NCBI GenBank assembly: GCA_021777995.1
Contig: JAJYCW010000004.1
Span: 1-64,000 of the forward strand
Origin: a bacterium
GTDB taxonomy: Bacteria; Armatimonadota; Chthonomonadetes; Chthonomonadales; Chthonomonadaceae
Direction: 5' to 3'
DNA length: 64,000 nucleotides
Shown here: positions 1 through 64,000 of the stretch, one piece after another
Numbering within the stretch: the stretch's first letter is position 1
Layout of the letters: every line of letters starts with the position of its first letter
Notes under the pieces: generated by a model
Database searches by the model: none
What the model was told of the DNA's origin: nothing
Seen by the model: the letters and a program-made list of their open reading frames with translations, nothing else
Program-made: the position numbers and the translations under genes

Positions 1-1
1 A

Positions 2-943
2 ATGCCTCGAGCCGTAGTAACGGGTGGTGCTGGATTCCTTGGTTCGCACCTATGTGACCGCTTGCTGAAAGAAGGATTCGAAGTTATTGCCCTAGACAAC
101 TTAATCACGGGCAGTACAGATAACCTTGCACACCTGCTGGATAACCGCAAATTTCGATTTGTCTTTTATGACGTTACCGAGTATCTCTACATAGATGGCG
201 CAGTAGATTTCATCTTTCATCTAGCCTCTCCGGCAAGCCCCGTAGATTTCCACACACGGCCCATTCAGATCATGAAAGTAAATGCGCTTGGCACCCACAA
301 AGCCCTTGGACTGGCACGGGCCAAAGGCGCAACGTTCTTTCTTGCCTCCACATCCGAGGTCTATGGCGATCCGCTCATCCATCCACAGACTGAAGATTAC
401 TGGGGTAACGTGAATCCTATCGGAATTCGCGGGGTTTACGACGAGGCAAAACGGTTTGCTGAAGCTCTCACCCTGGCGTACAAACGGTCGCACAACGTTA
501 ATGTAAAAATCGTGCGAATTTTTAACACCTATGGGCCACGGATGCGGCTGGATGATGGACGCGTGGTTCCCAATTTCATTGGACAGGCCCTGCGCGGTGA
601 ACCGATTACGGTATATGGTGATGGCAGCCAGACGCGCTCGTTCTGTTTCTGTACCGACCTCATAGATGGGTTCTACCGGCTGGCAACTTCTGAGCACACT
701 GGGCCAATAAACATTGGTAACCCAACGGAGCGGACCATGCTTGAGTTTGCCCGGGAGATCAAGGAACTCACGAAAAGCAGTAGCGAGATTGTTTTCGAGC
801 CCCTTAAAACGCCAGACGACCCCAAGCAGCGCAAGCCAGACATTACCCGGGCAAAGTCGCTGTTAGGCTGGGAGCCGAAGGTTTCGTTGGAGGAAGGTCT
901 ACAACATACCATCAGTTACTTCTCGGGACGTCTGGCACGGTAG
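2..943 (+). CDS. UDP-glucuronate decarboxylase (UDP-xylose synthase), SDR family
   Basis: Extended short-chain dehydrogenase that would oxidise and decarboxylate UDP-glucuronate to UDP-xylose in the cytoplasm, feeding surface-polysaccharide synthesis. The protein (313 aa) opens with the NAD-binding GxxGxxG motif (G8, G11, G14). It then shows family-typical stretches: [11 protein letters not shown] near residue 73, TSEVYGDP near 117, YWGNVNPIG near 132 and the catalytic Tyr-Lys in YDEAKR near 146. Most homologues have Gly where this one has Ala in the last motif. The length fits the soluble bacterial form, which lacks a membrane anchor. The ATG lies at the very edge of the window, so a longer N-terminus cannot be excluded. 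The stop is 2 bases before the next gene, so the two are probably co-transcribed. Family assignment is strong; the exact product is inferred. Confidence 0.85.
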
Positions 944-945
944 AG

Positions 946-2271
946 ATGTTTGACGCACTCGGGTTCATCGCGGCGAAGCGCGACGGTTATTCACATAGTA
1001 CCAGTGAACTTGCGCAGTTTGTAATGGCGCTTACACGGGGAGATATTCCCGACTACCAGACATCTGCATGGCTAATGGCCGCCAGGCTGAATGGTCTCAC
1101 TGCAGAGGAAACTACAGCGCTCACTATAGCCATGCGCGACAGTGGTGTGTTAGTACGCGCCGCCGAACGATTAGCCGGCCCCACATTGGATAAACATAGT
1201 ACGGGTGGGGTCGGCGACAAGACCACGCTCATTGTCACGCCCATTCTGGTTGCGTGCGGGCTGAAACTCCTAAAAATGAGCGGCCGCGGCCTGGGAATTA
1301 CCGGCGGTACCATCGACAAATTGGAGTCCATACCTGGGTTTCGTACCGCGCTTACACCAGAACAGGCGGTGCATCAGGCAAATGAAATAGGCTCGGCAAT
1401 CATCTCAACCTCACCGGACCTTGCACCGGCCGACGGCTTACTGTACGCACTTCGAAATGCTACCGCTACCGTCGACAGCATACCGCTTATCGCTGCCAGC
1501 ATCATGAGTAAGAAGCTGGCAGTGGGTGCGCAAACCATTCTACTCGATGTAAAGGTAGGTGGCGGAGCCTTCATGCCGTCTTTAGACGCAGGTCGGCAAC
1601 TGGCAGGACGTATGATTGAGATTGGACGCCAGACAGGCATCACCACAAGCGCGGTAATCACGGACATGGACATTCCACTCGGCCGCTGTGTGGGAAACAG
1701 CCTGGAGGTGCGAGAGGCGATAGAGTTACTACTACATCCTGAGGCAGCCGACCATCGGCTTCTTAATTTGTGCACGTACCTAGTCACCCATGCGCTCATA
1801 ATAACGGGCATTGCCAAAACCCAGGATGAAGCACTTCAAAAAATGACCAACGCCGTATCGAGCGGGACTGCTGCAGGAGCCCTCTTGAGAATGATACACG
1901 CACAAGGGGGTCCAGACAGCCTGCCGGCTGTATTGTCCACCCTGCGGCAGGCGGACGTCGTCCAGCCCGTAATGGCGGATACCAGTGGTAGGATTCACCA
2001 TATAGATGCAAACAGAGTTGGTCAAATTTCATTAGATATGGGGGCTGGTCGTCGAACCAAGCAGTCATCGTTGGATTATGCAGCAGGAATTGAGTTTGTC
2101 TGCGGGCATGGAAGCACCGTCCATGCCGGCGACATCATCGCATACCTGCACTATTCCAATGACCACAAAGAGAATGCGACTACATGGACTGCTCAAATGC
2201 GGGCTTCTATCAGTATCCAGCCCTCCAACATTAACTGGACTGATCGTCCGGTTATACTCGACACTCTCTAG
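946..2271 (+). CDS. pdp: Pyrimidine-nucleoside (thymidine) phosphorylase
   Basis: Cytosolic salvage enzyme that phosphorolyses thymidine, deoxyuridine or uridine to the base and (deoxy)ribose-1-phosphate. The 441-aa length is that of the Pdp/DeoA family. The phosphate-binding segment KHSTGGVGDKTT is at residues 83-94. The family signature SGRGLGITGGTIDKLES follows at 112-128. The C-terminal alpha/beta domain is present. Whether it is strictly a thymidine phosphorylase (DeoA) or the broader pyrimidine enzyme (Pdp) cannot be decided by eye. It starts 2 bases after the preceding decarboxylase and converges on the permease gene, with a 27-base gap. Confidence 0.92.
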   Translation: MFDALGFIAAKRDGYSHSTSELAQFVMALTRGDIPDYQTSAWLMAARLNGLTAEETTALTIAMRDSGVLVRAAERLAGPTLDKHSTGGVGDKTTLIVTPILVACGLKLLKMSGRGLGITGGTIDKLESIPGFRTALTPEQAVHQANEIGSAIISTSPDLAPADGLLYALRNATATVDSIPLIAASIMSKKLAVGAQTILLDVKVGGGAFMPSLDAGRQLAGRMIEIGRQTGITTSAVITDMDIPLGRCVGNSLEVREAIELLLHPEAADHRLLNLCTYLVTHALIITGIAKTQDEALQKMTNAVSSGTAAGALLRMIHAQGGPDSLPAVLSTLRQADVVQPVMADTSGRIHHIDANRVGQISLDMGAGRRTKQSSLDYAAGIEFVCGHGSTVHAGDIIAYLHYSNDHKENATTWTAQMRASISIQPSNINWTDRPVILDTL

Positions 2272-2298
2272 TTCAAACCAACGAACCCTGCCAACGGT

Positions 2299-3585
2299 CT
2301 ACTCATGCCGAAGGGCTTCAATTGGGTTCAATCTGGACGCCCTGATCGCCGGTGTAACGCCAAATACTACCCCTACCGAGCAGCAGGTTAGTACCGCGAA
2401 CATTGACAGCTGTGGAGTGAGCAGCGGCACCAACGGCGAGTAGCGGGCAATAAGTGCACAAACGATAGCAGAAAGTGTAAGTCCAATAACGGCGCCTGTA
2501 ATAGACAGCATCACCGCTTCGCTTAGGAACTGAACGAAGATATCACTTCGTCGGGCACCCACCGTCTTACGCACTCCAATTTCCCGAGTTCTTTCAGTAA
2601 CCGTCACCAGCATTATATTCATAATTCCGATACCTGCTACGAATAACGAAATAGCGGCGATGAGTACTAGCAGCGATTGCACCATATTCACTAATTTGTC
2701 CACCATCGCTAGCGCTTTGTGCTGAGTAATAACCCCAAAGTCATCGTTTCCATGGTGGGATTTCAAGAGTGTGCTGTTTAACGTCGCGATCAAATTATCG
2801 GCTGGATGCTTATAGTCCGTCTGTAAGACAATTCGGTTAACCTCGCATCCCTTCACAACTTTCGTGGCCTCGCGGTCTGGCAAATAAGCCAACGTAGAGA
2901 GCGGCATCATCCCTCCGCTTAGCCCTCCACTTCCTTTTGGATTGGCTAGAACACCTACCACCTTCCACTGGAAACCGGCAATCGTGACATATTTGCCGAC
3001 TGCATCGGCTCCCCCAAAGAGGTCTTTTGCAGGTTGATAGCCTAAGATACAGACCTTTTTCTCACTGTCATTGAAATATCTGCCGCCAGCTAGCGGTATG
3101 GGATTCATCTGCACACCCGCACGATTGGTAGCTACGACAAATGCAGAGGTCTGGAGGGATTTACTACGCGATACAGTACCAGAAATGATATAGACGGGCG
3201 ATATTCTAGTAACACCTGGTACTCGGCCTAACGCTTTTACATCCGCCGGAGTCAGGGTGGAGATACCTGCCATAGCCGCGAAGTTAGGCTGGCCATTGTC
3301 GTCTAGTTTGCTGGGAACCACCATTACGAGGTTTGCGCCTAGCCCATCCACCTGCTCATTGATCTGCTTCTTTACACCCGTCAAAATCGCAATGAGAGTG
3401 GTGATAGCCACTACGCCAATCACAATACCACTAATAGTCAGAATAGTCCTAAGCCCATTTTGCCTGAGTGCCAGTAGAGCACTTTGGGTCTGCACAACCA
3501 TGGAGAACCCATTTCTGTGTACCACGCCTGGCTCTACTGCACTCTGCTCCCATGTTCGCCGCAACCCATCATTAATATCCGCCAT
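2299..3585 (-). CDS. MacB/FtsX-type ABC transporter permease lacking its own ATPase
   Basis: Membrane protein of the MacB-FtsX permease class (428 aa). A first transmembrane helix (about residues 40-65) is followed by a periplasmic MacB_PCD-like domain (about 70-290). The FtsX core follows, with three helices and the conserved cytoplasmic stretch TERTREIGVRKTVGARR near residue 330. No Walker motifs occur in it or in its neighbours, so an ATPase partner must come from elsewhere. It resembles the permease at 41565-42800, which has the nearly identical stretch QERTREIGVRKAIGARR. The start is uncertain: the ATG at 3585 has a weak ribosome site, and an internal ATG at 3501 would begin nearer the first helix. 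Substrate unknown. Confidence 0.85.
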   Translation of the reverse strand: MADINDGLRRTWEQSAVEPGVVHRNGFSMVVQTQSALLALRQNGLRTILTISGIVIGVVAITTLIAILTGVKKQINEQVDGLGANLVMVVPSKLDDNGQPNFAAMAGISTLTPADVKALGRVPGVTRISPVYIISGTVSRSKSLQTSAFVVATNRAGVQMNPIPLAGGRYFNDSEKKVCILGYQPAKDLFGGADAVGKYVTIAGFQWKVVGVLANPKGSGGLSGGMMPLSTLAYLPDREATKVVKGCEVNRIVLQTDYKHPADNLIATLNSTLLKSHHGNDDFGVITQHKALAMVDKLVNMVQSLLVLIAAISLFVAGIGIMNIMLVTVTERTREIGVRKTVGARRSDIFVQFLSEAVMLSITGAVIGLTLSAIVCALIARYSPLVPLLTPQLSMFAVLTCCSVGVVFGVTPAIRASRLNPIEALRHE

Positions 3586-3789
3586 AAATTGGATCTTTCA
3601 GTTCCACACGTGTTTTACAATTAGAAGTACGCACAGCAGTGTGACGTTGTAACTGAAAATGATTCCTACCGTTTGAAGGGGTGAAGTAGCAGCAGCAGGA
3701 CTACAATGCGCCATGCATTTTAAAGCATAGCAGGTGCATCCTAACAGTCGCAGGCTTTAGGGCGCAAACGTGGGGCACCTAGAGTTCGA

Positions 3790-3828
3790 CGACACCCTCC
3801 TACGGCGTACCTATTCAGAAGGGTGTCG
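3790..3828 (-). other. Inverted repeat downstream of the VOC gene
   Basis: CGACACCCT (3790-3798) pairs perfectly with AGGGTGTCG (3820-3828) across a 21-base loop, about 30 bases past the stop of the VOC gene. There is no clear T-tract, so it is only a weak terminator candidate. Confidence 0.35.
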
Positions 3829-3856
3829 AAAAGTCAGTTAAAATCAGGCTAACGAG

Positions 3857-4333
3857 TTATCCCGCGGCCGCAGCCTCTAAAGCAGCAGAGTCCAGCTTTA
3901 CCATGTTTACCATTGCTTCAAACACACGACCGACAACTGCGGGATCTGGATTTGACAGCAGACGTGGAAGTACCTCTGGAACGACCTGCCAGGGTATTCC
4001 CCAGCGATCTCGTACCCATCCGCACTGGATCTCTTCACCGCCATCAGACTTGAGCTGTTCCCAGAGCGCATCGACTTGCGACTGATTTTCACACTGAACC
4101 GAAATTGACGCTGCAAAGCCGTAATCGGCCTTAGATCCTCCATTAAGCGCCATATACTTCTGGTCCGCGAGGTGAAAAGTAATGACAATTACCTCGCCCG
4201 GTTCACCTCCTGGCCACTGACTCACCGCCCGTTGGATATTCTCAATGCCAGAGCCAGGTACAATCGAGGTATAGAACCGCACGGCATCCTCGGCATCTTT
4301 GTTGAACCACAAACATGTACGCACTTCGACCAT
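3857..4333 (-). CDS. PhnB-like VOC (glyoxalase-fold) protein
   Basis: Small cytosolic protein (158 aa) of the PhnB / 3-demethylubiquinone-methyltransferase-like branch of the vicinal-oxygen-chelate superfamily. Typical features are the opening TCLWFNKDAEDAVRFYTS, the FHLADQKYMALNGG segment near residue 55, and the family pattern CGWVRDRWGIPWQVVP near residue 105. Members are found as dimers. Their enzymatic function is mostly unknown, so none is assigned. The ATG is preceded by a G-rich ribosome site (AAGGGGGTGGGG). It is likely a single-gene unit, since both flanking gaps exceed 150 bases. Confidence 0.85.
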   Translation of the reverse strand: MVEVRTCLWFNKDAEDAVRFYTSIVPGSGIENIQRAVSQWPGGEPGEVIVITFHLADQKYMALNGGSKADYGFAASISVQCENQSQVDALWEQLKSDGGEEIQCGWVRDRWGIPWQVVPEVLPRLLSNPDPAVVGRVFEAMVNMVKLDSAALEAAAAG

Positions 4334-4501
4334 AATACCCCACCCCCTTAAAGCCGATGTAGTGCAACCTTAGGTTATGCGAAATGGGCAATCAGCTGCA
4401 AACCCAACTCCCAGGCTGGTAGAACCACTGTTGGGCCAATACCTGCTCCATGACAAGTTTGGCCCACGTGGAACACACCCCTCACCAGTTACGATGGTAC
4501 C

Positions 4502-6901
4502 CTAATGAGATGCCCGGTATTCTCTATAGAGGGTATCTAGCTGCGTCGGCAGCACAGGAACGTAATCCGGACCGAGAAGCTTCAACATATGCTGCAGTCC
4601 TTGCAGCGTAGTAGACCAGTTCATACAGAACACATTTACAAAGGCGGGTCGGGTATCACCAATCCGGGCCTTAATGACTGAGGCAAGGTGCTCCCCACTA
4701 CCTCCGCCTGTAGCCGCACGAAATACATCCTGCCCGGTGGGCAAGCGGTAGGTAATCTGCGGGTAAGAGGTCTCGCCCTGGAATCCATAATCTGCCATGA
4801 AGAACTTTGTGGCGGGCATATAGTGACCGACTTGTGCAATAGAGGCCGCGTTCACGCCCATAAGGCGCACCGTATGCATGTCCATTCGGTCCATATACTT
4901 CTGGGTCCAGCCGTAAAATGCCTGGAATGCGGCACTGCGGTCGTCTAGTGCAGTTGCCCAATCTGGCGGATAGATGTAGCCTACACCGGACACGTCACAA
5001 ATGAACTCATCTGTAGGAAGTTCGTGCTCGTAGTACCACTTTGCCCAGGTGGGCGCGCAATCGATGAGCGTTGGGCCCATTCCCCAACCAATGGGAAACT
5101 TTCCATGCAGGGGGTTCTTAAAGTAGTTGCGAAAAAATCCCCGCCACGTGCAGAGGTTATCTCCATCGGACATGGTGATAGCCAGATAGACCTTGTGCGG
5201 ATCAAACGCTGGAGCAGGCTCAAAGTGTTGAGTCAGTTTTGCGATGTGGACGCCGCCGTAAACGGAGAAGTTACTTACGTAATCACTAACCGTGGTAACT
5301 TTGCCAAACTGGCTGGCAAGCGAAACCCCTGGTCCTTCGTCTAGCCCTACGCCGCCGCCGTGCCAGTAGAACCCATGGACCACGGAGTCAAGCGGCAGAT
5401 CTGCTAGCATTTCCTTTACCTGTTTCAACTCCTCGGCTTCATTGGCTCCTGGCCGAAAAGCGGCTTTCGGACCTGTTACCCACCAGGTAATCCCGCGTGC
5501 GGCAATGATCTCGTCCTCTGCGCCGCTGTTTAGGATCGTAGGATCGATGCAGATAGATAGGTACTTGTTAAGGTGCGGCATTATTTTAAGACGCATGTAC
5601 CGCAAGGCATCTGCGTCATTCTTAAACTTACCGCGCAAATCCATTTTTATAGGAATGTGTAGCCTGTGAGCAAGTTGAGGTGTTGCCACTACGAGGTTGT
5701 AAGCCGCAGCTGCATCCATCGCGATGTCTGGGCTAACATAGACGCGGGGATCGGCCACCACGGCGCCTCTAAAACTGCCTCTAAACTTTGCAAAAAGTGA
5801 AAGGGGATTCGCTACTTTAATGGGCGTTGAAGTGCTGCCCTGGCGCTGCATCTCCGCAAGCCAGAAGGCATCATCCGGTGTAAAGTTGAGAAAAATGCGC
5901 GGCTGTTTTCGGTTTACAAGTCCCTGCAGCGTAATGAGCATGATGGTTTCCGAGTCCGGAAGACCTTTCATGTCCACTTCGTAAAGATGCGCTGCGGGTT
6001 TATTGAACGTTGGCTGAAACGTAGCGTATGGCCTTGGTACAATTGGGAGCTTTACGTTTTTGTACACCTTGGGCCGCGGTATTGTATCGAGAACGTGATA
6101 GTCATGAAGTAGTTGGTGTTCGCCAATGCTCCCTTGTTCGTGAAGGATGAAGAGTGCGGCTCTATCACAAAGTTGTCGTGAGTCCCAAGCTTCATAGTCT
6201 CCGCTGTCACCGTGGTGGGTCCATACGTCCATTGCAGGCTGGTAACCGTCGTCCACATGTTTGATGAGCGCGGCAACTGGCAGCGCCCCCTCGTTGATGA
6301 TAGGGATTACGACATCTGATGTAGGTATATTAGGCACATCTATTGTCTGTAGTTGGCCACTATCGTTCCATGTCCTCTTTAACGGGTTAAGCCCTAACGG
6401 ATCACCAGGTGCTACGGTAACTGGATCATCCGAACCTGAGGAGAAGCCGCCGATGCCGATCTGGTGCTCTCCAAAGCCGTTGAGACCATTTACGTTTCCA
6501 GCGTCGTTCCAGCTTCCATCCGTTTGCTGCACCACCGGGTGCGTGAACGGTACACCGGTTGTTACCAGGCAGCCGCCTGCGTGGTGAAACCGTATTAGGT
6601 TCGGCAAAGCTGCAGCGGGGAAGGTATTGCCATAAGGCAAAATGAGTATTTTATAGTTTCTGACATTAAGTATTGCTGGGTTACCTAATGACTGGACATT
6701 TAATTCGCGAGCCTTTACTCCAAGCCTGTTGAGATCTGAGGTAATTGCAGCCGGGCTCAGTAGTGGAGACTCCATATAATATGGAAATCCTCGTTGGCCA
6801 AACACTCCCACAATGGGTCGTGATACCATAGCAAACGATGCGGTGGGTATCGTGACCAGACACAAGCCAACGGTCTTAATACACCATCGTAAAACATTCA
6901 T
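4502..6901 (-). CDS. Secreted GxGYxYP-family putative glycoside hydrolase
   Basis: Large exported protein (799 aa from the chosen start). The ATG at 6901 is preceded by GAGGG and begins a clear signal peptide (MNVLRWCIKTVGLCLVTIP, ending near ASFA); an in-frame ATG 51 bases upstream has no ribosome site. Residues of about 30-230 resemble a class-I amidotransferase/ThuA-like flavodoxin fold: a conserved start PIVGVFGQRG, then KILILPYGNTFP, then GGCLVTTGVPF. After about residue 300 come the GxGYxYP N- and C-terminal domains, with the eponymous motif as GVGYIYP and an acidic, Trp-rich surrounding (TMSDGDNLCTWRG). The family is described as putative glycoside hydrolases, so an envelope or extracellular carbohydrate role is inferred. 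No partner gene is adjacent. Confidence 0.8.
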   Translation of the reverse strand: MNVLRWCIKTVGLCLVTIPTASFAMVSRPIVGVFGQRGFPYYMESPLLSPAAITSDLNRLGVKARELNVQSLGNPAILNVRNYKILILPYGNTFPAAALPNLIRFHHAGGCLVTTGVPFTHPVVQQTDGSWNDAGNVNGLNGFGEHQIGIGGFSSGSDDPVTVAPGDPLGLNPLKRTWNDSGQLQTIDVPNIPTSDVVIPIINEGALPVAALIKHVDDGYQPAMDVWTHHGDSGDYEAWDSRQLCDRAALFILHEQGSIGEHQLLHDYHVLDTIPRPKVYKNVKLPIVPRPYATFQPTFNKPAAHLYEVDMKGLPDSETIMLITLQGLVNRKQPRIFLNFTPDDAFWLAEMQRQGSTSTPIKVANPLSLFAKFRGSFRGAVVADPRVYVSPDIAMDAAAAYNLVVATPQLAHRLHIPIKMDLRGKFKNDADALRYMRLKIMPHLNKYLSICIDPTILNSGAEDEIIAARGITWWVTGPKAAFRPGANEAEELKQVKEMLADLPLDSVVHGFYWHGGGVGLDEGPGVSLASQFGKVTTVSDYVSNFSVYGGVHIAKLTQHFEPAPAFDPHKVYLAITMSDGDNLCTWRGFFRNYFKNPLHGKFPIGWGMGPTLIDCAPTWAKWYYEHELPTDEFICDVSGVGYIYPPDWATALDDRSAAFQAFYGWTQKYMDRMDMHTVRLMGVNAASIAQVGHYMPATKFFMADYGFQGETSYPQITYRLPTGQDVFRAATGGGSGEHLASVIKARIGDTRPAFVNVFCMNWSTTLQGLQHMLKLLGPDYVPVLPTQLDTLYREYRASH

Positions 6902-7096
6902 ATTGAGTTCCCTCTTGTCTTGCGGCAGAATGAAATTGTATGTCTTGGCCACGCCGCAAACGCACTATTAGGTTATGGTAATTGTAAAAAGTATCTATCA
7001 CATCACCAGATACCTCTAAAGTTATGCTAAAGGCAACCATTTACCTGCAAATAAACTTGGTGTATTTTGGTTAGATTACAAATGCGCCACTTCAGG

Positions 7097-7753
7097 CTAA
7101 AAGTGCAGCGCAAATGCTATTCCGGTCGAACCCCTTTTGAGCCACGGGGTTATTAGGAGCCCTCTATCCCGAGAAAGCTCCCAGCGTGCGGTAAGACTTC
7201 CAATCACAGCGCCCGCAAGTACATCTTGAACGTAATGGCGCCTAAGACTCAATCGTGAAGCAGCAATCATTGTTGCACCAGTAAACCACCAGGCTGCTTG
7301 GTGAGGGTGAAATGCAGATTGCATTGTAGCAATGCAAAACGCAGCGTCGGTGTGGCCGCTCGGAAAGCTATCTGTTGCAGCGGTCGCGGGGCGCCTCTCT
7401 CTCACGGTGAGCTTTAGAAACTCTGTTATTCCTCCGCTTACTACCAGTGCATCTGCTATTCGAAGTGCATGTCTGCCCCCTGCTCGTCCGTCCAGAAACA
7501 GCGGATCCAGCACCCCAAAGGAGAGGTAGGTGTCAGTTCCAACATCGCTGATGTTGCGATAATCCGCCCGGCTCAAAAGATGCGGAAATGAAATTAGTGA
7601 AATGGCAGTGACACCAATGGCTGCTCCACTCGCCACCGTGACTGAGTTGCTGTCAAGCGTGCGAAGGGTGGCTGGTTCCGCATTTGCTGCAGGGAGAAGA
7701 GCGACCAGCAAAACAAGGTGTACGGCTATGCAGAGGTTTACAGGTCTTTTCAC
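7097..7753 (-). CDS. PAP2-superfamily phosphatase
   Basis: Exported or membrane-associated acid phosphatase-type protein (218 aa). All three PAP2 motifs are visible: KLTVRERRP (Lys..ArgPro) near residue 114, PSGHTDAAF near 130 and SRLSLRRHYVQDVLAG near 164, which contains the catalytic His and Asp. An N-terminal hydrophobic segment ends at Ala-rich residues (about 1-25) and looks like a signal peptide. Family members dephosphorylate lipid phosphates or undecaprenyl pyrophosphate; the substrate here is not evident. It starts with GTG, supported by GGAGA 7-8 bases upstream. It follows the antiporter gene by 35 bases and may be the last gene of the 11.7-7.1 kb transcription unit. Confidence 0.85.
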   Translation of the reverse strand: MKRPVNLCIAVHLVLLVALLPAANAEPATLRTLDSNSVTVASGAAIGVTAISLISFPHLLSRADYRNISDVGTDTYLSFGVLDPLFLDGRAGGRHALRIADALVVSGGITEFLKLTVRERRPATAATDSFPSGHTDAAFCIATMQSAFHPHQAAWWFTGATMIAASRLSLRRHYVQDVLAGAVIGSLTARWELSRDRGLLITPWLKRGSTGIAFALHF

Positions 7754-7788
7754 GCTGGTCTCCGGTGGTACGAATGACGATCTACAGA

Positions 7789-9576
7789 TTAATTTGGTGC
7801 AGGCGTTAAGGTAACAATTACATTGCCCGCCACATCATGTATACCAGATTCCTCCGTGTTGAAGCGCACATCCTTATCAGGTCCTATTGTGCAGAAAACA
7901 ACACCCTTCCAATGTGCTGGTCGTTCGGCTTGATCGTGCGCTACTTCCACTGGTGATAAAGCCTCAAATCGGGCCCCCTTGCCAATGGCCTCCTCAATCT
8001 CCCTAAATCCCGCTTTGCTGCCGAAAAGGTATAGCCCGTGCAGGTGACTGGTTACAACATGTGTACCGGCTCCGTCTCCATCCGGATGTAGCTGGTAAAC
8101 GTGGTGCCTGTCGAGCAGCTCCTTCATATGTAAGCATGCAAGGGTGTTCACCTCATCATTTGGAGTAAGGCAGATGAGGTGCGCAATGCCCTGCAGATCT
8201 AGACGTTGCCTTTCCTGATGTGACAAAAAGTTCATAGTAATAGCAGTGAGCCCGGCCAGCCGTGCCTGTGAGATATTCAGCGGATTACTGTCGACCAACA
8301 ACACCTGTACACCGTTTTGCACGAGAACCTCTGCAAGCTGACGGGCCCACCTGTGTGCACCAAGAATGAGGACCCCTTGTCTCACAGTATTAAGACCCAG
8401 CCACTTGGCCAGCGGTGCCGCCGCAAGACCATAGACCAGCACGGTCCCCAATACCACTGCAAACACCACGGGTACAAGCATTTCAGCATGTGGCTGCCCT
8501 GCCTGCTCCAGCCTTATCGCAAGCACCGACGATACCGATGCCGCTACAATTCCGCGCGGTGCTACTAATGCCAGGTACAGACGTTCATTTCTGGTCAGGC
8601 TGCTGCGCAGTGTGGCGATGTATACAACAACCGGGCGAATTATGACGATTAGCACTAGGGTGAAAAGTACCTCGCGCAGTACATTTGTGGTGATCTCATC
8701 CATCTGTAGCCTTGCAGATAGCACAATAAAGAGCGCGCCTATGAGTAGCGTGCGCAGCGTCTCTTTAAACTCCACAATGGAGCGGACGTTCACCCAATTC
8801 TGGTTTGCCAAAATCATACCCATAATCGTCACCGCGAACAGGCCGGACTCGGGCTGAACCGAGTCGGCAGCCACGTAGACTCCGGCCACGAGAGCTAAGG
8901 TGATGGGATTAACAAGGTGATCTGGCACAAGGTTACGCTTAAACAGTAAAACGGCAAACAGTCCTCCCGCAGTGGCGAACACCACACCGGAAAATGCTGT
9001 GCGCGATATACTGCGAACGAGGAAGATTGTGGGTGAATGTGCATGCGACTCTGAAAACACACCCTCAAAAACAAGCAGTGCTAACAGCGCCCCCACAGGG
9101 TCGATTACAATACCTTCCCAGCGAAGCACGGCTGCTGCAGGACCTCGGGGCCGTACCTGTTCTAGTAGAGGAATAATTACGGTCGGGCCGGTAACAACCA
9201 GCAGCGCTCCTGTAAGGATGGCCAGCGGCAGTGGCATTCCTGCCACATAGCGAGCCGCTACAGCTGTCAATAACCAACCAACCAACGGGCCTATCGTAAC
9301 AAGTCGTGCCACTGCGGCACCTGCGCCCTCAAGTTCCGAGAATCGGAGCCCCAATCCGCCTTCGAACATAATCACGGCGACCGCTGCGGTAACGGCAGGA
9401 AAGAGAACTGCACCAAATACGCGTTCGGGGTTGAGAATATGGAAAATCGGCCCGGCAGCTATTCCAGCGCCTATTAAAAGCAGAATTGACGGCTGTTTAA
9501 GCCGCCACGCCAGCCACTGCGCTATTGTTCCAATGACAATTATGAGGCCGATTTGGCTAAGGGGCGAAAACATCAT
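7789..9576 (-). CDS. CPA1-type Na+(K+)/H+ antiporter with C-terminal TrkA-N-like domain
   Basis: Polytopic inner-membrane cation/proton antiporter (595 aa). About twelve hydrophobic helices span residues 5-390. The first helices are typical of NhaP-type exchangers (QWLAWRLKQPSILLLIGAGIA and VTGPTVIIPLL). A cytoplasmic domain from about residue 395 resembles TrkA-N/RCK (VLILGAHRWARQLAEVL, then LICLTPNDEVNTLACLHMKELL). Its nucleotide-binding loop has G-A-H-R-W-A rather than GxGxxG, so NAD binding is uncertain. The chosen ATG at 9576 follows an AGGT ribosome site; an in-frame TTG at 9594 overlaps the stop of the upstream gene. The role is pH or cation homeostasis by family knowledge. Confidence 0.87.
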   Translation of the reverse strand: MMFSPLSQIGLIIVIGTIAQWLAWRLKQPSILLLIGAGIAAGPIFHILNPERVFGAVLFPAVTAAVAVIMFEGGLGLRFSELEGAGAAVARLVTIGPLVGWLLTAVAARYVAGMPLPLAILTGALLVVTGPTVIIPLLEQVRPRGPAAAVLRWEGIVIDPVGALLALLVFEGVFSESHAHSPTIFLVRSISRTAFSGVVFATAGGLFAVLLFKRNLVPDHLVNPITLALVAGVYVAADSVQPESGLFAVTIMGMILANQNWVNVRSIVEFKETLRTLLIGALFIVLSARLQMDEITTNVLREVLFTLVLIVIIRPVVVYIATLRSSLTRNERLYLALVAPRGIVAASVSSVLAIRLEQAGQPHAEMLVPVVFAVVLGTVLVYGLAAAPLAKWLGLNTVRQGVLILGAHRWARQLAEVLVQNGVQVLLVDSNPLNISQARLAGLTAITMNFLSHQERQRLDLQGIAHLICLTPNDEVNTLACLHMKELLDRHHVYQLHPDGDGAGTHVVTSHLHGLYLFGSKAGFREIEEAIGKGARFEALSPVEVAHDQAERPAHWKGVVFCTIGPDKDVRFNTEESGIHDVAGNVIVTLTPAPN

Positions 9577-9587
9577 GGGGACCTGCG

Positions 9588-11735
9588 CTACCAACGCGGC
9601 AAGATAGGCGGCGGAGCCCCTACACCAGGGGCATTAATGCACTGAACGTCATCCGCCATGGTGGTTGTGTAGAGATGCTCACCATCGAATGCCGGAGACG
9701 ATACGATATTGCCTGGACCTAAGCTGTACCGCCATGCCACATGGCCGTTACCGGCGTTTAAAACGGCTACCGCACCTCGACCACCCATGATGGCCAAGGA
9801 ACGGCCATCAGGCGATAGCACAGGAGCACTGCCATTTATCGCCTGACCAATACCGGTTACCCACTGCACGGAGCCATCTACCGCGCTAAGCGAATAGATA
9901 TCGCCATTAGGGCCACTACCCGCAACATATACGTTGAGCCCAAGTACTACAGGTGTCGAGTGGAACGGTTCTTCTCCCGCCGGGGCGGTTGCGTGCCAAT
10001 TAACGGCTCCCGTAGCCTCATTGAGGTTATATAGCACCCCAGAGCTGTTTACCACATACACCTGCTGATCCGCAGCGGTTAGACGGCACCTTTTGGCTGA
10101 ACGTGCCTGCTCTCCTCCAACCATTGTCTTCCAGATGAGGTTTCCAGTCTCTATATTGAACGCAAAAACCAGTCCACTAGAGCTATGGACGAATACAACA
10201 CCGTGGTTGGAAACAAGCTCCCCTGCGCAATAACCACCTACAGGTGCGCGCCACATGAACTTGCCACTGTCCGCAGAGACCGCAATAACATCAGTTCCCG
10301 ACGAGACGATGACTACATCACCTGCAACAGCTACAGATGCACGAATCGCTCCGTTTGTGTCATATTTCCACCGTTGCCCACCACTCTCCTTGTTGAGCGA
10401 ATACAGTACACCCTTTAACGACGCTGCATACACACTGTTACCGTTCACCACAGGATCTGTAACGCTTTGTCCTTCAAGGTTTGCACTCCAACGTGTTTTA
10501 CCTGTGTCACGATTGAGGCAGTAGCACCCATGGTCCAGTGACGTTACGAAAACATTTTGACCTTCAACAAATGGGGTGGTTACAATTCCGTCGCGTAGGT
10601 TAATGGCCCAATCGCGAGTGGCTTCGCTGTGGCTGCGTTCCACTTCGAAAATGAGCTCGCCGCCCAAAACCTCGTGGTTACTTGTGGTAAGCTGCACATC
10701 GCAGACATGCACCCCTACAGGTACAGACTGCGGGTAGAATACACGCTTCCAGATATCGCGAATGTCCTGGGTCATTGGCAGCCACGGCATATCGTCTATG
10801 CGCATCTTCGCCGTCTCGCCATCCGCGCTGTCACTTGGTGACCTGGGATCGAGAAGAGCTGCTACCCTGCGTCGTGCCAAAAAAGGGTTGTTCGGGTCGT
10901 TCCAACCCACCTGAAGTATGCTCTGCATTGCCTCAACCAGTGGTAGATGCTCGGTGGTCCGAGAGGACTGCCCTGCCGAATGCTGTTCAAATGTCACCAA
11001 CGCTCTATCCACGGTTACATGCACGATCTGCGCCGATGCACCAACTGGAGGTGCGATAGTGAGCACACCGTCCGTTTTCCACCTGTCCGGTGAATGCGGC
11101 TCACCGCAGAAGATCGCGCATATGTTGTGTCCCCGCATCATCGCACGAAGGTCATACTCGTTATCAAGTGGACGGGTGATTGCATTCCCTACTCCCACAT
11201 CGTGGTACAAGAAGACAAATATAGGCGTCTCGGACCGCTGGTGCTTCAGGTCATTCGCCAGCCAATTTTCCTCAGCACTACCCAGGTGACCAAATTTGTG
11301 GCCAGGTACTGTACTATCGAGAAGAATGAAGTGAATTGATTGATAGTCGAATGATCGGTAGTTAGGACCGTGATATCGTGGGCCGTAAATTGACCTGAAG
11401 GACTCCATTGCATTAGGCGATAAAAGGGCATCTGGTTCCGCTGGTACGGCATAAAACCCGACCCCTCCAGCCCGTATTAATGCGGCATGCCGGGAAGCGT
11501 CGAGCCACTGGTCGGGAGTTCCGTCGTTTGTAAGCGGGCTTTCGGTCACCTCAAACGCGGGCGCCGAGGATCTTTCCGTTGACGGCGCCGCGGCCCCGAG
11601 AGGTTTAGACACCTGAGAGCCAACAAGCACGTTAAATGAAAACGACGGACCCGAGGGTGAGGGCCGCGCGATCGCTCTTAGCGCTGCAGAACCTATCATG
11701 GCAACCGCCAGAACGAAGCAGAACTTCACACGCAT
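9588..11735 (-). CDS. Exported fusion: degenerate metallophosphoesterase-like domain plus PQQ-type beta-propeller
   Basis: The protein is 715 aa from the ATG at 11735, which has GGGAAGG 8 bases upstream and starts a signal peptide (MRVKFCFVLAVAMIGSAA). Residues of about 90-250 match the distal half of calcineurin-like phosphoesterases: FILLDST, then EENWLANDL, then FLYHDVGVGN and a FCGEPHS sequence where active enzymes have F-S-G-H-x-H. One or more metal-ligand histidines are therefore missing. From about residue 355 there are at least six WD/PQQ-like repeats (pattern G-x-V-Y-x-L-N-x-x-T-G-x-x-x-W, e.g. LYSLNKESGGQRWKY), forming a propeller to the C-terminus. Probably a periplasmic or surface binding protein; the ligand is unknown. 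It is the first gene of the unit leading into the antiporter and PAP2 genes. Confidence 0.75.
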   Translation of the reverse strand: MRVKFCFVLAVAMIGSAALRAIARPSPSGPSFSFNVLVGSQVSKPLGAAAPSTERSSAPAFEVTESPLTNDGTPDQWLDASRHAALIRAGGVGFYAVPAEPDALLSPNAMESFRSIYGPRYHGPNYRSFDYQSIHFILLDSTVPGHKFGHLGSAEENWLANDLKHQRSETPIFVFLYHDVGVGNAITRPLDNEYDLRAMMRGHNICAIFCGEPHSPDRWKTDGVLTIAPPVGASAQIVHVTVDRALVTFEQHSAGQSSRTTEHLPLVEAMQSILQVGWNDPNNPFLARRRVAALLDPRSPSDSADGETAKMRIDDMPWLPMTQDIRDIWKRVFYPQSVPVGVHVCDVQLTTSNHEVLGGELIFEVERSHSEATRDWAINLRDGIVTTPFVEGQNVFVTSLDHGCYCLNRDTGKTRWSANLEGQSVTDPVVNGNSVYAASLKGVLYSLNKESGGQRWKYDTNGAIRASVAVAGDVVIVSSGTDVIAVSADSGKFMWRAPVGGYCAGELVSNHGVVFVHSSSGLVFAFNIETGNLIWKTMVGGEQARSAKRCRLTAADQQVYVVNSSGVLYNLNEATGAVNWHATAPAGEEPFHSTPVVLGLNVYVAGSGPNGDIYSLSAVDGSVQWVTGIGQAINGSAPVLSPDGRSLAIMGGRGAVAVLNAGNGHVAWRYSLGPGNIVSSPAFDGEHLYTTTMADDVQCINAPGVGAPPPILPRW

Positions 11736-11763
11736 TAAAGCATCCTTCCCTAACAACAACGTA

Positions 11764-11823
11764 TTGGTGGGTAGTCAATACCACCAACCTTAGTCTACCG
11801 GCCAATGGAGCTTAGGGTAGACT
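11764..11823. other. Two inverted repeats in a divergent intergenic region
   Basis: TTGGTGG (11764-11770) pairs with CCACCAA (11781-11787), and AGTCTACC (11792-11799) pairs with GGTAGACT (11816-11823). Both lie between the divergent starts at 11735 (minus) and 11875 (plus). They could be operators or leader hairpins; no function is proven. Confidence 0.35.
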
Positions 11824-11874
11824 GAAACGACCAACGCGGCACTTCTGACCCGCAATATCCGGAGCATATTCGGT

Positions 11875-12996
11875 ATGACACAAAACAACAACCATGGAAC
11901 ACCTGAACCCAGACACACGGATTCCGGCGCTTCATTTCTTATAGCCACTATAGCAGGCATACCGGTACGCGTGCATTTTACGTTCCTCCTGCTCCTGATA
12001 TTTATCGCGGCATACGGCCAGGGAGACGTTAAAGGACAGAGCGCATACACTGTTGTATTTGTTATACTGCTCTTTGCCTGTGTTGCGCTGCATGAGTTGG
12101 GTCACGCGCTCACTGCACGGCGGTATGGCCTGGTTACTCGCTCTATCGTACTCTACCCTATTGGCGGCATCGCAAGTATTGAGGGCGTTCCTGAACCTCG
12201 TCAGGAATTATGGATTGCATTAGCTGGCCCGATGGTAAATTTCGTAATAGGAGCCCTGGGCTTGCTCACCTACTATCTCATGCAGGATAGCAAGTCGCCC
12301 GTCTTACATACGGTACTGGAACTATCACAGGCTAATCTGATCCTAGCAGCCTTTAACCTGATTCCTGCATTCCCGATGGATGGGGGCAGGATTCTGCGGG
12401 CTCTTATAGCAGGAAAAGTGGATAGGGTGCGCGCGACCGACCTAGCTGCCCAGGTAGGCAAATTCATTGCAGTTGTTGTAGGTGTTGTCGCGATATATAA
12501 GCTCGATCTCTTTCTCACAATACTCGCGGTATTTGTGTACATGGCAGCTGATGCAGAAAACAACATGGTACGAACAAGGGCCCTAGTTTCTGGTCACACG
12601 GTAAAAGAAGCTATGATACGACAGTTTATCACATTGAGCGTTGGCGATACACTGCGTGATGCATCCGAAAAGATGCTGCAGGGTACACAACATGATTTTC
12701 CAGTGATGATTGGCGACAGCCTCGCGGGTGTGCTCTCGCAGCGACAGTTAAGCTTGGGACTAATAGAGTCAGGCCCAGATGCCTACGTAGCGGGGGTGAT
12801 GACGCGTGACTACCCCACTGCAGAACCGGAGGAGGCTCTTTCGGATCTCATTCAACGTCTGGAGAGCACCGATGCAGTCATGGTTATTGACCCTAAGGAC
12901 CCTGGTGCAATACCGGCTGGCATGATAACTCAAGAGCGAATTGTGGAATTCCTGGTTCTATTGAACAGCCGCAATGCCGCACATAACGGTGGCTAA
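11875..12996 (+). CDS. Site-2 protease family zinc metalloprotease with CBS domains
   Basis: Intramembrane zinc protease of the SpoIVFB/Rip-like group (373 aa). The zinc motif HELGH is at residues 73-77, with the third ligand Asp169 in FPMDGGRIL. Several transmembrane helices lie between residues 33 and 225. The cytoplasmic tail from about residue 230 holds two CBS repeats (start VKEAMIRQFITLSVGDTLRDA), which usually bind adenine nucleotides and gate the protease. Such enzymes release membrane-bound regulators or signal peptide remnants. No substrate is evident nearby. The ATG at 11875 follows CCGGAG. The 3' end overlaps the reading frame of the next gene only if that gene uses an early, poorly supported ATG. 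Confidence 0.9.
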   Translation: MTQNNNHGTPEPRHTDSGASFLIATIAGIPVRVHFTFLLLLIFIAAYGQGDVKGQSAYTVVFVILLFACVALHELGHALTARRYGLVTRSIVLYPIGGIASIEGVPEPRQELWIALAGPMVNFVIGALGLLTYYLMQDSKSPVLHTVLELSQANLILAAFNLIPAFPMDGGRILRALIAGKVDRVRATDLAAQVGKFIAVVVGVVAIYKLDLFLTILAVFVYMAADAENNMVRTRALVSGHTVKEAMIRQFITLSVGDTLRDASEKMLQGTQHDFPVMIGDSLAGVLSQRQLSLGLIESGPDAYVAGVMTRDYPTAEPEEALSDLIQRLESTDAVMVIDPKDPGAIPAGMITQERIVEFLVLLNSRNAAHNGG

Positions 12997-13108
12997 AAGG
13001 CAATACGTTCGAGTAATCGGCGGACCTCAACTAAACACTAGCGCATCTTCAAATCGGTCAAACGCAAGTTCAAACAGCGTATCAAATACGACGACGGAGG
13101 AGACCACC

Positions 13109-14206
13109 TTGAGTACCGATCTGGGAGAAGCCGGTACCTCCACTCAATCACGACGAAACGATAACGCCTTTGATTTTCTGAGGCTGCTTTTCGCCTGCAT
13201 GGTCATTCTCTCTCACGTACCATCCCAACAATATGGTCGTGCGGCAGCACACCGAGAGCTGCTAATGACCATTACTCGTCACCACCTAACTTGGGGTGAT
13301 CTTGCCGTCGATGGCTTCTTTTTAATTAGCGGGTATCTCATTGTACAAAGCTTCGAACGTTGCTCAGGAGTCAAGAACTACCTGTTTCGACGAGTCGCTC
13401 GCATTTACCCGGCATTTGTCATTGCGATGCTGTTTTCAACCTGGCTAGTAGGTTGGTGGGGCGCTGTTTCGCGCATCGGTTATTTCTCGATTCACCACGC
13501 CGCCTGGTTTGCCATTTTCACGGCGGCGCTCAAATCGTACTCGCCGCCCGTATTCAGCGGATACCACTTTGCCAACGTCAATGGCTCCACGTGGACCATA
13601 CAATATGAGTTTTTGTGCTATCTGTTGGTTATACCGACGGCGGTTTGCGGGCTTTTTAGCGGTCATAGCCGATTGCTAGCAGTCACTCTCACGCTCGCCA
13701 TTTTGCAATTACCTGGCTTTCCGCTGCATAGTCTGCCCAACAGGTGGGGCAACGGCAGCCCATTGATTAACGTGATTAGTGGTCCACAAGCAATGCCACG
13801 GTTTTTTCTCTACTTTCTTACAGGGGCATGTTATCTTAAAATGAAAGACCGGTTGTTTTCGCATCCGCGCTTACTCATTGCCGCTACCAGTGGGCTCATC
13901 GTTTACTGCATTTACCCTGCCTTGGAGCCGATACTGCTTCCCGCCTGTTTTGGCTTCATTCTATTCTACTTTGCACTCCATGCCCCTAAGTGTCTGCATA
14001 ATTCAGCACGATATGGAGATTTCTCGTATGGTATCTACCTGTACGCCTGGCCCATTACGATGGCTCTGCTGTTGATGACTAACCGGCAAATCGCTACCGG
14101 TCCGCTCATCTTGTTCACGATCTTGGCGTCAACCGTGTTTGCCGCAATCAGTTGGCATCTCGTAGAACGTCCTATTCTTAAGTGGGTGCATACGAAAACA
14201 CGATGA
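13109..14206 (+). CDS. Acyltransferase family 3 (OafA/YrhL-like)
   Basis: Multi-pass membrane acyltransferase (365 aa) expected to transfer an acyl (often acetyl) group to a sugar or lipid. It begins NAFDFLRLLFACMVILSH with the family's catalytic-type His in the first helix, then GDLAVDGFFLISGYL near residue 65 and LFRRVARIYPAF near 92. About ten hydrophobic helices run to the end. The usual terminal motif is LVERPILKW. I chose the TTG at 13109 because GGAGGAG (13096-13102) sits 6 bases before it. The longer frame from an ATG at 12974 overlaps the previous gene and adds only a Ser/Asn/Thr-rich tail. Possible substrates are the exopolysaccharides suggested by the 38-48 kb operon, but this is speculative. 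Confidence 0.88.
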   Translation: MSTDLGEAGTSTQSRRNDNAFDFLRLLFACMVILSHVPSQQYGRAAAHRELLMTITRHHLTWGDLAVDGFFLISGYLIVQSFERCSGVKNYLFRRVARIYPAFVIAMLFSTWLVGWWGAVSRIGYFSIHHAAWFAIFTAALKSYSPPVFSGYHFANVNGSTWTIQYEFLCYLLVIPTAVCGLFSGHSRLLAVTLTLAILQLPGFPLHSLPNRWGNGSPLINVISGPQAMPRFFLYFLTGACYLKMKDRLFSHPRLLIAATSGLIVYCIYPALEPILLPACFGFILFYFALHAPKCLHNSARYGDFSYGIYLYAWPITMALLLMTNRQIATGPLILFTILASTVFAAISWHLVERPILKWVHTKTR

Positions 14207-14610
14207 AGGGCAGTAGGAATCCCGTTGTGGTTTCCAACCCAAAGCACTCACGGCCGATACCTGACGAAGGGGACGGAAGACGTTTACACAGAGCGTGGAT
14301 TCCAGCCACCACTGCAACTTGGGAAAACCAGGAGTAACAGTCGGCAGTCACCCTTCACCAAATATGCCAACGGGTCTAGCAGCGTGTTGCATCTTGCTTT
14401 CACTATGCATTCTGCAGGACGACCGTTGACAAAGGTCTCAGCAGACTTCAACCGTCATTTGCTGGTATTCCGGGTTTTTTATGAACCTACGAACGTACGC
14501 TGCAGTGGTACGGGCGTAGGTTTTGGGTAATGGGGCCACAGGTCAAAACGTAATTCACCCTTCTGTCTCAGTCAATGCAGCTCACCGGCACTCTAGGGCA
14601 CACCTAATCC
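14207..14610. other. Convergent intergenic region, no gene recognised
   Basis: About 400 bases between two genes that end toward each other. One open frame (14225-14530) has no ribosome site and no recognisable sequence. The only clear structure is the hairpin at 14484-14522. Confidence 0.6.
14484..14524 (+). terminator. Hairpin with short T-tract
   Basis: AACCTACG (14484-14491) pairs with CGTAGGTT (14515-14522), and inside it CGTAC (14494-14498) pairs with GTACG (14508-14512). It is followed by TTTT. It may end the acyltransferase transcript, although it is about 280 bases past the stop. Confidence 0.45.
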
Positions 14611-15603
14611 TTACCAGGACTCACTAGCGTCGCTGAGGCCAGAGTTTTCCGCCTCAAGCAGCCGCTCAGCCTGAATAGCAGCCATACATCCGGAGCCCGC
14701 TGCGGTGATCGCCTGGCGGTACTCGGTATCTTGCACATCACCACAGGCAAAAACACCCAGTTTGTTTGTACGCACATCCTTGTGGGTGATCAGATAGCCG
14801 CTCTCGTCGGTATCCAGCACACCGCGGAAAAGGGAGGTATTCGGCCGGTGACCTATCGCAACAAAGAGGCCCGTTACCGGCAGATCGCGCAGTGCCTGCG
14901 TTTTTACATCACGCAGTGTGAGCGATGTCACTGCACCAGCGACAGGGTCGTTAATTCTCTCAACAACTGCGTTCCATTCAAACTTGATCTTAGGATTTTT
15001 TAGCGCGCGCTCCTGCATGATTTTGCTCGCCCGTAATGAATCGCGCCTGTGTACCACTGTTACAGAAGAACAGTGGTTCGTCAGGTAGATCGCCTCTTCC
15101 ATAGCGGTATCTCCGCCTCCCACCACCGCTACGTCTTGTCCACGGAAGAAGAAGCCATCGCACGTTGCGCAGGCGGAAACTCCCCGGCCGCCCAGCCCAC
15201 CCTCATGCGCCGGACGTTCCTCTGGCAGACCAAGCCACATTGCTGAGGCACCTGTTGCGATAATCAGCGTCTTGCATTGATATGCCTGCCCTGCAGCGGT
15301 TACGGTGTAGGGTCGTGACGAGAGATCGACACTTTCGGCCATCTCTTCCACGATCTGCACGTTGAACCGCTGCACCTGCCGGCGCATTACCTGCATCAGG
15401 TCCGGCCCTTGAATGCCGTGCTCAAAGCCAGGATAGTTCTCCACCTCGGTTGTGAGCATGAGTTGCCCACCGGCTCCCTGCATCTCCTGGCCCTGCCCTA
15501 CACCTCCGTCGATCATTAATGGATTAAGGTTCGCGCGTCCCGCATACAGTGCGGCCGTATAACCTGCAGGCCCAGATCCCAGTACAATGACGTTGTGAAT
15601 CAT
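14611..15603 (-). CDS. trxB: Thioredoxin reductase (NADPH)
   Basis: Flavoenzyme that uses NADPH to reduce thioredoxin in the cytoplasm. The protein is 330 aa from the ATG at 15603, with GGAAAG 6 bases upstream; the longer frame to 15648 has no support. FAD-binding GSGPAGYTAALYAGRA is at residues 9-24, the redox-active pair CATC at 145-148, NADP-binding GGGDTA follows near 167, and the second FAD motif FACGDVQD is near 290. The length is slightly above the usual 310-320 because of a polar C-terminal tail. It lies 78 bases downstream of guaB on the same strand and is probably co-transcribed with it. Reduced thioredoxin could also serve the class II reductase encoded at 19.7 kb. Confidence 0.95.
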   Translation of the reverse strand: MIHNVIVLGSGPAGYTAALYAGRANLNPLMIDGGVGQGQEMQGAGGQLMLTTEVENYPGFEHGIQGPDLMQVMRRQVQRFNVQIVEEMAESVDLSSRPYTVTAAGQAYQCKTLIIATGASAMWLGLPEERPAHEGGLGGRGVSACATCDGFFFRGQDVAVVGGGDTAMEEAIYLTNHCSSVTVVHRRDSLRASKIMQERALKNPKIKFEWNAVVERINDPVAGAVTSLTLRDVKTQALRDLPVTGLFVAIGHRPNTSLFRGVLDTDESGYLITHKDVRTNKLGVFACGDVQDTEYRQAITAAGSGCMAAIQAERLLEAENSGLSDASESW

Positions 15604-15681
15604 TTTCAGCTTTCCAGTTGATAGTTTGAATGAACCGACGGCGCACAAGGTGGAGCGCCAGCGAAACCAAAAGTGCTTACG

Positions 15682-17202
15682 TTATTCTCTACCGCTTTCA
15701 TTTAACGCATATTCACTGCTGTAATTTGGTGGCTCTTTGGTAATCCAGACATCGTGAACGTGGCTTTCGCGCAGGCTTGCACCAGTCTGCCTCATAAATC
15801 TTGCGCGCGAATGATACTCTTGCAAGTTCGCAGCCCCCACGTAACCCATACTTGATCGAATGCCCCCCAGGAGTTGATAGAAGGTATCCTGAAGTGCCCC
15901 CTTGTAGGGGACGCGCCCCTCTACGCCCTCTGGAACGTGGCGTGCATTTGAATCATGGCCGTAGCGGTCGCTAGAACCTTCCTGCATCGCACCTTCGCTA
16001 CCCATGCCCCGGTAGTCCTTATATGCCCTACCCTGGTAAAGGATAACACCACCAGGTGCCTCGTCGGTACCTGCCAGCATATTGCCCACCATTACGGCAG
16101 CGGCGCCAGCTGCCAGCGCCTTCGCCGCGTCACCGCTCCACCGAATCCCTCCGTCGGCAATCACAGGAATACCATAGCGCCGCGCCTCACTTGCACAATC
16201 CATGACTGCGGTGAGCTGAGGAACTCCTACGCCGCTCACAATGCGCGTGGTACAAATAGAACCTGCACCCAAACCGACGCGGATGGCATCTGCACCAGCT
16301 TCGATAAGAGCACGGGTGCCTTCCGCAGTAGCAACGTTTCCGGCCATCACCGGGAGATCCGGGAATTCGCGTTTTACTGCCTCCAGAGCAGTAAGCACCC
16401 CAGCTGAATGGCCATGGGCTGCATCAATTACAATTAAGTCTACGCCGGCCTCAACTAGAACCGCCGCACGCCCTACAGGATCTCTTAACGGCCCAATTGC
16501 GGCTCCGCACCTTAGGCGTCCCCGGCTGTCCTTTGTAGCGTTAGGATAGTCGCGCACCTTTTGCAGGTCCTTAATCGTTATGAGGCCCAGAAGTCGCCGA
16601 CTTTCGTCAACAATTGGCAGCTTCTCGATCCTGTGCTTCTGGAGAATGTCCTGTGCCTGCTCCAATGTAATCCCTGGAGGGGCAGTTACCAGCCCGCCAG
16701 GGCGCGTAGCATCGGTGGTCATGATTTCCGATATGGCACGGCGATAGTTGGTCTCGAAGCGGATGTCTCGGTTGGTGAGAATTCCCACCAGAATGCCCGA
16801 CACTGGTTCAGTAATTGGAACACCCGAGATATGGTACCGCTCCATAATATCGAGTGCGTCCTGAATTGTGCGGTCCGGCGGCAGACTGATCGGGTCTACA
16901 ATGATGCCGTGCTCTGACCGCTTTACCTTGTCAACTTCTTCTGCCTGTGCTGTAGGGGTGAGGTTTCTGTGCAGTATTCCTATCCCGCCCTCACGCGCCA
17001 TTGCGATGGCCATGCGAGCGCCGGTAACTCTATCCATTGGAGAACTCATTATAGGCGATCGAAGCAGAATATCACGAGCAACCACGGTGCGCGGGTCCGT
17101 TTGATCCGGCCGAACATTACTTTCGCGCGGCTCAAGCAGCACGTCGTCAAAACTTAGACCTTCACGTATCTCGGTGATAGATCTCTCGACCCCTTCTTGC
17201 AT
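15682..17202 (-). CDS. guaB: Inosine-5'-monophosphate dehydrogenase
   Basis: Catalyses the NAD-dependent oxidation of IMP to XMP, the committed step of guanine nucleotide synthesis. The 506-aa protein has the standard layout: N-terminal barrel half (SFDDVLLEP near residue 17), a CBS pair (about 100-215) and the second barrel half. The catalytic loop is GAGSICTTR with Cys317; most homologues read GPGSICTTR. The flap (GYVGAANL) and the monovalent-cation site region are present. The ATG at 17202 follows GAGGT. A TATACT hexamer at 17262-17267 (minus strand) could be a -10 element, but no good -35 accompanies it. Confidence 0.96.
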
Positions 17203-17711
17203 GATGAAACCTCATGAATTTACGACGAGGCGGCGACGCTGCCTACCCGTCTATTAGGAAAAGTATACCATCATACGCTGAAGCACGACTATTTGGTGCA
17301 TTTACTGGCACTAACGCCACAAATATCCATAAACCGACATCAGACGATCATCCCATGCCAATTGGTTTAACTTTGTCAGTCACCATTCAGGCCAGTAGCA
17401 CGTTTAACGGGTAACTGGCAGAAATCTCAGTTGCCGGCAGAATAGTTCGGTGGTAATATTTCACAGTTCTATGCTGTTATTAAGTTTAGGAAACCCATAT
17501 TTATGGATGCCCAGCAGCGCACATGTCGCGCTGTTATCACATAAAGCGAGCGTGCAGTACACTATGGTGTGCGATCCGCCTCCGTGGTTTATGACTTGGT
17601 TAACACATCGATTACGGCAATTCCTTGGGTCTGCTGCACAATAGGTTTGCAGCGTATTCAACTTCATTTTGCCTGCATTAACGGTTGCCTGGTAAGTAAA
17701 GGACAAGGTTC
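17203..17711. other. Divergent intergenic region guaB / HAF-repeat gene
   Basis: About 500 bases that must hold promoters for guaB (minus) and the HAF-repeat gene (plus). Apart from the possible guaB -10 (TATACT, minus, 17262-17267) and the AAGGA ribosome site before 17712, I see no conserved element, repeat or credible small gene. Confidence 0.5.
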
Positions 17712-18911
17712 ATGCGTCAATCTTCTGCACTTCGCGCGGCGGTTCATATTACATGCGTTGCCTCATCACTGCTTATAGGTCGGTGCGCCTTAGCATCACC
17801 AGTGCATTATAATATTTCTGAACTCCCACTCATGTTAGGCGCTTACGGCAGCACCGCGACTGCAATTAACGACACCGCTACGGTTACAGGCTACCAAACG
17901 ACCGCATCGTTTTCCAGCGATGCTTATTCTGCGTCTGTCGGGAACATCGCGGATGTCAATTCGCTCACCACGCAATTTGGTTCGTTTCCGCAAAACAGCT
18001 ACGGCTATGCCATTAACAACAGCGGGACGATTGTAGGTTCAGATGATGCAAGCGGCGTTACCAGGGCATTTGTGCTAAGTGCAGGTTCGCAAACCATAAC
18101 GGAGATTGGCACCCTTCCTGGAATGCAGTATAGCGAGGCGCTGGGTATTAATGACAGCGGCGTAGTAGTGGGAGACGCGAGCGGTACCAGCGGCAACAGT
18201 TTCTCCATGCATGCCTTTGTCTATTCCAACGGCACAATGACTGATCTGAATGGTGCGATTGCGGCTGCTGGCGCTGGCGCAGTAGAGAGCAAGGCAACCG
18301 GAATTAACAGCAATGGCGACGTGACCGGTTATTGGCAGGACAGTGCCGGTGTTCAGCATGCATTCATTTACAACCTGAACTCGGCGTCACTTATCACACT
18401 TCCAGGTCTTGTGACGGCGGGTCCGTCTCCTAATAGCGTTGGCAACGCCGTAAATGCCAGTGGCGAAGTCGTGGGGTCCGCTGACGCCGTTAGCGGCTCG
18501 TTTGGCGCCACTCAACATGCCTTTGCTTATAAAAATGGCGTAACAACCGACCTTGGGGCGCTTGGGAGTTTCTCCAACTTTAGCGCAGCGTTAGCAGTAA
18601 ATTCTGGCGGAGTCGTTGTAGGTACCTCCTCTGACAACCTCGGTAACCTGAATGCCTTCGTTGCTAACGGCGGAATGATGTACAACCTGAACGACCTGGT
18701 CAACAATCTCGGCGGCTGGCAGTTGCAGGGCGCAACCGGCATCAATAGCAACGGGGATATAGTGGGCTACGGAACAGACCCGAACAGCACGCCTGCCGCA
18801 TTTCTGTTGTCTCCTGACCCGCCACCTGCCGTACCAGAAGCACCCACATCCACTGCTATGTGCCTGCTGGCTGCAACCGGCTTGTTTACACTTAAATCTC
18901 GTAAGCGCTAA
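17712..18911 (+). CDS. Exported HAF-repeat protein with PEP-CTERM-like anchor
   Basis: Secreted or surface protein (399 aa). An N-terminal signal peptide (residues 1-28, ending near ALAS) is followed by at least five HAF-type repeats. Their pattern alternates AIN-x-SG-x-VVG with HAFVY-x-NG-x-x-T-x-LG, for example GINDSGVVVGDASG, HAFVYSNGTMTDL and HAFAYKNGVTTDLGAL. The tail VPEAPTSTAMCLLAATGLF followed by KSRKR is a PEP-CTERM-like sorting signal in which the usual PEP reads PEA. Such proteins are processed by an exosortase; none is encoded here. The start has AAGGA about 9 bases upstream. No enzymatic function is visible; these repeats are assumed to fold as a beta-propeller-like structure. 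Confidence 0.8.
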   Translation: MRQSSALRAAVHITCVASSLLIGRCALASPVHYNISELPLMLGAYGSTATAINDTATVTGYQTTASFSSDAYSASVGNIADVNSLTTQFGSFPQNSYGYAINNSGTIVGSDDASGVTRAFVLSAGSQTITEIGTLPGMQYSEALGINDSGVVVGDASGTSGNSFSMHAFVYSNGTMTDLNGAIAAAGAGAVESKATGINSNGDVTGYWQDSAGVQHAFIYNLNSASLITLPGLVTAGPSPNSVGNAVNASGEVVGSADAVSGSFGATQHAFAYKNGVTTDLGALGSFSNFSAALAVNSGGVVVGTSSDNLGNLNAFVANGGMMYNLNDLVNNLGGWQLQGATGINSNGDIVGYGTDPNSTPAAFLLSPDPPPAVPEAPTSTAMCLLAATGLFTLKSRKR

Positions 18912-18940
18912 CCTCACACAATCTATTTTACGCATTGTAT

Positions 18941-18975
18941 GCCGGCAACCTGTTAAGGTTGCCGGCTCTTTTTCT
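18941..18975 (+). terminator. Strong intrinsic terminator
   Basis: A perfect 10-bp stem, GCCGGCAACC (18941-18950) with GGTTGCCGGC (18957-18966), a 6-base loop, then TCTTTTTCT. It lies 30 bases after the HAF-repeat gene and isolates it from nrdR. Confidence 0.92.
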
Positions 18976-19056
18976 GCTAGACGATTTCCACTGTTCGTTA
19001 TCCCTCATGATAAAAACAAAACACCCACAGATCAATATCATCGGCAAAAAAATGTG

Positions 19057-19085
19057 TTGACATACTAGATATAGTATGATATTCT
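19057..19085 (+). promoter_or_regulatory. Sigma70-type promoter of nrdR-nrdJ
   Basis: A perfect -35 TTGACA (19057-19062), a 17-base spacer and -10 TATTCT (19080-19085), about 44 bases upstream of the nrdR ATG. The spacer contains the first NrdR box. Confidence 0.8.
19062..19077 (+). promoter_or_regulatory. NrdR box 1
   Basis: ATACTAGATATAGTAT has perfect outer arms ATACTA/TAGTAT and agrees with the known NrdR consensus (acaCwAtATaTwGtgt) at the core C, A, AT, T and G positions. It sits between -35 and -10, where bound NrdR would block RNA polymerase. Confidence 0.78.
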
Positions 19086-19092
19086 ATGTCGT

Positions 19093-19108
19093 GCACTGTA
19101 TACAGGCA
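19093..19108 (+). promoter_or_regulatory. NrdR box 2
   Basis: GCACTGTATACAGGCA contains the perfect palindrome CTGTATACAG (19096-19105). It begins exactly 31 bases after box 1, i.e. about three helical turns, which is the spacing typical of paired NrdR sites. Confidence 0.72.
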
Positions 19109-19128
19109 CATTTAGGGAGAGTGGTCAT

Positions 19129-19605
19129 ATGAAATGTCCGTTCTGTGGGCAGGTGAATCATGACCGAGTGCTGGAAACACGCTCTGTGAATGATGGCGCA
19201 GCAATCAAGCGGCGACGAGAGTGTGAGATTTGCGGTCGACGCTTTACCACGATGGAAGAGATTGAAGAGATGCGCCTTTTTGTAGTCAAAAATGACGGTA
19301 GGCGCGAGCCGTTTGATCGCAATAATATCATCCACGGTATGAGGCTGGCGTGTAAGGGCCGCAATATAAGCTCCGACATGCTGGAAGAAGCGGCTCAAGA
19401 AATCGAACGAATGCTGTGCAACCGGCTTCAGCCCGAGGTGTCCACACGGGAGATTGGCGAAATGGTGATGGATCATCTTAAATCGCTTGATCACGTGGCA
19501 TACGTGAGATTTGCCTCGGTTTACCGACAGTTCGAGGATGCCACGCAGTTCCGCGAAATTGTAACCATGCTGCGGCGCAGCTCGGCGCGTAAAGAATCAA
19601 ACTAG
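19129..19605 (+). CDS. nrdR: Transcriptional repressor NrdR
   Basis: Zinc-finger/ATP-cone regulator that senses ATP and dATP and represses ribonucleotide reductase genes. The 158-aa protein has the zinc ribbon cysteines C3, C6, C32 and C35 (start MKCPFCG; CEICGRRFTT). An ATP-cone follows from about residue 49, with VVKNDGRREPFDRNNI. Length and architecture are standard. The ATG follows AGGGAGAG at a spacing of about 7. It precedes nrdJ on the same strand, and its own promoter carries two NrdR boxes, so it probably represses both genes, including itself. Confidence 0.97.
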   Translation: MKCPFCGQVNHDRVLETRSVNDGAAIKRRRECEICGRRFTTMEEIEEMRLFVVKNDGRREPFDRNNIIHGMRLACKGRNISSDMLEEAAQEIERMLCNRLQPEVSTREIGEMVMDHLKSLDHVAYVRFASVYRQFEDATQFREIVTMLRRSSARKESN

Positions 19606-19698
19606 CCACATTCGTCACGGTGTTTGCCAGTTCATCTTAAGATAACTATAAAACCAGAACCCGCATTGATTAGCAGTACTTCAGGGAGGGACTCAACG

Positions 19699-22548
19699 TT
19701 GGATCAAGAACCGTCTGCTCAGCAGACCGATATGTCGGCCGCAATTATGCCGGAGGAAACCGTTGAAGCGGTAGTTGCTCCGGTGGGAGTACGCGAGGTG
19801 AAAGCAGCACGATCTACGAGCCGGCGCGGAAACGGAGCGTCTGGAATACACGTTGTAAGGCGTTATACGCAGCCGGGTTGCGACGTCTATGCAGGAGTTG
19901 AATGGGAACTACGCGACGCGGTTATTTCCAATGAACGCGGTGAGAAGGTCTTCGAACAGACAAACGTCGAAATTCCAAAGAGCTGGACGCAACTGGCAAC
20001 CAACGTGGTGGTCTCCAAATACTTCCGGGGTCACGTAGGTACTCCACAGCGCGAACGATCGGTACGGCAGCTCATTTCACGAGTAGCCGACACCATTGCA
20101 GAATGGGGTCGACAGATGGAATACTTCGCCACTGCCGAGGACGCCAACGCGTTTCAGGATGAACTCACCTACTTGCTGCTACATCAATTTGCTGCCTTCA
20201 ACTCACCTGTCTGGTTCAATGTCGGTCTGGCCGATCAGCCCAGGCCCCAGTGCTCTGCGTGCTTCATTAATAGTGTTAATGACACCATGGACTCCATCCT
20301 GACACTTGCAAAAACGGAAGGAATGCTCTTCAAATTTGGAAGCGGCACCGGCACAAACCTCTCACCCATACGCTCGTCGCGCGAACCACTGCAGGGCGGC
20401 GGGACAGCGAGCGGCCCCGTTTCGTTCATGCGTGGTTTCGATCAGTTCGCGGGTGCCATCAAAAGCGGCGGAAAGACGCGGCGTGCAGCAAAAATGGTGA
20501 TGCTGGATATTTCCCATCCAGATGTTGTGGATTTTATCGAATGCAAAGAGAAGGAGGAACGGAAGGCCTGGGCGCTTATTGACGCTGGCTATAGCGGAAT
20601 GTTTAACGTGCCTGGCGGTGCCTACGATTCGGTAAACTTCCAGAATGCAAACCACTCGGTTAGGGTATCTGACGAGTTTATGGAGTCCGTTCAGGATGAC
20701 GCCAGCTGGTCTACCAGGTACGTTCTCTCTGGTGAGCCGGCCAACACCTACAAATCTCGCGACCTGATGCACAAGATCGCTCAGGCAGCCTGGGTCTGTG
20801 GTGATCCTGGTCTGCAATATGACACTACCATCAACCGGTGGCACACCTGTAAGGCGACCGACAAGATTTATGCCAGCAACCCGTGCTCCGAGTACATGTT
20901 CCTGAACGACAGCGCATGTAACCTTGCTTCCCTTAACTTAATGAAGTTCAGGCACGCCGACGGCGAATTCGACACAGAATCGTTCCAGCATGCGTGCCGA
21001 ATACTCATCACTGCTCAAGAAATCATAGTGGACAACGCCTCCTACCCTACACCGCTTATTCAGGAGAACAGCCACGATTACCGTCCACTGGGTCTTGGCT
21101 ATGCCAATCTCGGTGCGCTGCTAATGGCGCGCGGCCTGCCGTATGACAGCCCCGAGGGGAGAGCCTATTCTGCCGCGATAACCGCCATTATGACGGGCAC
21201 TGCCTATCATCAATCAAGCGTCATCGCTAGAGACCATGGCTGGACTTTTACCGGTTACAAAAAGAACCGGACGTCCTTCCTGGAGGTGATGAGAATGCAT
21301 CGGACCGCAGTGGAGGATATTGCGCAGGATCTGGTACCCGCCGACATGTTGCAATGTTCCAGAGCGAGCTGGGACCAGGCCATTGAGAGTGGTGAAAAGC
21401 ACGGGTACCGAAATGCACAGGCCACGGTGCTTGCCCCAACTGGCACTATCGGCTTTTTGATGGACTGCGATACCACAGGAATTGAGCCAGATATCGCCAT
21501 TGTAAAGTACAAGAGCTTGGTTGGTGGCGGTGTCATGAAGATCGTGAACAACACGGTGCCGGAAGCCCTTGCGAAACTGGGTTATTCCACTGCCGAAGCA
21601 GCCGAGATTATCGAGTTCATTGATAAAAACGACACCATTGAGGGCGCCCCTCACCTGCGCACAGAACACCTTCCTGTTTTTGACTGTGCTTTCAAACCAG
21701 GAAATGGCACGCGTTCCATACACTATATGGGCCACGTGAGAATGATGGCAGCTGCCCAGCCGTTCATCTCTGGTGCTATCTCGAAAACTGTCAACATGCC
21801 TACCGAAGCAACTGCTGAAGACATCATGGGCGTCTACCTCGAAGGATGGCGTCTGGGACTTAAGGCTATTGCCATCTACAGAGATGGATCGAAGCGAACA
21901 CAGCCCCTTACTACGCGCAAGAGCGACGAGACCTTGGAGCCAGAAGCCCTCGACAGAGTGAAAATTGCAGAGCCAGTCGTCATTCATCAACCATTGCGCC
22001 GCAAACTGCCTGACGAGCGACAGGCTGTAACACACAAATTCAGTATTGCAGGGCACGAGGGTTACATTACTGTTGGCCTCTATCCGGATGGGCAGCCCGG
22101 TGAAATATTCCTCACCATGTCCAAGGAGGGTTCGACCATTTCTGGCCTGATGGACTCGTTTGCCACGGCCATCTCTCTCGCCCTACAATACGGGGTGCCT
22201 CTGCAGACACTCGTAGACAAATTTGCCCATACCCGGTACGAGCCGTCTGGTTTCACGAACAACCCGGACATTCGCGTGGCACGATCGCTATCAGACTATA
22301 TCTTCCGCTGGTTGGGCTTAAAATTCCTGAAGGCAGAAACACAGCCTGAACCACCTACCCTTTCCGGGCAGCCGGTAGAAGCAATCGCCACCAGCGAGTC
22401 GCTACCGAAATCCAGAGTAGAAGTGGAACACGAAACCTTCCAGAACCAGTCGGATGCCCCCATCTGCACAGAATGTGGCAGCCTTATGGTTCGTAACGGC
22501 GCCTGTTTCAAATGCCTAAACTGCGGTTCTGTGTACGGATGCTCATAG
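19699..22548 (+). CDS. nrdJ: Adenosylcobalamin-dependent (class II) ribonucleoside-diphosphate reductase
   Basis: Oxygen-independent cytosolic enzyme that reduces ribonucleotides to deoxyribonucleotides with a thiyl radical generated from coenzyme B12. The protein is 949 aa from the TTG at 19699, which has GGGAGGG 8 bases upstream. An in-frame TTG at 19624 has no such site. The radical-site motif NPCSE places the catalytic Cys at residue 396, with SACNLASLN just after it. The N-terminal redox Cys is in CSACF (185-189). The C-terminal tail has a cysteine cluster (CTECG ... CFKCLNCG, from about residue 923), a zinc-ribbon-like segment found in NrdJ proteins that docks the reductant. It is probably co-transcribed with nrdR, 94 bases upstream, and controlled by the NrdR boxes. 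Confidence 0.95.
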   Translation: MDQEPSAQQTDMSAAIMPEETVEAVVAPVGVREVKAARSTSRRGNGASGIHVVRRYTQPGCDVYAGVEWELRDAVISNERGEKVFEQTNVEIPKSWTQLATNVVVSKYFRGHVGTPQRERSVRQLISRVADTIAEWGRQMEYFATAEDANAFQDELTYLLLHQFAAFNSPVWFNVGLADQPRPQCSACFINSVNDTMDSILTLAKTEGMLFKFGSGTGTNLSPIRSSREPLQGGGTASGPVSFMRGFDQFAGAIKSGGKTRRAAKMVMLDISHPDVVDFIECKEKEERKAWALIDAGYSGMFNVPGGAYDSVNFQNANHSVRVSDEFMESVQDDASWSTRYVLSGEPANTYKSRDLMHKIAQAAWVCGDPGLQYDTTINRWHTCKATDKIYASNPCSEYMFLNDSACNLASLNLMKFRHADGEFDTESFQHACRILITAQEIIVDNASYPTPLIQENSHDYRPLGLGYANLGALLMARGLPYDSPEGRAYSAAITAIMTGTAYHQSSVIARDHGWTFTGYKKNRTSFLEVMRMHRTAVEDIAQDLVPADMLQCSRASWDQAIESGEKHGYRNAQATVLAPTGTIGFLMDCDTTGIEPDIAIVKYKSLVGGGVMKIVNNTVPEALAKLGYSTAEAAEIIEFIDKNDTIEGAPHLRTEHLPVFDCAFKPGNGTRSIHYMGHVRMMAAAQPFISGAISKTVNMPTEATAEDIMGVYLEGWRLGLKAIAIYRDGSKRTQPLTTRKSDETLEPEALDRVKIAEPVVIHQPLRRKLPDERQAVTHKFSIAGHEGYITVGLYPDGQPGEIFLTMSKEGSTISGLMDSFATAISLALQYGVPLQTLVDKFAHTRYEPSGFTNNPDIRVARSLSDYIFRWLGLKFLKAETQPEPPTLSGQPVEAIATSESLPKSRVEVEHETFQNQSDAPICTECGSLMVRNGACFKCLNCGSVYGCS

Positions 22549-22568
22549 GCGGCTAGCGACCAAAGCCG

Positions 22569-23438
22569 TTATTGCGCCGCCACCTGTTTACTACGCTTCC
22601 AGGTGGCGGCAAGCATTCCAAAATAGGTGGGATGATCATAGTGCAGAAATTCATGTTCGAAATGCGTACCATGAGTAATTTCATACGCTAATGCTCCGCG
22701 AAGCATCGTAGTTGGCCATAACCCGTCAATTGCCGCGTCAGATATTAAATCCTCGTCTAGCTCCTCCAACTCATGCAGGCTGTTAGATTTAACCGCCTTT
22801 ACAACGCGCCGGTCTAGCTCAGCTGCGGCTGGATGAAAGCCATAAGGTCCGCTCTCCTCATGACGGTGAGCCCAATCTGAGGAGGCTATTACCGCCATTC
22901 TACGCCCTAACGTGTGGGCTGCTCGTGCGGCTGCGGCGCCAAAATCCATGTGCTGTTGTAAGGTCAGTGATGGGCATGGTGTGACTAACACAATGGACGG
23001 CATCACCACGCAATCCCTGGTGCAATACCACAATGGAATGAGGGCCCCCCAGTCTAGCGGCATGTGCTGTGTCTCCTCCTCGCCTGCATCTGGTACGAGG
23101 CTGGCAGCGGGAACACCATAGCTCTGCAATTCCTTCCAAAGGTAATCAGATAATTCTGTATCGATTGTGTAACATCCCGTGATGCCACCGTTTTCACCGT
23201 CCAGACTCCCCGACGCGTGACTAAAGAGACAAACCGTAAACATGTCGTCCAGCACCATACCGTGCGGGGTGATCACCAGTATGCACTCTGGCTGACACTG
23301 GCTGATTGCCGCTCCTGCCAACAGACATGCCCGGTGCAGTCCTGCCATAAGTTGCTCTTGGTCCCCTGCCAGCTCTGGAATAGTACTTCCATGCGGTAGA
23401 ATGGCACCTGCTGTAATTCCTTTATCATGTCGAATCAT
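22569..23438 (-). CDS. LigB/MEMO-like class III extradiol dioxygenase-family protein
   Basis: Cytosolic protein (289 aa from the ATG at 23438, with GGGAG upstream; the frame extends further to 23582 without support). It belongs to the LigB (class III extradiol ring-cleavage dioxygenase) fold that also includes MEMO/AmmeMemoRadiSam protein B. Candidate metal-site histidines are in AILPHGS near the start, VITPHG near residue 58 and SSDWAHRHEE near 185. The C-terminal HYDHPTYFGM is also family-like. No aromatic catabolic genes are nearby, so ring cleavage is not supported by context; a MEMO-like role is equally possible. It converges with nrdJ, with a 20-base gap. Confidence 0.72.
   Translation of the reverse strand: MIRHDKGITAGAILPHGSTIPELAGDQEQLMAGLHRACLLAGAAISQCQPECILVITPHGMVLDDMFTVCLFSHASGSLDGENGGITGCYTIDTELSDYLWKELQSYGVPAASLVPDAGEEETQHMPLDWGALIPLWYCTRDCVVMPSIVLVTPCPSLTLQQHMDFGAAAARAAHTLGRRMAVIASSDWAHRHEESGPYGFHPAAAELDRRVVKAVKSNSLHELEELDEDLISDAAIDGLWPTTMLRGALAYEITHGTHFEHEFLHYDHPTYFGMLAATWKRSKQVAAQ
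22576..22610. other. Hairpin between converging genes
   Basis: A perfect 11-bp stem, GCCGCCACCTG (22576-22586) with CAGGTGGCGGC (22600-22610), loop 13 bases. It overlaps the last codons of the LigB-like gene and lies 27 bases past the nrdJ stop. It lacks a T-tract on either strand, so it may be a 3'-end stabiliser or a Rho-independent-like stop of low strength. Confidence 0.45.
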
Positions 23439-23671
23439 ATTTCTAAACACTCCCAGCTTTGGGTGAGATCGTAGCGTTTGATTAGCAATACTGCATCTCG
23501 GGTCGATATTGTTCTTTAGGTGGCGGTACCGCAACTGCAAATGCTGCCCCGCACACTGCCACTCGCGTGGGACATTAAACACGGTTGTTGAACTTAAGGT
23601 TGGCGTACCACGACAGGTACATCATCCATGCGGCTGCGCAGCCAGCCGATTAACGAAGCATGAGGTAAAGA

Positions 23672-25831
23672 ATGGCTACTGTTACCAGCGCGCCTGCTGA
23701 CGTACTGATAACACTGGTTTCTGATATTGGTATGCAGGGAGAATTTGCATCCCGCACTCTGGAAGTTACCAGTTCCTTCCTGAGGACAATTGAAGCAGAC
23801 GGCACAGAATCACTGCGCGTAGAACTCGCTGATATCATCACAGCCCGCAACGAGCCGCTCATTGGTGGCGGCCAAATGGAAGTTACTTGCAAAGGTGGGG
23901 TAATAATACCCGTCATTGCCTACTCGCTCACACTAGCCGCCGCCTTTTCTGAGTGCGCAAGGGGCATTGAACAGCTTGCAGGTGGTAACCCGTTAAGCAT
24001 AAAGATTAGCACTAAGCCACTTCGGTGTCAACAATGTGGTCGCTTGCTGCCCGATAAAGATGGTACCTGCCCGGTTTGCGTAAACCGAAATCGTACCTTC
24101 TACCGCATAGCCGGTTATCTCCGTCCCTACTTCCGGCAAGCGATGCTTCTCGTGGTTCTGTCGCTATGTACCACTGCCATAAATCTTGTTCCACCTCTGC
24201 TTCAGGGGCACCTTGTAGATGCAGTGTTTAACAAGCACCAACACCTGATCATACTATATAAGACCATCGCACTGTGGGCAGTGGTAATTGGCCTTACTGC
24301 CCTGTTGCAGATAGCTTCCGGTCGCACAACAGCCTACCTTGCCGGTAGTATTGCTGCCGATTTGCGCTCTGCCGTTTTTCAAGCAATTGAACTTCTGCAG
24401 GTGTCATATTTCGACAAGAAGCAGGTTGGCGCCATAACAAGCCGGGTTACTCAGGACACAGACCGCGTTTGGGGCTTTTTGGTTGATGGCCTACCATATC
24501 TGGCTTCAAATAGTCTGCTGTTTTTGGGCATCACGATAATGCTGATTGTCACCAACTGGCGTCTTGCCCTCGCCGTTATGGCGCCCGTTCCATTGATGTT
24601 AATTCTTAGCGCAGTAAGCTGGAGCAGCATCAGCCGGCTCTACTTCAAAGTAGGGCAAAAGTGGGCGCGGTTTCACATGCATCTTAACGAAGCACTAACC
24701 GGTATTAGAGTCGTCAAGATCTTCGCCCGAGAAGAAGCCGAGATGCACAAATTCCGCAGTCGAAATGGAGACCTGCGTAGTGCGGGTATTGAGGCAGATA
24801 CTCGCTGGTTCACGGTGTTTGGCGCCATGACACTTCTAGTTGCCTCGGGCCAGCTTATCAACTGGATTGTTGGCGGGGAAATGGTATACGCTCACGAAAT
24901 CACGCTGGGCCAGTTTATACAGGTCAACTCGTACATCGCCATGGTGTATGGTCCCCTGCAATGGTTTGGCGATCTCAATCAGTGGTTTAGCCGCGCAATG
25001 GCAGGGGCAGAGCGCATATTCGAAGTAATCGATGCGGAAACTGAGCCCTACGATGACACCGACAATCATCCTCCAATCGTCGGGCGTGTGGAATTCAATG
25101 GCGTTCGCTTTGGTTACGATAAGAGCAACCCCGTAATCAATGGACTCTCATTCGTTGCGGAACCGGGAGAAATGATTGGACTTGTGGGCAAATCCGGTGC
25201 AGGAAAGTCGACAACGATCAACCTGCTCTGCCGGTTTTACCAGCCAGACGCAGGAACAATATCAATAGACGGCGTGGACTACACCGAGTTTCAGTTACAA
25301 GCGCTTCGCAAGCAGGTGGGCGTAGTTCTTCAAGATCCTTTCCTTTTTAACGGGACAATAGCGGAGAACATTGCATACGCGCGGCCTAACGCACCCTTTG
25401 AAGAGATTGTGACTGCGGCACGACAGGCAAACGCGCACAATTTCATACTAGGCAAACCAGACGGCTATGATACGATGGTAGGTGAAAAGGGGGCACAGCT
25501 ATCCGGTGGTGAACGTCAGCGCATATCTATTGCCCGCGCCATCTTGCATAACCCGCGCATTCTTATCCTAGACGAAGCCACCAGCGCCGTCGATGTAGAA
25601 ACAGAGCGGCAAATTCAGGAGGCGCTCGCCAATCTAGTGAAGGGGCGCACAACTTTTGCAATAGCTCACCGGCTTTCTACGCTGCGCAATGCCGACCGCC
25701 TGATTGTGCTGGAAAAGGGGAGGATAGCCGAAATGGGTACACACAATGAATTGCTTGAAAAACAGGGTGTTTTCTATCATCTCGTGCAAACTCAGAGTCA
25801 GGTCACTCAGATTATGGAGGTGGGCGATTGA
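23672..25831 (+). CDS. ABC exporter with N-terminal accessory domain and zinc ribbon (cyanophycin-associated type)
   Basis: Fused ABC half-transporter (719 aa). Residues 1-115 form an unusual soluble domain with no transporter features. They are followed by a zinc-ribbon-like CxxC...CxxC (C119, C122, C133, C136). A six-helix exporter membrane domain covers about 140-430, and the ATPase is last: Walker A GKSGAGKST near 506, signature LSGGERQR near 610, Walker B ILILDEATSA after it. Exporters of this architecture that sit next to a DUF1854 gene are known from cyanophycin-metabolism loci, but no cyanophycin synthetase or cyanophycinase is encoded in this window. The ATG has GAGG 6 bases upstream. 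Its TGA overlaps the TTG start of the DUF1854 gene, implying translational coupling. The substrate is unknown. Confidence 0.85.
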   Translation: MATVTSAPADVLITLVSDIGMQGEFASRTLEVTSSFLRTIEADGTESLRVELADIITARNEPLIGGGQMEVTCKGGVIIPVIAYSLTLAAAFSECARGIEQLAGGNPLSIKISTKPLRCQQCGRLLPDKDGTCPVCVNRNRTFYRIAGYLRPYFRQAMLLVVLSLCTTAINLVPPLLQGHLVDAVFNKHQHLIILYKTIALWAVVIGLTALLQIASGRTTAYLAGSIAADLRSAVFQAIELLQVSYFDKKQVGAITSRVTQDTDRVWGFLVDGLPYLASNSLLFLGITIMLIVTNWRLALAVMAPVPLMLILSAVSWSSISRLYFKVGQKWARFHMHLNEALTGIRVVKIFAREEAEMHKFRSRNGDLRSAGIEADTRWFTVFGAMTLLVASGQLINWIVGGEMVYAHEITLGQFIQVNSYIAMVYGPLQWFGDLNQWFSRAMAGAERIFEVIDAETEPYDDTDNHPPIVGRVEFNGVRFGYDKSNPVINGLSFVAEPGEMIGLVGKSGAGKSTTINLLCRFYQPDAGTISIDGVDYTEFQLQALRKQVGVVLQDPFLFNGTIAENIAYARPNAPFEEIVTAARQANAHNFILGKPDGYDTMVGEKGAQLSGGERQRISIARAILHNPRILILDEATSAVDVETERQIQEALANLVKGRTTFAIAHRLSTLRNADRLIVLEKGRIAEMGTHNELLEKQGVFYHLVQTQSQVTQIMEVGD

Positions 25832-26316
25832 CGCCAGCACAGCCGCGCGCGCAGGATCTTCGCTTGTTCTGCAACCCGGATACTCAACTACGGCTGACGG
25901 TGAATGACGCGATCTCGTACACCTCTGTCACGCCAGTTTGGGCATCGCCCATGCGCTATCCCGGTCGGTATTTGGCACTCCTAGACGGCAAGGGCGAGGA
26001 GATCGTCACGCTGGCGGATCCTGACGAACTCGATGAGGAGTCCCTGAAAGCCGTAAAGGGTATCCTTCGGAAGCGAACGCTAACTGCTACCGTATTCGCA
26101 ATAAACCAGGTAAAAGTGGAGTATGGTGCGACCTACTGGACCGTTGAAACCGACCGCGGCATTCGCGAGTTCGTAACAGTCAACCTTCAGGAAACAGCCA
26201 ACTGGCTTAGCGATACGCATCTGCTTCTTTGCGATGTCGATGGAAACCGCTTCGAAATCAAAGATGCGACAGTACTAGACGTTAGAAGCAGGACGCTGCT
26301 GGCAAAAGCACTTTAG
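25828..26316 (+). CDS. DUF1854 family protein
   Basis: Small soluble protein (162 aa) of the DUF1854 family, typically paired with the ABC exporter just described. Recognisable features are the opening DLRLFCNPDTQLRLTVND, the middle PVWASPMRYPGRYLALLDGKG-type region and the end LLCDVDGNRFEIKD. The start is TTG, overlapping the exporter stop (TTGA) and preceded by GGAGGTG. That makes the two genes a coupled pair with a likely shared function. Biochemical role unknown. Confidence 0.82.
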   Translation: MTPAQPRAQDLRLFCNPDTQLRLTVNDAISYTSVTPVWASPMRYPGRYLALLDGKGEEIVTLADPDELDEESLKAVKGILRKRTLTATVFAINQVKVEYGATYWTVETDRGIREFVTVNLQETANWLSDTHLLLCDVDGNRFEIKDATVLDVRSRTLLAKAL

Positions 26317-26330
26317 CCAGCAGGTCCTGC
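26288..26330. terminator. Long hairpin between convergent genes
   Basis: GCAGGAC (26288-26294) pairs with GTCCTGC (26324-26330), and CTGCTGGC (26296-26303) with GCCAGCAG (26316-26323), giving 15 bp with one bulged G. It spans the DUF1854 stop and lies just before the end of the opposing GGDEF gene. T-tracts are poor, so it is a weak bidirectional terminator candidate. Confidence 0.5.
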
Positions 26331-26364
26331 GCAGTTACCTTACAGCCGCTTTGAGGCGAGGAGC

Positions 26365-28155
26365 CTATGCGGCTTCTCGTCCTACTCTTCTGCTGCGCTT
26401 GTCGGCGTACATGGCTCCATCCGATTTGCGCAATAGCTCCTGAAGGTCCGTGCCGTCTTCCGGGCATATTGCGATTCCTATGCTTAAACCTAGCAACGGA
26501 AATTGAGGGTCCCTCAACATCACCTTCTGAGCATATTTTTCCACGGCCTTGCGTAATTTGCCGGCTGCGATCTCCGCACCATTCCTGTCCGCACGCGCTA
26601 GCACAACGACAAACTCATCTCCCGCATATCGAGCCGCAAGGTCGTAATTCCTGACATGGCTCTGAAGTATGTCGCCAATGTCTTTCAGGATTTGATCACC
26701 CATTGCGTGTCCGTACTGATCGTTAATGGGCTTGAATTGATCAAGATCAATATTCAGTACTGCTAGTGTAGAACCGTCCCTGGAAATTCTATTGGTCTCT
26801 TTCTCCAGGTACTCTCGCAGAAATCGGTTGTTACGCAGCCCCGTAAGCGAATCGGTGTAGGCAGATTCTTGTGCTTCCTTAAACCGACGAGCATTCTCCA
26901 GTGCATGACCGGCCTGTCCCGCAATGAGCCGCATGACGCGCTCAGTTTCATGGTCGAAAGCCTCTGGTGATACGCTGTACAGGTTAATTACTCCCACGCA
27001 ATGCTCGCCCGCATTTAGAGGCACAATAAGCGTGGACCTAAAGGTTTCCCAGGTTTCACTCACGTTGCGAAGCATGATATCATCCGCAAGAAATGATGCG
27101 TGAACGACCTCATTGCGGTAGAATGCGCGGCCAGTGAGGTATGCTCCAACCCGTGCAGAACTACCCAGTAAATGACGGCGATTGCAGCCAAACGCAGCAA
27201 CCGCACGCAAGTATTCGCCTGCTGGCTCTGGTAGAAACAGGACACATCCATCGCAACCGGTAATAACCGAGATGCTTTTAAGAAGCGTGTCGGCCGCTGC
27301 CTCAAGGTGAAGCGAGCCGGTTAACGCCCTGGTGAGTTCCTGAAGAACCACAGACTCCTTTTGCGCGAGCGCAATATCCTGCAATGCCGCACGTCCATCT
27401 TCAATGGTCATCGCCAGCGAAGGATGTACTGCTGAAGATTCCTCAAGGTGCATCTGTGATACTGCTGACCGGAACGCAGCAACTACACCAGGATCGAACT
27501 GTGTTCCAGAGCGCGCCTCGATTTGCGCAATTGCCTCGGTAGGAGTGAGTGCAGGTCTGTACGGTCGCTCGTGCTGCAGCGCGCTGTAGGCATTCGCAAC
27601 TGCTAGCACCCTGGCTCCCACCGGTATGTGCGACCCTTTAAGGCCGTCTGGGTAACCAGACCCATCCCAGTGCTCCGCATGGTGCCTTACGAGGTCAACC
27701 ACCTGCCATGGAAATGGAACAGAAGCCAGGATGCGGGCACCTAACACCGGATGTGTACGGAGCTTCTCCATTTCATCAGGCGTAAGAGTATCAGCCTTGC
27801 GAAAAATATGCTCCGGCACCCCCAGGCGCCCAATGTTGTGAAGAAGCGCTGCAACGCGCAGGGCGGTCATATCCTGATCGTTTAGGCCCATCACCCTTGC
27901 TGTACTCAGGGCACAATTCTGAACGCACTCCAGGTGGCCAGAGCCATAGGGATCGGCAGCATCCAGAGCGAACCCCAGCGCTTCAATTACCGAAATGCAG
28001 AGATGCCGGCCTGCTTCTCGTTCCTCGGCCACCTTCAATGCGGCGTACTTTTGGGCGGCCCCGCGTGCCCGCCGTACCATCAGCAGAGCCCAAAGTCCTA
28101 GAAGCGCTGCCATCGCGACCACGATGAATGACGACCCGTATAAGTCTGCTATCAA
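26365..28155 (-). CDS. Membrane HD-GYP/GAF/GGDEF cyclic-di-GMP signalling protein
   Basis: A 596-aa signalling protein. One N-terminal transmembrane helix (about 8-28) is followed by an HD-GYP domain (about 55-225), a GAF domain (about 265-410) and a GGDEF domain (about 430-590). The GGDEF motif reads AGDEF near residue 510, and an inhibitory-site-type RNYD lies five residues before it, so cyclic-di-GMP synthesis is plausible. The HD-GYP part keeps the HWDGSGYP motif (162-169), but the HD pair is H106-N107, and the downstream metal-ligand Asp of the usual V-A-D-x-Y/F-D-A-L motif is Asn188 (VANAYSAL). Phosphodiesterase activity is therefore doubtful. It starts with TTG, with GGAGG 8 bases upstream, and is the last gene of an operon with two PilZ genes. 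Confidence 0.88.
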   Translation of the reverse strand: MIADLYGSSFIVVAMAALLGLWALLMVRRARGAAQKYAALKVAEEREAGRHLCISVIEALGFALDAADPYGSGHLECVQNCALSTARVMGLNDQDMTALRVAALLHNIGRLGVPEHIFRKADTLTPDEMEKLRTHPVLGARILASVPFPWQVVDLVRHHAEHWDGSGYPDGLKGSHIPVGARVLAVANAYSALQHERPYRPALTPTEAIAQIEARSGTQFDPGVVAAFRSAVSQMHLEESSAVHPSLAMTIEDGRAALQDIALAQKESVVLQELTRALTGSLHLEAAADTLLKSISVITGCDGCVLFLPEPAGEYLRAVAAFGCNRRHLLGSSARVGAYLTGRAFYRNEVVHASFLADDIMLRNVSETWETFRSTLIVPLNAGEHCVGVINLYSVSPEAFDHETERVMRLIAGQAGHALENARRFKEAQESAYTDSLTGLRNNRFLREYLEKETNRISRDGSTLAVLNIDLDQFKPINDQYGHAMGDQILKDIGDILQSHVRNYDLAARYAGDEFVVVLARADRNGAEIAAGKLRKAVEKYAQKVMLRDPQFPLLGLSIGIAICPEDGTDLQELLRKSDGAMYADKRSRRVGREAA

Positions 28156-28201
28156 AACTTCATCCTCCGCAAAGCCTGTTTACGTGTGCAAGCATTATCA
28201 A

Positions 28202-28843
28202 TTAAGCTGCAAACAGATCGGATAACAGTTGGCCTTGCCTCGTACTGATCATCTCGAACCTTATCGCAAGTTCCCATAAATCACTGTCGGAAGCACGACG
28301 CCGTCTTGTCACACGTGCCGTAATACAGTCACGCGCCGCCGGTTGGTCGGCAGCTGATTCTTGTTGTGACGGCAATGATACTGCTATGACCTCACCAACT
28401 GCGAAGGCCGCAGCAGAAGTAAATCGCAACCCCCCTGCACCAAGTTCAGTACATATTGCAGGTACCCAACCTTTATCAGGCGCAGTACCGTCGTTTTTCG
28501 ATGCTACAGAAATTGGGAGGCTGCAATGCATTCGTGGCAATTTGCGGCGCTGGGCGGTTACGATATGCTGCCAACAACGAACCAGCAGGGTGCATCGTTG
28601 AGAGCTCGTAACACCCACCAGAGCAACACCGCCCTCCAATTCCGTCACGAACTCTCCATCCTCTACTCGCAGCCGGACAGTATCGCCCCACTGAGGAATA
28701 TAGTCGCCAACCAGCTGCACCATGGCAGTCCCGGCACATAGGCGAATTAACAGTGCACTGAAAAGTGTTCTAGAACCAGCCTTGGGGTTCTTAACGAGAA
28801 GTTGTGCCTCAACCGGACCTGTAACGGTAATAGAAGGGATCAT
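28202..28843 (-). CDS. PilZ-domain protein, degenerate second motif
   Basis: Cytosolic cyclic-di-GMP receptor-like protein (213 aa). An N-terminal YcgR-N-like beta domain (about 1-95) is followed by a PilZ domain. The arginine motif is present as RRKLPR (near residue 99), but the second motif, normally D/N-x-S-x-x-G, reads ELGAGG, so ligand binding may be altered. The start ATG overlaps the stop of the upstream PilZ gene (ATGA) and has AGGTG 6 bases upstream. It is the middle gene of the operon ending with the HD-GYP/GGDEF protein. Confidence 0.78.
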   Translation of the reverse strand: MIPSITVTGPVEAQLLVKNPKAGSRTLFSALLIRLCAGTAMVQLVGDYIPQWGDTVRLRVEDGEFVTELEGGVALVGVTSSQRCTLLVRCWQHIVTAQRRKLPRMHCSLPISVASKNDGTAPDKGWVPAICTELGAGGLRFTSAAAFAVGEVIAVSLPSQQESAADQPAARDCITARVTRRRRASDSDLWELAIRFEMISTRQGQLLSDLFAA

Positions 28844-29463
28844 GTTGGCACCTGCATTCTCGAGACATACTTCTGAATTTCCAGTTGATCGACCCTGGAA
28901 ACCTTCGTAAAGCGAATGGAAACCAGATAACGCCCTTGTGGTTCACCGGGTCTCTCCGGTGCCGCTGCGCTTCGAACAACAACCCCCTCTAACACAATTA
29001 GATGGTCGTCTTCAGCGCGAATTTCTAGCAGAAGGTTGACGCCAGAGCACAGAATATGATCCATCCGCATCCTTAACCCGCCAATACTCAAATCTACGGT
29101 GTTCGCGGATTGGCTGTCCCTTGCAAAACATCCCGGGGCATCTTCAATATTTGCTCCTAGGCAAAACCGCACAGGCAGGTACCCAGCCACGCGTGTAGAT
29201 CTGCGACGTTGAATGAGGCATGGCCGAGTGCGCTTGACAACAAACTGACCGGCTTTAGCCTTGAGTACGCGTGTATCCATTTGAAACAGGCCCTTGCTTT
29301 GAGCCAGCGTAAGGCTTACGGGAACACCCTCCGCAAACAGGTCGTCGGATCCAGGCGGAATGCAGATTAGCAAGTGGTCATCATCGGTCTGGCGTACTAC
29401 GCCTGTATACCTACACTGTTGACCCAGCACGTCAATTTCCAGCTTGTCTCCGGCTTCAAACAT
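28840..29463 (-). CDS. PilZ-domain cyclic-di-GMP receptor (YcgR-like)
   Basis: Cytosolic protein (207 aa) with an N-terminal YcgR-N-like domain and a canonical PilZ domain: RRRSTR near residue 86 and DLSIGG near residue 125. Both cyclic-di-GMP-binding motifs are intact, unlike in its neighbour. Family members change flagellar, pilus or polysaccharide output on ligand binding. It is the first gene of the three-gene cyclic-di-GMP operon, with AAGGAC upstream of its ATG. Confidence 0.85.
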   Translation of the reverse strand: MFEAGDKLEIDVLGQQCRYTGVVRQTDDDHLLICIPPGSDDLFAEGVPVSLTLAQSKGLFQMDTRVLKAKAGQFVVKRTRPCLIQRRRSTRVAGYLPVRFCLGANIEDAPGCFARDSQSANTVDLSIGGLRMRMDHILCSGVNLLLEIRAEDDHLIVLEGVVVRSAAAPERPGEPQGRYLVSIRFTKVSRVDQLEIQKYVSRMQVPT

Positions 29464-30027
29464 ACAGTTTTTGTCCTTGGCATCGTCGCAAATACCGGTC
29501 GGTTTATCTTGTTGTCCGGCTGGTTGCTGACGTACGAATAATCTTCGCTGCCTGCGCGTTCTGTAATTTGGTTCGAGCGATTATCGGCCTGATTTTTTGC
29601 TATATGTAGACTCACTGCAATTTTTGTTCAAGTTTATATGAACTTGGGGCGAAAAGGGGCTGTAGATGATGTTGCAATTATGGCGCGCGGCAGAACAACA
29701 CTGCCGCTGTGATGGAAAACAGCTCCCGCATGGCAGTCAATTCTTATTCTGCAGTCATGAATCGAAATTGATAACATAATGTATTGTTCATGAAATTAAG
29801 ATAACATTAACAGTTTTTGGTAAAGCAACAAGAACGGTCGCTTTTGAACGACCATAGCACCTCAACACCTCGAACATAATGCGACAAAAAGCAATACATG
29901 CGGCAGATATTATTAGAATGTGAGTACGAGAAGAATGCGCAATATTATGAACGTGACGTAAATATTAAGGTAATATTATTATGTGGATTTTTGACGCATA
30001 CATTCATCTAGAAGGAACCCTCCTCGA
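29464..30027. other. AT-rich divergent intergenic region
   Basis: About 560 bases separating the PilZ operon (minus) and the outer-membrane barrel gene (plus). It is markedly AT-rich, especially 29750-30000. It contains the inverted repeat at 29630-29647 and another, AATATTA/TAATATT, at 29961-29977. No gene or RNA is recognised. Confidence 0.6.
29630..29647 (-). promoter_or_regulatory. Palindromic site near the PilZ operon promoter
   Basis: CAAGTT (29630-29635) and AACTTG (29642-29647) form a perfect inverted repeat with a 6-base centre. On the minus strand it overlaps a possible -35 (TTGAAC, 29627-29632) about 165 bases upstream of the first PilZ gene. The matching -10 is poor, so both promoter and operator are tentative. 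Confidence 0.35.
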
Positions 30028-30792
30028 TTGAACTTTTTCTCTGGACATCGTCGTCTTTGTTTGTCAGCGATAAGTGCGGCTGCACTTATGGTTTCGGCGT
30101 TAACCTGTGCAGTAGCAGGCCCTCCTTTTACTACCGATAACCCACAACCAGTACCCACCGGTGAGTGGCAGATTTTTGTACTTGGAAGTGTGAACACGGG
30201 GCATGGCAGTTATGTAGCGCAGGTGCCCTACGTAGAAGCCGACTACGGCCGCAGCAAAAACCTGCAGTATCATCTGTCGATGCCGTTACTGTATAACTCT
30301 CCAAGAAGTGGTCATTCCTATTTTGGTCCCGGAGACTTTGACTTTGCGTTAAAATATAGGTTTGTTCAAGAGGACGCAAAGACGCCCATGGTTGGAATTT
30401 ATCCGCATATTAATCTTCCAACCGGAAACTACACAGAGGGCTTGGGTGCGGGGCATGTACAACTGTTTCTTCCTGTATGGCTGCAAAAGTCTGTGGGCAA
30501 ATGGAAATACAACGCAGGTGGTGGATACTTCCTTAACCCTGGCGAGAAGAACCGCGACTATTGGGTCTTTGGCGGCTTGGCTCAACACGATCTCAATAAT
30601 CACTTGACTGTGGGCGGTGAAGTTTTCTACAACTCAGCAACCAAAGTCGGGGCAAAAGAGCAGGTCGATTTTAGAATTGCGCTTGACTATCATAGAGACC
30701 CCAACCACCACCTTTTCGTCGCCCTGGGTCGTAGCATCATCGGCGACAATGACCTACTTGCCACTGCTGGAGTAATGTGGTACACGAAGTAG
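30028..30792 (+). CDS. Outer-membrane beta-barrel protein (Phenol_MetA_deg-like)
   Basis: Exported protein of 254 aa. A signal peptide (about 1-30, ending CAVAG) is followed by the family-typical start GPPFTTDNPQPVPTGEW and by alternating polar/aromatic strands to a terminal aromatic-ended strand (VMWYTK). This is the pattern of the 12-stranded porin-like family annotated as 'transporter' or MetA-pathway phenol degradation protein. No substrate can be named. The start is TTG, with a GAAGGAA ribosome site somewhat far (about 10 bases). It stands alone, so it is probably a single-gene transcript. Confidence 0.75.
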   Translation: MNFFSGHRRLCLSAISAAALMVSALTCAVAGPPFTTDNPQPVPTGEWQIFVLGSVNTGHGSYVAQVPYVEADYGRSKNLQYHLSMPLLYNSPRSGHSYFGPGDFDFALKYRFVQEDAKTPMVGIYPHINLPTGNYTEGLGAGHVQLFLPVWLQKSVGKWKYNAGGGYFLNPGEKNRDYWVFGGLAQHDLNNHLTVGGEVFYNSATKVGAKEQVDFRIALDYHRDPNHHLFVALGRSIIGDNDLLATAGVMWYTK

Positions 30793-31224
30793 AGATAGCC
30801 TGATTAAGTAATATATTGGCGAACCATCAGATTGTTGAATGGCATTCAGCCTATTAAGAACAATGATCTGGGGGGCATTTTGTGCCGTATTCACTTGAAA
30901 TGCTCCCCAATTGACCTGGTTCTTGCGAACTTAGCGCGGTCCTGGTCTGTTGCGCGCATGTTACGATTTGGATTAGCCCCCACCCTACCGTTATGTCTGT
31001 TTAGGCACTTTCCAATTCAGCTCCGCAAAATACCTCAAACCTCCTTTGCGCGACTGTTTTTATATTAGTTATTAGCCAATCCTATGGCAGCTGAAACCAA
31101 GTGCGCGAATCATTCCACAATAATTGACTAAAAGCGCATAATGACGGTATGATGAGAAACTTTAGAATTGTTACCCATCAGTTAGGATTCCAAACGCAAT
31201 TCAATATTTAGGCCAGAGTACCCC
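30793..31224. other. Leader region of sucA
   Basis: About 430 bases with no convincing gene; an open frame at 30832-31068 lacks a ribosome site. It ends with the promoter at 31124-31153. Confidence 0.5.
31124..31153 (+). promoter_or_regulatory. Putative sigma70 promoter of sucA-sucB
   Basis: -35 TTGACT (31124-31129), 18-base spacer, -10 TATGAT (31148-31153), about 70 bases before the sucA ATG. Confidence 0.55.
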
Positions 31225-34074
31225 ATGAGTGATATCCATCTCTTCCACAGTTCTAACCAGGCATTTATGCTGGAAATGTACCAGCAATATTTACAGGATC
31301 CAGAAAGCGTAGATCCGCAGTCGCGGGCATTTTTCGATGCCTACTCTGTCCAGCCGCCCCCGGCAGCGGGTGAAGCCGTTCCAGCAGGCAGCCTTTCTCA
31401 CAGCGTCTCAGCACCCTTAGACGCAGCGATAGGAGCGGTTAGGTTAGCGCGCTTTATACGGCTGCGCGGCCACCTTGAAGCCAATATAAACCCGCTTGCA
31501 ACAACCCAACCCCACAGTGCAGAGCTAGATATCAGCACGCATGGTCTAACGTCCGAGACACTCGCGATGCTTCCTGGGCGAATAATAGGTGGCCCGTTGG
31601 CGTCCAACGCCTCCAGTGCACTAGAAGCGATCGCGCTGCTCCGCCAGGCGTACTCCGGGACTACTGGCTATGAGGATGAGCATATCCAGGACGCCCGCGA
31701 GCGTTACTGGCTTCGCGAAGCCTCAGAGAGCGGTCGTTTTCTGCAGGGGTTTGATCCCGCCCGCAAACGCGATCTGCTCATGCGACTTACGGAAGTGGAT
31801 ATCTTCGAGGACTTCCTTCAGAAGAATTTTCAGGGGGAAAAGCGCTTTAGCCTGGAAGGATGCGATGCACTTGTACCGGTCTTAGACGAAATTGTTCGGC
31901 TCGCAGCAGAGGACAGGTGCCACGAAGTTGTAATGGGGATGGCCCATCGCGGACGTCTGAACGTTCTTGCACACGTACTAGGCAAACCCTATGCAACGCT
32001 CCTCAAAGAGTTCAAGAAAAACCTTGCGGCTGCTACTACATCGGTGTCGGGTTGGGATGCCGATGGATGGTCGGGGGATGTAAAATACCACCTTGGATAC
32101 CAGCGTGCCTTCCGTGAGGCCGGCGTAGCAGAGATGCCCATCACTCTGGTACCAAACCCAAGCCACCTTGAATTTGTGAATCCGGTTGTCGAGGGCCATG
32201 CGCGTGCAGCTCAGGAGCGGCGAAGTCGAGCTGGCGAACCACTACAGGATACGCATCTCGCACTACCGGTAGTCATTCACGGAGATGCGGCCTTTCCCGG
32301 CCAGGGTATCGTTGCGGAGACCCTCAACTTATCCAGGCTACCTGGTTACCGGACGGGCGGCACGATTCACATTATTGTTAATAACCAGATTGGGTTCACA
32401 ACACTTCCGCACGACGGCAGGTCGACACTCTATGCTAGTGACCTTGCTAAGGGATTTGAAATTCCAATCGTTCACGTAAACGCCGACGACCCCATTGCAT
32501 GTGTGGGTGCTGCTCGTATGGCATTTGCGTATCGCCAGCAGTTCGGAAAAGATTTCCTCATAGATCTTGTGGGCTACCGGCGTTACGGCCATAACGAGGG
32601 GGACGAACCCCGTACCACGCAACCGCGAATGTATACGCGCATTGACAGCCATCCCCGCCCACGCGAAATTTGGGCACGCGAGCTGGAAAAGCAAGGACTG
32701 GTTTCGCGTGATGAGGCATTGGAGATGGCGAATCAGGTTCGAACCCGTATGCGCGGCGCGCTGGACGCGGCTTCACAACCGGACGATCAGGACCATTCAA
32801 ACGGATCTGGTAATAGCCCGACTGCACCAAGCACCGCGGTATCGCCAAAAGTATTGACTGAGTTGAACGAGGCGCTGCTCTCCAGGCCCTCAAACTTTAC
32901 CTTCCAGCAGGATACCGAACGGCGATTCTACATGCCCCGCAGAGAGGCAATCAATCAGCCAGGTGGTATTTTATGGGCTCATGCAGAGTCGCTTGCATTG
33001 GCTGCCATCCTAAGCGAGGGCATACCGATTCGGCTGAGCGGTCAAGATGTTGAGCGGGGTACATTTGATCAACGTAGATTGGTACTGCACGATATTGAGA
33101 ATGGTGCAAGGTACGTTCCGCTGCAGCACCTGCCGCAAGCTCGAGCATCCTTTGCCGTGTACAACAGTCCGTTGTCTGAAAACGCTGCATTAGGCTTCGA
33201 ATACGGATACAGCATTCATGCGCCCAGCGTACTCACCATTTGGGAGGCGCAATTTGGCGACTTCTCAAATGGCGCACAGGTGATCATCGACCAGTTCATC
33301 GCCTCCGGCCGCGCCAAGTGGAGGCAGACGCCCTCCCTCGTTCTTCTGTTGCCACACGGCTACGAGGGCCAGGGCCCAGATCACTCTAGCGCACGTATTG
33401 AACGGTACCTGCAGCTGGCGGCAGAAGACAACCTTCGAGTTGCCAACTGCACCACGGCAGCACAATATTTCCACTTGCTTCGGCACCAGGCGGCGCTGCT
33501 AGAAACTGCCCCTCGTCCGCTCATCATATTCACACCAAAGAGCCTGCTGCGAGATAAGAACGCTGCGTGCTCCCTTTCAGACCTAAGCGAGGGTAGCTTC
33601 CAGCCGGTTCTTGGTGACCCTGCCAGCGAAGCCCATGCGGAAAGCGTCACGCGCGTAGTGATCTGCTCGGGCAAGGTGTATGTTAACCTTCGGTATAAGG
33701 GGGCGCAGCCGCGTGAAGAGCTTAGCAACGAAGAACGAATTGCAGTACTCAGGCTTGAGCAACTATATCCGTTCCCACAGCAGCAGTTGGCAGCAAAGCT
33801 TGCAGCCTACCCCAATCTCAAGGAGATAGTGTGGTTGCAGGAAGAACCCAGGAACATGGGCGCCTGGTCCTACTGCGAGCCTCACCTTCGTGAAATTGCA
33901 CGCAGCCTGGAGTGGAACGGAACCATTCTATATCGAGGTAGGGATGCTGCGGCAAGCACAGCAGAAGGCTTTAGCCCTCGTCACCGCGCCGAACAGGAAC
34001 GCCTCATTACGTCCGTACTTGCGGACGTACCTTCGGCGCAACCTTCACGCAAACCTGTGAAAACATCCCGCTAG
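31225..34074 (+). CDS. sucA: 2-oxoglutarate dehydrogenase E1 component
   Basis: Thiamine-diphosphate enzyme of the TCA cycle that decarboxylates 2-oxoglutarate and passes the succinyl group to the E2 lipoyl arm. The 949-aa length matches SucA/OdhA. The N-terminal E2-docking segment (FMLEMYQQYLQDPESVDP) is present. So are the ThDP/Mg region (GDAAFPGQGIVAETLN, then IIVNNQIGFTT), VMGMAHRGRLNVLAH, LIDLVGYRRYGHNEGDEP and the transketolase-like half (FSNGAQVIIDQFI; LLPHGYEGQGPDHSSARIE). No lipoyl acyltransferase is fused to it, so it depends on the sucB gene 83 bases downstream. E3 is not in the window. Confidence 0.96.
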   Translation: MSDIHLFHSSNQAFMLEMYQQYLQDPESVDPQSRAFFDAYSVQPPPAAGEAVPAGSLSHSVSAPLDAAIGAVRLARFIRLRGHLEANINPLATTQPHSAELDISTHGLTSETLAMLPGRIIGGPLASNASSALEAIALLRQAYSGTTGYEDEHIQDARERYWLREASESGRFLQGFDPARKRDLLMRLTEVDIFEDFLQKNFQGEKRFSLEGCDALVPVLDEIVRLAAEDRCHEVVMGMAHRGRLNVLAHVLGKPYATLLKEFKKNLAAATTSVSGWDADGWSGDVKYHLGYQRAFREAGVAEMPITLVPNPSHLEFVNPVVEGHARAAQERRSRAGEPLQDTHLALPVVIHGDAAFPGQGIVAETLNLSRLPGYRTGGTIHIIVNNQIGFTTLPHDGRSTLYASDLAKGFEIPIVHVNADDPIACVGAARMAFAYRQQFGKDFLIDLVGYRRYGHNEGDEPRTTQPRMYTRIDSHPRPREIWARELEKQGLVSRDEALEMANQVRTRMRGALDAASQPDDQDHSNGSGNSPTAPSTAVSPKVLTELNEALLSRPSNFTFQQDTERRFYMPRREAINQPGGILWAHAESLALAAILSEGIPIRLSGQDVERGTFDQRRLVLHDIENGARYVPLQHLPQARASFAVYNSPLSENAALGFEYGYSIHAPSVLTIWEAQFGDFSNGAQVIIDQFIASGRAKWRQTPSLVLLLPHGYEGQGPDHSSARIERYLQLAAEDNLRVANCTTAAQYFHLLRHQAALLETAPRPLIIFTPKSLLRDKNAACSLSDLSEGSFQPVLGDPASEAHAESVTRVVICSGKVYVNLRYKGAQPREELSNEERIAVLRLEQLYPFPQQQLAAKLAAYPNLKEIVWLQEEPRNMGAWSYCEPHLREIARSLEWNGTILYRGRDAAASTAEGFSPRHRAEQERLITSVLADVPSAQPSRKPVKTSR

Positions 34075-34110
34075 TTTTGGGTCATACTTACAATTGTCAG
34101 CAGGCAATGT

Positions 34111-34126
34111 TACGCATAATTGCGTA
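34111..34126 (+). other. Small inverted repeat between sucA and sucB
   Basis: TACGCA (34111-34116) and TGCGTA (34121-34126) with a 4-base loop, 36 bases after the sucA stop. It could be a processing hairpin in the sucAB message. Confidence 0.35.
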
Positions 34127-34157
34127 GCAGCCGTAAAAAGGGGAGCATCGCTTTACC

Positions 34158-35399
34158 ATGGCAGTAGAGATACGCGTACCGCAGCTCGCAGAATCGGTAG
34201 TGGAAGCTACCGTAGGTAAATGGTTTAAAGCACCAGGTGAGTCGGTGCAGCAGGATGAGGTCATTACCGAACTGGCGACTGACAAAGTGAATGTGGAAGT
34301 GTTTGCGCCAGTAGCGGGAATTCTAGCCAGCATTACACACCCAGAGGGCGACGTGGTTGGCCCCAACGAATTGTTGGCTACCCTAACGGTGCTAGAGAAT
34401 GCTGAAACGAATGTAAAGGCAGCAACTGTGGCTTCGCCTGAGCCGCCACCCAGTACCGCTGCAGTGGAAGTTCATAAGCCAGTCGCTACCCCAGTTGCCG
34501 AGAAGATGGCAGCAGCAAGCGGCGTTAATATCGATCAGATAAGGGGCAGCGGGCCAAACGGCAAAGTCACCATCGAAGACGTACGCCAACACGTGGCTGC
34601 GCCCACACCCTTGCCAACAACACCTGCAGTTACGGAGCGACAAGCTCCGCCCCAGCCCGCGCTTCAGCCAATCGCTGCGTTGCTGTCGACTTCACTAAAT
34701 CGACGCGAGGAACGAGAGCCGCTATCGAGACTGCGCCTCACTATTATCCGCAACCTGAAGCAATCCGAATCTGATGCGGTACGTCTCACCACTTTCAACG
34801 AAGTGGACATGACCGCCATTATGGAACTGCGCAAACGCCGACGAGATGCATTTAAGGAGAAACACGGCGTTAATTTGGGCTTCATGTCATTTTTCACGCG
34901 AGCATCCGTGGGGGCTCTCAAGGCGTTTCCATACCTCAACTCTGAAATCCAGGGAAATGACGTCATCAAGAAGTTCTTCTATGATATCGGTATTGCCGTA
35001 GGAACCGACAAAGGGCTCATGGTTCCCGTTCTCCGTGACGCAGACAGAAAGTCGTTTGCCGAGATTGAGTTAGGGATTGGCGACCTAGCGCGCCGCGCGA
35101 GAGAGGGCAAGATTGCACTGCCCGAGCTGCTAGGTGGAACATTCACAATAACGAATGGTGGCACCTACGGATCGCTAATGTCTACGCCAATACTGAATTC
35201 TCCCCAAACGGCTATCCTTGGCATGCATAAGATACAGGATCGTCCGATGGCAGTAAACGGGGAAGTAGTCATTCGACCCATGATGTACCTTGCGCTCTCA
35301 TATGACCATCGCATAGTGGACGGAAGCGATGCGGTGCGCTTCCTGGTCAGGATCAAGGAGTTGCTGGAGGATCCGGAGGCGCTACTTTTAGAGGTGTAG
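34158..35399 (+). CDS. sucB: Dihydrolipoyllysine-residue succinyltransferase (E2 of 2-oxoglutarate dehydrogenase)
   Basis: Core acyltransferase of the 2-oxoglutarate dehydrogenase complex (413 aa). One N-terminal lipoyl domain has Lys43 in [13 protein letters not shown] linker follows, then an E3-binding domain (about 115-150, [15 protein letters not shown]), a second Pro/Ala linker and the catalytic domain from about 190. The catalytic His384 and Asp388 lie in SYDHRIVDG. Length and order match SucB. It follows sucA closely and is closed by a strong terminator. Confidence 0.95.
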
Positions 35400-35818
35400 C
35401 CTACTGCCGTTGTTTGCAGTTTCTTGGCGGGAACGATCCACTTGGGGGTCGTTCCCGCCTTCTGTTTTAAGTGTAGCTACGAATTTTGCCAATGCATCTG
35501 TTAGGTGGAATGCAGTCGGTTCCGGGTTCCATTTCGGCTTGCCTCGCACACCCGCAAGGGTGGGTCAGGTTCTCGTGTTACGTAAGATTCCTTAGAAATC
35601 CCTCTGCCAGGCCTCCGTCTGTGCACCATAGCTGTACCAGAAAATCATAATAAACCCTCTATGCCTAATGTGATGTGAGCCAATTGGAGACAGATGCTCT
35701 AAACATGCAAGATTGCTTAAATATCAGCTTTAACTTTGATACCTAAGGGCGAAAACCAATAGGAATTTTGATGGTGAAGGTCGAATATTAAACCATTAAA
35801 ATATCCTGGAGTTTCGAA
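35400..35818. other. Intergenic region sucB / DUF6785-type gene
   Basis: Holds the sucB terminator (35426-35469). A small CACCC-GCAA-GGGTG hairpin lies near 35548 with a GNRA-type loop. The remainder presumably carries the promoter of the next gene; no conserved riboswitch was recognised. Confidence 0.5.
35426..35469 (+). terminator. Intrinsic terminator of sucAB
   Basis: GGCGGGAACGA (35426-35436) pairs perfectly with TCGTTCCCGCC (35449-35459), with further pairing inside. It is followed by TTCTGTTTTAA, 27 bases after the sucB stop. Confidence 0.88.
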
Positions 35819-37807
35819 ATGTCTGTTCCAAATTTGCCGTCGGACGACGAGGGCAAGACGCCGACCCGTCCTGGTGCAACTTGGATTAGCTGGCGAGTAA
35901 TGATCCTTGCGTTCCTCATCGCTCCCTTGACGGCTTACTGGACGAGTGATCAGGTGGTTGACGTGATCTTCTCACTCATGATACCGCCCGTAGTCATGAC
36001 ATTCCTGGTTGTACTGGCAAACCTCGTGATAAGGCGTTACGCACCCAAGTATGCTTTGCGAGAGGAAGAGCTAGTTATCTTTTACGGCATGCAGACAGTT
36101 ATAGGAGCCATTGGTGCGGAATGGATGAACACCATTAACCCGCAGATATACTCCTATGCGCTGTACGGTGCCAATAACACCACCTACACCAATAAGATGC
36201 TGCCGTACCTTAGCAAGTGGCTTGTGATTCCGATGAAGGATGCGCCAAAGTTCAAAGATTTTAAAATTGGCGGCTTCGGGTTACATTACACGCTGATTCA
36301 CTTGCACCTGTGGGGCCGGTATATCGTCGGCTGGACTGTGATTGTTACCATCATCTGCTTTGCCATGCTGTGTATCAACAGTCTCATGCGAGATGAATGG
36401 ACTTCGCGCGAGAAGCTCTCCTTCCCCATTATTCAGCTGCCTATGGCACTGGTACAGGCCGGCGCTGGCAAACTACCACTATGGCGCAACAAATATTTTG
36501 TGGGTGCCTTTGTCGTAATGTTCGCTATCGATATGATCAACGGATTTCACTACCTCTACCCGAGTATTCCGTTGATCCAGGTGCGATTTTTAGGCGACCT
36601 CTCCACTTACTTTCCCAATCCGCCATTTAACGCTATAGGATGGACGCCCATTGGTATTTTCCCCTATATGGCAGTTATCGGCTTTTTCATGCCTACGGAC
36701 CTTCTGTTCTCGTGCATCTTTTTCTTCTTTTTCCGCAAAATTGAACAGGTTGCAACCTATTCGATGGGTTTTACCGACAGTGCAGGCGTTTTCGGGGGCG
36801 GTGGACTGGTTCCCAGTGCGCCCTACTTCAGTGAGCAGTCGTGGGGCGCATTTATCGCACTCTTCGTATCCGCCGCGTATGTAGCGCGAGGCTACCTTAA
36901 AGAGGTCTGGCAACAGATCGTACATGGCCATCCCGAAGGGGACACTGGCGTTCCGCATCGCGTTGCATTCATTGGTCTCGTCATTAGCATGATTCTGTTT
37001 TGTGTAGTCGCTACAGCCTTACGTGTACCGCTATGGATCACTGCGGTAAGCATGGTGCTGTTCCTCATATTCTCCACTGCCCTCACCAGGCTAAGAGCGC
37101 AGATTGGTGCTCCGTCGCATGAGATGGCATTTATGGGCCCAAATCAGATGATTGTTGATTTTGCGGGCACGCAAAACCTCAGTCAGTCCGCCGTTCCACG
37201 AATGGTGAGCACATTCTTCTTTATGAATAGGATTCATCGCACAGATCCTATGCCTCACCAGCTAGAGGCGATGAAGATGGGTGAAACGGCACGCATTAAC
37301 CAGAAGGCCCTCTTTTTCGCCATCCTGCTAGCTACCATCGCTGGAAGCTTCCTGGGCCACTTCATGCACATATTGCAAGGTTATCACTACGGAGCTGGCG
37401 ACGGTGGCGGGGATATGTCAGGCGTCGTGGATACTCTGACGAGCAGGCATCAGCCACCAAACATCACCGCGATACTATTTGTAGTCATAGGCTTTGCAGT
37501 GGTAATGCTCCTAGATACCATTCGATTCCAGGCGCCTGGCTTTCCACTGCACCCCATGGGTTTTGCACTCGCCATGAACTTTGGTTTAGATTACTTCTGG
37601 TTTGGCCTGCTCATTGTCTACATAATTAAGTTGCTTGTAGAGCGCTACCAAGGACTTAAGGGACACCACATGCTTCACCAAATCGCTCTAGGCATCATCC
37701 TGGCCGAGTATTCCGCCGAGGCCATATGGGCCCTTTACTCAATGACCCATCATAATATGGCCACCTATAGCATATCTATCAACGGTAGGCTAGGCTGGAA
37801 CCAGTGA
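35819..37807 (+). CDS. Large polytopic membrane protein, DUF6785/DUF6784-like
   Basis: Inner-membrane protein (662 aa) with about 14 hydrophobic helices. Diagnostic-looking features are the N-terminal VMILAFLIAPLTAYW, the EEELVIFYGMQTVIGAIGAEW segment near residue 80, the polar loop WTSREKLSFPIIQLPMALV near 195 and the C-terminal PLHPMGFALAMNFGLDYFWF. This pattern fits the DUF6785 (N-terminal) plus DUF6784 (C-terminal) proteins common in Armatimonadota and Planctomycetes. They distantly resemble oligopeptide-transporter-like folds, but no function is established. CTGGAG lies 8 bases before the ATG. It stands alone and ends at a terminator. Confidence 0.75.
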   Translation: MSVPNLPSDDEGKTPTRPGATWISWRVMILAFLIAPLTAYWTSDQVVDVIFSLMIPPVVMTFLVVLANLVIRRYAPKYALREEELVIFYGMQTVIGAIGAEWMNTINPQIYSYALYGANNTTYTNKMLPYLSKWLVIPMKDAPKFKDFKIGGFGLHYTLIHLHLWGRYIVGWTVIVTIICFAMLCINSLMRDEWTSREKLSFPIIQLPMALVQAGAGKLPLWRNKYFVGAFVVMFAIDMINGFHYLYPSIPLIQVRFLGDLSTYFPNPPFNAIGWTPIGIFPYMAVIGFFMPTDLLFSCIFFFFFRKIEQVATYSMGFTDSAGVFGGGGLVPSAPYFSEQSWGAFIALFVSAAYVARGYLKEVWQQIVHGHPEGDTGVPHRVAFIGLVISMILFCVVATALRVPLWITAVSMVLFLIFSTALTRLRAQIGAPSHEMAFMGPNQMIVDFAGTQNLSQSAVPRMVSTFFFMNRIHRTDPMPHQLEAMKMGETARINQKALFFAILLATIAGSFLGHFMHILQGYHYGAGDGGGDMSGVVDTLTSRHQPPNITAILFVVIGFAVVMLLDTIRFQAPGFPLHPMGFALAMNFGLDYFWFGLLIVYIIKLLVERYQGLKGHHMLHQIALGIILAEYSAEAIWALYSMTHHNMATYSISINGRLGWNQ

Positions 37808-37812
37808 GAATG

Positions 37813-37856
37813 AAAACGCCCTGCAGAACTCACATTCTGTAGGGCGTAGTTTCCAG
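37813..37856. terminator. Bidirectional terminator
   Basis: ACGCCCTGCAGAA (37816-37828) pairs with TTCTGTAGGGCGT (37835-37847), 13 bp with one G-T pair and a 6-base loop. It lies between converging genes and is flanked by short T-runs on both strands. Confidence 0.8.
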
Positions 37857-37891
37857 TTTAACCGGCTTTGAGATTACTGCTTATCTAAAGG

Positions 37892-38185
37892 TTAAAGCCT
37901 TATAGACAAGGTTCTATCACTATTTTCATCCTGAGGATGAAGTCCCTTCGCAGGGATTCCATCTGATGTCTGCAAGACGTATCGGGCACGGGCTGCACGA
38001 AGCTGTGCCAGCCGCTTTATCGTCCGCAGTCGGTACTCTCCGCTGTCTGACTCGGCAATAGTGTCGGCAACGGGATCCATCAGCTTCATGAGCCGATCAA
38101 GAGCTTCCTGCTGAGAGGCATCATTAACCATTCTCAGCCCCCGCGCCATAAAATTGTCTTCAATATGGGCCAGTAACGCAGTCAC
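37892..38185 (-). CDS. Hypothetical small protein
   Basis: 97-aa polar, mostly helical protein with no recognised domain. It starts with GTG, preceded by AAAGGACGG at a proper distance, and its product has ordinary composition (Ala/Arg/Leu-rich helices around residues 50-70, ALDRLMKLMD earlier). It lies alone behind a shared terminator. I consider it real but uncharacterised; a cytosolic adaptor or remnant cannot be excluded. Confidence 0.5.
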   Translation of the reverse strand: MTALLAHIEDNFMARGLRMVNDASQQEALDRLMKLMDPVADTIAESDSGEYRLRTIKRLAQLRAARARYVLQTSDGIPAKGLHPQDENSDRTLSIRL

Positions 38186-38580
38186 TTTACCCGTCCTTTC
38201 CTGCTATGAGAACACTTTTCGTTCTCGTTGGGCTCTATCGGGCCTGGTAGCCCGGCAGCTCAGCACAATAATGAGCAAATGCTCGTCTTCACGATCAGTC
38301 GCCTCGTCCTTACCGCGCAATGCATGCCATTGCTGGAATGCGGCTCAGGCGCTCCTGTCGGATTATCCTCGTATCATGACCATGGTTCATCACAATAGAC
38401 ATGTTACCAAACCGTTTAGTTTCAGTTTTTATACGATTGATAATCGCTTAATTCGCGAATATATGGATATTTTGCTTGTCGCATCACTATTATGACACGA
38501 ATATCATTATTTTATCGGTGCTTTGCAGGATAATCTCTATGACGACTTGCGTCCTTCCAGCACTAATTAGAGCCACCCAC
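38186..38580. other. Intergenic region, no gene recognised
   Basis: About 395 bases between the end of the glycan operon and the start of the 97-aa gene. It should contain the promoter of the latter. I see no credible gene, RNA or repeat. Confidence 0.5.
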
Positions 38581-39633
38581 TCAATCTAGAGCAGCCTGCA
38601 TACACCTTCCTGACGGCTGTGATGAACCAACCGCGACTGTAACAGCACTGGTCGGTAAGTCACCATTGCAGGTATCCACACCAAATTGCGCAGCACGAAA
38701 CCACTTAACATAACGCCGAATACCGTCCCTAAAGCCTGTCGCAGGACGGTAGCCCAAATCCCTCACTGCCGCTGTAATGTCAGCAAAGGTCGTTCGCACG
38801 TCACCGGCCTGGTCTGGCATCCTCACAATCCTCGGCGTACAACCTAACTCCTCGGCAATGGCTGCAACCATGTCGCTCAGCGAGACAGGCGAGCTGTTGC
38901 CCAAGTTGTAGATGCTGTACCCTTTTGGCCGCTCCATCGCCCGCACAATTCCATCTACCGTATCAAGTACAAAGGTATAATCGCGGCTTGTGGAACCGTC
39001 ACCGAAAACTGGGACTGGCTGGTCCTTCGCGATTAAGTCGGTAAATCTTGCAATCGCAAGATCAGGTCGCTGCCTGGGCCCGAACACTGTAAAAAAGCGC
39101 AGGCATGTCGTATTCATTCCATAAACGTGATGAAAACTATGCGCCAAAGATTCGCACGCTTTTTTCGACGCAGCATAAGGTGACACCGACGAGTCGGTAC
39201 GATGCGTTTCCTTAAACGGTGTGTATTCGCTGTCGCCATATACCGATGATGACGACGCTAAGAGGAAATGGGACACTCCGGCGCGCCGACTGGCTTCTAA
39301 CATGCTGGCAGTACCTGCTACGTTGGCCACCATATAACCCTTTGGATCGGTAAGGGACGGCCGCACACCTGCCTTGGCTGCGAGATGAATGACCGCGTCT
39401 GGCCTGAAATCCGCAAGTACGCGGCACATCTCGCCCTCATTTAGAATGTCTTCATGTATCATAGCGAAGTTTTTGTGTGCCATGGCCCACCCCAGATTGC
39501 GGCGCTTTATGTCCGTAGAATAGAATGGGTCGAAGTTGTCCACTCCCATTACTTGTCTGCCATCCCTTAAGAGCCGGTCGCATAGATGAGATCCAATAAA
39601 ACCCGCCGCGCCTGTAACCAGTACATTCCTCAA
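38581..39633 (-). CDS. NAD-dependent nucleotide-sugar epimerase, probably UDP-glucuronate 4-epimerase
   Basis: Extended SDR enzyme (350 aa) that would convert UDP-glucuronate to UDP-galacturonate. NAD-binding TGAAGFIGSH is at residues 7-16, and the family-typical GVDNFDPFYSTDIKRRNL is near 30-47. SSSSVYGDS is near 128, and the catalytic YAASK near 153. Related 4,6-dehydratases and UDP-glucose 4-epimerases are less likely because of the DPFY motif. The start is TTG with AAGGAG 8 bases upstream. It is the last gene of the glycan operon, 67 bases after the ABC exporter. A 30-residue tail after about 315 lacks homology that I recognise. Confidence 0.83.
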   Translation of the reverse strand: MRNVLVTGAAGFIGSHLCDRLLRDGRQVMGVDNFDPFYSTDIKRRNLGWAMAHKNFAMIHEDILNEGEMCRVLADFRPDAVIHLAAKAGVRPSLTDPKGYMVANVAGTASMLEASRRAGVSHFLLASSSSVYGDSEYTPFKETHRTDSSVSPYAASKKACESLAHSFHHVYGMNTTCLRFFTVFGPRQRPDLAIARFTDLIAKDQPVPVFGDGSTSRDYTFVLDTVDGIVRAMERPKGYSIYNLGNSSPVSLSDMVAAIAEELGCTPRIVRMPDQAGDVRTTFADITAAVRDLGYRPATGFRDGIRRYVKWFRAAQFGVDTCNGDLPTSAVTVAVGSSQPSGRCMQAALD

Positions 39634-39700
39634 AGCCGTAACTCCTTAATATTGCAATAGTTGCAATTAATTCTAAACCGCTGCACCGCCCATAGCAATC

Positions 39701-41572
39701 CTATGCTGTAGCAGCGCTCGGTACGTAATCGCGCTGTAAGTTGCTCTGTTGCAGTTCATAAAGGCGCGCATACATTCCCTTTTGCCGCAGCAGTTCATCT
39801 GGTGATCCACTCTCAACGACCATGCCGTTCTCCATGACTAGTACCAGGTCAGCAAAACGTGTTGTCGTAAGGCGATGGGCAATCATGATTGTTGTTCTGC
39901 CGGAAGATGCTCGTTGCAACGCCTCCATCACCAGCATCTCCGAGAGAGTGTCCAAGCCGCTCGTTGGTTCGTCGAGAATCAGTATCGCAGCGTTGCGCAG
40001 TACTGCACGCGCGATGGCGATGCGTTGTTTCTGCCCACCCGAAAGCGATGCCCCACGCTCGGCTACGTGCGTATCCAGACCATCCGGCAGACTGCAGATA
40101 AAGTCCCAAATGTTTGCAGTTCGCGCGGCAAGTTCTATCTCCTCCTCTTTTGCGGTGCTGCAGCCAAACGTAATATTCTCACGCAAGGTTCCGCTAAACA
40201 GAAGCGCATCCTGCAGCACCAGGGCGACTTGCTCCCTCACTGATTGCACCTGAAAGGTGCGAATATCTTGACCGTCAATGAGTACTGTACCAAGGTTTGC
40301 ATCATATAAACGAGGAATAAGGCTGGCCAGCGTGCTTTTACCCGCGCCAGTGGAACCTACGATGGCCACCTGCTGGCCTGCTGGTATTTTGAGCGAAATA
40401 TCGTTAAGTATCGGACGTCCCGTAACGTACTCAAAACTGACATTCCGAAACTCAATGGTGCCATCAAACCTGGGCGCGACGATTGCGTCAGCGCGATCAT
40501 GCACCTCTGGCGTTTCGTCTAACACGGCCGCAACGCGTTCGAGTCCGATCACCGCTTTGTTTGCAATGAGGGACATACGCGCAAGCTGGCGCAACGGCCG
40601 GTACAGGCCAGTTACATAGGCAAAGAAGAGCACAACGTCGCCTGTGGTCAGCGCACCGCTTAATGCTCGCACCGTACCGTATCGCATAACTATCACCAGG
40701 CCCACCGCTGCGAGGATATCCACTGCGGGAGCAAGCTCTGCCTGAAACCGGTTCGTATCAAGATAAGCGTTCAGGCTGTTTTGGCCCTGAATGCGAAACA
40801 GTTGCTCCTGCCGGTCTTCCTGAGACAACCCCTGAACGATGCGAATTGACGCCAGCGTTTCTTGCGCAACGGATGCAAGCAAACCATCGCTCTGGCGGGC
40901 CCGTCTGGATGCCGACTTGATCAGCGTGGACGATCGATAGACCGCGATGGCCAGGAGCGGGACGATTAGCGTGGCTGCAATGGCGAATCGCCAGTCTAGC
41001 CAGAACATCATGCCGATCATTCCCACCAGCATAGCAGTATTGCTAAGCAGGCTTATAAGGCCAGTAGCTATAGCGTCTTGTACTGCCTGAATGTCAGAGG
41101 TCAACCGGGTCAAGAGGTCCCCAGTTCTGTGCGAATCGTGAAATCTTAGCGAAAGTCGCTGCAGGTGTGCGAACAGATCCTGACGAAGCTGAAAAATCAC
41201 CTTCTGCCCGACTTCCCCCATAATTCGCGCAGAGATGTAGGCTAAGGTTCCGGCGGCAGCAGCTATGCAGAGTGCAGCAACACACGCCCAGTTTAGTATC
41301 TGCATTCGAGTTAGGCCGCCGTGGTTCAGCCAGTGGCCGATGATGGGTGCACGCGTGTGGTGATGACGGCCACTAAGCACGAGGTCTATCACAACCTTAA
41401 GCGGCCAGGGCTTTATCACTGCTAGAACAGCACTCAAAAACGTGCAAATTGCCGCAACCGCCATCGGCATCTGGTACTGACGAACAATGGGCATTAGATA
41501 GAGGGGCCAGTTGCGCGATCTTGCCGCACGTGGTTTTGCAGCCACTGGCTCTTGATGCACAGCTTTACTCAT
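39701..41572 (-). CDS. ABC exporter (MsbA/lipid-flippase type)
   Basis: Full half-transporter (623 aa) with an exporter membrane domain (about 30-340) and an ATPase: Walker A GSTGAGKST near residue 405, signature LSGGQKQR near 510, Walker B LILDEPTSGLD, and switch His in MIAHRL. Such proteins flip lipid-linked oligosaccharides or other lipids, consistent with its place among glycosyltransferases. I prefer the ATG at 41572; the frame opens at 41587. The start overlaps the end of the MacB-type permease by 8 bases, so the two are translationally coupled. It could also supply ATPase function to that permease, although its membrane domain argues against it. Confidence 0.88.
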   Translation of the reverse strand: MSKAVHQEPVAAKPRAARSRNWPLYLMPIVRQYQMPMAVAAICTFLSAVLAVIKPWPLKVVIDLVLSGRHHHTRAPIIGHWLNHGGLTRMQILNWACVAALCIAAAAGTLAYISARIMGEVGQKVIFQLRQDLFAHLQRLSLRFHDSHRTGDLLTRLTSDIQAVQDAIATGLISLLSNTAMLVGMIGMMFWLDWRFAIAATLIVPLLAIAVYRSSTLIKSASRRARQSDGLLASVAQETLASIRIVQGLSQEDRQEQLFRIQGQNSLNAYLDTNRFQAELAPAVDILAAVGLVIVMRYGTVRALSGALTTGDVVLFFAYVTGLYRPLRQLARMSLIANKAVIGLERVAAVLDETPEVHDRADAIVAPRFDGTIEFRNVSFEYVTGRPILNDISLKIPAGQQVAIVGSTGAGKSTLASLIPRLYDANLGTVLIDGQDIRTFQVQSVREQVALVLQDALLFSGTLRENITFGCSTAKEEEIELAARTANIWDFICSLPDGLDTHVAERGASLSGGQKQRIAIARAVLRNAAILILDEPTSGLDTLSEMLVMEALQRASSGRTTIMIAHRLTTTRFADLVLVMENGMVVESGSPDELLRQKGMYARLYELQQSNLQRDYVPSAATA

Positions 41573-42800
41573 ATCTGAGGGCCTCAATTGGATTCATGGA
41601 TGCCGCCTTACGCGCAGGATAAATGCCGAAGAAGAGACCTACTAAAGCAGATACCAGCATTGCAGTGATAACTGAACTTGCAGTAACCACCGCAGCCCAG
41701 TGAAGTATATTCACAAAACAGAATACACTTCCCACCCCAATTGATACACCAGCGAAGCCACCAAGTAGGGCCATGATCAATGCCTCTATGAGAAATTGAA
41801 GGAGAATATCTCGCCTACGGGCACCAATTGCCTTTCGCACCCCTATTTCACGGGTGCGTTCCTGCACAGAAACGAGCATGATATTCATGATGCCTATGCC
41901 CCCTACCACTAGCGAGACACTTGCAATACCGCCCAACAATATGGTCATTGACCGGGCCACACTGCTAGATGCCTGCAGTACCGCAGTCTGGTTGCGCACA
42001 GTAAAGTCATCTGGTGCGCCGGCGCTCACGTGAATCTGATGCCGCCTCTCGAGCAGGCGTGTAATCTGCTCCATAGCTACCGTCATCTCACTCTTTCGCG
42101 CTACCTGAATATCGATTTCGCTAAGCCACTTCTGGTTCAGTACACGGTAGATGGCAGTCGACATCGGTACCATTACGATGTCGTCTAGATCGTGGCCGGC
42201 TGAACTAGTGCCTTTGGGCTGCAGCACACCCTGTACTGTGAACATTGCGCCGTTAATTTCAACCGTTTGGCCCACGGGATTTAGGTTTTCGCTGCCGAAC
42301 AACGCAGCGACAACCGTGGTACCTAATAGAACTACACGCTTTCGCATCTGCTCGTCGTCGCCTGTAATGAAACTGCCGGCACGCACTGTACGGTTCATTA
42401 CAGAGGGAAACGACGGTGTGGTGCCTGTTAACTGTGCAGAGGCAACCTGGTCGCCGTCGCGTACCTGTACCATCCCTCGTACCAATGGACAGGCACCGGT
42501 TACCAGGTCGGGAAACGACCTCTGTATCATGTGATAGTCATTTAAGGTTAGCGTGGTGGTGGTGTCCGGACTGATACCCGGAAGGTGCTTGAATTTTGCA
42601 TTTCCCGGCGTAACAGAGATTAGATTTACCCCTAGCTCTTTTACTGCCGCCTGCACTTTTGCCGAGGCACCATTTCCAATAGAAACCATCGCAATGACCG
42701 ACCCAACGCCGATGATGATACCAAGCATGGTAAGCAACGTCCGCATCTTGTTAGTCAACAGGGCAGCTATAGCAACCTGAAAGCAGGTAACAATCGGCAT
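41565..42800 (-). CDS. MacB/FtsX-type permease without ATPase domain
   Basis: Inner-membrane permease (411 aa from the ATG at 42800). First helix MRTLLTMLGIIIGVGSVIA, periplasmic domain (about 60-280), then the FtsX core with QERTREIGVRKAIGARR near residue 310. The usual N-terminal ATPase of MacB is absent. It starts 4 bases after the MacA-like gene and overlaps the ABC exporter gene, so it is part of the same operon. Together with the adaptor it could form a MacAB-like export or envelope-stress complex that borrows an ATPase. Confidence 0.88.
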   Translation of the reverse strand: MPIVTCFQVAIAALLTNKMRTLLTMLGIIIGVGSVIAMVSIGNGASAKVQAAVKELGVNLISVTPGNAKFKHLPGISPDTTTTLTLNDYHMIQRSFPDLVTGACPLVRGMVQVRDGDQVASAQLTGTTPSFPSVMNRTVRAGSFITGDDEQMRKRVVLLGTTVVAALFGSENLNPVGQTVEINGAMFTVQGVLQPKGTSSAGHDLDDIVMVPMSTAIYRVLNQKWLSEIDIQVARKSEMTVAMEQITRLLERRHQIHVSAGAPDDFTVRNQTAVLQASSSVARSMTILLGGIASVSLVVGGIGIMNIMLVSVQERTREIGVRKAIGARRRDILLQFLIEALIMALLGGFAGVSIGVGSVFCFVNILHWAAVVTASSVITAMLVSALVGLFFGIYPARKAASMNPIEALRYE

Positions 42801-42804
42801 TCCC

Positions 42805-44511
42805 TTAAGTTCCCTTTTCGACCGAATCAGGCACCGATGCTGGATTAATGTCCTTGTTCCCGTGGTTACCTGCGACCACAACAACAGTTGTTGCTGTGAT
42901 ATCACCAGTGATCTCTGTAAACCCGTCTACGGTTGATCCAGTGGTAATTGGGACACGACGAACTGTGGTTCCGGTTTCAGCTAGGATATACGCGCCTCGG
43001 GTGCCCCAGTGGATGGCTGAGACCGGCACGGTGAGCGCTCCGCGATGCACGCCAGTATCAATGGCAATAGTTGCTGTCATATCTGGGCGGATTCCAGGAG
43101 GTAACCGATCGAATCCGCACACCACATCGTACGTCACGACATTCTGTTGAAGGGTCGACGATGGTGCTATGCGAATAACATGTCCTTCGTAGGGATGATC
43201 AGGAAAACTGTCTACGGTAATCTCAACTCGCTGGCCGGGCCGAACCTTGCCTATATCTGTTTCATCAACGTACGCGTCAACCTGCAGCTTTCGCAGATCT
43301 GCTACTACCACTAACGTAGGTGCCGACAACCCGGCCGCCACAGTTTCCCCCTGCTGGCTGGCCAACGTCAATACCGTGCCGGAAATTGGAGTAACAATGC
43401 GGTCTTTATTCTTTAGATCCTGATAATAATTCACCTGAGCTGCAGCAAGACGCACTGCCTGTTGAGCTGCAGCGATGTCCTGCAGTTTCATCGAATTCTG
43501 AACGGTTTCGGCTCTGGTAAGCTGTACCTGGTTTAGCGCCTTGTTGTATGCGTCGCGTTGCTGTGCCACAGACATAGGCAGCGCTGCGTCCCGCCTTGCA
43601 AGCGCACGTTCTGCTGCCAAACCTTCACTTGCTGTAACGAGATCCTGGCGAGCAGATTTTATCTGGAGCGGAAGGGATACGCGAAGCGTTGCAAGCTGTT
43701 GCTGCGCCGTCGCCAAATCGGCATCCGCGGAGAGCGCAGCAGCACGAGCAGCATCACAAACGGTAGGGGCGATGTAACCGCGATCTAATAAGGCTTGATC
43801 GCGCTTGTAATCAGCCTGCGCATTATCGTAGGCAGCCTTGGCCTTGAGTACTAAGGCTTCGGCAGCTGCCACCTGAGAATTCTGTGTACCTGTAAGCAAT
43901 CCTAGTTTGGCCTTTGCCGACTTAACCGCGGCAACAGCCTGGCTTAGTGCGGCTGCAGTCTGTTGGGGCTGCTCTTTAGCGACAACTCTGCTCTGGTTGA
44001 GCTGTTCGCGACTTGCCATTGCGTCCTGACGAGCCTGAATAACCGCGTCCCTGTCCTGGGCAAACTGCAAGGCAGCGGCAGATCGCTGTTGGGCAAGTCG
44101 AGTCCTTGCCGTTTGTAGATTCGCCTCAGACTGCTGGAGCTGGGCGCTCATTTCTGGCAGGTCCAAATCTGCAATTACCTGCCCCGCACGCACTGTTTGC
44201 CCTACTGTAGCATACAGTCGCGAGATACGACCGCTGACCTGCGATCCAATTTTCACTTGATAGCCCGTCTGCACACTCACTACACCAGATGCCTCAATTG
44301 TTTGGGGTATAGTTCGCACCTCAACAGATGCAGTCTTGAACTGGGACGTTCCTGCAGACTGGCGCCGTAGAGTCGCCCAGCCTAAGGAGAGCACTGCAAG
44401 CGAGCAGAGTATGAGGCTGGCAGCCCGCACTCGAATGGTATGAGCGGGAGTCGCCTGATCCGCCTGCTGCGGCGCGGGTGCATTCACCTCTCGGCGCAAA
44501 CCATTCATCAT
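42805..44511 (-). CDS. Periplasmic adaptor (MacA/HlyD-type membrane-fusion protein)
   Basis: Membrane-fusion protein (568 aa). N-terminal membrane anchor at about residues 28-45. A barrel-sandwich half follows (TGYQVKIGSQVSGRIS), then an unusually long coiled coil (about 110-340, many Gln/Ala repeats), the second lipoyl-like half (PISGTVLTLASQQGE) and beta-barrel/membrane-proximal domains. MacA proteins are usually about 370 aa, so the hairpin is clearly longer here, suggesting a deep or distant outer-membrane partner. The ATG overlaps the preceding glycosyltransferase stop (ATGA). No TolC-type gene is in the window. Confidence 0.87.
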   Translation of the reverse strand: MMNGLRREVNAPAPQQADQATPAHTIRVRAASLILCSLAVLSLGWATLRRQSAGTSQFKTASVEVRTIPQTIEASGVVSVQTGYQVKIGSQVSGRISRLYATVGQTVRAGQVIADLDLPEMSAQLQQSEANLQTARTRLAQQRSAAALQFAQDRDAVIQARQDAMASREQLNQSRVVAKEQPQQTAAALSQAVAAVKSAKAKLGLLTGTQNSQVAAAEALVLKAKAAYDNAQADYKRDQALLDRGYIAPTVCDAARAAALSADADLATAQQQLATLRVSLPLQIKSARQDLVTASEGLAAERALARRDAALPMSVAQQRDAYNKALNQVQLTRAETVQNSMKLQDIAAAQQAVRLAAAQVNYYQDLKNKDRIVTPISGTVLTLASQQGETVAAGLSAPTLVVVADLRKLQVDAYVDETDIGKVRPGQRVEITVDSFPDHPYEGHVIRIAPSSTLQQNVVTYDVVCGFDRLPPGIRPDMTATIAIDTGVHRGALTVPVSAIHWGTRGAYILAETGTTVRRVPITTGSTVDGFTEITGDITATTVVVVAGNHGNKDINPASVPDSVEKGT

Positions 44512-45683
44512 ATCGCCACCTTCGCTTTAACGACGCTCCACTCTGCAATTTGAAGTATTCGCCGGGTCGTGGCGGTCCATGTGTGCTTTTCACTAACCTG
44601 TCGACGTGCCGCCGCGCCCATTGAGAGCCTGGTTTGTGGCTGCGAGAGGAGCACCAATAGAGCATTTTGCAGATCTGCTATATCCCCTGGTGCGGTAAGC
44701 ATCCCTGAGACGCCGGAATCGATGATACACGGCATGTCACCGATATTGCTGGCGACCACAGCCATCCCCATGGCCATATACTCGTAGACTTTTAGCGGGG
44801 AGAAATAGAAGCCGTCAAGGTCGGGGTAAGGAGCTACACCAATGTCGATGGAAGCGAGATAAGCAGGCACCTGGGAGGGATCAATACCACTGGTAAACAC
44901 GATGTTGCAGGCAGGATGGCACGCTGCCATAGACTGCAGCAAAGCACGTTGGGGTCCGTCACCCACGATGAGCAGCCTGATGTTAGGCACCTGCCATGAA
45001 ACACCTACAAATGCTTGTATTAGCAGCTCTACGCCATGCCAAGGCTTCAGCCCGCCCAGAAACCCCACCGTAGTTACGTTGCTGTCTCCCAATGCCGGTG
45101 CCACGGATGGGCAGAACCGATCGACGTCTACTCCGTTTGGCACCAGATGCACTTTTCCGGTGGTGCCCGGCATGGTGCAAAGGTAATCTCGAACGCCGCT
45201 GGAGACGGCGAGTAGAGCTGACGCGGTTCTAAATACCGTTCGTGCCGTTGCCTCGGCCGCATCGATGTTGACCAGCGTTCGATACCTCATCTGTTCTTCG
45301 ATGAGAGGCGCATTAACTTCTAGCAACCCAGGAATTCCACTGGCATAGGCATGCTCCATCGCAGCAGTGCTCCATAGCGAATACCGTTCATAGACAATAT
45401 CGAACGGCCCGCGATCCCGCAGCATTCCTAAGAGATCCGCATTGCCCGCGAGCGCCTTTAGCTCACGCGCTCCAGCGTCGCTAGACTTGGGTAACGCCGG
45501 CAATGGCACCACTTGGATCTGCTTCAAACGCTCGGGAATTTCCCCGTCTACATTTCGAGCGAAAAGAGTAACGTCCGCACCCTGTTCCAGCAAGCCTGCG
45601 ATCACCTCTCTCACGTGAACCGAACAGCCCTTTGAACCAAACACGGGGACTCCGGGATCCGCACACACGTAGGCGACTCTCAT
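44508..45683 (-). CDS. Glycosyltransferase family 4
   Basis: GT-B fold glycosyltransferase (391 aa), cytosolic face. N-terminal YVCADPGVPVFGSKGCSVHVRE with a Gly-rich loop, linker near 190, then NDP-sugar-binding features: VGFLGGLKPWHGVELLI, LLIVGDGPQRALL and the donor-site E-x7-E-like SPLKVYEYMAMGMAVVASN. The donor is unknown. It overlaps both neighbours (ATGA), indicating a tightly coupled operon for a surface polysaccharide. Confidence 0.87.
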   Translation of the reverse strand: MRVAYVCADPGVPVFGSKGCSVHVREVIAGLLEQGADVTLFARNVDGEIPERLKQIQVVPLPALPKSSDAGARELKALAGNADLLGMLRDRGPFDIVYERYSLWSTAAMEHAYASGIPGLLEVNAPLIEEQMRYRTLVNIDAAEATARTVFRTASALLAVSSGVRDYLCTMPGTTGKVHLVPNGVDVDRFCPSVAPALGDSNVTTVGFLGGLKPWHGVELLIQAFVGVSWQVPNIRLLIVGDGPQRALLQSMAACHPACNIVFTSGIDPSQVPAYLASIDIGVAPYPDLDGFYFSPLKVYEYMAMGMAVVASNIGDMPCIIDSGVSGMLTAPGDIADLQNALLVLLSQPQTRLSMGAAARRQVSEKHTWTATTRRILQIAEWSVVKAKVAI

Positions 45684-46942
45684 CGAAGTGCATCCTCCAG
45701 TTCCGCAACCGAGCGATTTTCTCTGTGCCCGGAGAATAACAGTCGGCGTCGCGCCGCATTCCTGTCGGCGTCAAAATCGTGGTCAATTAGCCGACGAGCA
45801 TTTCGACACAGCTTCACTCGCAGGTCTACGTCGTATAAAAGCTGATCTAACGCCGAGGCAAGCGCTGAGGCGTCCCGTTGTCGCACCATTAAACCTGTTT
45901 CATTGTCTTTCAGGATTTCTGGTATTCCGGTAACGTCCGTGGATACAACAGGAGTACCCAGGGCCATGGCCTCAAAGATAACGTTAGGCAACCCATCGCG
46001 GTCGCCATCATCCGCAACAATACATGGAAGTGTAAATGCAGCAGCAGATTGAACAATTGTGGCCACCTCAACATGCGGAAGGGGTCCTGCAAGCCTTACA
46101 ATATCACCGAGATGAAGCCTGTTTATCTGTTCCTGCAGTGTATTCTGTAAGGGCCCCGCCCCTATAATAACGCAAGTGAACTGTTTGCCAGCGTCTCTAA
46201 GAATGCTACATGCGTTAATGAGGTGCTCAAAACCCTTCTTCGGCACCAACCGGCCCACAGCAACAATAAGGTTCTGGCGGTAAACAGGCTCTTGATAGGT
46301 AAGTCGGTCGAGTTCAAGTCCGTTGTAAATGTGTTCGACCTTGGCAGCGGCTTCACCATAGGTATTCTGCAGGTGCCGCAGGTTATATTGCGTAATGGTA
46401 ACTACCGCCGACGCTTCTTCCAGCTTTCGCCGGATATCCTCATGATCCACGGTTTCGTGGTAAATATCTTTTGCTCGTGCCGTAAAACTGAATGGCACAC
46501 CTGTAAACAGCGACGCCAATCGACATACAGTTGCCGGCTGGTTCGAGAAGGGTGCGTGCAGATGGGTGATACGTAGCTGCTTCACCTTGAACGATAAGAG
46601 TGAAGCCTGGTACACGTTGCGAGCCTCCTCCCCCTTTGCCCGCTCTAGCAGGTGCCAGAAATCTGGAAACGTTTCAGACATTCGCTGCATGGTCTCCCAG
46701 AAGACGGATGGCACCAGTGCATCAACAGGTACTGGTTCGGACTGCGGCGGTAATGGCGGCATGTAGAGATAGTTTACATTTGCCTTTACCCGCGCAATAA
46801 TATCCTGAAAGTGATGATCATTTGGCGGGCGAAGTGCGAAGATTTCGACGGGTACCCCAGCCTCTTCGTGGGCTATAATTTCGCGAACAATAAATGTTTC
46901 AGAATAACGCGGATACCGTTTCACTACAAATCCCAACTTCAT
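45680..46942 (-). CDS. Glycosyltransferase family 4 (WcaL-like)
   Basis: GT-B glycosyltransferase (420 aa). It starts GFVVKRYPRYSETFIVREI, the typical opening of colanic-acid WcaL-type enzymes. Later come HLHAPFSNQPAT, VAVGRLVPKKGFEHLI and the donor site DGLPNVIFEAMALGTPVVSTD. The ATG has GGAGGC 9 bases upstream. It is 27 bases from the preceding operon member and overlaps the next. Confidence 0.87.
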   Translation of the reverse strand: MKLGFVVKRYPRYSETFIVREIIAHEEAGVPVEIFALRPPNDHHFQDIIARVKANVNYLYMPPLPPQSEPVPVDALVPSVFWETMQRMSETFPDFWHLLERAKGEEARNVYQASLLSFKVKQLRITHLHAPFSNQPATVCRLASLFTGVPFSFTARAKDIYHETVDHEDIRRKLEEASAVVTITQYNLRHLQNTYGEAAAKVEHIYNGLELDRLTYQEPVYRQNLIVAVGRLVPKKGFEHLINACSILRDAGKQFTCVIIGAGPLQNTLQEQINRLHLGDIVRLAGPLPHVEVATIVQSAAAFTLPCIVADDGDRDGLPNVIFEAMALGTPVVSTDVTGIPEILKDNETGLMVRQRDASALASALDQLLYDVDLRVKLCRNARRLIDHDFDADRNAARRRLLFSGHRENRSVAELEDALR

Positions 46943-46969
46943 AAGAAAATGCCTCCATGGTGTAACTGG

Positions 46970-48229
46970 TTAGATTAATGAGAGCGCACAATGCGAGGCA
47001 GAACGAGGCAGTGGCGTCTGCAGGAACTGTGCAATACGTGGTACTCCGCCCATATCAAGGACATGACGAGATCGCTGCCTATTTGCCATCGGTCCATTAA
47101 GCCATGCAGTTATCGCACCGGAGGTGAGACTGGCCGGATGTAGAACACTTACGAGCCCCATATCTCGCAGCCGCTCTGCTCGTACCATCTGCTCACTTCG
47201 GGGCATAACCCGAGGAATGAGCAGCGCACGTTTCTCAAACGAAAGCACCTCCATGGTGGTGTTGTAACCGCCCATGGCCACTACACTACGAGCATGTTTC
47301 AGCAGGATTGTTGGCTCGTTTGCAAAATCGAGAACCTTCATCCCGCGGTTCCTGGCAGCAATTTTATGTAATTCCAGCCGCTGGCTGTCTGGCATGAATG
47401 GCCCTGCGACCACCAGCCCCTGCTGCCCGGTTGGCATACTTGCGGCAGCAAACGCATGCGCAACCGATGCTCCGTCCTGGCCGCCGCCCACAAGACACAG
47501 GTTGTAGCAACCAGGAGAGAGGCCCAACGAGTGCAGCTCTGCCCGTTCAATCTCGTCGTCGCCATGAAGCCGCTCACATTGGTCGAGATAGCCCGTGTAT
47601 CGAATTTTGGCGGCTAAATCGGCACAGAAATCGTACTCGCTTACCACGTCATTCAGCGTACGGTCTCCATAAACCCAAACTTCGTCATAGTTGTGAACTA
47701 TAAAAGACTGATTATTAAGCTTTGCCCATTCACGCTTCACCGCATCCGGGTCGTCTAGCACGTCGCGCATACCTAGCACCACTCTTGTATCACTGCTCTC
47801 GCGCAGATTTGCTAATACAGATTGAAGCTCTCCCAGTACACCACGAGGTACATTGTCGACTACCAGAATGTCTGGCCTGTATGACGAGATAATCGAGAGC
47901 AGCATCTGACTGCGCATGTGGATAACGCTTGCAGTTGACAGCGAAAGATAACGCGGCAGGAATGTTCCGTCCGGGTGTTTCATCAACGCCGGTAATGTTA
48001 TACAGTCCATACTCGTAGGCATTGCAAACGACCCTGCCTGCCGTGCGTCTGCTAGCATCAGGATCACTGGCTGCAACGGTGACTTGCTCATCGCCTCGGC
48101 AACTAGCAGACTTCGGCGCATGTGGCCCAAACCGACGACGCCAGATGAATACAGAACCACGCGTAAATGCCGCCTGTCATGATTGGTGGCAGCCTTATTC
48201 GCGGATGCAACCGGTTCGCTTGCTAACAT
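46970..48229 (-). CDS. Predicted glycosyltransferase (COG4671/MurG-like)
   Basis: 419 aa from the ATG at 48229, which has AGGAG 11 bases upstream; a longer frame to 48388 reads through non-coding-like sequence. The family opening is SSGVVGLGHMRRSLLVAEAM, followed by ILVVDNVPRGVLGEL and, at the C-terminus, VAMGGYNTTMEVLSFEKRALLIPRV-type donor-site sequence ending RSEQMVRAERL. It resembles MurG-type GT-B enzymes but is not MurG. It is the first gene of the glycan operon. Confidence 0.82.
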   Translation of the reverse strand: MLASEPVASANKAATNHDRRHLRVVLYSSGVVGLGHMRRSLLVAEAMSKSPLQPVILMLADARQAGSFAMPTSMDCITLPALMKHPDGTFLPRYLSLSTASVIHMRSQMLLSIISSYRPDILVVDNVPRGVLGELQSVLANLRESSDTRVVLGMRDVLDDPDAVKREWAKLNNQSFIVHNYDEVWVYGDRTLNDVVSEYDFCADLAAKIRYTGYLDQCERLHGDDEIERAELHSLGLSPGCYNLCLVGGGQDGASVAHAFAAASMPTGQQGLVVAGPFMPDSQRLELHKIAARNRGMKVLDFANEPTILLKHARSVVAMGGYNTTMEVLSFEKRALLIPRVMPRSEQMVRAERLRDMGLVSVLHPASLTSGAITAWLNGPMANRQRSRHVLDMGGVPRIAQFLQTPLPRSASHCALSLI

Positions 48230-48684
48230 GTGACAAATTTCTCCTGAAATGCGAAGGCAAACTTTCAACCAATGTCTACAGGGGATGACAATAATGAAGA
48301 AGCCACGATGCGCAGCGATAATACAAACATCGTGAAAAATACTAGAATTCGCCCACGGGTGCACTTCTAGGCAAGAGTAACCGTACAAATAAGTGGTAGA
48401 TTTGAGGAGTGGCTGATTGCGATGGTGAACTTAATAAACCCATCGCCGGGGTTTTTCCAGTACAATAGGTGTGCTAATTGAATACGTTTGTTCTACTCTG
48501 AATGACTTAGTGGGCGTCCTCCCGCTCATACCACAAGCTCCATGAGCCTCCCCTATTGATCAGGATTTGTGTTTCAGAGGGTTTGGAACAATTGTGTCGA
48601 AAGGGCACTCTAATAAAATACTGCTCATTGCGTGCCGACAAGCAAATACGGGTTTGATATTTAAATTGCTAACCTCAGGAGATA
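48230..48684. other. Divergent promoter region, glycan operon / sigma operon
   Basis: About 450 bases. The plus-strand half contains an ECF-type promoter candidate (48585-48613). The minus-strand half must hold the glycan-operon promoter, but I see no convincing -35/-10 pair. Confidence 0.55.
48585..48613 (+). promoter_or_regulatory. ECF-type promoter of the sigma/CHAT/subtilase operon
   Basis: GGAACAA (48585-48591), 17 bases, TCTAA (48609-48613). This matches the general GGAAC ... TCTAA form of ECF (SigE-like) promoters and lies about 70 bases before the ECF sigma gene, suggesting autoregulation. No good sigma70 alternative is seen in the same place. Confidence 0.5.
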
Positions 48685-49278
48685 TTGTTGAAATCAGACA
48701 GCCGCCTGGTTGAAGAATGCCTTAACGGCAACCAGCGCGCATGGGTTGAACTTATAAATCGTTATCAGCGGTTTATTTATACTGTAATCATTCGGTGCGG
48801 GCTAGATAGAAATGATGCAGATGACGTCTTTCAAAGTGTATGCCTTAGTTGGTTTCAGCACCTTGGCTCCCTCCAGGACACAGAACGGCTATCGTCGTGG
48901 CTGGCAGCCGTTACCCGTCAGCAAGTGTGCCGCCATATTCGTACAGTGAATGCAGTACGCCGCGGAGGTGGGGCGACCACTGTGTCGCTGGATGACTGCA
49001 GTATCGCAGCGCCTATCTCCACCAATCAGGAAGTGGATGCTGAGTTACTGGATCTGGAGCGACAGACGTTGCTGACGCGGGCCATTGGTGAATTACCAGA
49101 GCAGTGCCAACAGATTATCACTCTGCTGTACATGCGCAATCCCCCTTTAACCTACAGTGAGCTTACAGAGCAACTCTCCATTCCCGGAGGAAGTATAGGT
49201 CCAACTCGTGCGAGGTGCCTTGAAAAACTCAAAAAAATTCTTGGCAAATATGGGTACGACGAGTATTTATCTCTGTAG
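48685..49278 (+). CDS. ECF-type RNA polymerase sigma factor
   Basis: 197-aa sigma-70 family protein with only regions 2 and 4. Region 2 includes LINRYQRFIYTVIIRCGLDRNDADDVFQSVCL and SWLAAVTRQQV (about 20-85). Region 4 is LPEQCQQIITLLYMRNPPLTYSELTEQL with a terminal helix-turn-helix (about 135-190). A 40-residue Ser/Ala-rich linker joins them. The start is TTG; a second TTG three bases on (48688) is better spaced from AGGAG (48677-48681) and may be the real one. It leads a four-gene operon with a zinc-finger protein, a CHAT protein and a subtilase, so it likely controls that operon. Confidence 0.88.
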   Translation: MLKSDSRLVEECLNGNQRAWVELINRYQRFIYTVIIRCGLDRNDADDVFQSVCLSWFQHLGSLQDTERLSSWLAAVTRQQVCRHIRTVNAVRRGGGATTVSLDDCSIAAPISTNQEVDAELLDLERQTLLTRAIGELPEQCQQIITLLYMRNPPLTYSELTEQLSIPGGSIGPTRARCLEKLKKILGKYGYDEYLSL

Positions 49279-49366
49279 CCCTTGCATTCTTCAGTTTGTT
49301 ACCGGTTTGTTAGGCATCGAATAACTGTACCATCCAACAATCGCTCAATCAGAAAGCTGAATAGCT

Positions 49367-49990
49367 ATGCCACAAAAGCATCTCAAACCACAACAGGTAC
49401 TAGACTACCTCGAGGGAAAGCATAGCCCCCTTGCGCATGCATCAGTTCAGGCACATCTGGCACAGGGTTGCGAATCATGCAACGAGTTATCCAGATGGTG
49501 GCAGGCGGCCCTGCAGGACCTGGCCGTCGTCGGAACATCCACTGTATCCGCTCCATCCAACGTTATCGCGCGAGCCGTCGATATTTTTACCACTTCCAGC
49601 CGTGTCCAGGCTTCCTCTCCCCGGAGTCTGTTTACCGCTGCATTAGTATTTGACAGCCTTAGAAGGCCGGCACTCGCCGGCGTACGCGGCGTCACGACCT
49701 CCATTCAGCAGGTGTACCGCGCGGAAGACCACTTTATAGAACTTGGCATGGAGCGCCAGGCCGCGGGCAACTGGGCACTCATCGGTGTCATGATTCCTCC
49801 GGACAACGAACCGTTACATGGAATTAACAGGGTTGCTTTAGTCGGCCACAACGGAGCCAGCCCAGTTGTCGACTGGTCCAATATGGAGTTTTACGCTACA
49901 GGTTTAACCCCTGGTGATTACGATTTGCACCTTGACTTCGACAGCTGCACTGTAAACGTCCCTGATGTTCACGTGGGAGATACACTATGA
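49367..49990 (+). CDS. Zinc-finger anti-sigma-like protein
   Basis: 207-aa soluble protein with no membrane helix. Near the N-terminus His30, Cys35 and Cys38 (HLAQGCESC) form a ZAS-like H-x4-C-x2-C motif; classical anti-sigma factors have H-x3-C-x2-C. The middle is Ala/Ser/Val-rich. The C-terminal half (about 120-207) is beta-rich and ends in GLTPGDYDLHLDFD, a beta-sandwich-like pattern. It follows the sigma gene by 88 bases, and its stop overlaps the CHAT gene start (ATGA). A role as soluble antagonist or sensor of the sigma factor is inferred from position and motif only. No strong ribosome site precedes it. Confidence 0.68.
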   Translation: MPQKHLKPQQVLDYLEGKHSPLAHASVQAHLAQGCESCNELSRWWQAALQDLAVVGTSTVSAPSNVIARAVDIFTTSSRVQASSPRSLFTAALVFDSLRRPALAGVRGVTTSIQQVYRAEDHFIELGMERQAAGNWALIGVMIPPDNEPLHGINRVALVGHNGASPVVDWSNMEFYATGLTPGDYDLHLDFDSCTVNVPDVHVGDTL

Positions 49991-52857
49991 CCGATGCACC
50001 GGCTGGAGAGATCGACAGGTACCTATCAGATTGGCTCTGCTCTACCAATGAGATCCATCGCAGCAGCATCGTTACAGCTCTAGCATCGCATCATACTGCA
50101 TATACCGAACTTGTTCAGCGGGCGCGCGGATCGCTCGCAAACGACCCCGCAGTAAGTGAAAAGCTTGCAGAACTTGCCGCGTTGGTAGCTATGAACGCTG
50201 GTGGCCTGGCAGATTCAGCGAGCGCGTTGCGGGTACAGGGCCAGTCATTACGAGCACTGGGCCGCCATGATCAGGCGATACGCGTTCTGCAGGAGGCATC
50301 ACGCAGGGCAGCTGAAGGGGGCGACCATCGATTTAGTCGCACCGTCCTTATTGGCAGTATCGACTCGCTGGCCGTGCTAGACCAGCACAATGAGGCAGAG
50401 CAACTGGCCAGCAATCTTGCTGCGGACCTGCAAACTATGGGATTCCCCGAAGATGCGGCGCGCGCTCTGGTTAACCTGGGGAATTTGTACTTCCGCAGAG
50501 ACATGTATGAGGCAGCGATCACGACTTACGAAAAGGCACAGGCCTTGTTTGGCGAAACTGCCGAAGCCGCAATTTCAGGCGCACTGCACACCAATATTGC
50601 AAATTCGCTAACCCACCTAGACCGCATTCCAGAATCCTTGGCGCGATATTCAGCAGCACGGGAAATGTATACCAGTATCAATGATGAACTGCACATTGCC
50701 ATTGTGGATACTAACCTTGGATACCTGGAGTATGTGTCGGGCAACTATGCCCAGGCGCTTACAAGGTTCATTTCTGCTGCGGGGGTTTTTGATCGAAGTA
50801 ACCGGCCCCATGAGGCAGCACGGTGTCAAATTGATGCGGCCGGAGCTTACCTTTCGATTAGTCTTTTTCCAGAAGCGTTGCAGTGCTGCGAGCGCGCGCA
50901 AGCGCAACTTAACCAGGTGAGCGCAGGCTATGACCGCGGCAGGGCTCACCTCATAGCAGCCTCAGTTTATAACAAAATGCAAGAGCTTGATTGCGCCTCC
51001 TCGGAGCTCGCGCTTGCCGAGGGCTATTTTCGAGCAAGTCGCAATCGAGTGCAACTCGCGCATTGCGCGCTTGTGCAGGGATGGATATCCCGTAGCCGTG
51101 GGGAAATCGTACTCGCCGCAAATGCCGCGCGCCGCTCGTTACGGGCATTTCGCCAGGCGTGTCTACCAGGCTGGGCTGCCGAAGCAGGCTTTTTGCTAGC
51201 CGATATCAGGCTTGAATTAAACGACGACGCCACCCGACAGATGCGGGCAATTGCTCGGCGGGCCAGGTATGTGGGTCGCGGATGGCTTCAGTGCCGTGCC
51301 GAGTATTCACTTGCAAAGTATTTCCGCCAGAATGGTGACGAAGAGGTGGCGATGCGTCACCTTGTAAATGCAGTGGAAGCGCTAGAAGGTACCAGAACCC
51401 GCATCATTCCTGAGGACTTCCACATATCTTACATCAATGGCAAAGAGGTCATTTACACCGACCTGGTAGAGTGCCTTCTGGAGCGGGATATTGACAACGA
51501 CCTGGTGCGTGCACTGGAGTATGTGGAGAAGAGCCGATCGCGCGTGTTGCTGGAAGGAGTCACTTCAAACCGAACTGTTGCAGCGCATTTGCGAACTAAC
51601 CCCGCACTTAACACTGTTCGCGACAAACTGCAAGCACTTCGCGAACAGCTTAGCAGAGAGTATTTTTTCGGCGGTGTTCTACATACAGAAACCCGATTGC
51701 GCTCACCCGGGGCAATGCCTGCGGACAACCTTGCTGAGTTGGAGCGGTCGTATACCTCATTAGAACGCGAATACCAGTCGCTAGCATCCGCAGAAGTAGG
51801 CATTGCGCTCAATCCTTATTCTCTACCGTCGCTTCCTACTATTCAGCGCGCCCTCACCCAGGAAGAGACGCTCTTAGAGTTCTGCACGGTCGGCAACGAA
51901 ATCTGCGCTTTCGTGGTGACCCGCGATAATTTACAGGTCGTTCGTCATATTGCAGAACCACAGGACGCGGCCCGGGCCGCGCAGCGACTGCGGTTTCACC
52001 TGCAGCGTTACAGCGGTAGTAGTGAGTACGTGCAGGCAATACTTCCCCATATTGCCGCCGCCGTTGACAACTCTCTTCAATGCCTTTACGATCTGCTTCT
52101 TGCACGTCTTTTGCCCCAAATTTCAGCCAAGCGAATCATTCTTGCACCGCACGGTGCACTTCATGGCCTCCCGTTCCATGCATTCCAAGGACCGAACGGC
52201 CCCGTGATTCGCGACTATGAAATTCTTTACACTCCCAGTTGCTCCGTATGGCACGCGGTCCAAACCAGGTCTACTTCAGGTGTACTGCCTAGCCCAGAAG
52301 ATAGTTCACTGATTTTAGGAATTCCCGGCACTGGGTACGAAGGTGTTGCACAAGAAGCAGAGCAGGTTTCTCGCCTGATGCCTCATTCCACGCTTCGCAC
52401 TGGAGAGCAGGCGACACTCGCGGAATTTCAGAGATTGGCGCCGAAGTCTTCGTTCATACACCTAGCCGCTCACGCAGAATTTAGGAGCGACAACCCGCTC
52501 TTTTCAGGGCTGCGCCTGGCTGACGGTTGGCTGCATGCACGCGACATCTACGATATGCAATTGAACTGCAAACTAGTCACACTTTCCGCCTGCAGCACGG
52601 GATCCGTAGGGGTTGCACCAGGCGACGAACTGATGGGTTTAACACGAGGTTTTCTTTTGGCGGGTGCCAGTAATGTTGCTGCGAGCCTTTGGGCTGCAGA
52701 TGACAAAACCACAGTAACGATCATGCAACGCTTTTATGCACACCTGGTACGGGGAGAAGCGCCTCCGGCCGCATTGCGGCTGGCTCAGCTAGAGACCTAT
52801 GAAACTGAACATCAGGCCTATCTGTGGGCACCCTTTATCATAGTGGGCGGACGGTAA
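49987..52857 (+). CDS. TPR-CHAT protein (caspase-like protease fold)
   Basis: Cytosolic protein (956 aa). From about residue 70 to 480 there are ten or so TPR-like helical repeats (e.g. RALVNLGNLYFRRDMYEAAI, HTNIANSLTHLDRIPESLA). A coiled region follows, then a C-terminal CHAT domain (about 640-956). The caspase-type dyad is intact: His829 in HLAAHAEF and Cys869 in LSACSTG. The GASNVAASLWAADDKTT motif typical of CHAT follows. CHAT proteins are cysteine proteases activated through their repeats. The neighbours (ECF sigma, zinc-finger protein, subtilase) suggest that a proteolytic output is switched by signals sensed by the TPRs. The start overlaps the preceding stop. Confidence 0.9.
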   Translation: MTDAPAGEIDRYLSDWLCSTNEIHRSSIVTALASHHTAYTELVQRARGSLANDPAVSEKLAELAALVAMNAGGLADSASALRVQGQSLRALGRHDQAIRVLQEASRRAAEGGDHRFSRTVLIGSIDSLAVLDQHNEAEQLASNLAADLQTMGFPEDAARALVNLGNLYFRRDMYEAAITTYEKAQALFGETAEAAISGALHTNIANSLTHLDRIPESLARYSAAREMYTSINDELHIAIVDTNLGYLEYVSGNYAQALTRFISAAGVFDRSNRPHEAARCQIDAAGAYLSISLFPEALQCCERAQAQLNQVSAGYDRGRAHLIAASVYNKMQELDCASSELALAEGYFRASRNRVQLAHCALVQGWISRSRGEIVLAANAARRSLRAFRQACLPGWAAEAGFLLADIRLELNDDATRQMRAIARRARYVGRGWLQCRAEYSLAKYFRQNGDEEVAMRHLVNAVEALEGTRTRIIPEDFHISYINGKEVIYTDLVECLLERDIDNDLVRALEYVEKSRSRVLLEGVTSNRTVAAHLRTNPALNTVRDKLQALREQLSREYFFGGVLHTETRLRSPGAMPADNLAELERSYTSLEREYQSLASAEVGIALNPYSLPSLPTIQRALTQEETLLEFCTVGNEICAFVVTRDNLQVVRHIAEPQDAARAAQRLRFHLQRYSGSSEYVQAILPHIAAAVDNSLQCLYDLLLARLLPQISAKRIILAPHGALHGLPFHAFQGPNGPVIRDYEILYTPSCSVWHAVQTRSTSGVLPSPEDSSLILGIPGTGYEGVAQEAEQVSRLMPHSTLRTGEQATLAEFQRLAPKSSFIHLAAHAEFRSDNPLFSGLRLADGWLHARDIYDMQLNCKLVTLSACSTGSVGVAPGDELMGLTRGFLLAGASNVAASLWAADDKTTVTIMQRFYAHLVRGEAPPAALRLAQLETYETEHQAYLWAPFIIVGGR

Positions 52858-52874
52858 TTCGAAGGAGACACTTT

Positions 52875-54095
52875 ATGCCGAGCACATCATATGCAGTATC
52901 CAGAATGCTATTTGCCGCGAAATTAGCGGCTGTAGTTTCTGTACTTTCCCTGTTAAGTCTGCAGGTTACGCCTGCACAGGCACAGGCGGATGCAGCTGAT
53001 ACAATTGTGGTGGCGCTAATGCCTGGAACCAGCCCAAGCACCGTGGCCGCTGAGTTAAACACAACAGTAATAGACGTTGCAGACGGCGGGACTATCTGTA
53101 CCTTAGCAGTTCCCAGCGATACTACCGCTGCGGCATTTACGACTACTGCCGGCACCAGCCCGGGAGTGCTTTCTGCAGAGGCCGATGCGGTTATTGGCAC
53201 CAAGACAACATACTCTGCCCAGATTCATGTGGCTTTTGATGCAGGTGGACAACCGGGCGCTTATGTTGATCCTTCAGTGACGTCACAAGTAGATGGCTAC
53301 CCTACCGAAAACAGTGGCGTCGGAATGGGAACAGTTGTTGCAGTGATAGACACAGGTGTTGACCTTGAACATCCTGCGCTGCAGGGCCATCTTATTCAGG
53401 GGGCCAATATGATCAGTAGCTCAGCGGCTGCCGAAGATCTTCCTGACGGACTATTGAATGATGGTGTGGGGCATGGGACAATGGTGGCCGGTATCATTGC
53501 TGAGTATGCACCGGGCGCACAGATAATGCCAATACGGGTACTGAACGGCGATGGCATGGGCACAATCATGACAGTGGTGAAGGGAATAGAGTATGCCATC
53601 CACCATGGTGCCAATGTAATCAATCTTAGCCTGGGGACGAACACATACAGCGATGCACTGGAAGACGCCATAGAGGATGCCTACAAAGCTGGCGTAATCG
53701 TGGTTGCCGCGGCAGGAAACAACGGGTCGCAGGTCGCTCACTATCCGGCCGCACTACCCAACGTTATTTCCGTCGCAGCGGTAGACCAATACAATGTTAA
53801 ACCTGCCTGGTCAAACTACGGTCCATCCGTATGCGTGTGCGCCCCCGGGGTTGGAATCCGCAGCACCTATTGGAATGGCGGTTACGCCAACTGGTCAGGT
53901 ACCTCGTTCTCTGCTCCCTTCGTTTCTGCTGAGGCGGCTGACGTTCTCTCTAGCTCATCCGAAATGAGTGTAGACGATGTTACACATCGAATATGCGATA
54001 CGGCTAACGGAATTGGTGACCAGAATCCCCTGTTTGAAGGATTGCTTGGCGAAGGTATCATCGACATTCAGAACGCATCTGGCGGCGACAACTAA
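52875..54095 (+). CDS. Secreted subtilisin-like serine protease (S8)
   Basis: 406 aa from the ATG at 52875, preceded by AGGAG at 7 bases; the open frame extends to 52824 inside the CHAT gene. The signal peptide has a hydrophobic core, LAAVVSVLSLLSLQV, ending near AQA. An inhibitory-propeptide-like region (about 40-120) precedes the catalytic domain with the full triad: Asp159 (AVIDTGVD), His200 (GHGTMVAG) and Ser344 (GTSFSAPF). The oxyanion Asn lies in AAAGNNGS. The enzyme is likely extracytoplasmic, self-maturing and co-expressed with the CHAT protein (17-base gap). Substrate unknown. Confidence 0.92.
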   Translation: MPSTSYAVSRMLFAAKLAAVVSVLSLLSLQVTPAQAQADAADTIVVALMPGTSPSTVAAELNTTVIDVADGGTICTLAVPSDTTAAAFTTTAGTSPGVLSAEADAVIGTKTTYSAQIHVAFDAGGQPGAYVDPSVTSQVDGYPTENSGVGMGTVVAVIDTGVDLEHPALQGHLIQGANMISSSAAAEDLPDGLLNDGVGHGTMVAGIIAEYAPGAQIMPIRVLNGDGMGTIMTVVKGIEYAIHHGANVINLSLGTNTYSDALEDAIEDAYKAGVIVVAAAGNNGSQVAHYPAALPNVISVAAVDQYNVKPAWSNYGPSVCVCAPGVGIRSTYWNGGYANWSGTSFSAPFVSAEAADVLSSSSEMSVDDVTHRICDTANGIGDQNPLFEGLLGEGIIDIQNASGGDN

Positions 54096-54466
54096 TACAA
54101 CACTACCTCAGGCTATCGAGTCTCCTCTAGGTCATGACTGCCCAGAGAAGACTCGATTTCACTTCGCCTCGGCTGTAGCGCACGATCTTCTGGCGGCAAA
54201 ACTAAGCGCATTGTCCAGACGCAACCGGCGTTCTTGATTAAAGCCCTCACACCCCCAAATTCTATGCATTAACGGGAGTAACAGCAACTTTCGAGCAGAT
54301 TATTGAACATAATCCGATAGCACTATTAGTCGCGTTGTCGGCGAAACCTGGTGCAGGATGCATCAACTGTACAGGGCACTCATGTAATGAATCCCAAAAC
54401 CGGGTTGGTAGCCTGGACGTGGTCCGTCGAAGATTATACGCGTATGTCGGCGCGATGCTGATCACC
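54096..54466. other. Convergent intergenic region
   Basis: Contains the terminator hairpin at 54115-54160. The open frames here (for instance 54335-54748) are antisense to the esterase gene and lack ribosome sites. No RNA or repeat was recognised. Confidence 0.55.
54115..54160 (+). terminator. Terminator of the sigma/CHAT/subtilase operon
   Basis: A 14-bp stem with one mismatch, left arm 54115-54128 (ATCGAGTCTCCTCT), right arm 54144-54157 (AGAGAAGACTCGAT), then TTTCACTT, 20 bases after the subtilase stop. Confidence 0.7.
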
Positions 54467-55594
54467 TTACATCATATTGGGGACCGTGTGCTGTTTCCAG
54501 TGCATAAGGTTTGCAAGGTAGCCTGTGAGCTCCGTGGCCATCTGGCGCTGACCGGCAAGGTCGGGATGGTTGCCGCACCCACCGCCAAAGTCCTTGCTGA
54601 AAAAGAATGTACTCACGGCCTTGTTATCCTGTTGGCTGCAATCGTTCACAACCTCTGGGAGATACTTGTGGAGAGCAGCATTAAGCTGAGGACTTGCCAT
54701 CGGACTGCTGAGCAGAACAATGTGGGCTTTAGGATACGACGAGTGTAGTGTGTTAACAAAGGAAACATACGCTGGCACAAACTTGTTCTCAGGCTGAACG
54801 CCGTCATTTTGCCCCAGGCATATCGTAACCACGTCCGGCCGATAGTACTTTACGCGCCACGGTGATCCGTTAGGCTCAATATTCACGGTATCCCAGATTT
54901 CCGGCATGGTGAAAGCCATACCGCAGCAACTGCGAATCAGCCCTATACCGGAATAGGCCGTGATGTGCCATTGAGCATCCAGATGCCGGGCTGTAATGGG
55001 TCCATAACTAAGGTAGGCGTTATGCTCATCGTACCAAGTGCCTTTTCCGCACGGAATAGTGCTCTGGTCGTCGCCGAATCCGCAGGTGATTGAGTCACCT
55101 ATAAACTCGATTTTGTGACGTGGCAGGGGCGGTGGTGAGAGCAGCTTTTCACAGCGAAAACCCACTAGCTCCAGATATCCAATAGAAGCCTCTGTGTCCT
55201 TCGTAACCGTTACAGTATGGGCTCCGGGACCGAGCCCCTTTGCCAGCAGAATCTCGTTCTTCGACCCAGTGGTCTGCACGCGGAAAGGCGTACCGCCATC
55301 CACGCGCACTTCAAGATAGTTGTGATTCTTATTGTACCGTTGCTGGTCAATGACTTCCATGTAGCAAAACGGACCCTCAAAGCGAACTTCTACGGTAACC
55401 CCTGGCGCCCAGAAGCGCGGTCGCGCGAAATTCGTGTAATCCGTCCGCCCCATGATCAAGACTTTGCTGCTACTGGCTGGTACCATGGTACCATTGGGCA
55501 CATCAGCCCTCGATCGACTACCTAGCAGTGCGTTACCCAATAATCCAGTGAGAGTGGCGACTCCAATGGCGAGCAGTTTACGATTTAGGTTCAA
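54467..55594 (-). CDS. Secreted SGNH/GDSL esterase, carbohydrate esterase family 2-like
   Basis: 375-aa exported esterase. A signal peptide (about 1-30) precedes a jelly-roll domain (about 45-150; MGRTDYTN, FWAPGVTVEVRFEG). The SGNH hydrolase follows: catalytic Ser in FIGDSITCGFG, the GxND block as CLGQNDGVQP, and the catalytic His in NHPDLAGQ. This two-domain form is typical of CE2 acetyl-esterases that deacetylate polysaccharides. The start is TTG with GGAGGG 9 bases upstream. It follows galM by about 100 bases and may be part of the same transcript, suggesting a carbohydrate-utilisation function. Confidence 0.83.
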   Translation of the reverse strand: MNLNRKLLAIGVATLTGLLGNALLGSRSRADVPNGTMVPASSSKVLIMGRTDYTNFARPRFWAPGVTVEVRFEGPFCYMEVIDQQRYNKNHNYLEVRVDGGTPFRVQTTGSKNEILLAKGLGPGAHTVTVTKDTEASIGYLELVGFRCEKLLSPPPLPRHKIEFIGDSITCGFGDDQSTIPCGKGTWYDEHNAYLSYGPITARHLDAQWHITAYSGIGLIRSCCGMAFTMPEIWDTVNIEPNGSPWRVKYYRPDVVTICLGQNDGVQPENKFVPAYVSFVNTLHSSYPKAHIVLLSSPMASPQLNAALHKYLPEVVNDCSQQDNKAVSTFFFSKDFGGGCGNHPDLAGQRQMATELTGYLANLMHWKQHTVPNMM

Positions 55595-55695
55595 TTTTCC
55601 TCACCCTCCGGGCACATATTTAAGACCCGCATCGCGGGCTACGATGCAATAAACCGATGGCTGAAGTATAAGTGCGTTGCCAGTACGAGTACGGC

Positions 55696-56760
55696 TCAGC
55701 TCAATTTGCAACCTTCCAGAACATACCTTGTCTGCTGCCTGTATTCCTGGCCAGGTGCTAGTAGAATCGTGGGGAAGTTGACATGATTAGGTGAATCGGG
55801 ATAGTGCTGCGCTTCAAGACAGAAGCCAGCGTACTGCACATAATTGTGGCCGTTGCGACCAACGTGCGTGCCATCCAGGAAATTTCCTGTGTAAAACTGA
55901 AAACCGGGCTCTGTTGTGTGCATGATTAGCACTAATCCGGAATCAGGTTCGGAAACCACTGCCGCGCGCCTCAATACCCGAGTTGCGCCTTTTACGACGA
56001 AATTGTGATCAAATCCTCCACCATTAGCGTCCACTGCGGCGCCCAGTCGTACCGCGGTTCTAAAGTCCATGGGCGTATTGGCGACCGCTTTCACTTCTCC
56101 GGTAGGGATCAACTCTGTGTTTACCGGCGTGAAATAGTCGCTGTCTAACATAACAGTGTGCTGTAGCACATCGCCATGCCCTGCCAGGTTGAAATAGGTG
56201 TGGTTTGTGAGGTTTATAGGCGTAACCCCCGTCGACTTAGCTTTGTAAGTAAGTTCAAGGCCCTTACCTGGTAAAAGTGTATAGGTAACTGAGCAGGTAA
56301 CTTCGCCAGGATAGCCCTCATCCCCTTCCGGACTAATGTGGTGGAAGCGAACCGATGGCCCACGCAAACTCACCCTATCTTCCACCTTCCACACTGCCTG
56401 GTCGAACCCGGAAGCACCGCCGTGAAGGTGGTGTCCATTGTTATTGCAATGAAGCTCGTATTCTTGCCCCATCATGCGGAATCTACCATTGGCAATGCGA
56501 TTGGCAACTCTCCCAACCGTCGCGCCCAAGTAGCGAGGACCCTGAAGAAACGCCTCTAGACTGTCATAGCCAAGTGCGACATCACGAAGTTCTCCATGCT
56601 TATCCGGCACTCGAAATCGCGTAAGTGTCGCCCCCAGTGTCATGACCTCTACTGTAAAGCCCGCACCGTCATCAAGCGTGTAAAGGTAGACGTCCTCTCC
56701 GCCTGGGGTTTGACCAAACAATCGATTAGTCACGCCGTGCAAATCACTCTCTGCCTGCAC
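55696..56760 (-). CDS. galM: Aldose 1-epimerase (mutarotase)
   Basis: Interconverts alpha and beta aldoses (glucose, galactose). The 354-aa length is that of GalM. Typical sequences are YLGATVGRVANRIANGRF, HLHGGASGFD with the first active-site His, LTNHTYFNLAG with the second, and the catalytic Glu in GFCLEAQHYPDSPNH. The start is GTG with AGGAGG 6 bases upstream. It lies 26 bases after metH. Confidence 0.93.
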   Translation of the reverse strand: MQAESDLHGVTNRLFGQTPGGEDVYLYTLDDGAGFTVEVMTLGATLTRFRVPDKHGELRDVALGYDSLEAFLQGPRYLGATVGRVANRIANGRFRMMGQEYELHCNNNGHHLHGGASGFDQAVWKVEDRVSLRGPSVRFHHISPEGDEGYPGEVTCSVTYTLLPGKGLELTYKAKSTGVTPINLTNHTYFNLAGHGDVLQHTVMLDSDYFTPVNTELIPTGEVKAVANTPMDFRTAVRLGAAVDANGGGFDHNFVVKGATRVLRRAAVVSEPDSGLVLIMHTTEPGFQFYTGNFLDGTHVGRNGHNYVQYAGFCLEAQHYPDSPNHVNFPTILLAPGQEYRQQTRYVLEGCKLS

Positions 56761-56785
56761 TGCAGTCCTCCTTAGAGTAGATAAA

Positions 56786-59700
56786 CTAGTAATTCAATAT
56801 AGGTGCGAGCCACGTTTCTGCCTGATCTACCGAGACTCCCCGGCGCCGGGCATAATCCTCCACCTGGTCTCGGTTGATCTTGCCAACCGGGAAATATCGT
56901 GATACAGGATGGGCGAAATAGAAGCCCGATACTGAGCTCCCAGGCACCATTGCGAAATTTTCAGTGAGACAGATGCCGGTTCGCTTTTGAACCTGCAGGA
57001 GATTAAAAAGCTCCACCTTTTCGCTGTGATCTGGACAGGCCGGATACCCCGGTGCGGGTCGAATAGACCGATACCGCTCCTTCAAGATATCCTCATCAGA
57101 AAGGTTCTCATCCGCGCCAAACCCAAGAACATCGCGCACCTGTTTATGCAGCTTCTCGGCAAAGGCCTCCGCTAGACGGTCTGCCAGCGCCTCAGCAATA
57201 ATCGCGCTATAGTCGTCCTGGCGGTCATAATAAAACCGCTTCAGTTCTTCAAGGCCAATGCCCGTCGTGACTGCAAATGCACCCAAATAGTCCCGCAATC
57301 CACTCTCTGCAGGGGCTATGAAGTCTGCCAGGCAGTAGTTGATACCGTCTTCCGCCTTATCGCGCTGCTGCCTGAGGAAGTGAAACCGTTCGATTTCCCG
57401 CTCTGGCGCATCAGGATCATAGACTGCCACGTCATCTCCAAATGCCGCAGCGGGAAAGATACCGTAAACTCCGTTGGCTGTGATGCTCCGCTCCTCAACT
57501 ATCCGCTCCAGTATCACCTGGGCATCATTGTAAACCTTTCGTGCAGCGTCGCCAATGACAGGATCATCAAATATGGCAGGATATCTGCCGTGCAGTTCCC
57601 ACGCGTGGAAGAAGGGAGTCCAGTCTATGAAATCGACCAGCTCTTCTAGTGGCTGGCCTGGTAGCGACACTACTCCCAGATGTTCAGGCTTAGGCATATC
57701 CTCTTTGCGCCAATCGATCTTCACCCTGCGGGAGCGTGCCGTCTCGAGAGAGACGGTAGCAAGTGCCTGCCTACGTTCTGCATGCTGCCTGCGTGTGTGC
57801 TCCTGCTCGTCGGCAATCTGCACTAAAAACGAACTGCTCGTCTCCTCGCTCAGCAGGCTGCTTACCACGGTGACCGCGCGGCTGGCGTCTTGTACATGAA
57901 CAACGGCCCCGCTATAATGTGGCGCGATTTTGATTGCAGTGTGCGCTTTGCTGGTAGTAGCTCCGCCGATAAGCAACGGAAGGTTAAATGCATTGCGTTC
58001 CATTTCCCGGGCAACATTCGCCATTTCATCAAGCGACGGTGTAATGAGCCCGCTCAAACCAATAATCTGAACGTCGTGCTCCTTAGCCGCTGCCAGGATT
58101 CTTTCAGCAGATACCATTACTCCAAGGTCGATCACCTCGTAGTTGTTGCAGCTTAACACCACGCCTACAATATTCTTACCGATATCGTGAACGTCCCCTT
58201 TAACGGTTGCCATCAAAACCTTGGGAGCATTTGACGAAGCACCAGATTGCTCCTTTTCGGCTTCCATGTAGGGGAGCAGCACTGCCACCGCACGCTTCAT
58301 GACCCTGGCACTTTTCACTACCTGCGGAAGAAACATTTTGCCCGCGCCAAATAGGTCACCAACTACATTCATGCCGTCCATCAACGGACCTTCAATTACG
58401 TGCAGTGGTCGAGGATACTTCAGGCGCGCTTCCTCAATATCACTGTCTATGTAATCGGTATTCCCCTGCAGCAGTGCGTGTAACAGCCGCTCCTCCACTG
58501 TGCCGTTGCGCCATGCGTCATCCTTTACCACCTTTTTGCCTGCTACGTTCTTGAACTCCTCCGCGAAGCTCAATAGTCGCTCTGTGGCATCGGGCCTGCG
58601 GTTGAGCAGCACGTCCTCTACGTGCTCCAGAAGTACCGGTGGTATCTCTTCATAGACGGCAAGTTGACCAGCATTCACAATCCCCATGTCCAGCCCGGCA
58701 TTGATTGCATGATACAGGAATGCAGAGTGCATTGCTTCTCGTACCACATTGTTCCCGCGGAACGAGAAAGAAATGTTGCTTACACCGCCAGAAACACGGC
58801 AGTATGGGCACTTGTCCTTAATGGCCGTAATAGATTTAATGAAAGCAACGGCGTAGTCGTTATGCTCATCCATCCCCGTTGCCACTGTGAGGATATTGGG
58901 ATCAAATATGATGTCTTCTGGTGGAAAATGAGCACTCTCGGTCAGCAGTTTGTAGGCACGGGCACACACCTCAATCTTTCGTGGCAGGGTGTCGGCCTGT
59001 CCATCCTCGTCGAATGCCATCACCACAACGGCGGCGCCATACTGATGAATGAGGCGCGCCTGCCGCAGAAACTCCTGCTCCCCCTCCTTCAGGCTTACAG
59101 AGTTTACAATGCCTTTACCGGGCAGGCACTTAAGGCCGGCCTCAATAACGCTCCAACGTGAGCTATCGATCATAATTGGCACGCGATTGATATTCGGTTC
59201 GCCCTGAATTAAGGTGAGGAAAGTGCGCATTGCCTCTGGCCCGTCCAGAAGGCCTTCATCCATGTTGATGTCAATGATTTGCGCACCGTTTTCAACCTGT
59301 TGCTGCGCCACTCGAAGCGCACCTTCGTAGTCACCAGCTAGAATTAGCTTTGCAAACCGCGGTGACCCTGTGACATTTGTACGCTCACCGATATTTACAA
59401 AGTTGGTCTCTTTTCGAAACACGAGCGGCTGGGTCCCGCTTAGGCGCAGGGTGCGCTCCACTTGCGGTAGGGGTCGAGGCGCACAGTTGTTCACTGCGGC
59501 GGCGATTGACGCTATATGCTCTGGTGTAGTACCACAACAGCCACCTACAATATTAAGCCATCCTGCTTCGGCCCACTCGCGTACCATAGGTGCCATCTGC
59601 TCCGGTGTGAGATCATAACCGGTTTCCGACAGCGGATTAGGCAGACCCGCATTAGGATATGCGCTAACATATACCGGAGCGAGTCCATTTAACTCCTGGA

Positions 59701-60460
59701 GAAATGGTCGCATCAGGTCTGGTCCAAACGAGCAGTTAAGGCCGACACTTAGCAATGGAACATTGGAGATGGAGTACCAAATCGCCTCCAGATTCTGGCC
59801 CGTGAGATTACCGCCGGCCATATCAATAAAGAGCGATGCCATAATTGGCACAACCTTGCCGGTATCCTTAAAAAGCTGTTGAATAGCAAAGAGGGCAGCC
59901 TTAAGGTTAAGTGTATCGAAGGTAGTCTCACAGAGTAACAGGTCCACGCCACCTTTAAGGAGCGCGGCCGCCTGATCGTAATAGGCACTGTACAGGTCGT
60001 CCCACGTAACCGGGCGGTAACTGGGATTATCGGCATCGGCAACTACCGAGGCGCTTCGGGTACATGGTCCAATTGCACCTGCAACCCATCGTGGCCTCGC
60101 AGGATCACTCTTCATGGCGGAATCCACAGCCTCGCGAGCAATAGTGGCAGCGGTGATATTCATCTCTTCCACCAGGTTCACCATGTCGAAGTCCTGCATA
60201 CTGATGGAGTTCGCATTGAACGTGTTTGTCTCAATGATGTCGGCACCCGCATGTAGGTAGGCGTCATGGATTTGCCGAATCACATCGGGCCGCACCAGCA
60301 TAAGCGCTTCATTATTGTTCTTTAATTCAACGCTATGGGCACCAAACCTTTCGCCCCGGTAATCCTGCTCTTCAAACTTGTGCCGTTGTATCATCGTACC
60401 CATCGCGCCATCCAAAATCAGGATCCGCTGTTGCAGTGCGCGATGTATATCCCGTACCAT
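56786..60460 (-). CDS. metH: Cobalamin-dependent methionine synthase
   Basis: Transfers a methyl group from methyltetrahydrofolate via methylcobalamin to homocysteine. 1224 aa from the ATG at 60460 (AAGGAG upstream); a longer frame reaches 60565 without support. All modules are visible: homocysteine domain with zinc cysteines ([17 protein letters not shown]), pterin domain (about 350-620), cobalamin cap and Rossmann domain with the B12-ligating His in [11 protein letters not shown] near 745, and the SAM-dependent reactivation domain near the end ([15 protein letters not shown]). Its start lies 15 bases past the SDR stop, so it is co-transcribed. I see no B12 or SAM riboswitch directly upstream. 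Confidence 0.97.
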
Positions 60461-60474
60461 TAAAATTGACTCCT

Positions 60475-61230
60475 TTACATTCCCACCTGTGTAATCCTGC
60501 CCCCGGTCACCGGCAAATAGGTGCCAGTGACATACCCCGCGAGATGGCTCAGGAAGAAAACACACGCATTGCCAATCTCTTCTGCGCTGCCGTGTCGCCG
60601 CAGAGGTATCGAGGCCGCAAAGCCCTTCGACGCACTGGACTCTGGATCAACTTTTTCATCCACCATCCAGCCCGGTGCCACCATGTTGACCGTAATGTTC
60701 TCTGGCCCAAGTTCTTGGGCAAGCGATCGGCTAATACCTACCATCGCCCCTTTTCCCGCCATGTACACAGACCAGTTCTCTGGTGCCATATTCCACAACT
60801 CTGTCACGATGTTAATTATTCGGCCGCCGCCCTGCTTCTTCATGATCGGGCGCACACTTCGAACCATGTTAACTACTGCCAGGCATCCAAAGTCGAAAGC
60901 AGCCTCGTAATCTTCGTTCGTAGAGGCTAGAAGTGATCCTTCCTGCCTGCCGTTTATTGCATTGTTGACTACACCGTCAATTCTGCCGTACTTCTTCATC
61001 ACCTGTTGAACCATGCGCTCCACTTCAGCAGGATCACGAACGTCAGCACCGAACGAGGCAGCTGTACCGCCCGCCTGTGCAATCTCCGTGCACAATGCAA
61101 TCGCTCGTTCGCCACTATGAGCGTAGTTAACTGCTACCATTGCCCCCTCGCGGCCCAATGTGCGTGCAATTGCTGCACCAATGCCACGGCCCGCGCCAGT
61201 TACAATCACTACTTTATCTTCTAGCAGCAT
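60475..61230 (-). CDS. SDR-family oxidoreductase (FabG-like)
   Basis: 251-aa NAD(P)-dependent dehydrogenase. The ATG at 61230 is preceded by GAGGTG; the frame is open to 61272 inside mut[13 protein letters not shown] binds the cofactor (about 10-21), and NNA occurs in VVNNAING. The active site keeps Tyr and Lys (YMAGK), but the usual Ser 13 residues before Tyr is Thr (VTELWN). The substrate is unknown; being between mutL and metH suggests operon packing rather than pathway. Confidence 0.83.
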
Positions 61231-61240
61231 AGGTTTCACC

Positions 61241-63040
61241 TCACGCTCGTTTGAATAGCTTTTCAAGATCATTCAATCCAATGGTCACCACAATGGGACG
61301 ACCGTGTGGACAGAGGTATGGGTTTTCTGTCTCGGCGAGTTGCTGAAGCAGTTCTGTCATCTCCCCTACCGTCAGCGGATCACCGGCTTTCACTGCCATT
61401 TTACAGGCATTTGTTATCAAAACGTGGTCCTGCTGTACCAGCAGGCGCCTTGTGATGGACTGATTCACCAGTTCATCCACCATGTCACGAAGCATCTGTT
61501 CGTACGGTTTGTTGCTGAGAGATGCTGGTATTGCACGGACGACGAAGCTGTCGCCCCCAAACTTTTCCACCTCCCATCCGGAGGCCTTAAACGAGTGTGT
61601 GTGTTCAGCCAGCAACAACGCCTCCCGCCTTTCCAGCGTAATTGTTACAGGAGGATTGAGCAGTTGCGACGCAATTCCATTGCGGTTTCTAGAAACCGTA
61701 AGCCGCTCATATAGTACGCGCTCATGGGCAACGTGCTGATCAATAACCGCCAGGCCGCGAGGTGTTTTGGCAATGATGTAGGTGTCCTGCAATTGCCCCA
61801 GCACCTGGTATTCGCGAAGGAGTTCCGCGAACGGCCGAGGCTCTTCCGGCAGGCTCAGTGGTTCATCCGCCCGGGGCTGTATCGCAACATTGGTTTCCAG
61901 GCGCTCGACTCCCAACTGACTCCAACTGTTGGCATCCATGGAGCCGTGCCGCGTGCTTCCCCCGCTAAATAAGGGCAGAGGAGAATGCGAAGCCGCCCCA
62001 CCAAAGGCGACATCTGGAACAGCAGCCTGCACGGTAGGCACGATCCCATATTTCAAAAGAGCCGACTTGACTGCCTGACTAACCGCATGATGAACATCGC
62101 CATCTCGTACGAACTTCACTTCGGTTTTGGTGGGATGAACGTTTACGTCAACGTCACCAGCCGGTACAGTTATGAAAATCGCTGCAACAGGGTACCGGGA
62201 CTCAGGCGTAAGAGCACGAAACGCGTCTTCCAATGCGTGACTCGCAACCCGGTTTTTAATGGGTCGGCCATTTACGTAAAAGAGCTCATGGGAGCGACCG
62301 GGGCGGGTGATCTCCGGCGTCGCTATAAACCCGCGGACCATCACGCCGCTACCGTCGAATTCTACCGGGATCAGTTTGCGCGCAGTGTCACGTCCCCATA
62401 CGGCAGCCAAAGGAGCCAATGAATCGCCGTTGCCGGGGGTCGAAAGCGCATCCTGCCCTCGATGAACAACTTGAAACGAGACTTCAGGATGGGCCACAGC
62501 AAGCTGGCCAACAATATCCAAAGAACGGCCAAGTTCAGCGGCTGTAGACTTAAGAAACTTCATTCGGGCGGGCGTATTATAGAACAACTCCTCCACCATA
62601 ATCACTGTACCACACGGCATCGCGGTTTCATTTATTGACTCAATTTCGCCTGAATGTACCGTTAAATGAATCCCGGCCTCCTCCTCCTCACTGCGAGTGA
62701 AAAGAGAGAAGTGCGACACACTCGCGATGGACGGAAGCGCCTCCCCACGAAATCCAAGTGTATTAAGCGCAAACAAATCATCTGCCGTACGGATCTTGCT
62801 GGTAGCGTGTCGCTGAAGAGCCATGATGGCGTCGTTTCGTGACATACCACAACCGTTGTCTTCTATGCGAATGAGTGCCCTTCCGCCGTCCTCCAGCTGG
62901 AGCCTGATTCGTGTCGCGCCCGCATCGAGCGCGTTTTCGACAAGCTCTTTAACCGCACTAGCAGGACGCTCCACCACCTCACCCGCTGCAATACGGTTGG
63001 CGGTGTGCTCGTCTAAAAGCATCACTCTATCTATACTCAT
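61241..63040 (-). CDS. mutL: DNA mismatch repair protein MutL
   Basis: 599-aa mismatch-repair ATPase. N-terminal GHKL motifs ENALDAGAT, EDNGCGMS and GFRGEALPSIASV, then the S5-like transducer (HELFYVNGRPIKN). The C-terminal endonuclease-type domain has DQHVAHERVLYE (canonical DQHA-x2-E-x4-E, with Val for Ala) near 432-443, ACKMAVKAGD and CPHGRP. These motifs suggest a nicking-competent MutL. The ATG at 63040 has GGAG 5 bases upstream, and an in-frame GTG is at 63046. Confidence 0.96.
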   Translation of the reverse strand: MSIDRVMLLDEHTANRIAAGEVVERPASAVKELVENALDAGATRIRLQLEDGGRALIRIEDNGCGMSRNDAIMALQRHATSKIRTADDLFALNTLGFRGEALPSIASVSHFSLFTRSEEEEAGIHLTVHSGEIESINETAMPCGTVIMVEELFYNTPARMKFLKSTAAELGRSLDIVGQLAVAHPEVSFQVVHRGQDALSTPGNGDSLAPLAAVWGRDTARKLIPVEFDGSGVMVRGFIATPEITRPGRSHELFYVNGRPIKNRVASHALEDAFRALTPESRYPVAAIFITVPAGDVDVNVHPTKTEVKFVRDGDVHHAVSQAVKSALLKYGIVPTVQAAVPDVAFGGAASHSPLPLFSGGSTRHGSMDANSWSQLGVERLETNVAIQPRADEPLSLPEEPRPFAELLREYQVLGQLQDTYIIAKTPRGLAVIDQHVAHERVLYERLTVSRNRNGIASQLLNPPVTITLERREALLLAEHTHSFKASGWEVEKFGGDSFVVRAIPASLSNKPYEQMLRDMVDELVNQSITRRLLVQQDHVLITNACKMAVKAGDPLTVGEMTELLQQLAETENPYLCPHGRPIVVTIGLNDLEKLFKRA

Positions 63041-63358
63041 TTGCACTCCAATACCAGTTAATTTACCACGAAAACATGATTAGGAGTGTGGCTAATAGGA
63101 GTAAATGGTCACGATGGTCTAGAATGTGCAGGAATAACGACGGACTGTTCATGGCGCCTTAGGGCACAAGCATGACAGATATTTGCTAGTGCCACGCTAG
63201 TAGCTGCCCTGTGAGCACCGAGGTGTTGGCACGCAGAAAACCGACTAAACGTTTACAACTGTGGTGGTAACGGGCTGTAAAAGAGACTAATCGCGGTAAA
63301 GCGAAACAGGGAGGCAGTCCATACAGACTGCCCCCCTGCGCATACGTTAAAAACGAGA
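63041..63358. other. Intergenic region mutL / pilT
   Basis: About 320 bases upstream of mutL and downstream of pilT. It contains the hairpin at 63307-63338; otherwise no gene or known element is recognised. Confidence 0.5.
63307..63338 (-). terminator. Terminator candidate after pilT
   Basis: CAGGG-A-GGCAGTC (63307-63319) pairs with GACTGCC-C-CCCTG (63326-63338), 12 pairs and one mismatch around a 6-base loop. On the minus strand it is followed by TTTCGCTTT. It sits about 20 bases past the pilT stop. Confidence 0.6.
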
Positions 63359-64000
63359 CTATTGGCGATTGTGCACGTGTGTAGCGGTTGGTGCTTTTAC
63401 TTCGCCCTTGTTGAACGCCATACGGATCATCTGCTTAAGTTCGGTATAGCTACCGGCATTCGCAAGTGCGATCTCTTCAGAGATGAGTCCTGCCTTATAG
63501 TACCGCAGCAGGCACTGGTTCATCGTCTGCATACCCCAGTAGGCTTCCGTACCGGCCTGCCGGATTGCTCCGTAGATATCATCCGACCGACCTTCTTCCA
63601 GCATTTTCACTATCGTGGGGGTAACGTCCATCACTTCAACAGCTGCAAGTCGACCAGTTCCATCCGTTCTGGGCAATAGCTTTTGCGAGAGTACACCCCT
63701 TAAAGTGACGGAAAGACGCAGCCACAACATGGGGCGCTCATGAGGCTGAAACATGTTCGAAACGCGGTCGAGGGTCTCTGCGGCGCTTGCAGTGTGAACC
63801 GTGGCAAAGACAAGGTGGCCCGTTTCCGCGGCCTGGAGGGCTACGTTCATGGTCTCGATATCGCGCATCTCACCAATAAGGATGACGTCTGGAGCCTGAC
63901 GAAGGACATGCCGAAGCGCCATTCCAAAATTGTCCGTATCAATGCCTATTTCTCGCTGGCTCACAATCGCCATCTTGTCCTTATGTACAAACTCGATAGG
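63359..64000 (-). CDS. pilT: Type IV pilus retraction ATPase, 3' part
   Basis: Carboxy-terminal part of a secretion/retraction ATPase; the 5' part lies outside the window. The visible part (about 213 aa, starting PIEFVHKDK) has REIGIDTDNFGMALRHVLRQ (Asp box region), the Walker B-like DVILIGEMRD, the His box TVHTASAAET and the PilT-type end near TYKAGLISEEIALANAGS-like helices (here YYKAGLISEEIA). PilT depolymerises type IV pili for twitching. An internal ATG at 63973 is not a start. Confidence 0.9.
   Translation of the reverse strand, partial: PIEFVHKDKMAIVSQREIGIDTDNFGMALRHVLRQAPDVILIGEMRDIETMNVALQAAETGHLVFATVHTASAAETLDRVSNMFQPHERPMLWLRLSVTLRGVLSQKLLPRTDGTGRLAAVEVMDVTPTIVKMLEEGRSDDIYGAIRQAGTEAYWGMQTMNQCLLRYYKAGLISEEIALANAGSYTELKQMIRMAFNKGEVKAPTATHVHNRQ

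Follow-up and report, generated by a model that had tools for sequence, protein, structure and literature searches.

What does an HD-GYP phosphodiesterase domain do once its catalytic residues have been replaced, when it is fused to an apparently live diguanylate cyclase? The question is raised by a gene at positions 26365-28155 (minus strand) of the window, by which we mean the whole stretch of 64,000 nucleotides analysed here. Its product of 596 amino acids comprises, according to the open reading frame and its Pfam matches, a putative transmembrane segment, a degenerate HD-GYP domain (HN-GYP), a GAF domain and a GGDEF domain. The answer that we favour, with a probability of roughly 0.55, is that HN-GYP would be a pseudo-phosphodiesterase which senses c-di-GMP and controls the cyclase fused to it. 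A sensor and a live cyclase had both been suggested in a preliminary description of the locus, and we favour these readings because the nucleotide contacts are kept, the domain is under purifying selection, the receptor DvhD is its better match and the cyclase motifs are intact.

Metal site and cyclase motifs

The reading frame starts with TTG, and GGAGG lies 8 nt upstream (a Shine-Dalgarno sequence read by eye). A hydrophobic N-terminal segment (about residues 9-27; 28075-28131, minus strand, like all features of this section), followed by RR, was picked out by eye as a putative membrane anchor, and the protein is probably anchored in the membrane. The degenerate HD-GYP domain covers residues 50-235 (27451-28008), as delimited by Pfam HD_5 and by matches to HD-GYP structures; HD_5 itself (PF13487) spans residues 65-223 with 148.8 bits against a curated cut-off of 27.2, and the domain belongs to this family by descent. 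It is followed by a GAF domain (residues 283-420; 26896-27309; Pfam GAF_2, above cut-off) and by a GGDEF diguanylate cyclase domain with the motif AGDEF (residues 432-590; 26386-26862; Pfam, 148.7 bits). The nearest named relative is a protein 97% identical to ours in a Chthonomonadaceae MAG (L042; phylum Armatimonadota). The genome that carries the window has 14 GGDEF, 11 HD_5 and 4 PilZ matches in total, and Rfam gave 0 matches across the window at the gathering threshold.

Residue equivalences were taken from an alignment with the active enzyme PmGH, numbered after PMC4159591. Three of the seven metal ligands common to HD-GYP enzymes are replaced: the HD pair (PmGH H221-D222) reads H106-N107 (27835-27840), A160 (27676-27678) stands for the second His of the HH pair (H277) and N188 (27592-27594) for the Asp ligand D305, equivalent to N641 of DvhD. 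The preliminary description had singled out the changes at 107 and 188, both of which are present in the translated reading frame, but the damage extends further than these two Asp, to A160, to S191 (27583-27585) in place of D308, to C77 where PmGH has R192, the hydrogen-bond partner of D308, and to R110 at the Lys of HDxxK (K225). The loss at A160 is easy to overlook because H158-H159 resembles the catalytic pair, shifted by one residue; the triad H159-A160-E161 aligns with H276-H277-E278, so that one His of the pair is missing. PmGH E185 corresponds to Y70, and Tyr at this site is usual in the Y/F subfamily of PMC4159591. Four His ligands are retained, H74, H106, H135 and H159 (PmGH H189, H221, H250 and H276), as are the GYP Tyr and the sites of PmGH R314 and K317 (Y168, R197 and R200), and the HWDGSGYP motif can be read as previously stated. 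The features of an active c-di-GMP phosphodiesterase are thus present as regards the GYP motif and contact Arg, and absent as regards the HD pair (HN), both His of HH (HA), and Asp or Glu at D305 together with Asp at D308.

In PmGH, activity is reported to be lost in the mutants D222A, H277A, D308A and K225A, with some activity left in D305A and E185A (PMC4159591). The predicted loss of phosphodiesterase activity from HN-GYP is well supported, since our protein has replaced ligands that PmGH cannot exchange for Ala without losing activity. That HN-GYP still hydrolyses a cyclic dinucleotide, by way of a reduced or altered metal site, seems very improbable. The four remaining His make metal binding possible, D305A and E185A of PmGH are partly active (PMC4159591), and Bd1817, whose H277 and D305 sites are occupied by Glu and Asn, binds two irons; Bd1817 is itself inactive, however, and at the four sites where the PmGH mutants, all of them Ala mutants, are dead, our protein has N, A, S and R.

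In the cyclase half the motifs read AGDEF, where the preliminary description gave GGDEF, together with FKPIND, GHAMGD and RNYD. All are intact with respect to the set that marks diguanylate cyclases, [GA]GDEF, FKxxND, GHxxGD and RxxD, the Asp of GHxxGD being expected in a GGDEF domain that synthesizes c-di-GMP. RNYD (R502-N-Y-D505; 26641-26652), 5 residues before AGDEF, is the inhibitory site, which had correctly been said to remain. The four motifs are likewise intact in the 8 family sequences with HN or HT described below and in L021. That the cyclase stays active is the best-supported reading of these motifs.

Orthologues and the order of the losses

Matches at E <= 1e-60 were obtained in 61 of the 201 genomes searched. 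Within the order, 16 of 31 genomes matched: 12 carry an HN-GYP orthologue (nine in family f1, to which our protein belongs, and three in the sister family f3), and the remaining four have paralogues only, with D222 and H277 kept. Residues were counted in a 74-row alignment of our protein, the order orthologues and 61 other homologues, a duplicate of our protein (L012) being left out. The 61 others come from genomes matched at E <= 1e-60, with the addition of own-genome paralogues passing 1e-50 (L001, L003 and L004); the own-genome matches L005 to L011, including L009, which has HN, lie outside this set.

The H277 ligand is lost in all 12 order orthologues (6 Ala, 3 Cys, 2 Ser and 1 Arg) and retained in 61/61 other homologues. 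At the D222 site, the eight family orthologues that cover it have 7 Asn and 1 Thr, against Asp in 61/61 others, so that Asn is not common there and the alignment check proposed in the preliminary description bears out its view of Asn107. All 7 family genera in which the site can be read have HN or HT, or 6 if G005 is set aside because its contig begins beyond it. Asp or Glu is absent from the D305 site in all nine family rows (6 Asn, 1 Ser, 1 Ile and 1 His), and the others have 50 Asp, 8 Glu, 2 Asn and 1 Val; Asn188 alone makes weak evidence, given these exceptions and the activity left in PmGH D305A (PMC4159591). All seven ligands are present in 56 of the 61 others if Glu is accepted at D305, and in 48 strictly. 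Chance or sequencing error is ruled out as a source of the replacements, the same states recurring in two genomes whose proteins are 97% and 91% identical to ours (G002 and G001).

A tree was built from GAF and GGDEF columns alone, and the lost HD-GYP residues therefore cannot shape it (L001, L003, L106, L123, L125, L129 and L131, which are short or partial, were left out). The 12 order orthologues fall on one side of a branch with strong support (100/100), as do the nine family rows (100/100). In the simplest history, H277 would have been lost in the ancestor of the order and D222, D305, D308 and R192 then in that of the family, with separate losses in f3. There, H250 is lost in L020, L023 and L108 and H276 in L023 and L108, and D222 has become Glu in L108; L020 retains HD and the Asp at the 188 site, with H250 and H277 lost, and L023 has also lost the GYP Tyr and contact Arg. 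Because these three proteins lose other ligands, and L023 contact residues too, the HD-GYP domain of f3 may be on a different path.

Altered HD-GYP domains were also encountered outside the clade. L030 (G111) and L033 (G037) have Asn at the D305 site with HD and HH intact. In another line, L117 (G104), L118 (G121) and L101 (G116) have Leu or Arg for the His of HD (LLD, IRD), with Leu at H221 in L117 and L118 and changes at three ligand sites in L101, so that loss of catalysis may have occurred elsewhere in the phylum too. The own genome encodes an unrelated GGDEF - HD-GYP protein (L009; G000:C52:5879-6361) that reads LLHNIGE (HN) at the HD pair and SN at the D305 site, thereby repeating both Asp-to-Asn changes; it keeps HH and has lost the contact Arg. 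It also encodes a tandem HD-GYP protein (L008/L011; G000:C173:12629-13753) of which the first copy (HLDEHWDGHGSP) is degenerate and the second has HD and HH; two HD-GYP stretches occur also in the cGAMP phosphodiesterase 5z7c.

Selection, nucleotide contacts and likeness to DvhD

Purifying selection acts on the HD-GYP domain. Compared with the protein of G002 (L013), it has undergone 111 synonymous against 3 nonsynonymous changes, with 185/186 residues identical, and compared with that of G001 (L014), 109.8 synonymous and 14.2 nonsynonymous changes; because dS either reaches saturation or cannot be computed in these comparisons, we give counts of changes instead of ratios. A decaying domain was rejected on the basis of the 111 to 3 count. 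Across other genera the HD-GYP domain is about as conserved as the GGDEF domain (135/186 and 109/159 identical residues in G003, 122/186 and 103/159 in G012); in G006 it is the less conserved of the two (110/186 against 103/159).

The residues preserved can be compared with those of DvhD from Desulfovibrio vulgaris (PDB 9rbz, 9rc0), in which HD is replaced by SQ and HH by MN and which is reported to bind c-di-GMP with a Kd of 99 nM without hydrolysis, and cGAMP with a Kd of 501 nM (PMC13090378). The seven metal ligands are found in 31/59 family cells of the alignment versus 364/371 cells of 53 other homologues (the 61 minus L001, L003, L004, L106, L126, L129, L130 and L131). Five contacts (L124, Y168, R197, Y199 and R200), hand-picked from the nine of DvhD by leaving out the equivalents of Y70 and L193 as well as K582 and E668, are found in 42/44 family cells versus 260/265 cells of the same 53, and in 7/14 cells of the f3 orthologues. 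When all nine contacts are counted, the DvhD residue is matched in 49/78 family cells versus 332/549 in the 61 others. By these alignments the nucleotide cradle is kept at an ordinary level and not sharpened, and since the nine-contact match is only ordinary, retention of the contacts could be a fold constraint. Between residues 50 and 595 there are 9 positions at which a residue shared by 85% or more of the 53 others has been replaced in the family; 8 of these belong to the HD-GYP domain, and most of the 8 map to the metal site and contact loop.

DvhD is off the HD-GYP consensus at six of those eight positions (77, 107, 160, 189, 191 and 195). Like our protein it is altered at PmGH D222, H277, D305 (Asn in both), D308 and R192 and at sites 189 and 195, although the replacing residues differ except at D305 and site 189. 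The equivalents of DvhD Y523, P567, L577, Y621, R650, Y652 and R653 are retained in our protein, whereas K582, E668 and the bridging-site K520 are M129, S216 and A67. DvhD has lost further His (SQ, MN) where our protein keeps four, and its architecture is different, a periplasmic dCache-PAS-HD-GYP protein with no cyclase as opposed to TM - HD-GYP - GAF - GGDEF. Our protein may work like DvhD but is not classed here as a DvhD orthologue. The likeness is probably convergent, because the GAF and GGDEF tree places the protein among Armatimonadota homologues whose HD-GYP domains are mostly intact; the same tree led us to reject a deep DvhD-like ancestor as the origin of the degenerate state.

Comparison of scores also sets DvhD apart. 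In bits to DvhD, PmGH and PA4781, our protein scores 108.3, 92.8 and 81.5, L015 scores 121.2, 90.1 and 91.0 and L018 scores 108.1, 93.8 and 78.8; DvhD outscores the two active enzymes for all three, and the reverse holds for the intact relatives L022 (106.1, 143.3 and 120.5) and L025 (96.1, 145.9 and 121.9), the comparison covering 3 of the 9 family rows and 2 of the 61 others. A predicted structure of our protein (mean pLDDT 89.7) has a pTM of 0.60, which leaves the arrangement of its domains unsure. The solved structure of highest Z against the predicted fold is DvhD (Z 25.9 over 191 residues, 2.3 A), followed by PA4781 (24.2) and PmGH (23.6), in a comparison that covered our protein. When Foldseek results are ranked by E-value, multidomain cyclases lead, and DvhD comes ahead of all other HD-GYP entries. 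The fold alignment (A1) holds our protein and 61 of 66 candidate rows, with L040, L108, L123, L125 and L132 left out. The active PmGH (PDB 4mcw) and PA4781 (4r8z) share with our protein the fold, the GYP or GFP loop and the four His ligands, and PmGH the contact Arg; PmGH differs in D222, H277, D305, D308, R192 and K225, all of which are replaced in HN-GYP.

The top solved structure by sequence is neither DvhD nor an active c-di-GMP enzyme but the cGAMP phosphodiesterase 5z7c (130.5 bits), which, with the affinity of DvhD for cGAMP (PMC13090378), could suggest that HN-GYP is a receptor whose ligand is not c-di-GMP but, for example, 3'3'-cGAMP or pGpG. This we regard as quite improbable: the 5z7c score is summed over two HD-GYP copies, and by single copy DvhD is the highest-scoring HD-GYP domain (108.0 bits, the better 5z7c copy giving 93.6); intact relatives also have 5z7c in first or second place; and the fused GGDEF domain retains the GHxxGD Asp.

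Other inactive HD-GYP proteins resemble ours less closely and lend themselves to another interpretation. PA2572 of Pseudomonas aeruginosa (YN-GYP) has an altered HD pair like our protein, but is a REC-YN-GYP response regulator without a cyclase; its c-di-GMP hydrolysis is reported as undetectable, yet it has a role (PMC3411652). Bd1817 (PDB 3tm8) is inactive as well, with Asn at the D305 site and Glu at the H277 site (the matching of sites is our own count), but it keeps the HD pair and two irons and lacks the GYP Tyr, where our protein has a changed HD and keeps the Tyr. Its closed lid is thought to exclude nucleotide (PMC4159591, PMC3774798), so that an inactive HD-GYP domain need not be a receptor. 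NosR, with HG-GTP, has been proposed to act on other enzymes (PMC12570481). On these precedents, and with PilZ genes adjoining its own gene, HN-GYP could be a structural or protein-interaction module only, a dimerization stalk or a docking site for PilZ or other proteins, with no nucleotide bound. We consider this rather unlikely, as Y168, R197 and R200 are present in 9/9 family rows while adjacent ligands drift, and as PA2573 is bound by the REC domain of PA2572 and not by its YN-GYP domain (PMC3411652).

PilZ genes and a possible writer-reader unit

Directly upstream, 46 bp from the HN-GYP start, lies a gene for a PilZ-domain protein of 213 aa (28202-28843, minus strand; Pfam PilZ, 35.6 bits), which is overlapped by 4 bp by a gene for a second one of 207 aa (28840-29463, minus strand; 38.2 bits). 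The two account for half of the four PilZ matches in the genome. PilZ domains bind c-di-GMP through the motifs RxxxR and [DN]xSxxG. By eye, the product of 28840-29463 has RRSTR and DLSIGG, and in that of 28202-28843, RKLPR is present but ELGAGG stands in place of the second motif, so that this protein may not bind c-di-GMP.

A PilZ gene is found upstream of HN-GYP in 7 of the 8 family genomes with readable upstream DNA, namely the own genome, G001, G002, G003 (two genes), G006 (three), G010 and G012; for G001 and G002 the loci were read from L043 and L042, records with equally scoring proteins. In G008 a 2-oxoacid dehydrogenase gene is upstream of the orthologue and there is no PilZ gene, and G005 is outside the eight as its contig ends within the gene. 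At the three f3 loci, searched with phmmer only, no PilZ match was obtained. A scan for promoters and terminators gave no more sites than in shuffled sequences, and the case for an operon is therefore made by the orientation, overlap and spacing of the genes. Genes for an ABC transporter and a DUF1854 protein, overlapping by 4 bp, occupy 23672-26316 on the plus strand and adjoin the locus in L042 and L043 as well; the DUF1854 gene had no match at the other loci as fetched.

If HN-GYP is a sensor, as we favour, the domain would, like DvhD, bind c-di-GMP (or a closely related molecule) and leave it uncut, and binding would alter the geometry of the stalk and dimer. By way of the GAF domain the change would reach the GGDEF dimer and tune cyclase output, adding a feedback switch to the RxxD site; activation and inhibition are both possible. 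The PilZ proteins encoded upstream would be the likely readers of the signal. Extended to the clade, this suggests a writer-reader unit in which a former eraser reads c-di-GMP and allosterically sets the cyclase of its own chain, with co-transcribed PilZ proteins as effectors. H277 would have been lost first, then D222, D305 and D308, with the cradle kept, and the domain would have converged with DvhD on metal-site positions while being wired to synthesis and not to adhesin proteolysis. We offer this wider proposal tentatively, as possible though doubtful in its entirety.

Dead GGDEF-EAL receptors such as LapD are well known, and an HD-GYP domain acting as a receptor was shown structurally in 2026 with DvhD (both in PMC13090378). 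Inactive HD-GYP proteins (PA2572, Bd1817, NosR and DvhD), and reading by a dead HD-GYP domain, are thus already known. In the open-access literature we found nothing on a TM-HD-GYP-GAF-GGDEF fusion, or on HD-GYP proteins in Armatimonadetes or Chthonomonas, though work using other names could be missed. The present case joins a receptor-like HD-GYP domain to a cyclase that looks live. Other HD-GYP receptors may be recognizable by a signature suggested here, in which H277, D222 and the D308-R192 pair are lost but the GYP Tyr and contact Arg remain. Since the losses can be placed on the tree, with HD-intact relatives as natural controls, the change from eraser to reader that we propose for this family is testable residue by residue.

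Follow-up and report, generated by a model that had tools for sequence, protein, structure and literature searches.

The window that we analyzed, a stretch of 64,000 nucleotides, comes from a Chthonomonadaceae-like genome of the Armatimonadota and contains four co-directional genes on the plus strand that encode, in order, an ECF sigma factor, a zinc-finger protein, a TPR-CHAT protein, and an exported S8 subtilase (Table 1). A sequence-only reading had described these genes as one compact operon with overlaps or gaps below 90 bases, which description proved correct: all four genes are in place, the H829/C869 dyad of the CHAT domain and the S8 triad are intact, and the sigma and zinc-finger genes are separated by 88 bases, the zinc-finger and CHAT genes overlap by four (ATGA), and the CHAT and S8 genes are separated by 17, with a good ribosome site. 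The CHAT gene is the only one of its kind in that genome, which also carries 4 S8 and 28 sigma-70 genes.

Table 1. Features of the operon, with positions numbered from the first base of the window
Feature	Position	Strand	Basis
ECF-type promoter, GGAACA-N18-TCTAA	48585..48614	+	Motif and spacing identical in four genomes
ECF sigma factor, 197 aa, TTG start, region 4 motif SIGPTRARCL	48685..49278	+	Pfam, NCBIfam
Protein of 207 aa, predicted to be a soluble anti-sigma factor with a zinc-binding anti-sigma domain and a beta-sandwich	49367..49990	+	Alignment, AlphaFold2, profile
Zinc-type anti-sigma domain, four helices, ligands H5, H30, C35, C38	49367..49591	+	Homologues, profiles
CarboxypepD_reg-like / Ig-like beta-sandwich domain	49625..49987	+	Pfam matches of homologues, model strands
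Codon of Arg107, at which CHAT is proposed to cut a flexible loop (A-G-V-R↓G)	49685..49687	+	Conservation; inference
TPR-CHAT protease (predicted), 956 aa	49987..52857	+	Pfam CHAT/TPR, model, Foldseek
CHAT domain; H829 (52471-52473), C869 (52591-52593), possible S1 acid D906 (52702-52704)	52072..52848	+	Alignments, model
S8 subtilase of 406 aa with signal peptide, prodomain, and full triad; exported, probable output	52875..54095	+	Pfam, alignment
RNA hairpin, possible terminator without T run	54115..54157	+	Fold z -2.95; inverted repeat 17 nt, 88%

The sigma factor matched Sigma70_r2 (5.8e-11) and Sigma70_r4 (3.9e-06) of Pfam as well as the NCBIfam model sigma70-ECF (5.7e-20). The ECF-like promoter that had been noticed ahead of its gene was borne out by comparison: motif and spacing are identical upstream of the sigma gene in four genomes whose surrounding DNA is unalignable, and each of the three genomes searched contains only one exact copy, ahead of the operon's sigma gene. 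The operon's own sigma factor therefore may serve mainly its own operon and probably uses this promoter, while a looser regulon may extend beyond it. In more distant relatives the motif was not found—the 5 matching loci out of 52 being the four close ones plus one poor match—so that autoregulation through the promoter is supported within the family only; there the promoter is conserved and seemingly autoregulated, in agreement with the idea that the sigma factor amplifies the operon. The terminator that had been read behind the operon held up in part: a strongly folded hairpin does begin 20 bases past the last stop codon, but it is not followed by a T run and was missing from the output of the terminator scan, for which reasons the assignment is only partly supported.

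The window's 207-aa protein gave no match when searched alone against Pfam; in an alignment of 66 members of its family, 28 matched zf-HC2, 26 CarboxypepD_reg, and 31 an NCBIfam anti-sigma model, while the ligands H30, C35, and C38 were complete in 48, most of which display the H/C-H-C-C pattern. The family profile retrieved, among solved structures, RsiW (6.5e-5), DdvA (1.2e-4), ChrR (3.5e-3), and RsrA (0.075) along with the anti-sigma-like protein 3hug. The AlphaFold2 model (mean pLDDT 88) consists of a four-helix bundle and an Ig-like sandwich; Foldseek comparison of that model with the PDB yielded only generic Ig-like matches, none at E < 0.001, and the protein has no transmembrane segment. 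Searched by itself against the window's own genome, the anti-sigma portion of the profile matches eight other places, every one of them just downstream of a sigma gene, which pairing, with 28 sigma-70 genes present, is the best control in this report. Ligand pattern, family and profile matches, and genomic pairing with sigma genes place the protein among the ZAS / zf-HC2 domains, as the sequence-only reading had proposed, and computation thus supports its identification as a zinc-type anti-sigma factor that is predicted to bind and inhibit the sigma factor. About 17 of the 65 homologues have nevertheless lost the zinc ligands, in several independent events; 7 of these ligand-less proteins also lack the first helices and the others keep the helices without zinc, so that not every member needs the anti-sigma domain. 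One candidate for this family, L103, was dropped, its membership being doubtful.

The TPR-CHAT protein matched the Pfam CHAT family at 1.1e-53 in addition to TPR repeats. H829 and C869 are invariant in 22 of 22 aligned CHAT domains and also in 79 of 79 of a larger set, which latter count is partly biased because the scan pattern contained the Cys motif. With the model of the TPR-CHAT protein (pLDDT 87.4), Foldseek placed separase and Csx29 at the top and also retrieved DdvA, and in sequence the protein comes closest, among solved structures, to the chains of Csx29 (3.7e-15); the NCBIfam Csx29 model, however, scored 40.9 bits against a cut-off of 300, and Pfam C50 an E of only 0.11. Fold and His-Cys dyad together place the domain among the CHAT peptidases, and proteolytic activity is predicted. 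Separase cuts its substrates after an Arg at P1, for which residue a published model uses two acids, a Glu that comes after strand 1 and an Asp that opens helix alpha4 (PMC4626109). In the window protein, D906, which is invariant in 78 of 78 CHAT domains, starts the helix that follows strand 896-900 of the model, beyond the last core strands, which is the place of the Arg-binding Asp in separase. The second separase acid, for its part, appears to be replaced by His, so that a preference for Arg is suggested at most. The Csx29 residues aligned to D906 and the acid sites are not acidic, and D906 itself is probably common to CHAT domains.

The subtilase matched Peptidase_S8 at 2.8e-49 with a complete Asp-His-Ser triad, which triad is conserved in the alignment; since an N-terminal export signal occurs in nearly every homologous S8, export of the enzyme is supported by computation, and the secreted subtilase would be the usual output of the operon. 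In relatives, the extra genes found between the sigma and anti-sigma genes encode exported proteins, which again points to an exported output. Of the two roles that had been offered for the subtilase, exported effector or maturation factor, the former is thus in line with the export, but maturation of the switch itself is unlikely for an enzyme that is exported and absent from some loci.

A GTDB genome scan returned 80 CHAT loci, of which we counted the 48 whose CHAT gene had 2.5 kb or more of DNA to either side: a sigma gene adjoined CHAT in 39 of them, a gene for the zinc-finger/beta protein in 44, and an S8 gene in 40, and all four genes stood together in 32. The recurrence of the four-gene order in other genomes, which the sequence-only reading had put forward as a check, was thus borne out by a neighborhood conserved across phyla, with a gene order far beyond chance. 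The exact order of the window occurred 18 times, and the order sigma, CHAT, zinc finger, S8 occurred 10 times, mainly in Acidobacteriota; this constancy of membership while the order changes argues for functional coupling. Within the same phylum, all 12 close CHAT homologues whose contigs were of sufficient length for a judgment have the beta protein beside CHAT and S8 behind it, and nearly all of them have the sigma gene next to these or close by. Armatimonadota, Chloroflexota, and Acidobacteriota all contain the gene set, and in further Chloroflexota-like loci a divergent sigma factor and CHAT are accompanied by an anti-sigma protein that bears two zinc fingers, the S8 being often absent. 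A rearranged relative in Nonomuraea brings together the sigma factor, a zinc-free beta protein, S8, and CHAT; no signal peptide was seen in the S8 of that locus, in contrast to the exported enzyme of the window. One set at first assigned to Actinomycetota (that of L075) belongs more likely to Chloroflexota, so that the actinobacterial evidence consists of Nonomuraea and Miltoncostaea only. A plasmid tblastn search with the CHAT sequence gave unrelated CHAT contexts and was set aside. In four CHAT loci outside the subfamily (L048-L051), a small control, the neighbor genes of the operon were absent.

Only two residues, Gly140 and Arg107, are invariant across 91 homologues of the 207-aa protein, which homologues were not gathered by the Arg107 motif, although those designated L174-L193 were retrieved via the family profile. 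Gly140 is located in the beta core; Arg107, conserved in 91 of 91, lies in a loop (residues 97-111) that is a low-confidence coil in the model, with indels on both sides. In 85 of the 91 homologues Arg107 is followed by a small residue (G, S, A, or D), and in 69 another small one (G or A) stands two positions before it, the other neighbors being variable. This A-G-x-R↓G/S pattern has the look of a conserved protease site, and from alignment and model we propose Arg107 as a plausible candidate for the CHAT cut. An invariant Arg may also be structural.

From these elements we propose the following mechanism. The 207-aa anti-sigma protein would use its N-terminal helical domain to keep the ECF sigma factor inactive, and its C-terminal beta-sandwich would be the recognition module for the TPR-CHAT protein. 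Upon a cue sensed by the TPR array, CHAT would cut the anti-sigma protein after Arg107, in the loop close to where the beta-sandwich begins, and thereby free the sigma factor, which would then use the promoter at 48585 to transcribe its own operon, so amplifying the switch and producing the exported subtilase. That the operon is such a self-contained proteolytic switch, with CHAT freeing the sigma factor by a cut at Arg107, seems to us about evenly balanced between right and wrong: computation supports the gene set, the anti-sigma domain, the conserved promoter, the CHAT active site, and the export of S8, and we infer the sigma binding, the cut and its site, the cue, and the output. On the other side weigh the loss of zinc ligands, the probably general nature of D906, the apparent His in place of the second separase acid, the possibility of a structural role for the invariant Arg, and the lack of S8 in some loci.

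Release of the sigma factor without any cleavage is the alternative that survives best, though we consider it clearly the less probable one. The zinc or beta domain would sense a signal and free the sigma factor by a change of shape, with CHAT and S8 as output proteases whose targets are elsewhere, in agreement with their location in one transcription unit and with the resemblance of the anti-sigma domain to redox- or ligand-released factors such as RsrA and ChrR, the latter of which likewise carries a beta-type domain at its C-terminus. The anti-sigma protein is, however, accompanied most constantly by CHAT and not by S8, which several loci with sigma factor, anti-sigma protein, and CHAT lack; the many members without zinc ligands run contrary to zinc-based sensing; and the invariant Arg107 of the loop would be left unexplained. 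Quite improbable, in our estimation, is the destruction or processing of the sigma factor itself by CHAT or S8 in order to keep the system off, an arrangement akin to the proteolytic control without an anti-sigma factor that a review proposes for ECF54 (PMC8999054): most members here carry an anti-sigma domain, no motif resembling a cut site was found in the sigma factor, and the S8, being exported, cannot meet a cytoplasmic sigma factor. No better placed is a defense or regulated cell-death system comparable to type III-E CRISPR CASP or caspase-like immune systems, which reading can invoke Csx29 as the nearest solved CHAT by sequence and the presence of CHAT proteases in immune systems (PMC10028731), but which has against it PADLOC matches that were unconvincing and limited to generic TPR and subtilase models, the lack of a toxin or pore gene and of any Rfam match nearby, flanks that are syntenic between related genomes, and an exported S8 instead of a cytoplasmic killer. 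A CRISPR assignment was rejected on the same PADLOC and Rfam results and on the Csx29 model score far below its cut-off.

The proposed switch has relatives in logic, and the earlier description of the system as uncharacterized must be narrowed accordingly. For ECF54 (Casas-Pastor 2021, Huang 2015), whose sigma factors, like those of the window and of the Nonomuraea locus, have genes for CHAT, subtilase, and carboxypeptidase-type proteins as neighbors, proteolytic control was proposed on account of that adjacency, and the group is described as having no anti-sigma factor (PMC8999054). Here, in contrast, as in most relatives outside Actinomycetota, the beta protein bears a zinc-type anti-sigma domain, for which reason we did not file the operon as an ECF54 member. 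In the characterized CRISPR cascade, Csx29 cuts Csx30, the inhibitor of an ECF sigma factor, in a small loop of the Csx30 C-terminal domain beside Met427 (PMC10028731). By analogy, the logic of our switch would equal that of Csx29, Csx30, and CASP-sigma, with a TPR-CHAT protease, a sigma inhibitor, and an ECF sigma factor in each, but with an unrelated zinc-type inhibitor, a predicted cut at Arg, and no CRISPR part: no Cas gene was recognized in the operon or its flanking ORFs, nor was Cas7-11 or a CRISPR array seen. The other characterized relative, DdvS-DdvA of Myxococcus xanthus (PDB 8rlz, 8rot, 8rw5), likewise controls an ECF sigma factor with a zinc-type N-terminus and a CHAT domain, which in DdvA are joined in one transmembrane polypeptide whereas the window has two soluble proteins plus S8; the operon therefore looks like a split form of DdvA. 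No fused anti-sigma-CHAT protein was found among the fetched loci. RsiW, ChrR, and RsrA share the N-terminal domain by profile and predicted fold, from which proteins ours differs in having an attached CarboxypepD_reg-like domain and no transmembrane segment. Separase (peptidase C50), the best Foldseek match, shares the helical repeat array and the caspase-like domain, but neither family membership by sequence nor the biology.

As far as the literature that we considered shows, the new elements are the anti-sigma domain on a carboxypeptidase-type protein in most lineages outside Actinomycetota, the extent of the system across phyla, the invariant Arg, and the operon-specific promoter, some of which points may already be contained in the supplements of the founding ECF papers. 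That CRISPR-free switches of this kind are widespread—a TPR-CHAT protein of the caspase/separase type cutting a soluble zinc-type anti-sigma factor at one invariant Arg, a sigma factor directed mainly or only at its own operon, and a secreted subtilase as the usual output—we regard as somewhat less probable than the switch in the window itself. The operon would link the ECF54 sigmas, which are said to have no anti-sigma factor, the transmembrane DdvA with its CHAT domain, and the CRISPR Csx29-Csx30-sigma cascade, which have so far been studied apart, and if the proposal is true, caspase-like proteases would, besides their part in immunity and death, serve several phyla as ordinary switches of transcription. 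For most bacterial CHAT proteins no substrate is known, and this operon offers a likely one together with a candidate cut site and, in its own promoter, a reporter for the switch within the same small gene set. The conserved gene set in turn suggests that a separase-like cutter could act as a bacterial gene switch without any CRISPR system.

Upstream of the operon lies a divergent cluster consisting of an HlyD-like membrane fusion protein gene and three glycosyltransferase-like genes, the synteny of which is kept in two relatives. The window's genome (G000) carries, elsewhere on the contigs listed in the table, at least eight additional sigma/anti-sigma pairs, detected by means of the same anti-sigma profile as was built from the protein family of the operon.

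In some relatives, the sigma and the anti-sigma gene are separated by genes whose products are exported surface proteins of a lipoprotein-like or beta-rich kind. Among the Chloroflexota-like loci L174–L183, the anti-sigma protein contains a tandem pair of zinc fingers and its gene adjoins a divergent sigma factor along with the CHAT gene, the S8 gene being absent from most of those loci. On a Miltoncostaea oceani plasmid (L197), a sigma factor related to that of the window is directly followed by a short S8 protease, near which pair a CHAT gene was not found.

Coordinates and contigs of the features described
Feature	Locus or contig	Positions
HlyD-like/glycosyltransferase-like cluster	window	42805-48388
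Intervening surface-protein gene(s)	L058	3820-5310
Intervening surface-protein gene(s)	L062	5398-6987
Intervening surface-protein gene(s)	L037	11733-14489
Sigma–S8 pair	L197	7974-9370
Tandem CHAT genes	L051	G013:C1:497000-516000 (locus)
Additional sigma/anti-sigma pairs	G000: C10, C40, C62, C63, C78, C83, C194	

The CHAT genes of L051, a locus outside the operon's subfamily, form a tandem pair, both members of which contain the in-frame tandem repeat RPIDTPS in differing copy numbers.
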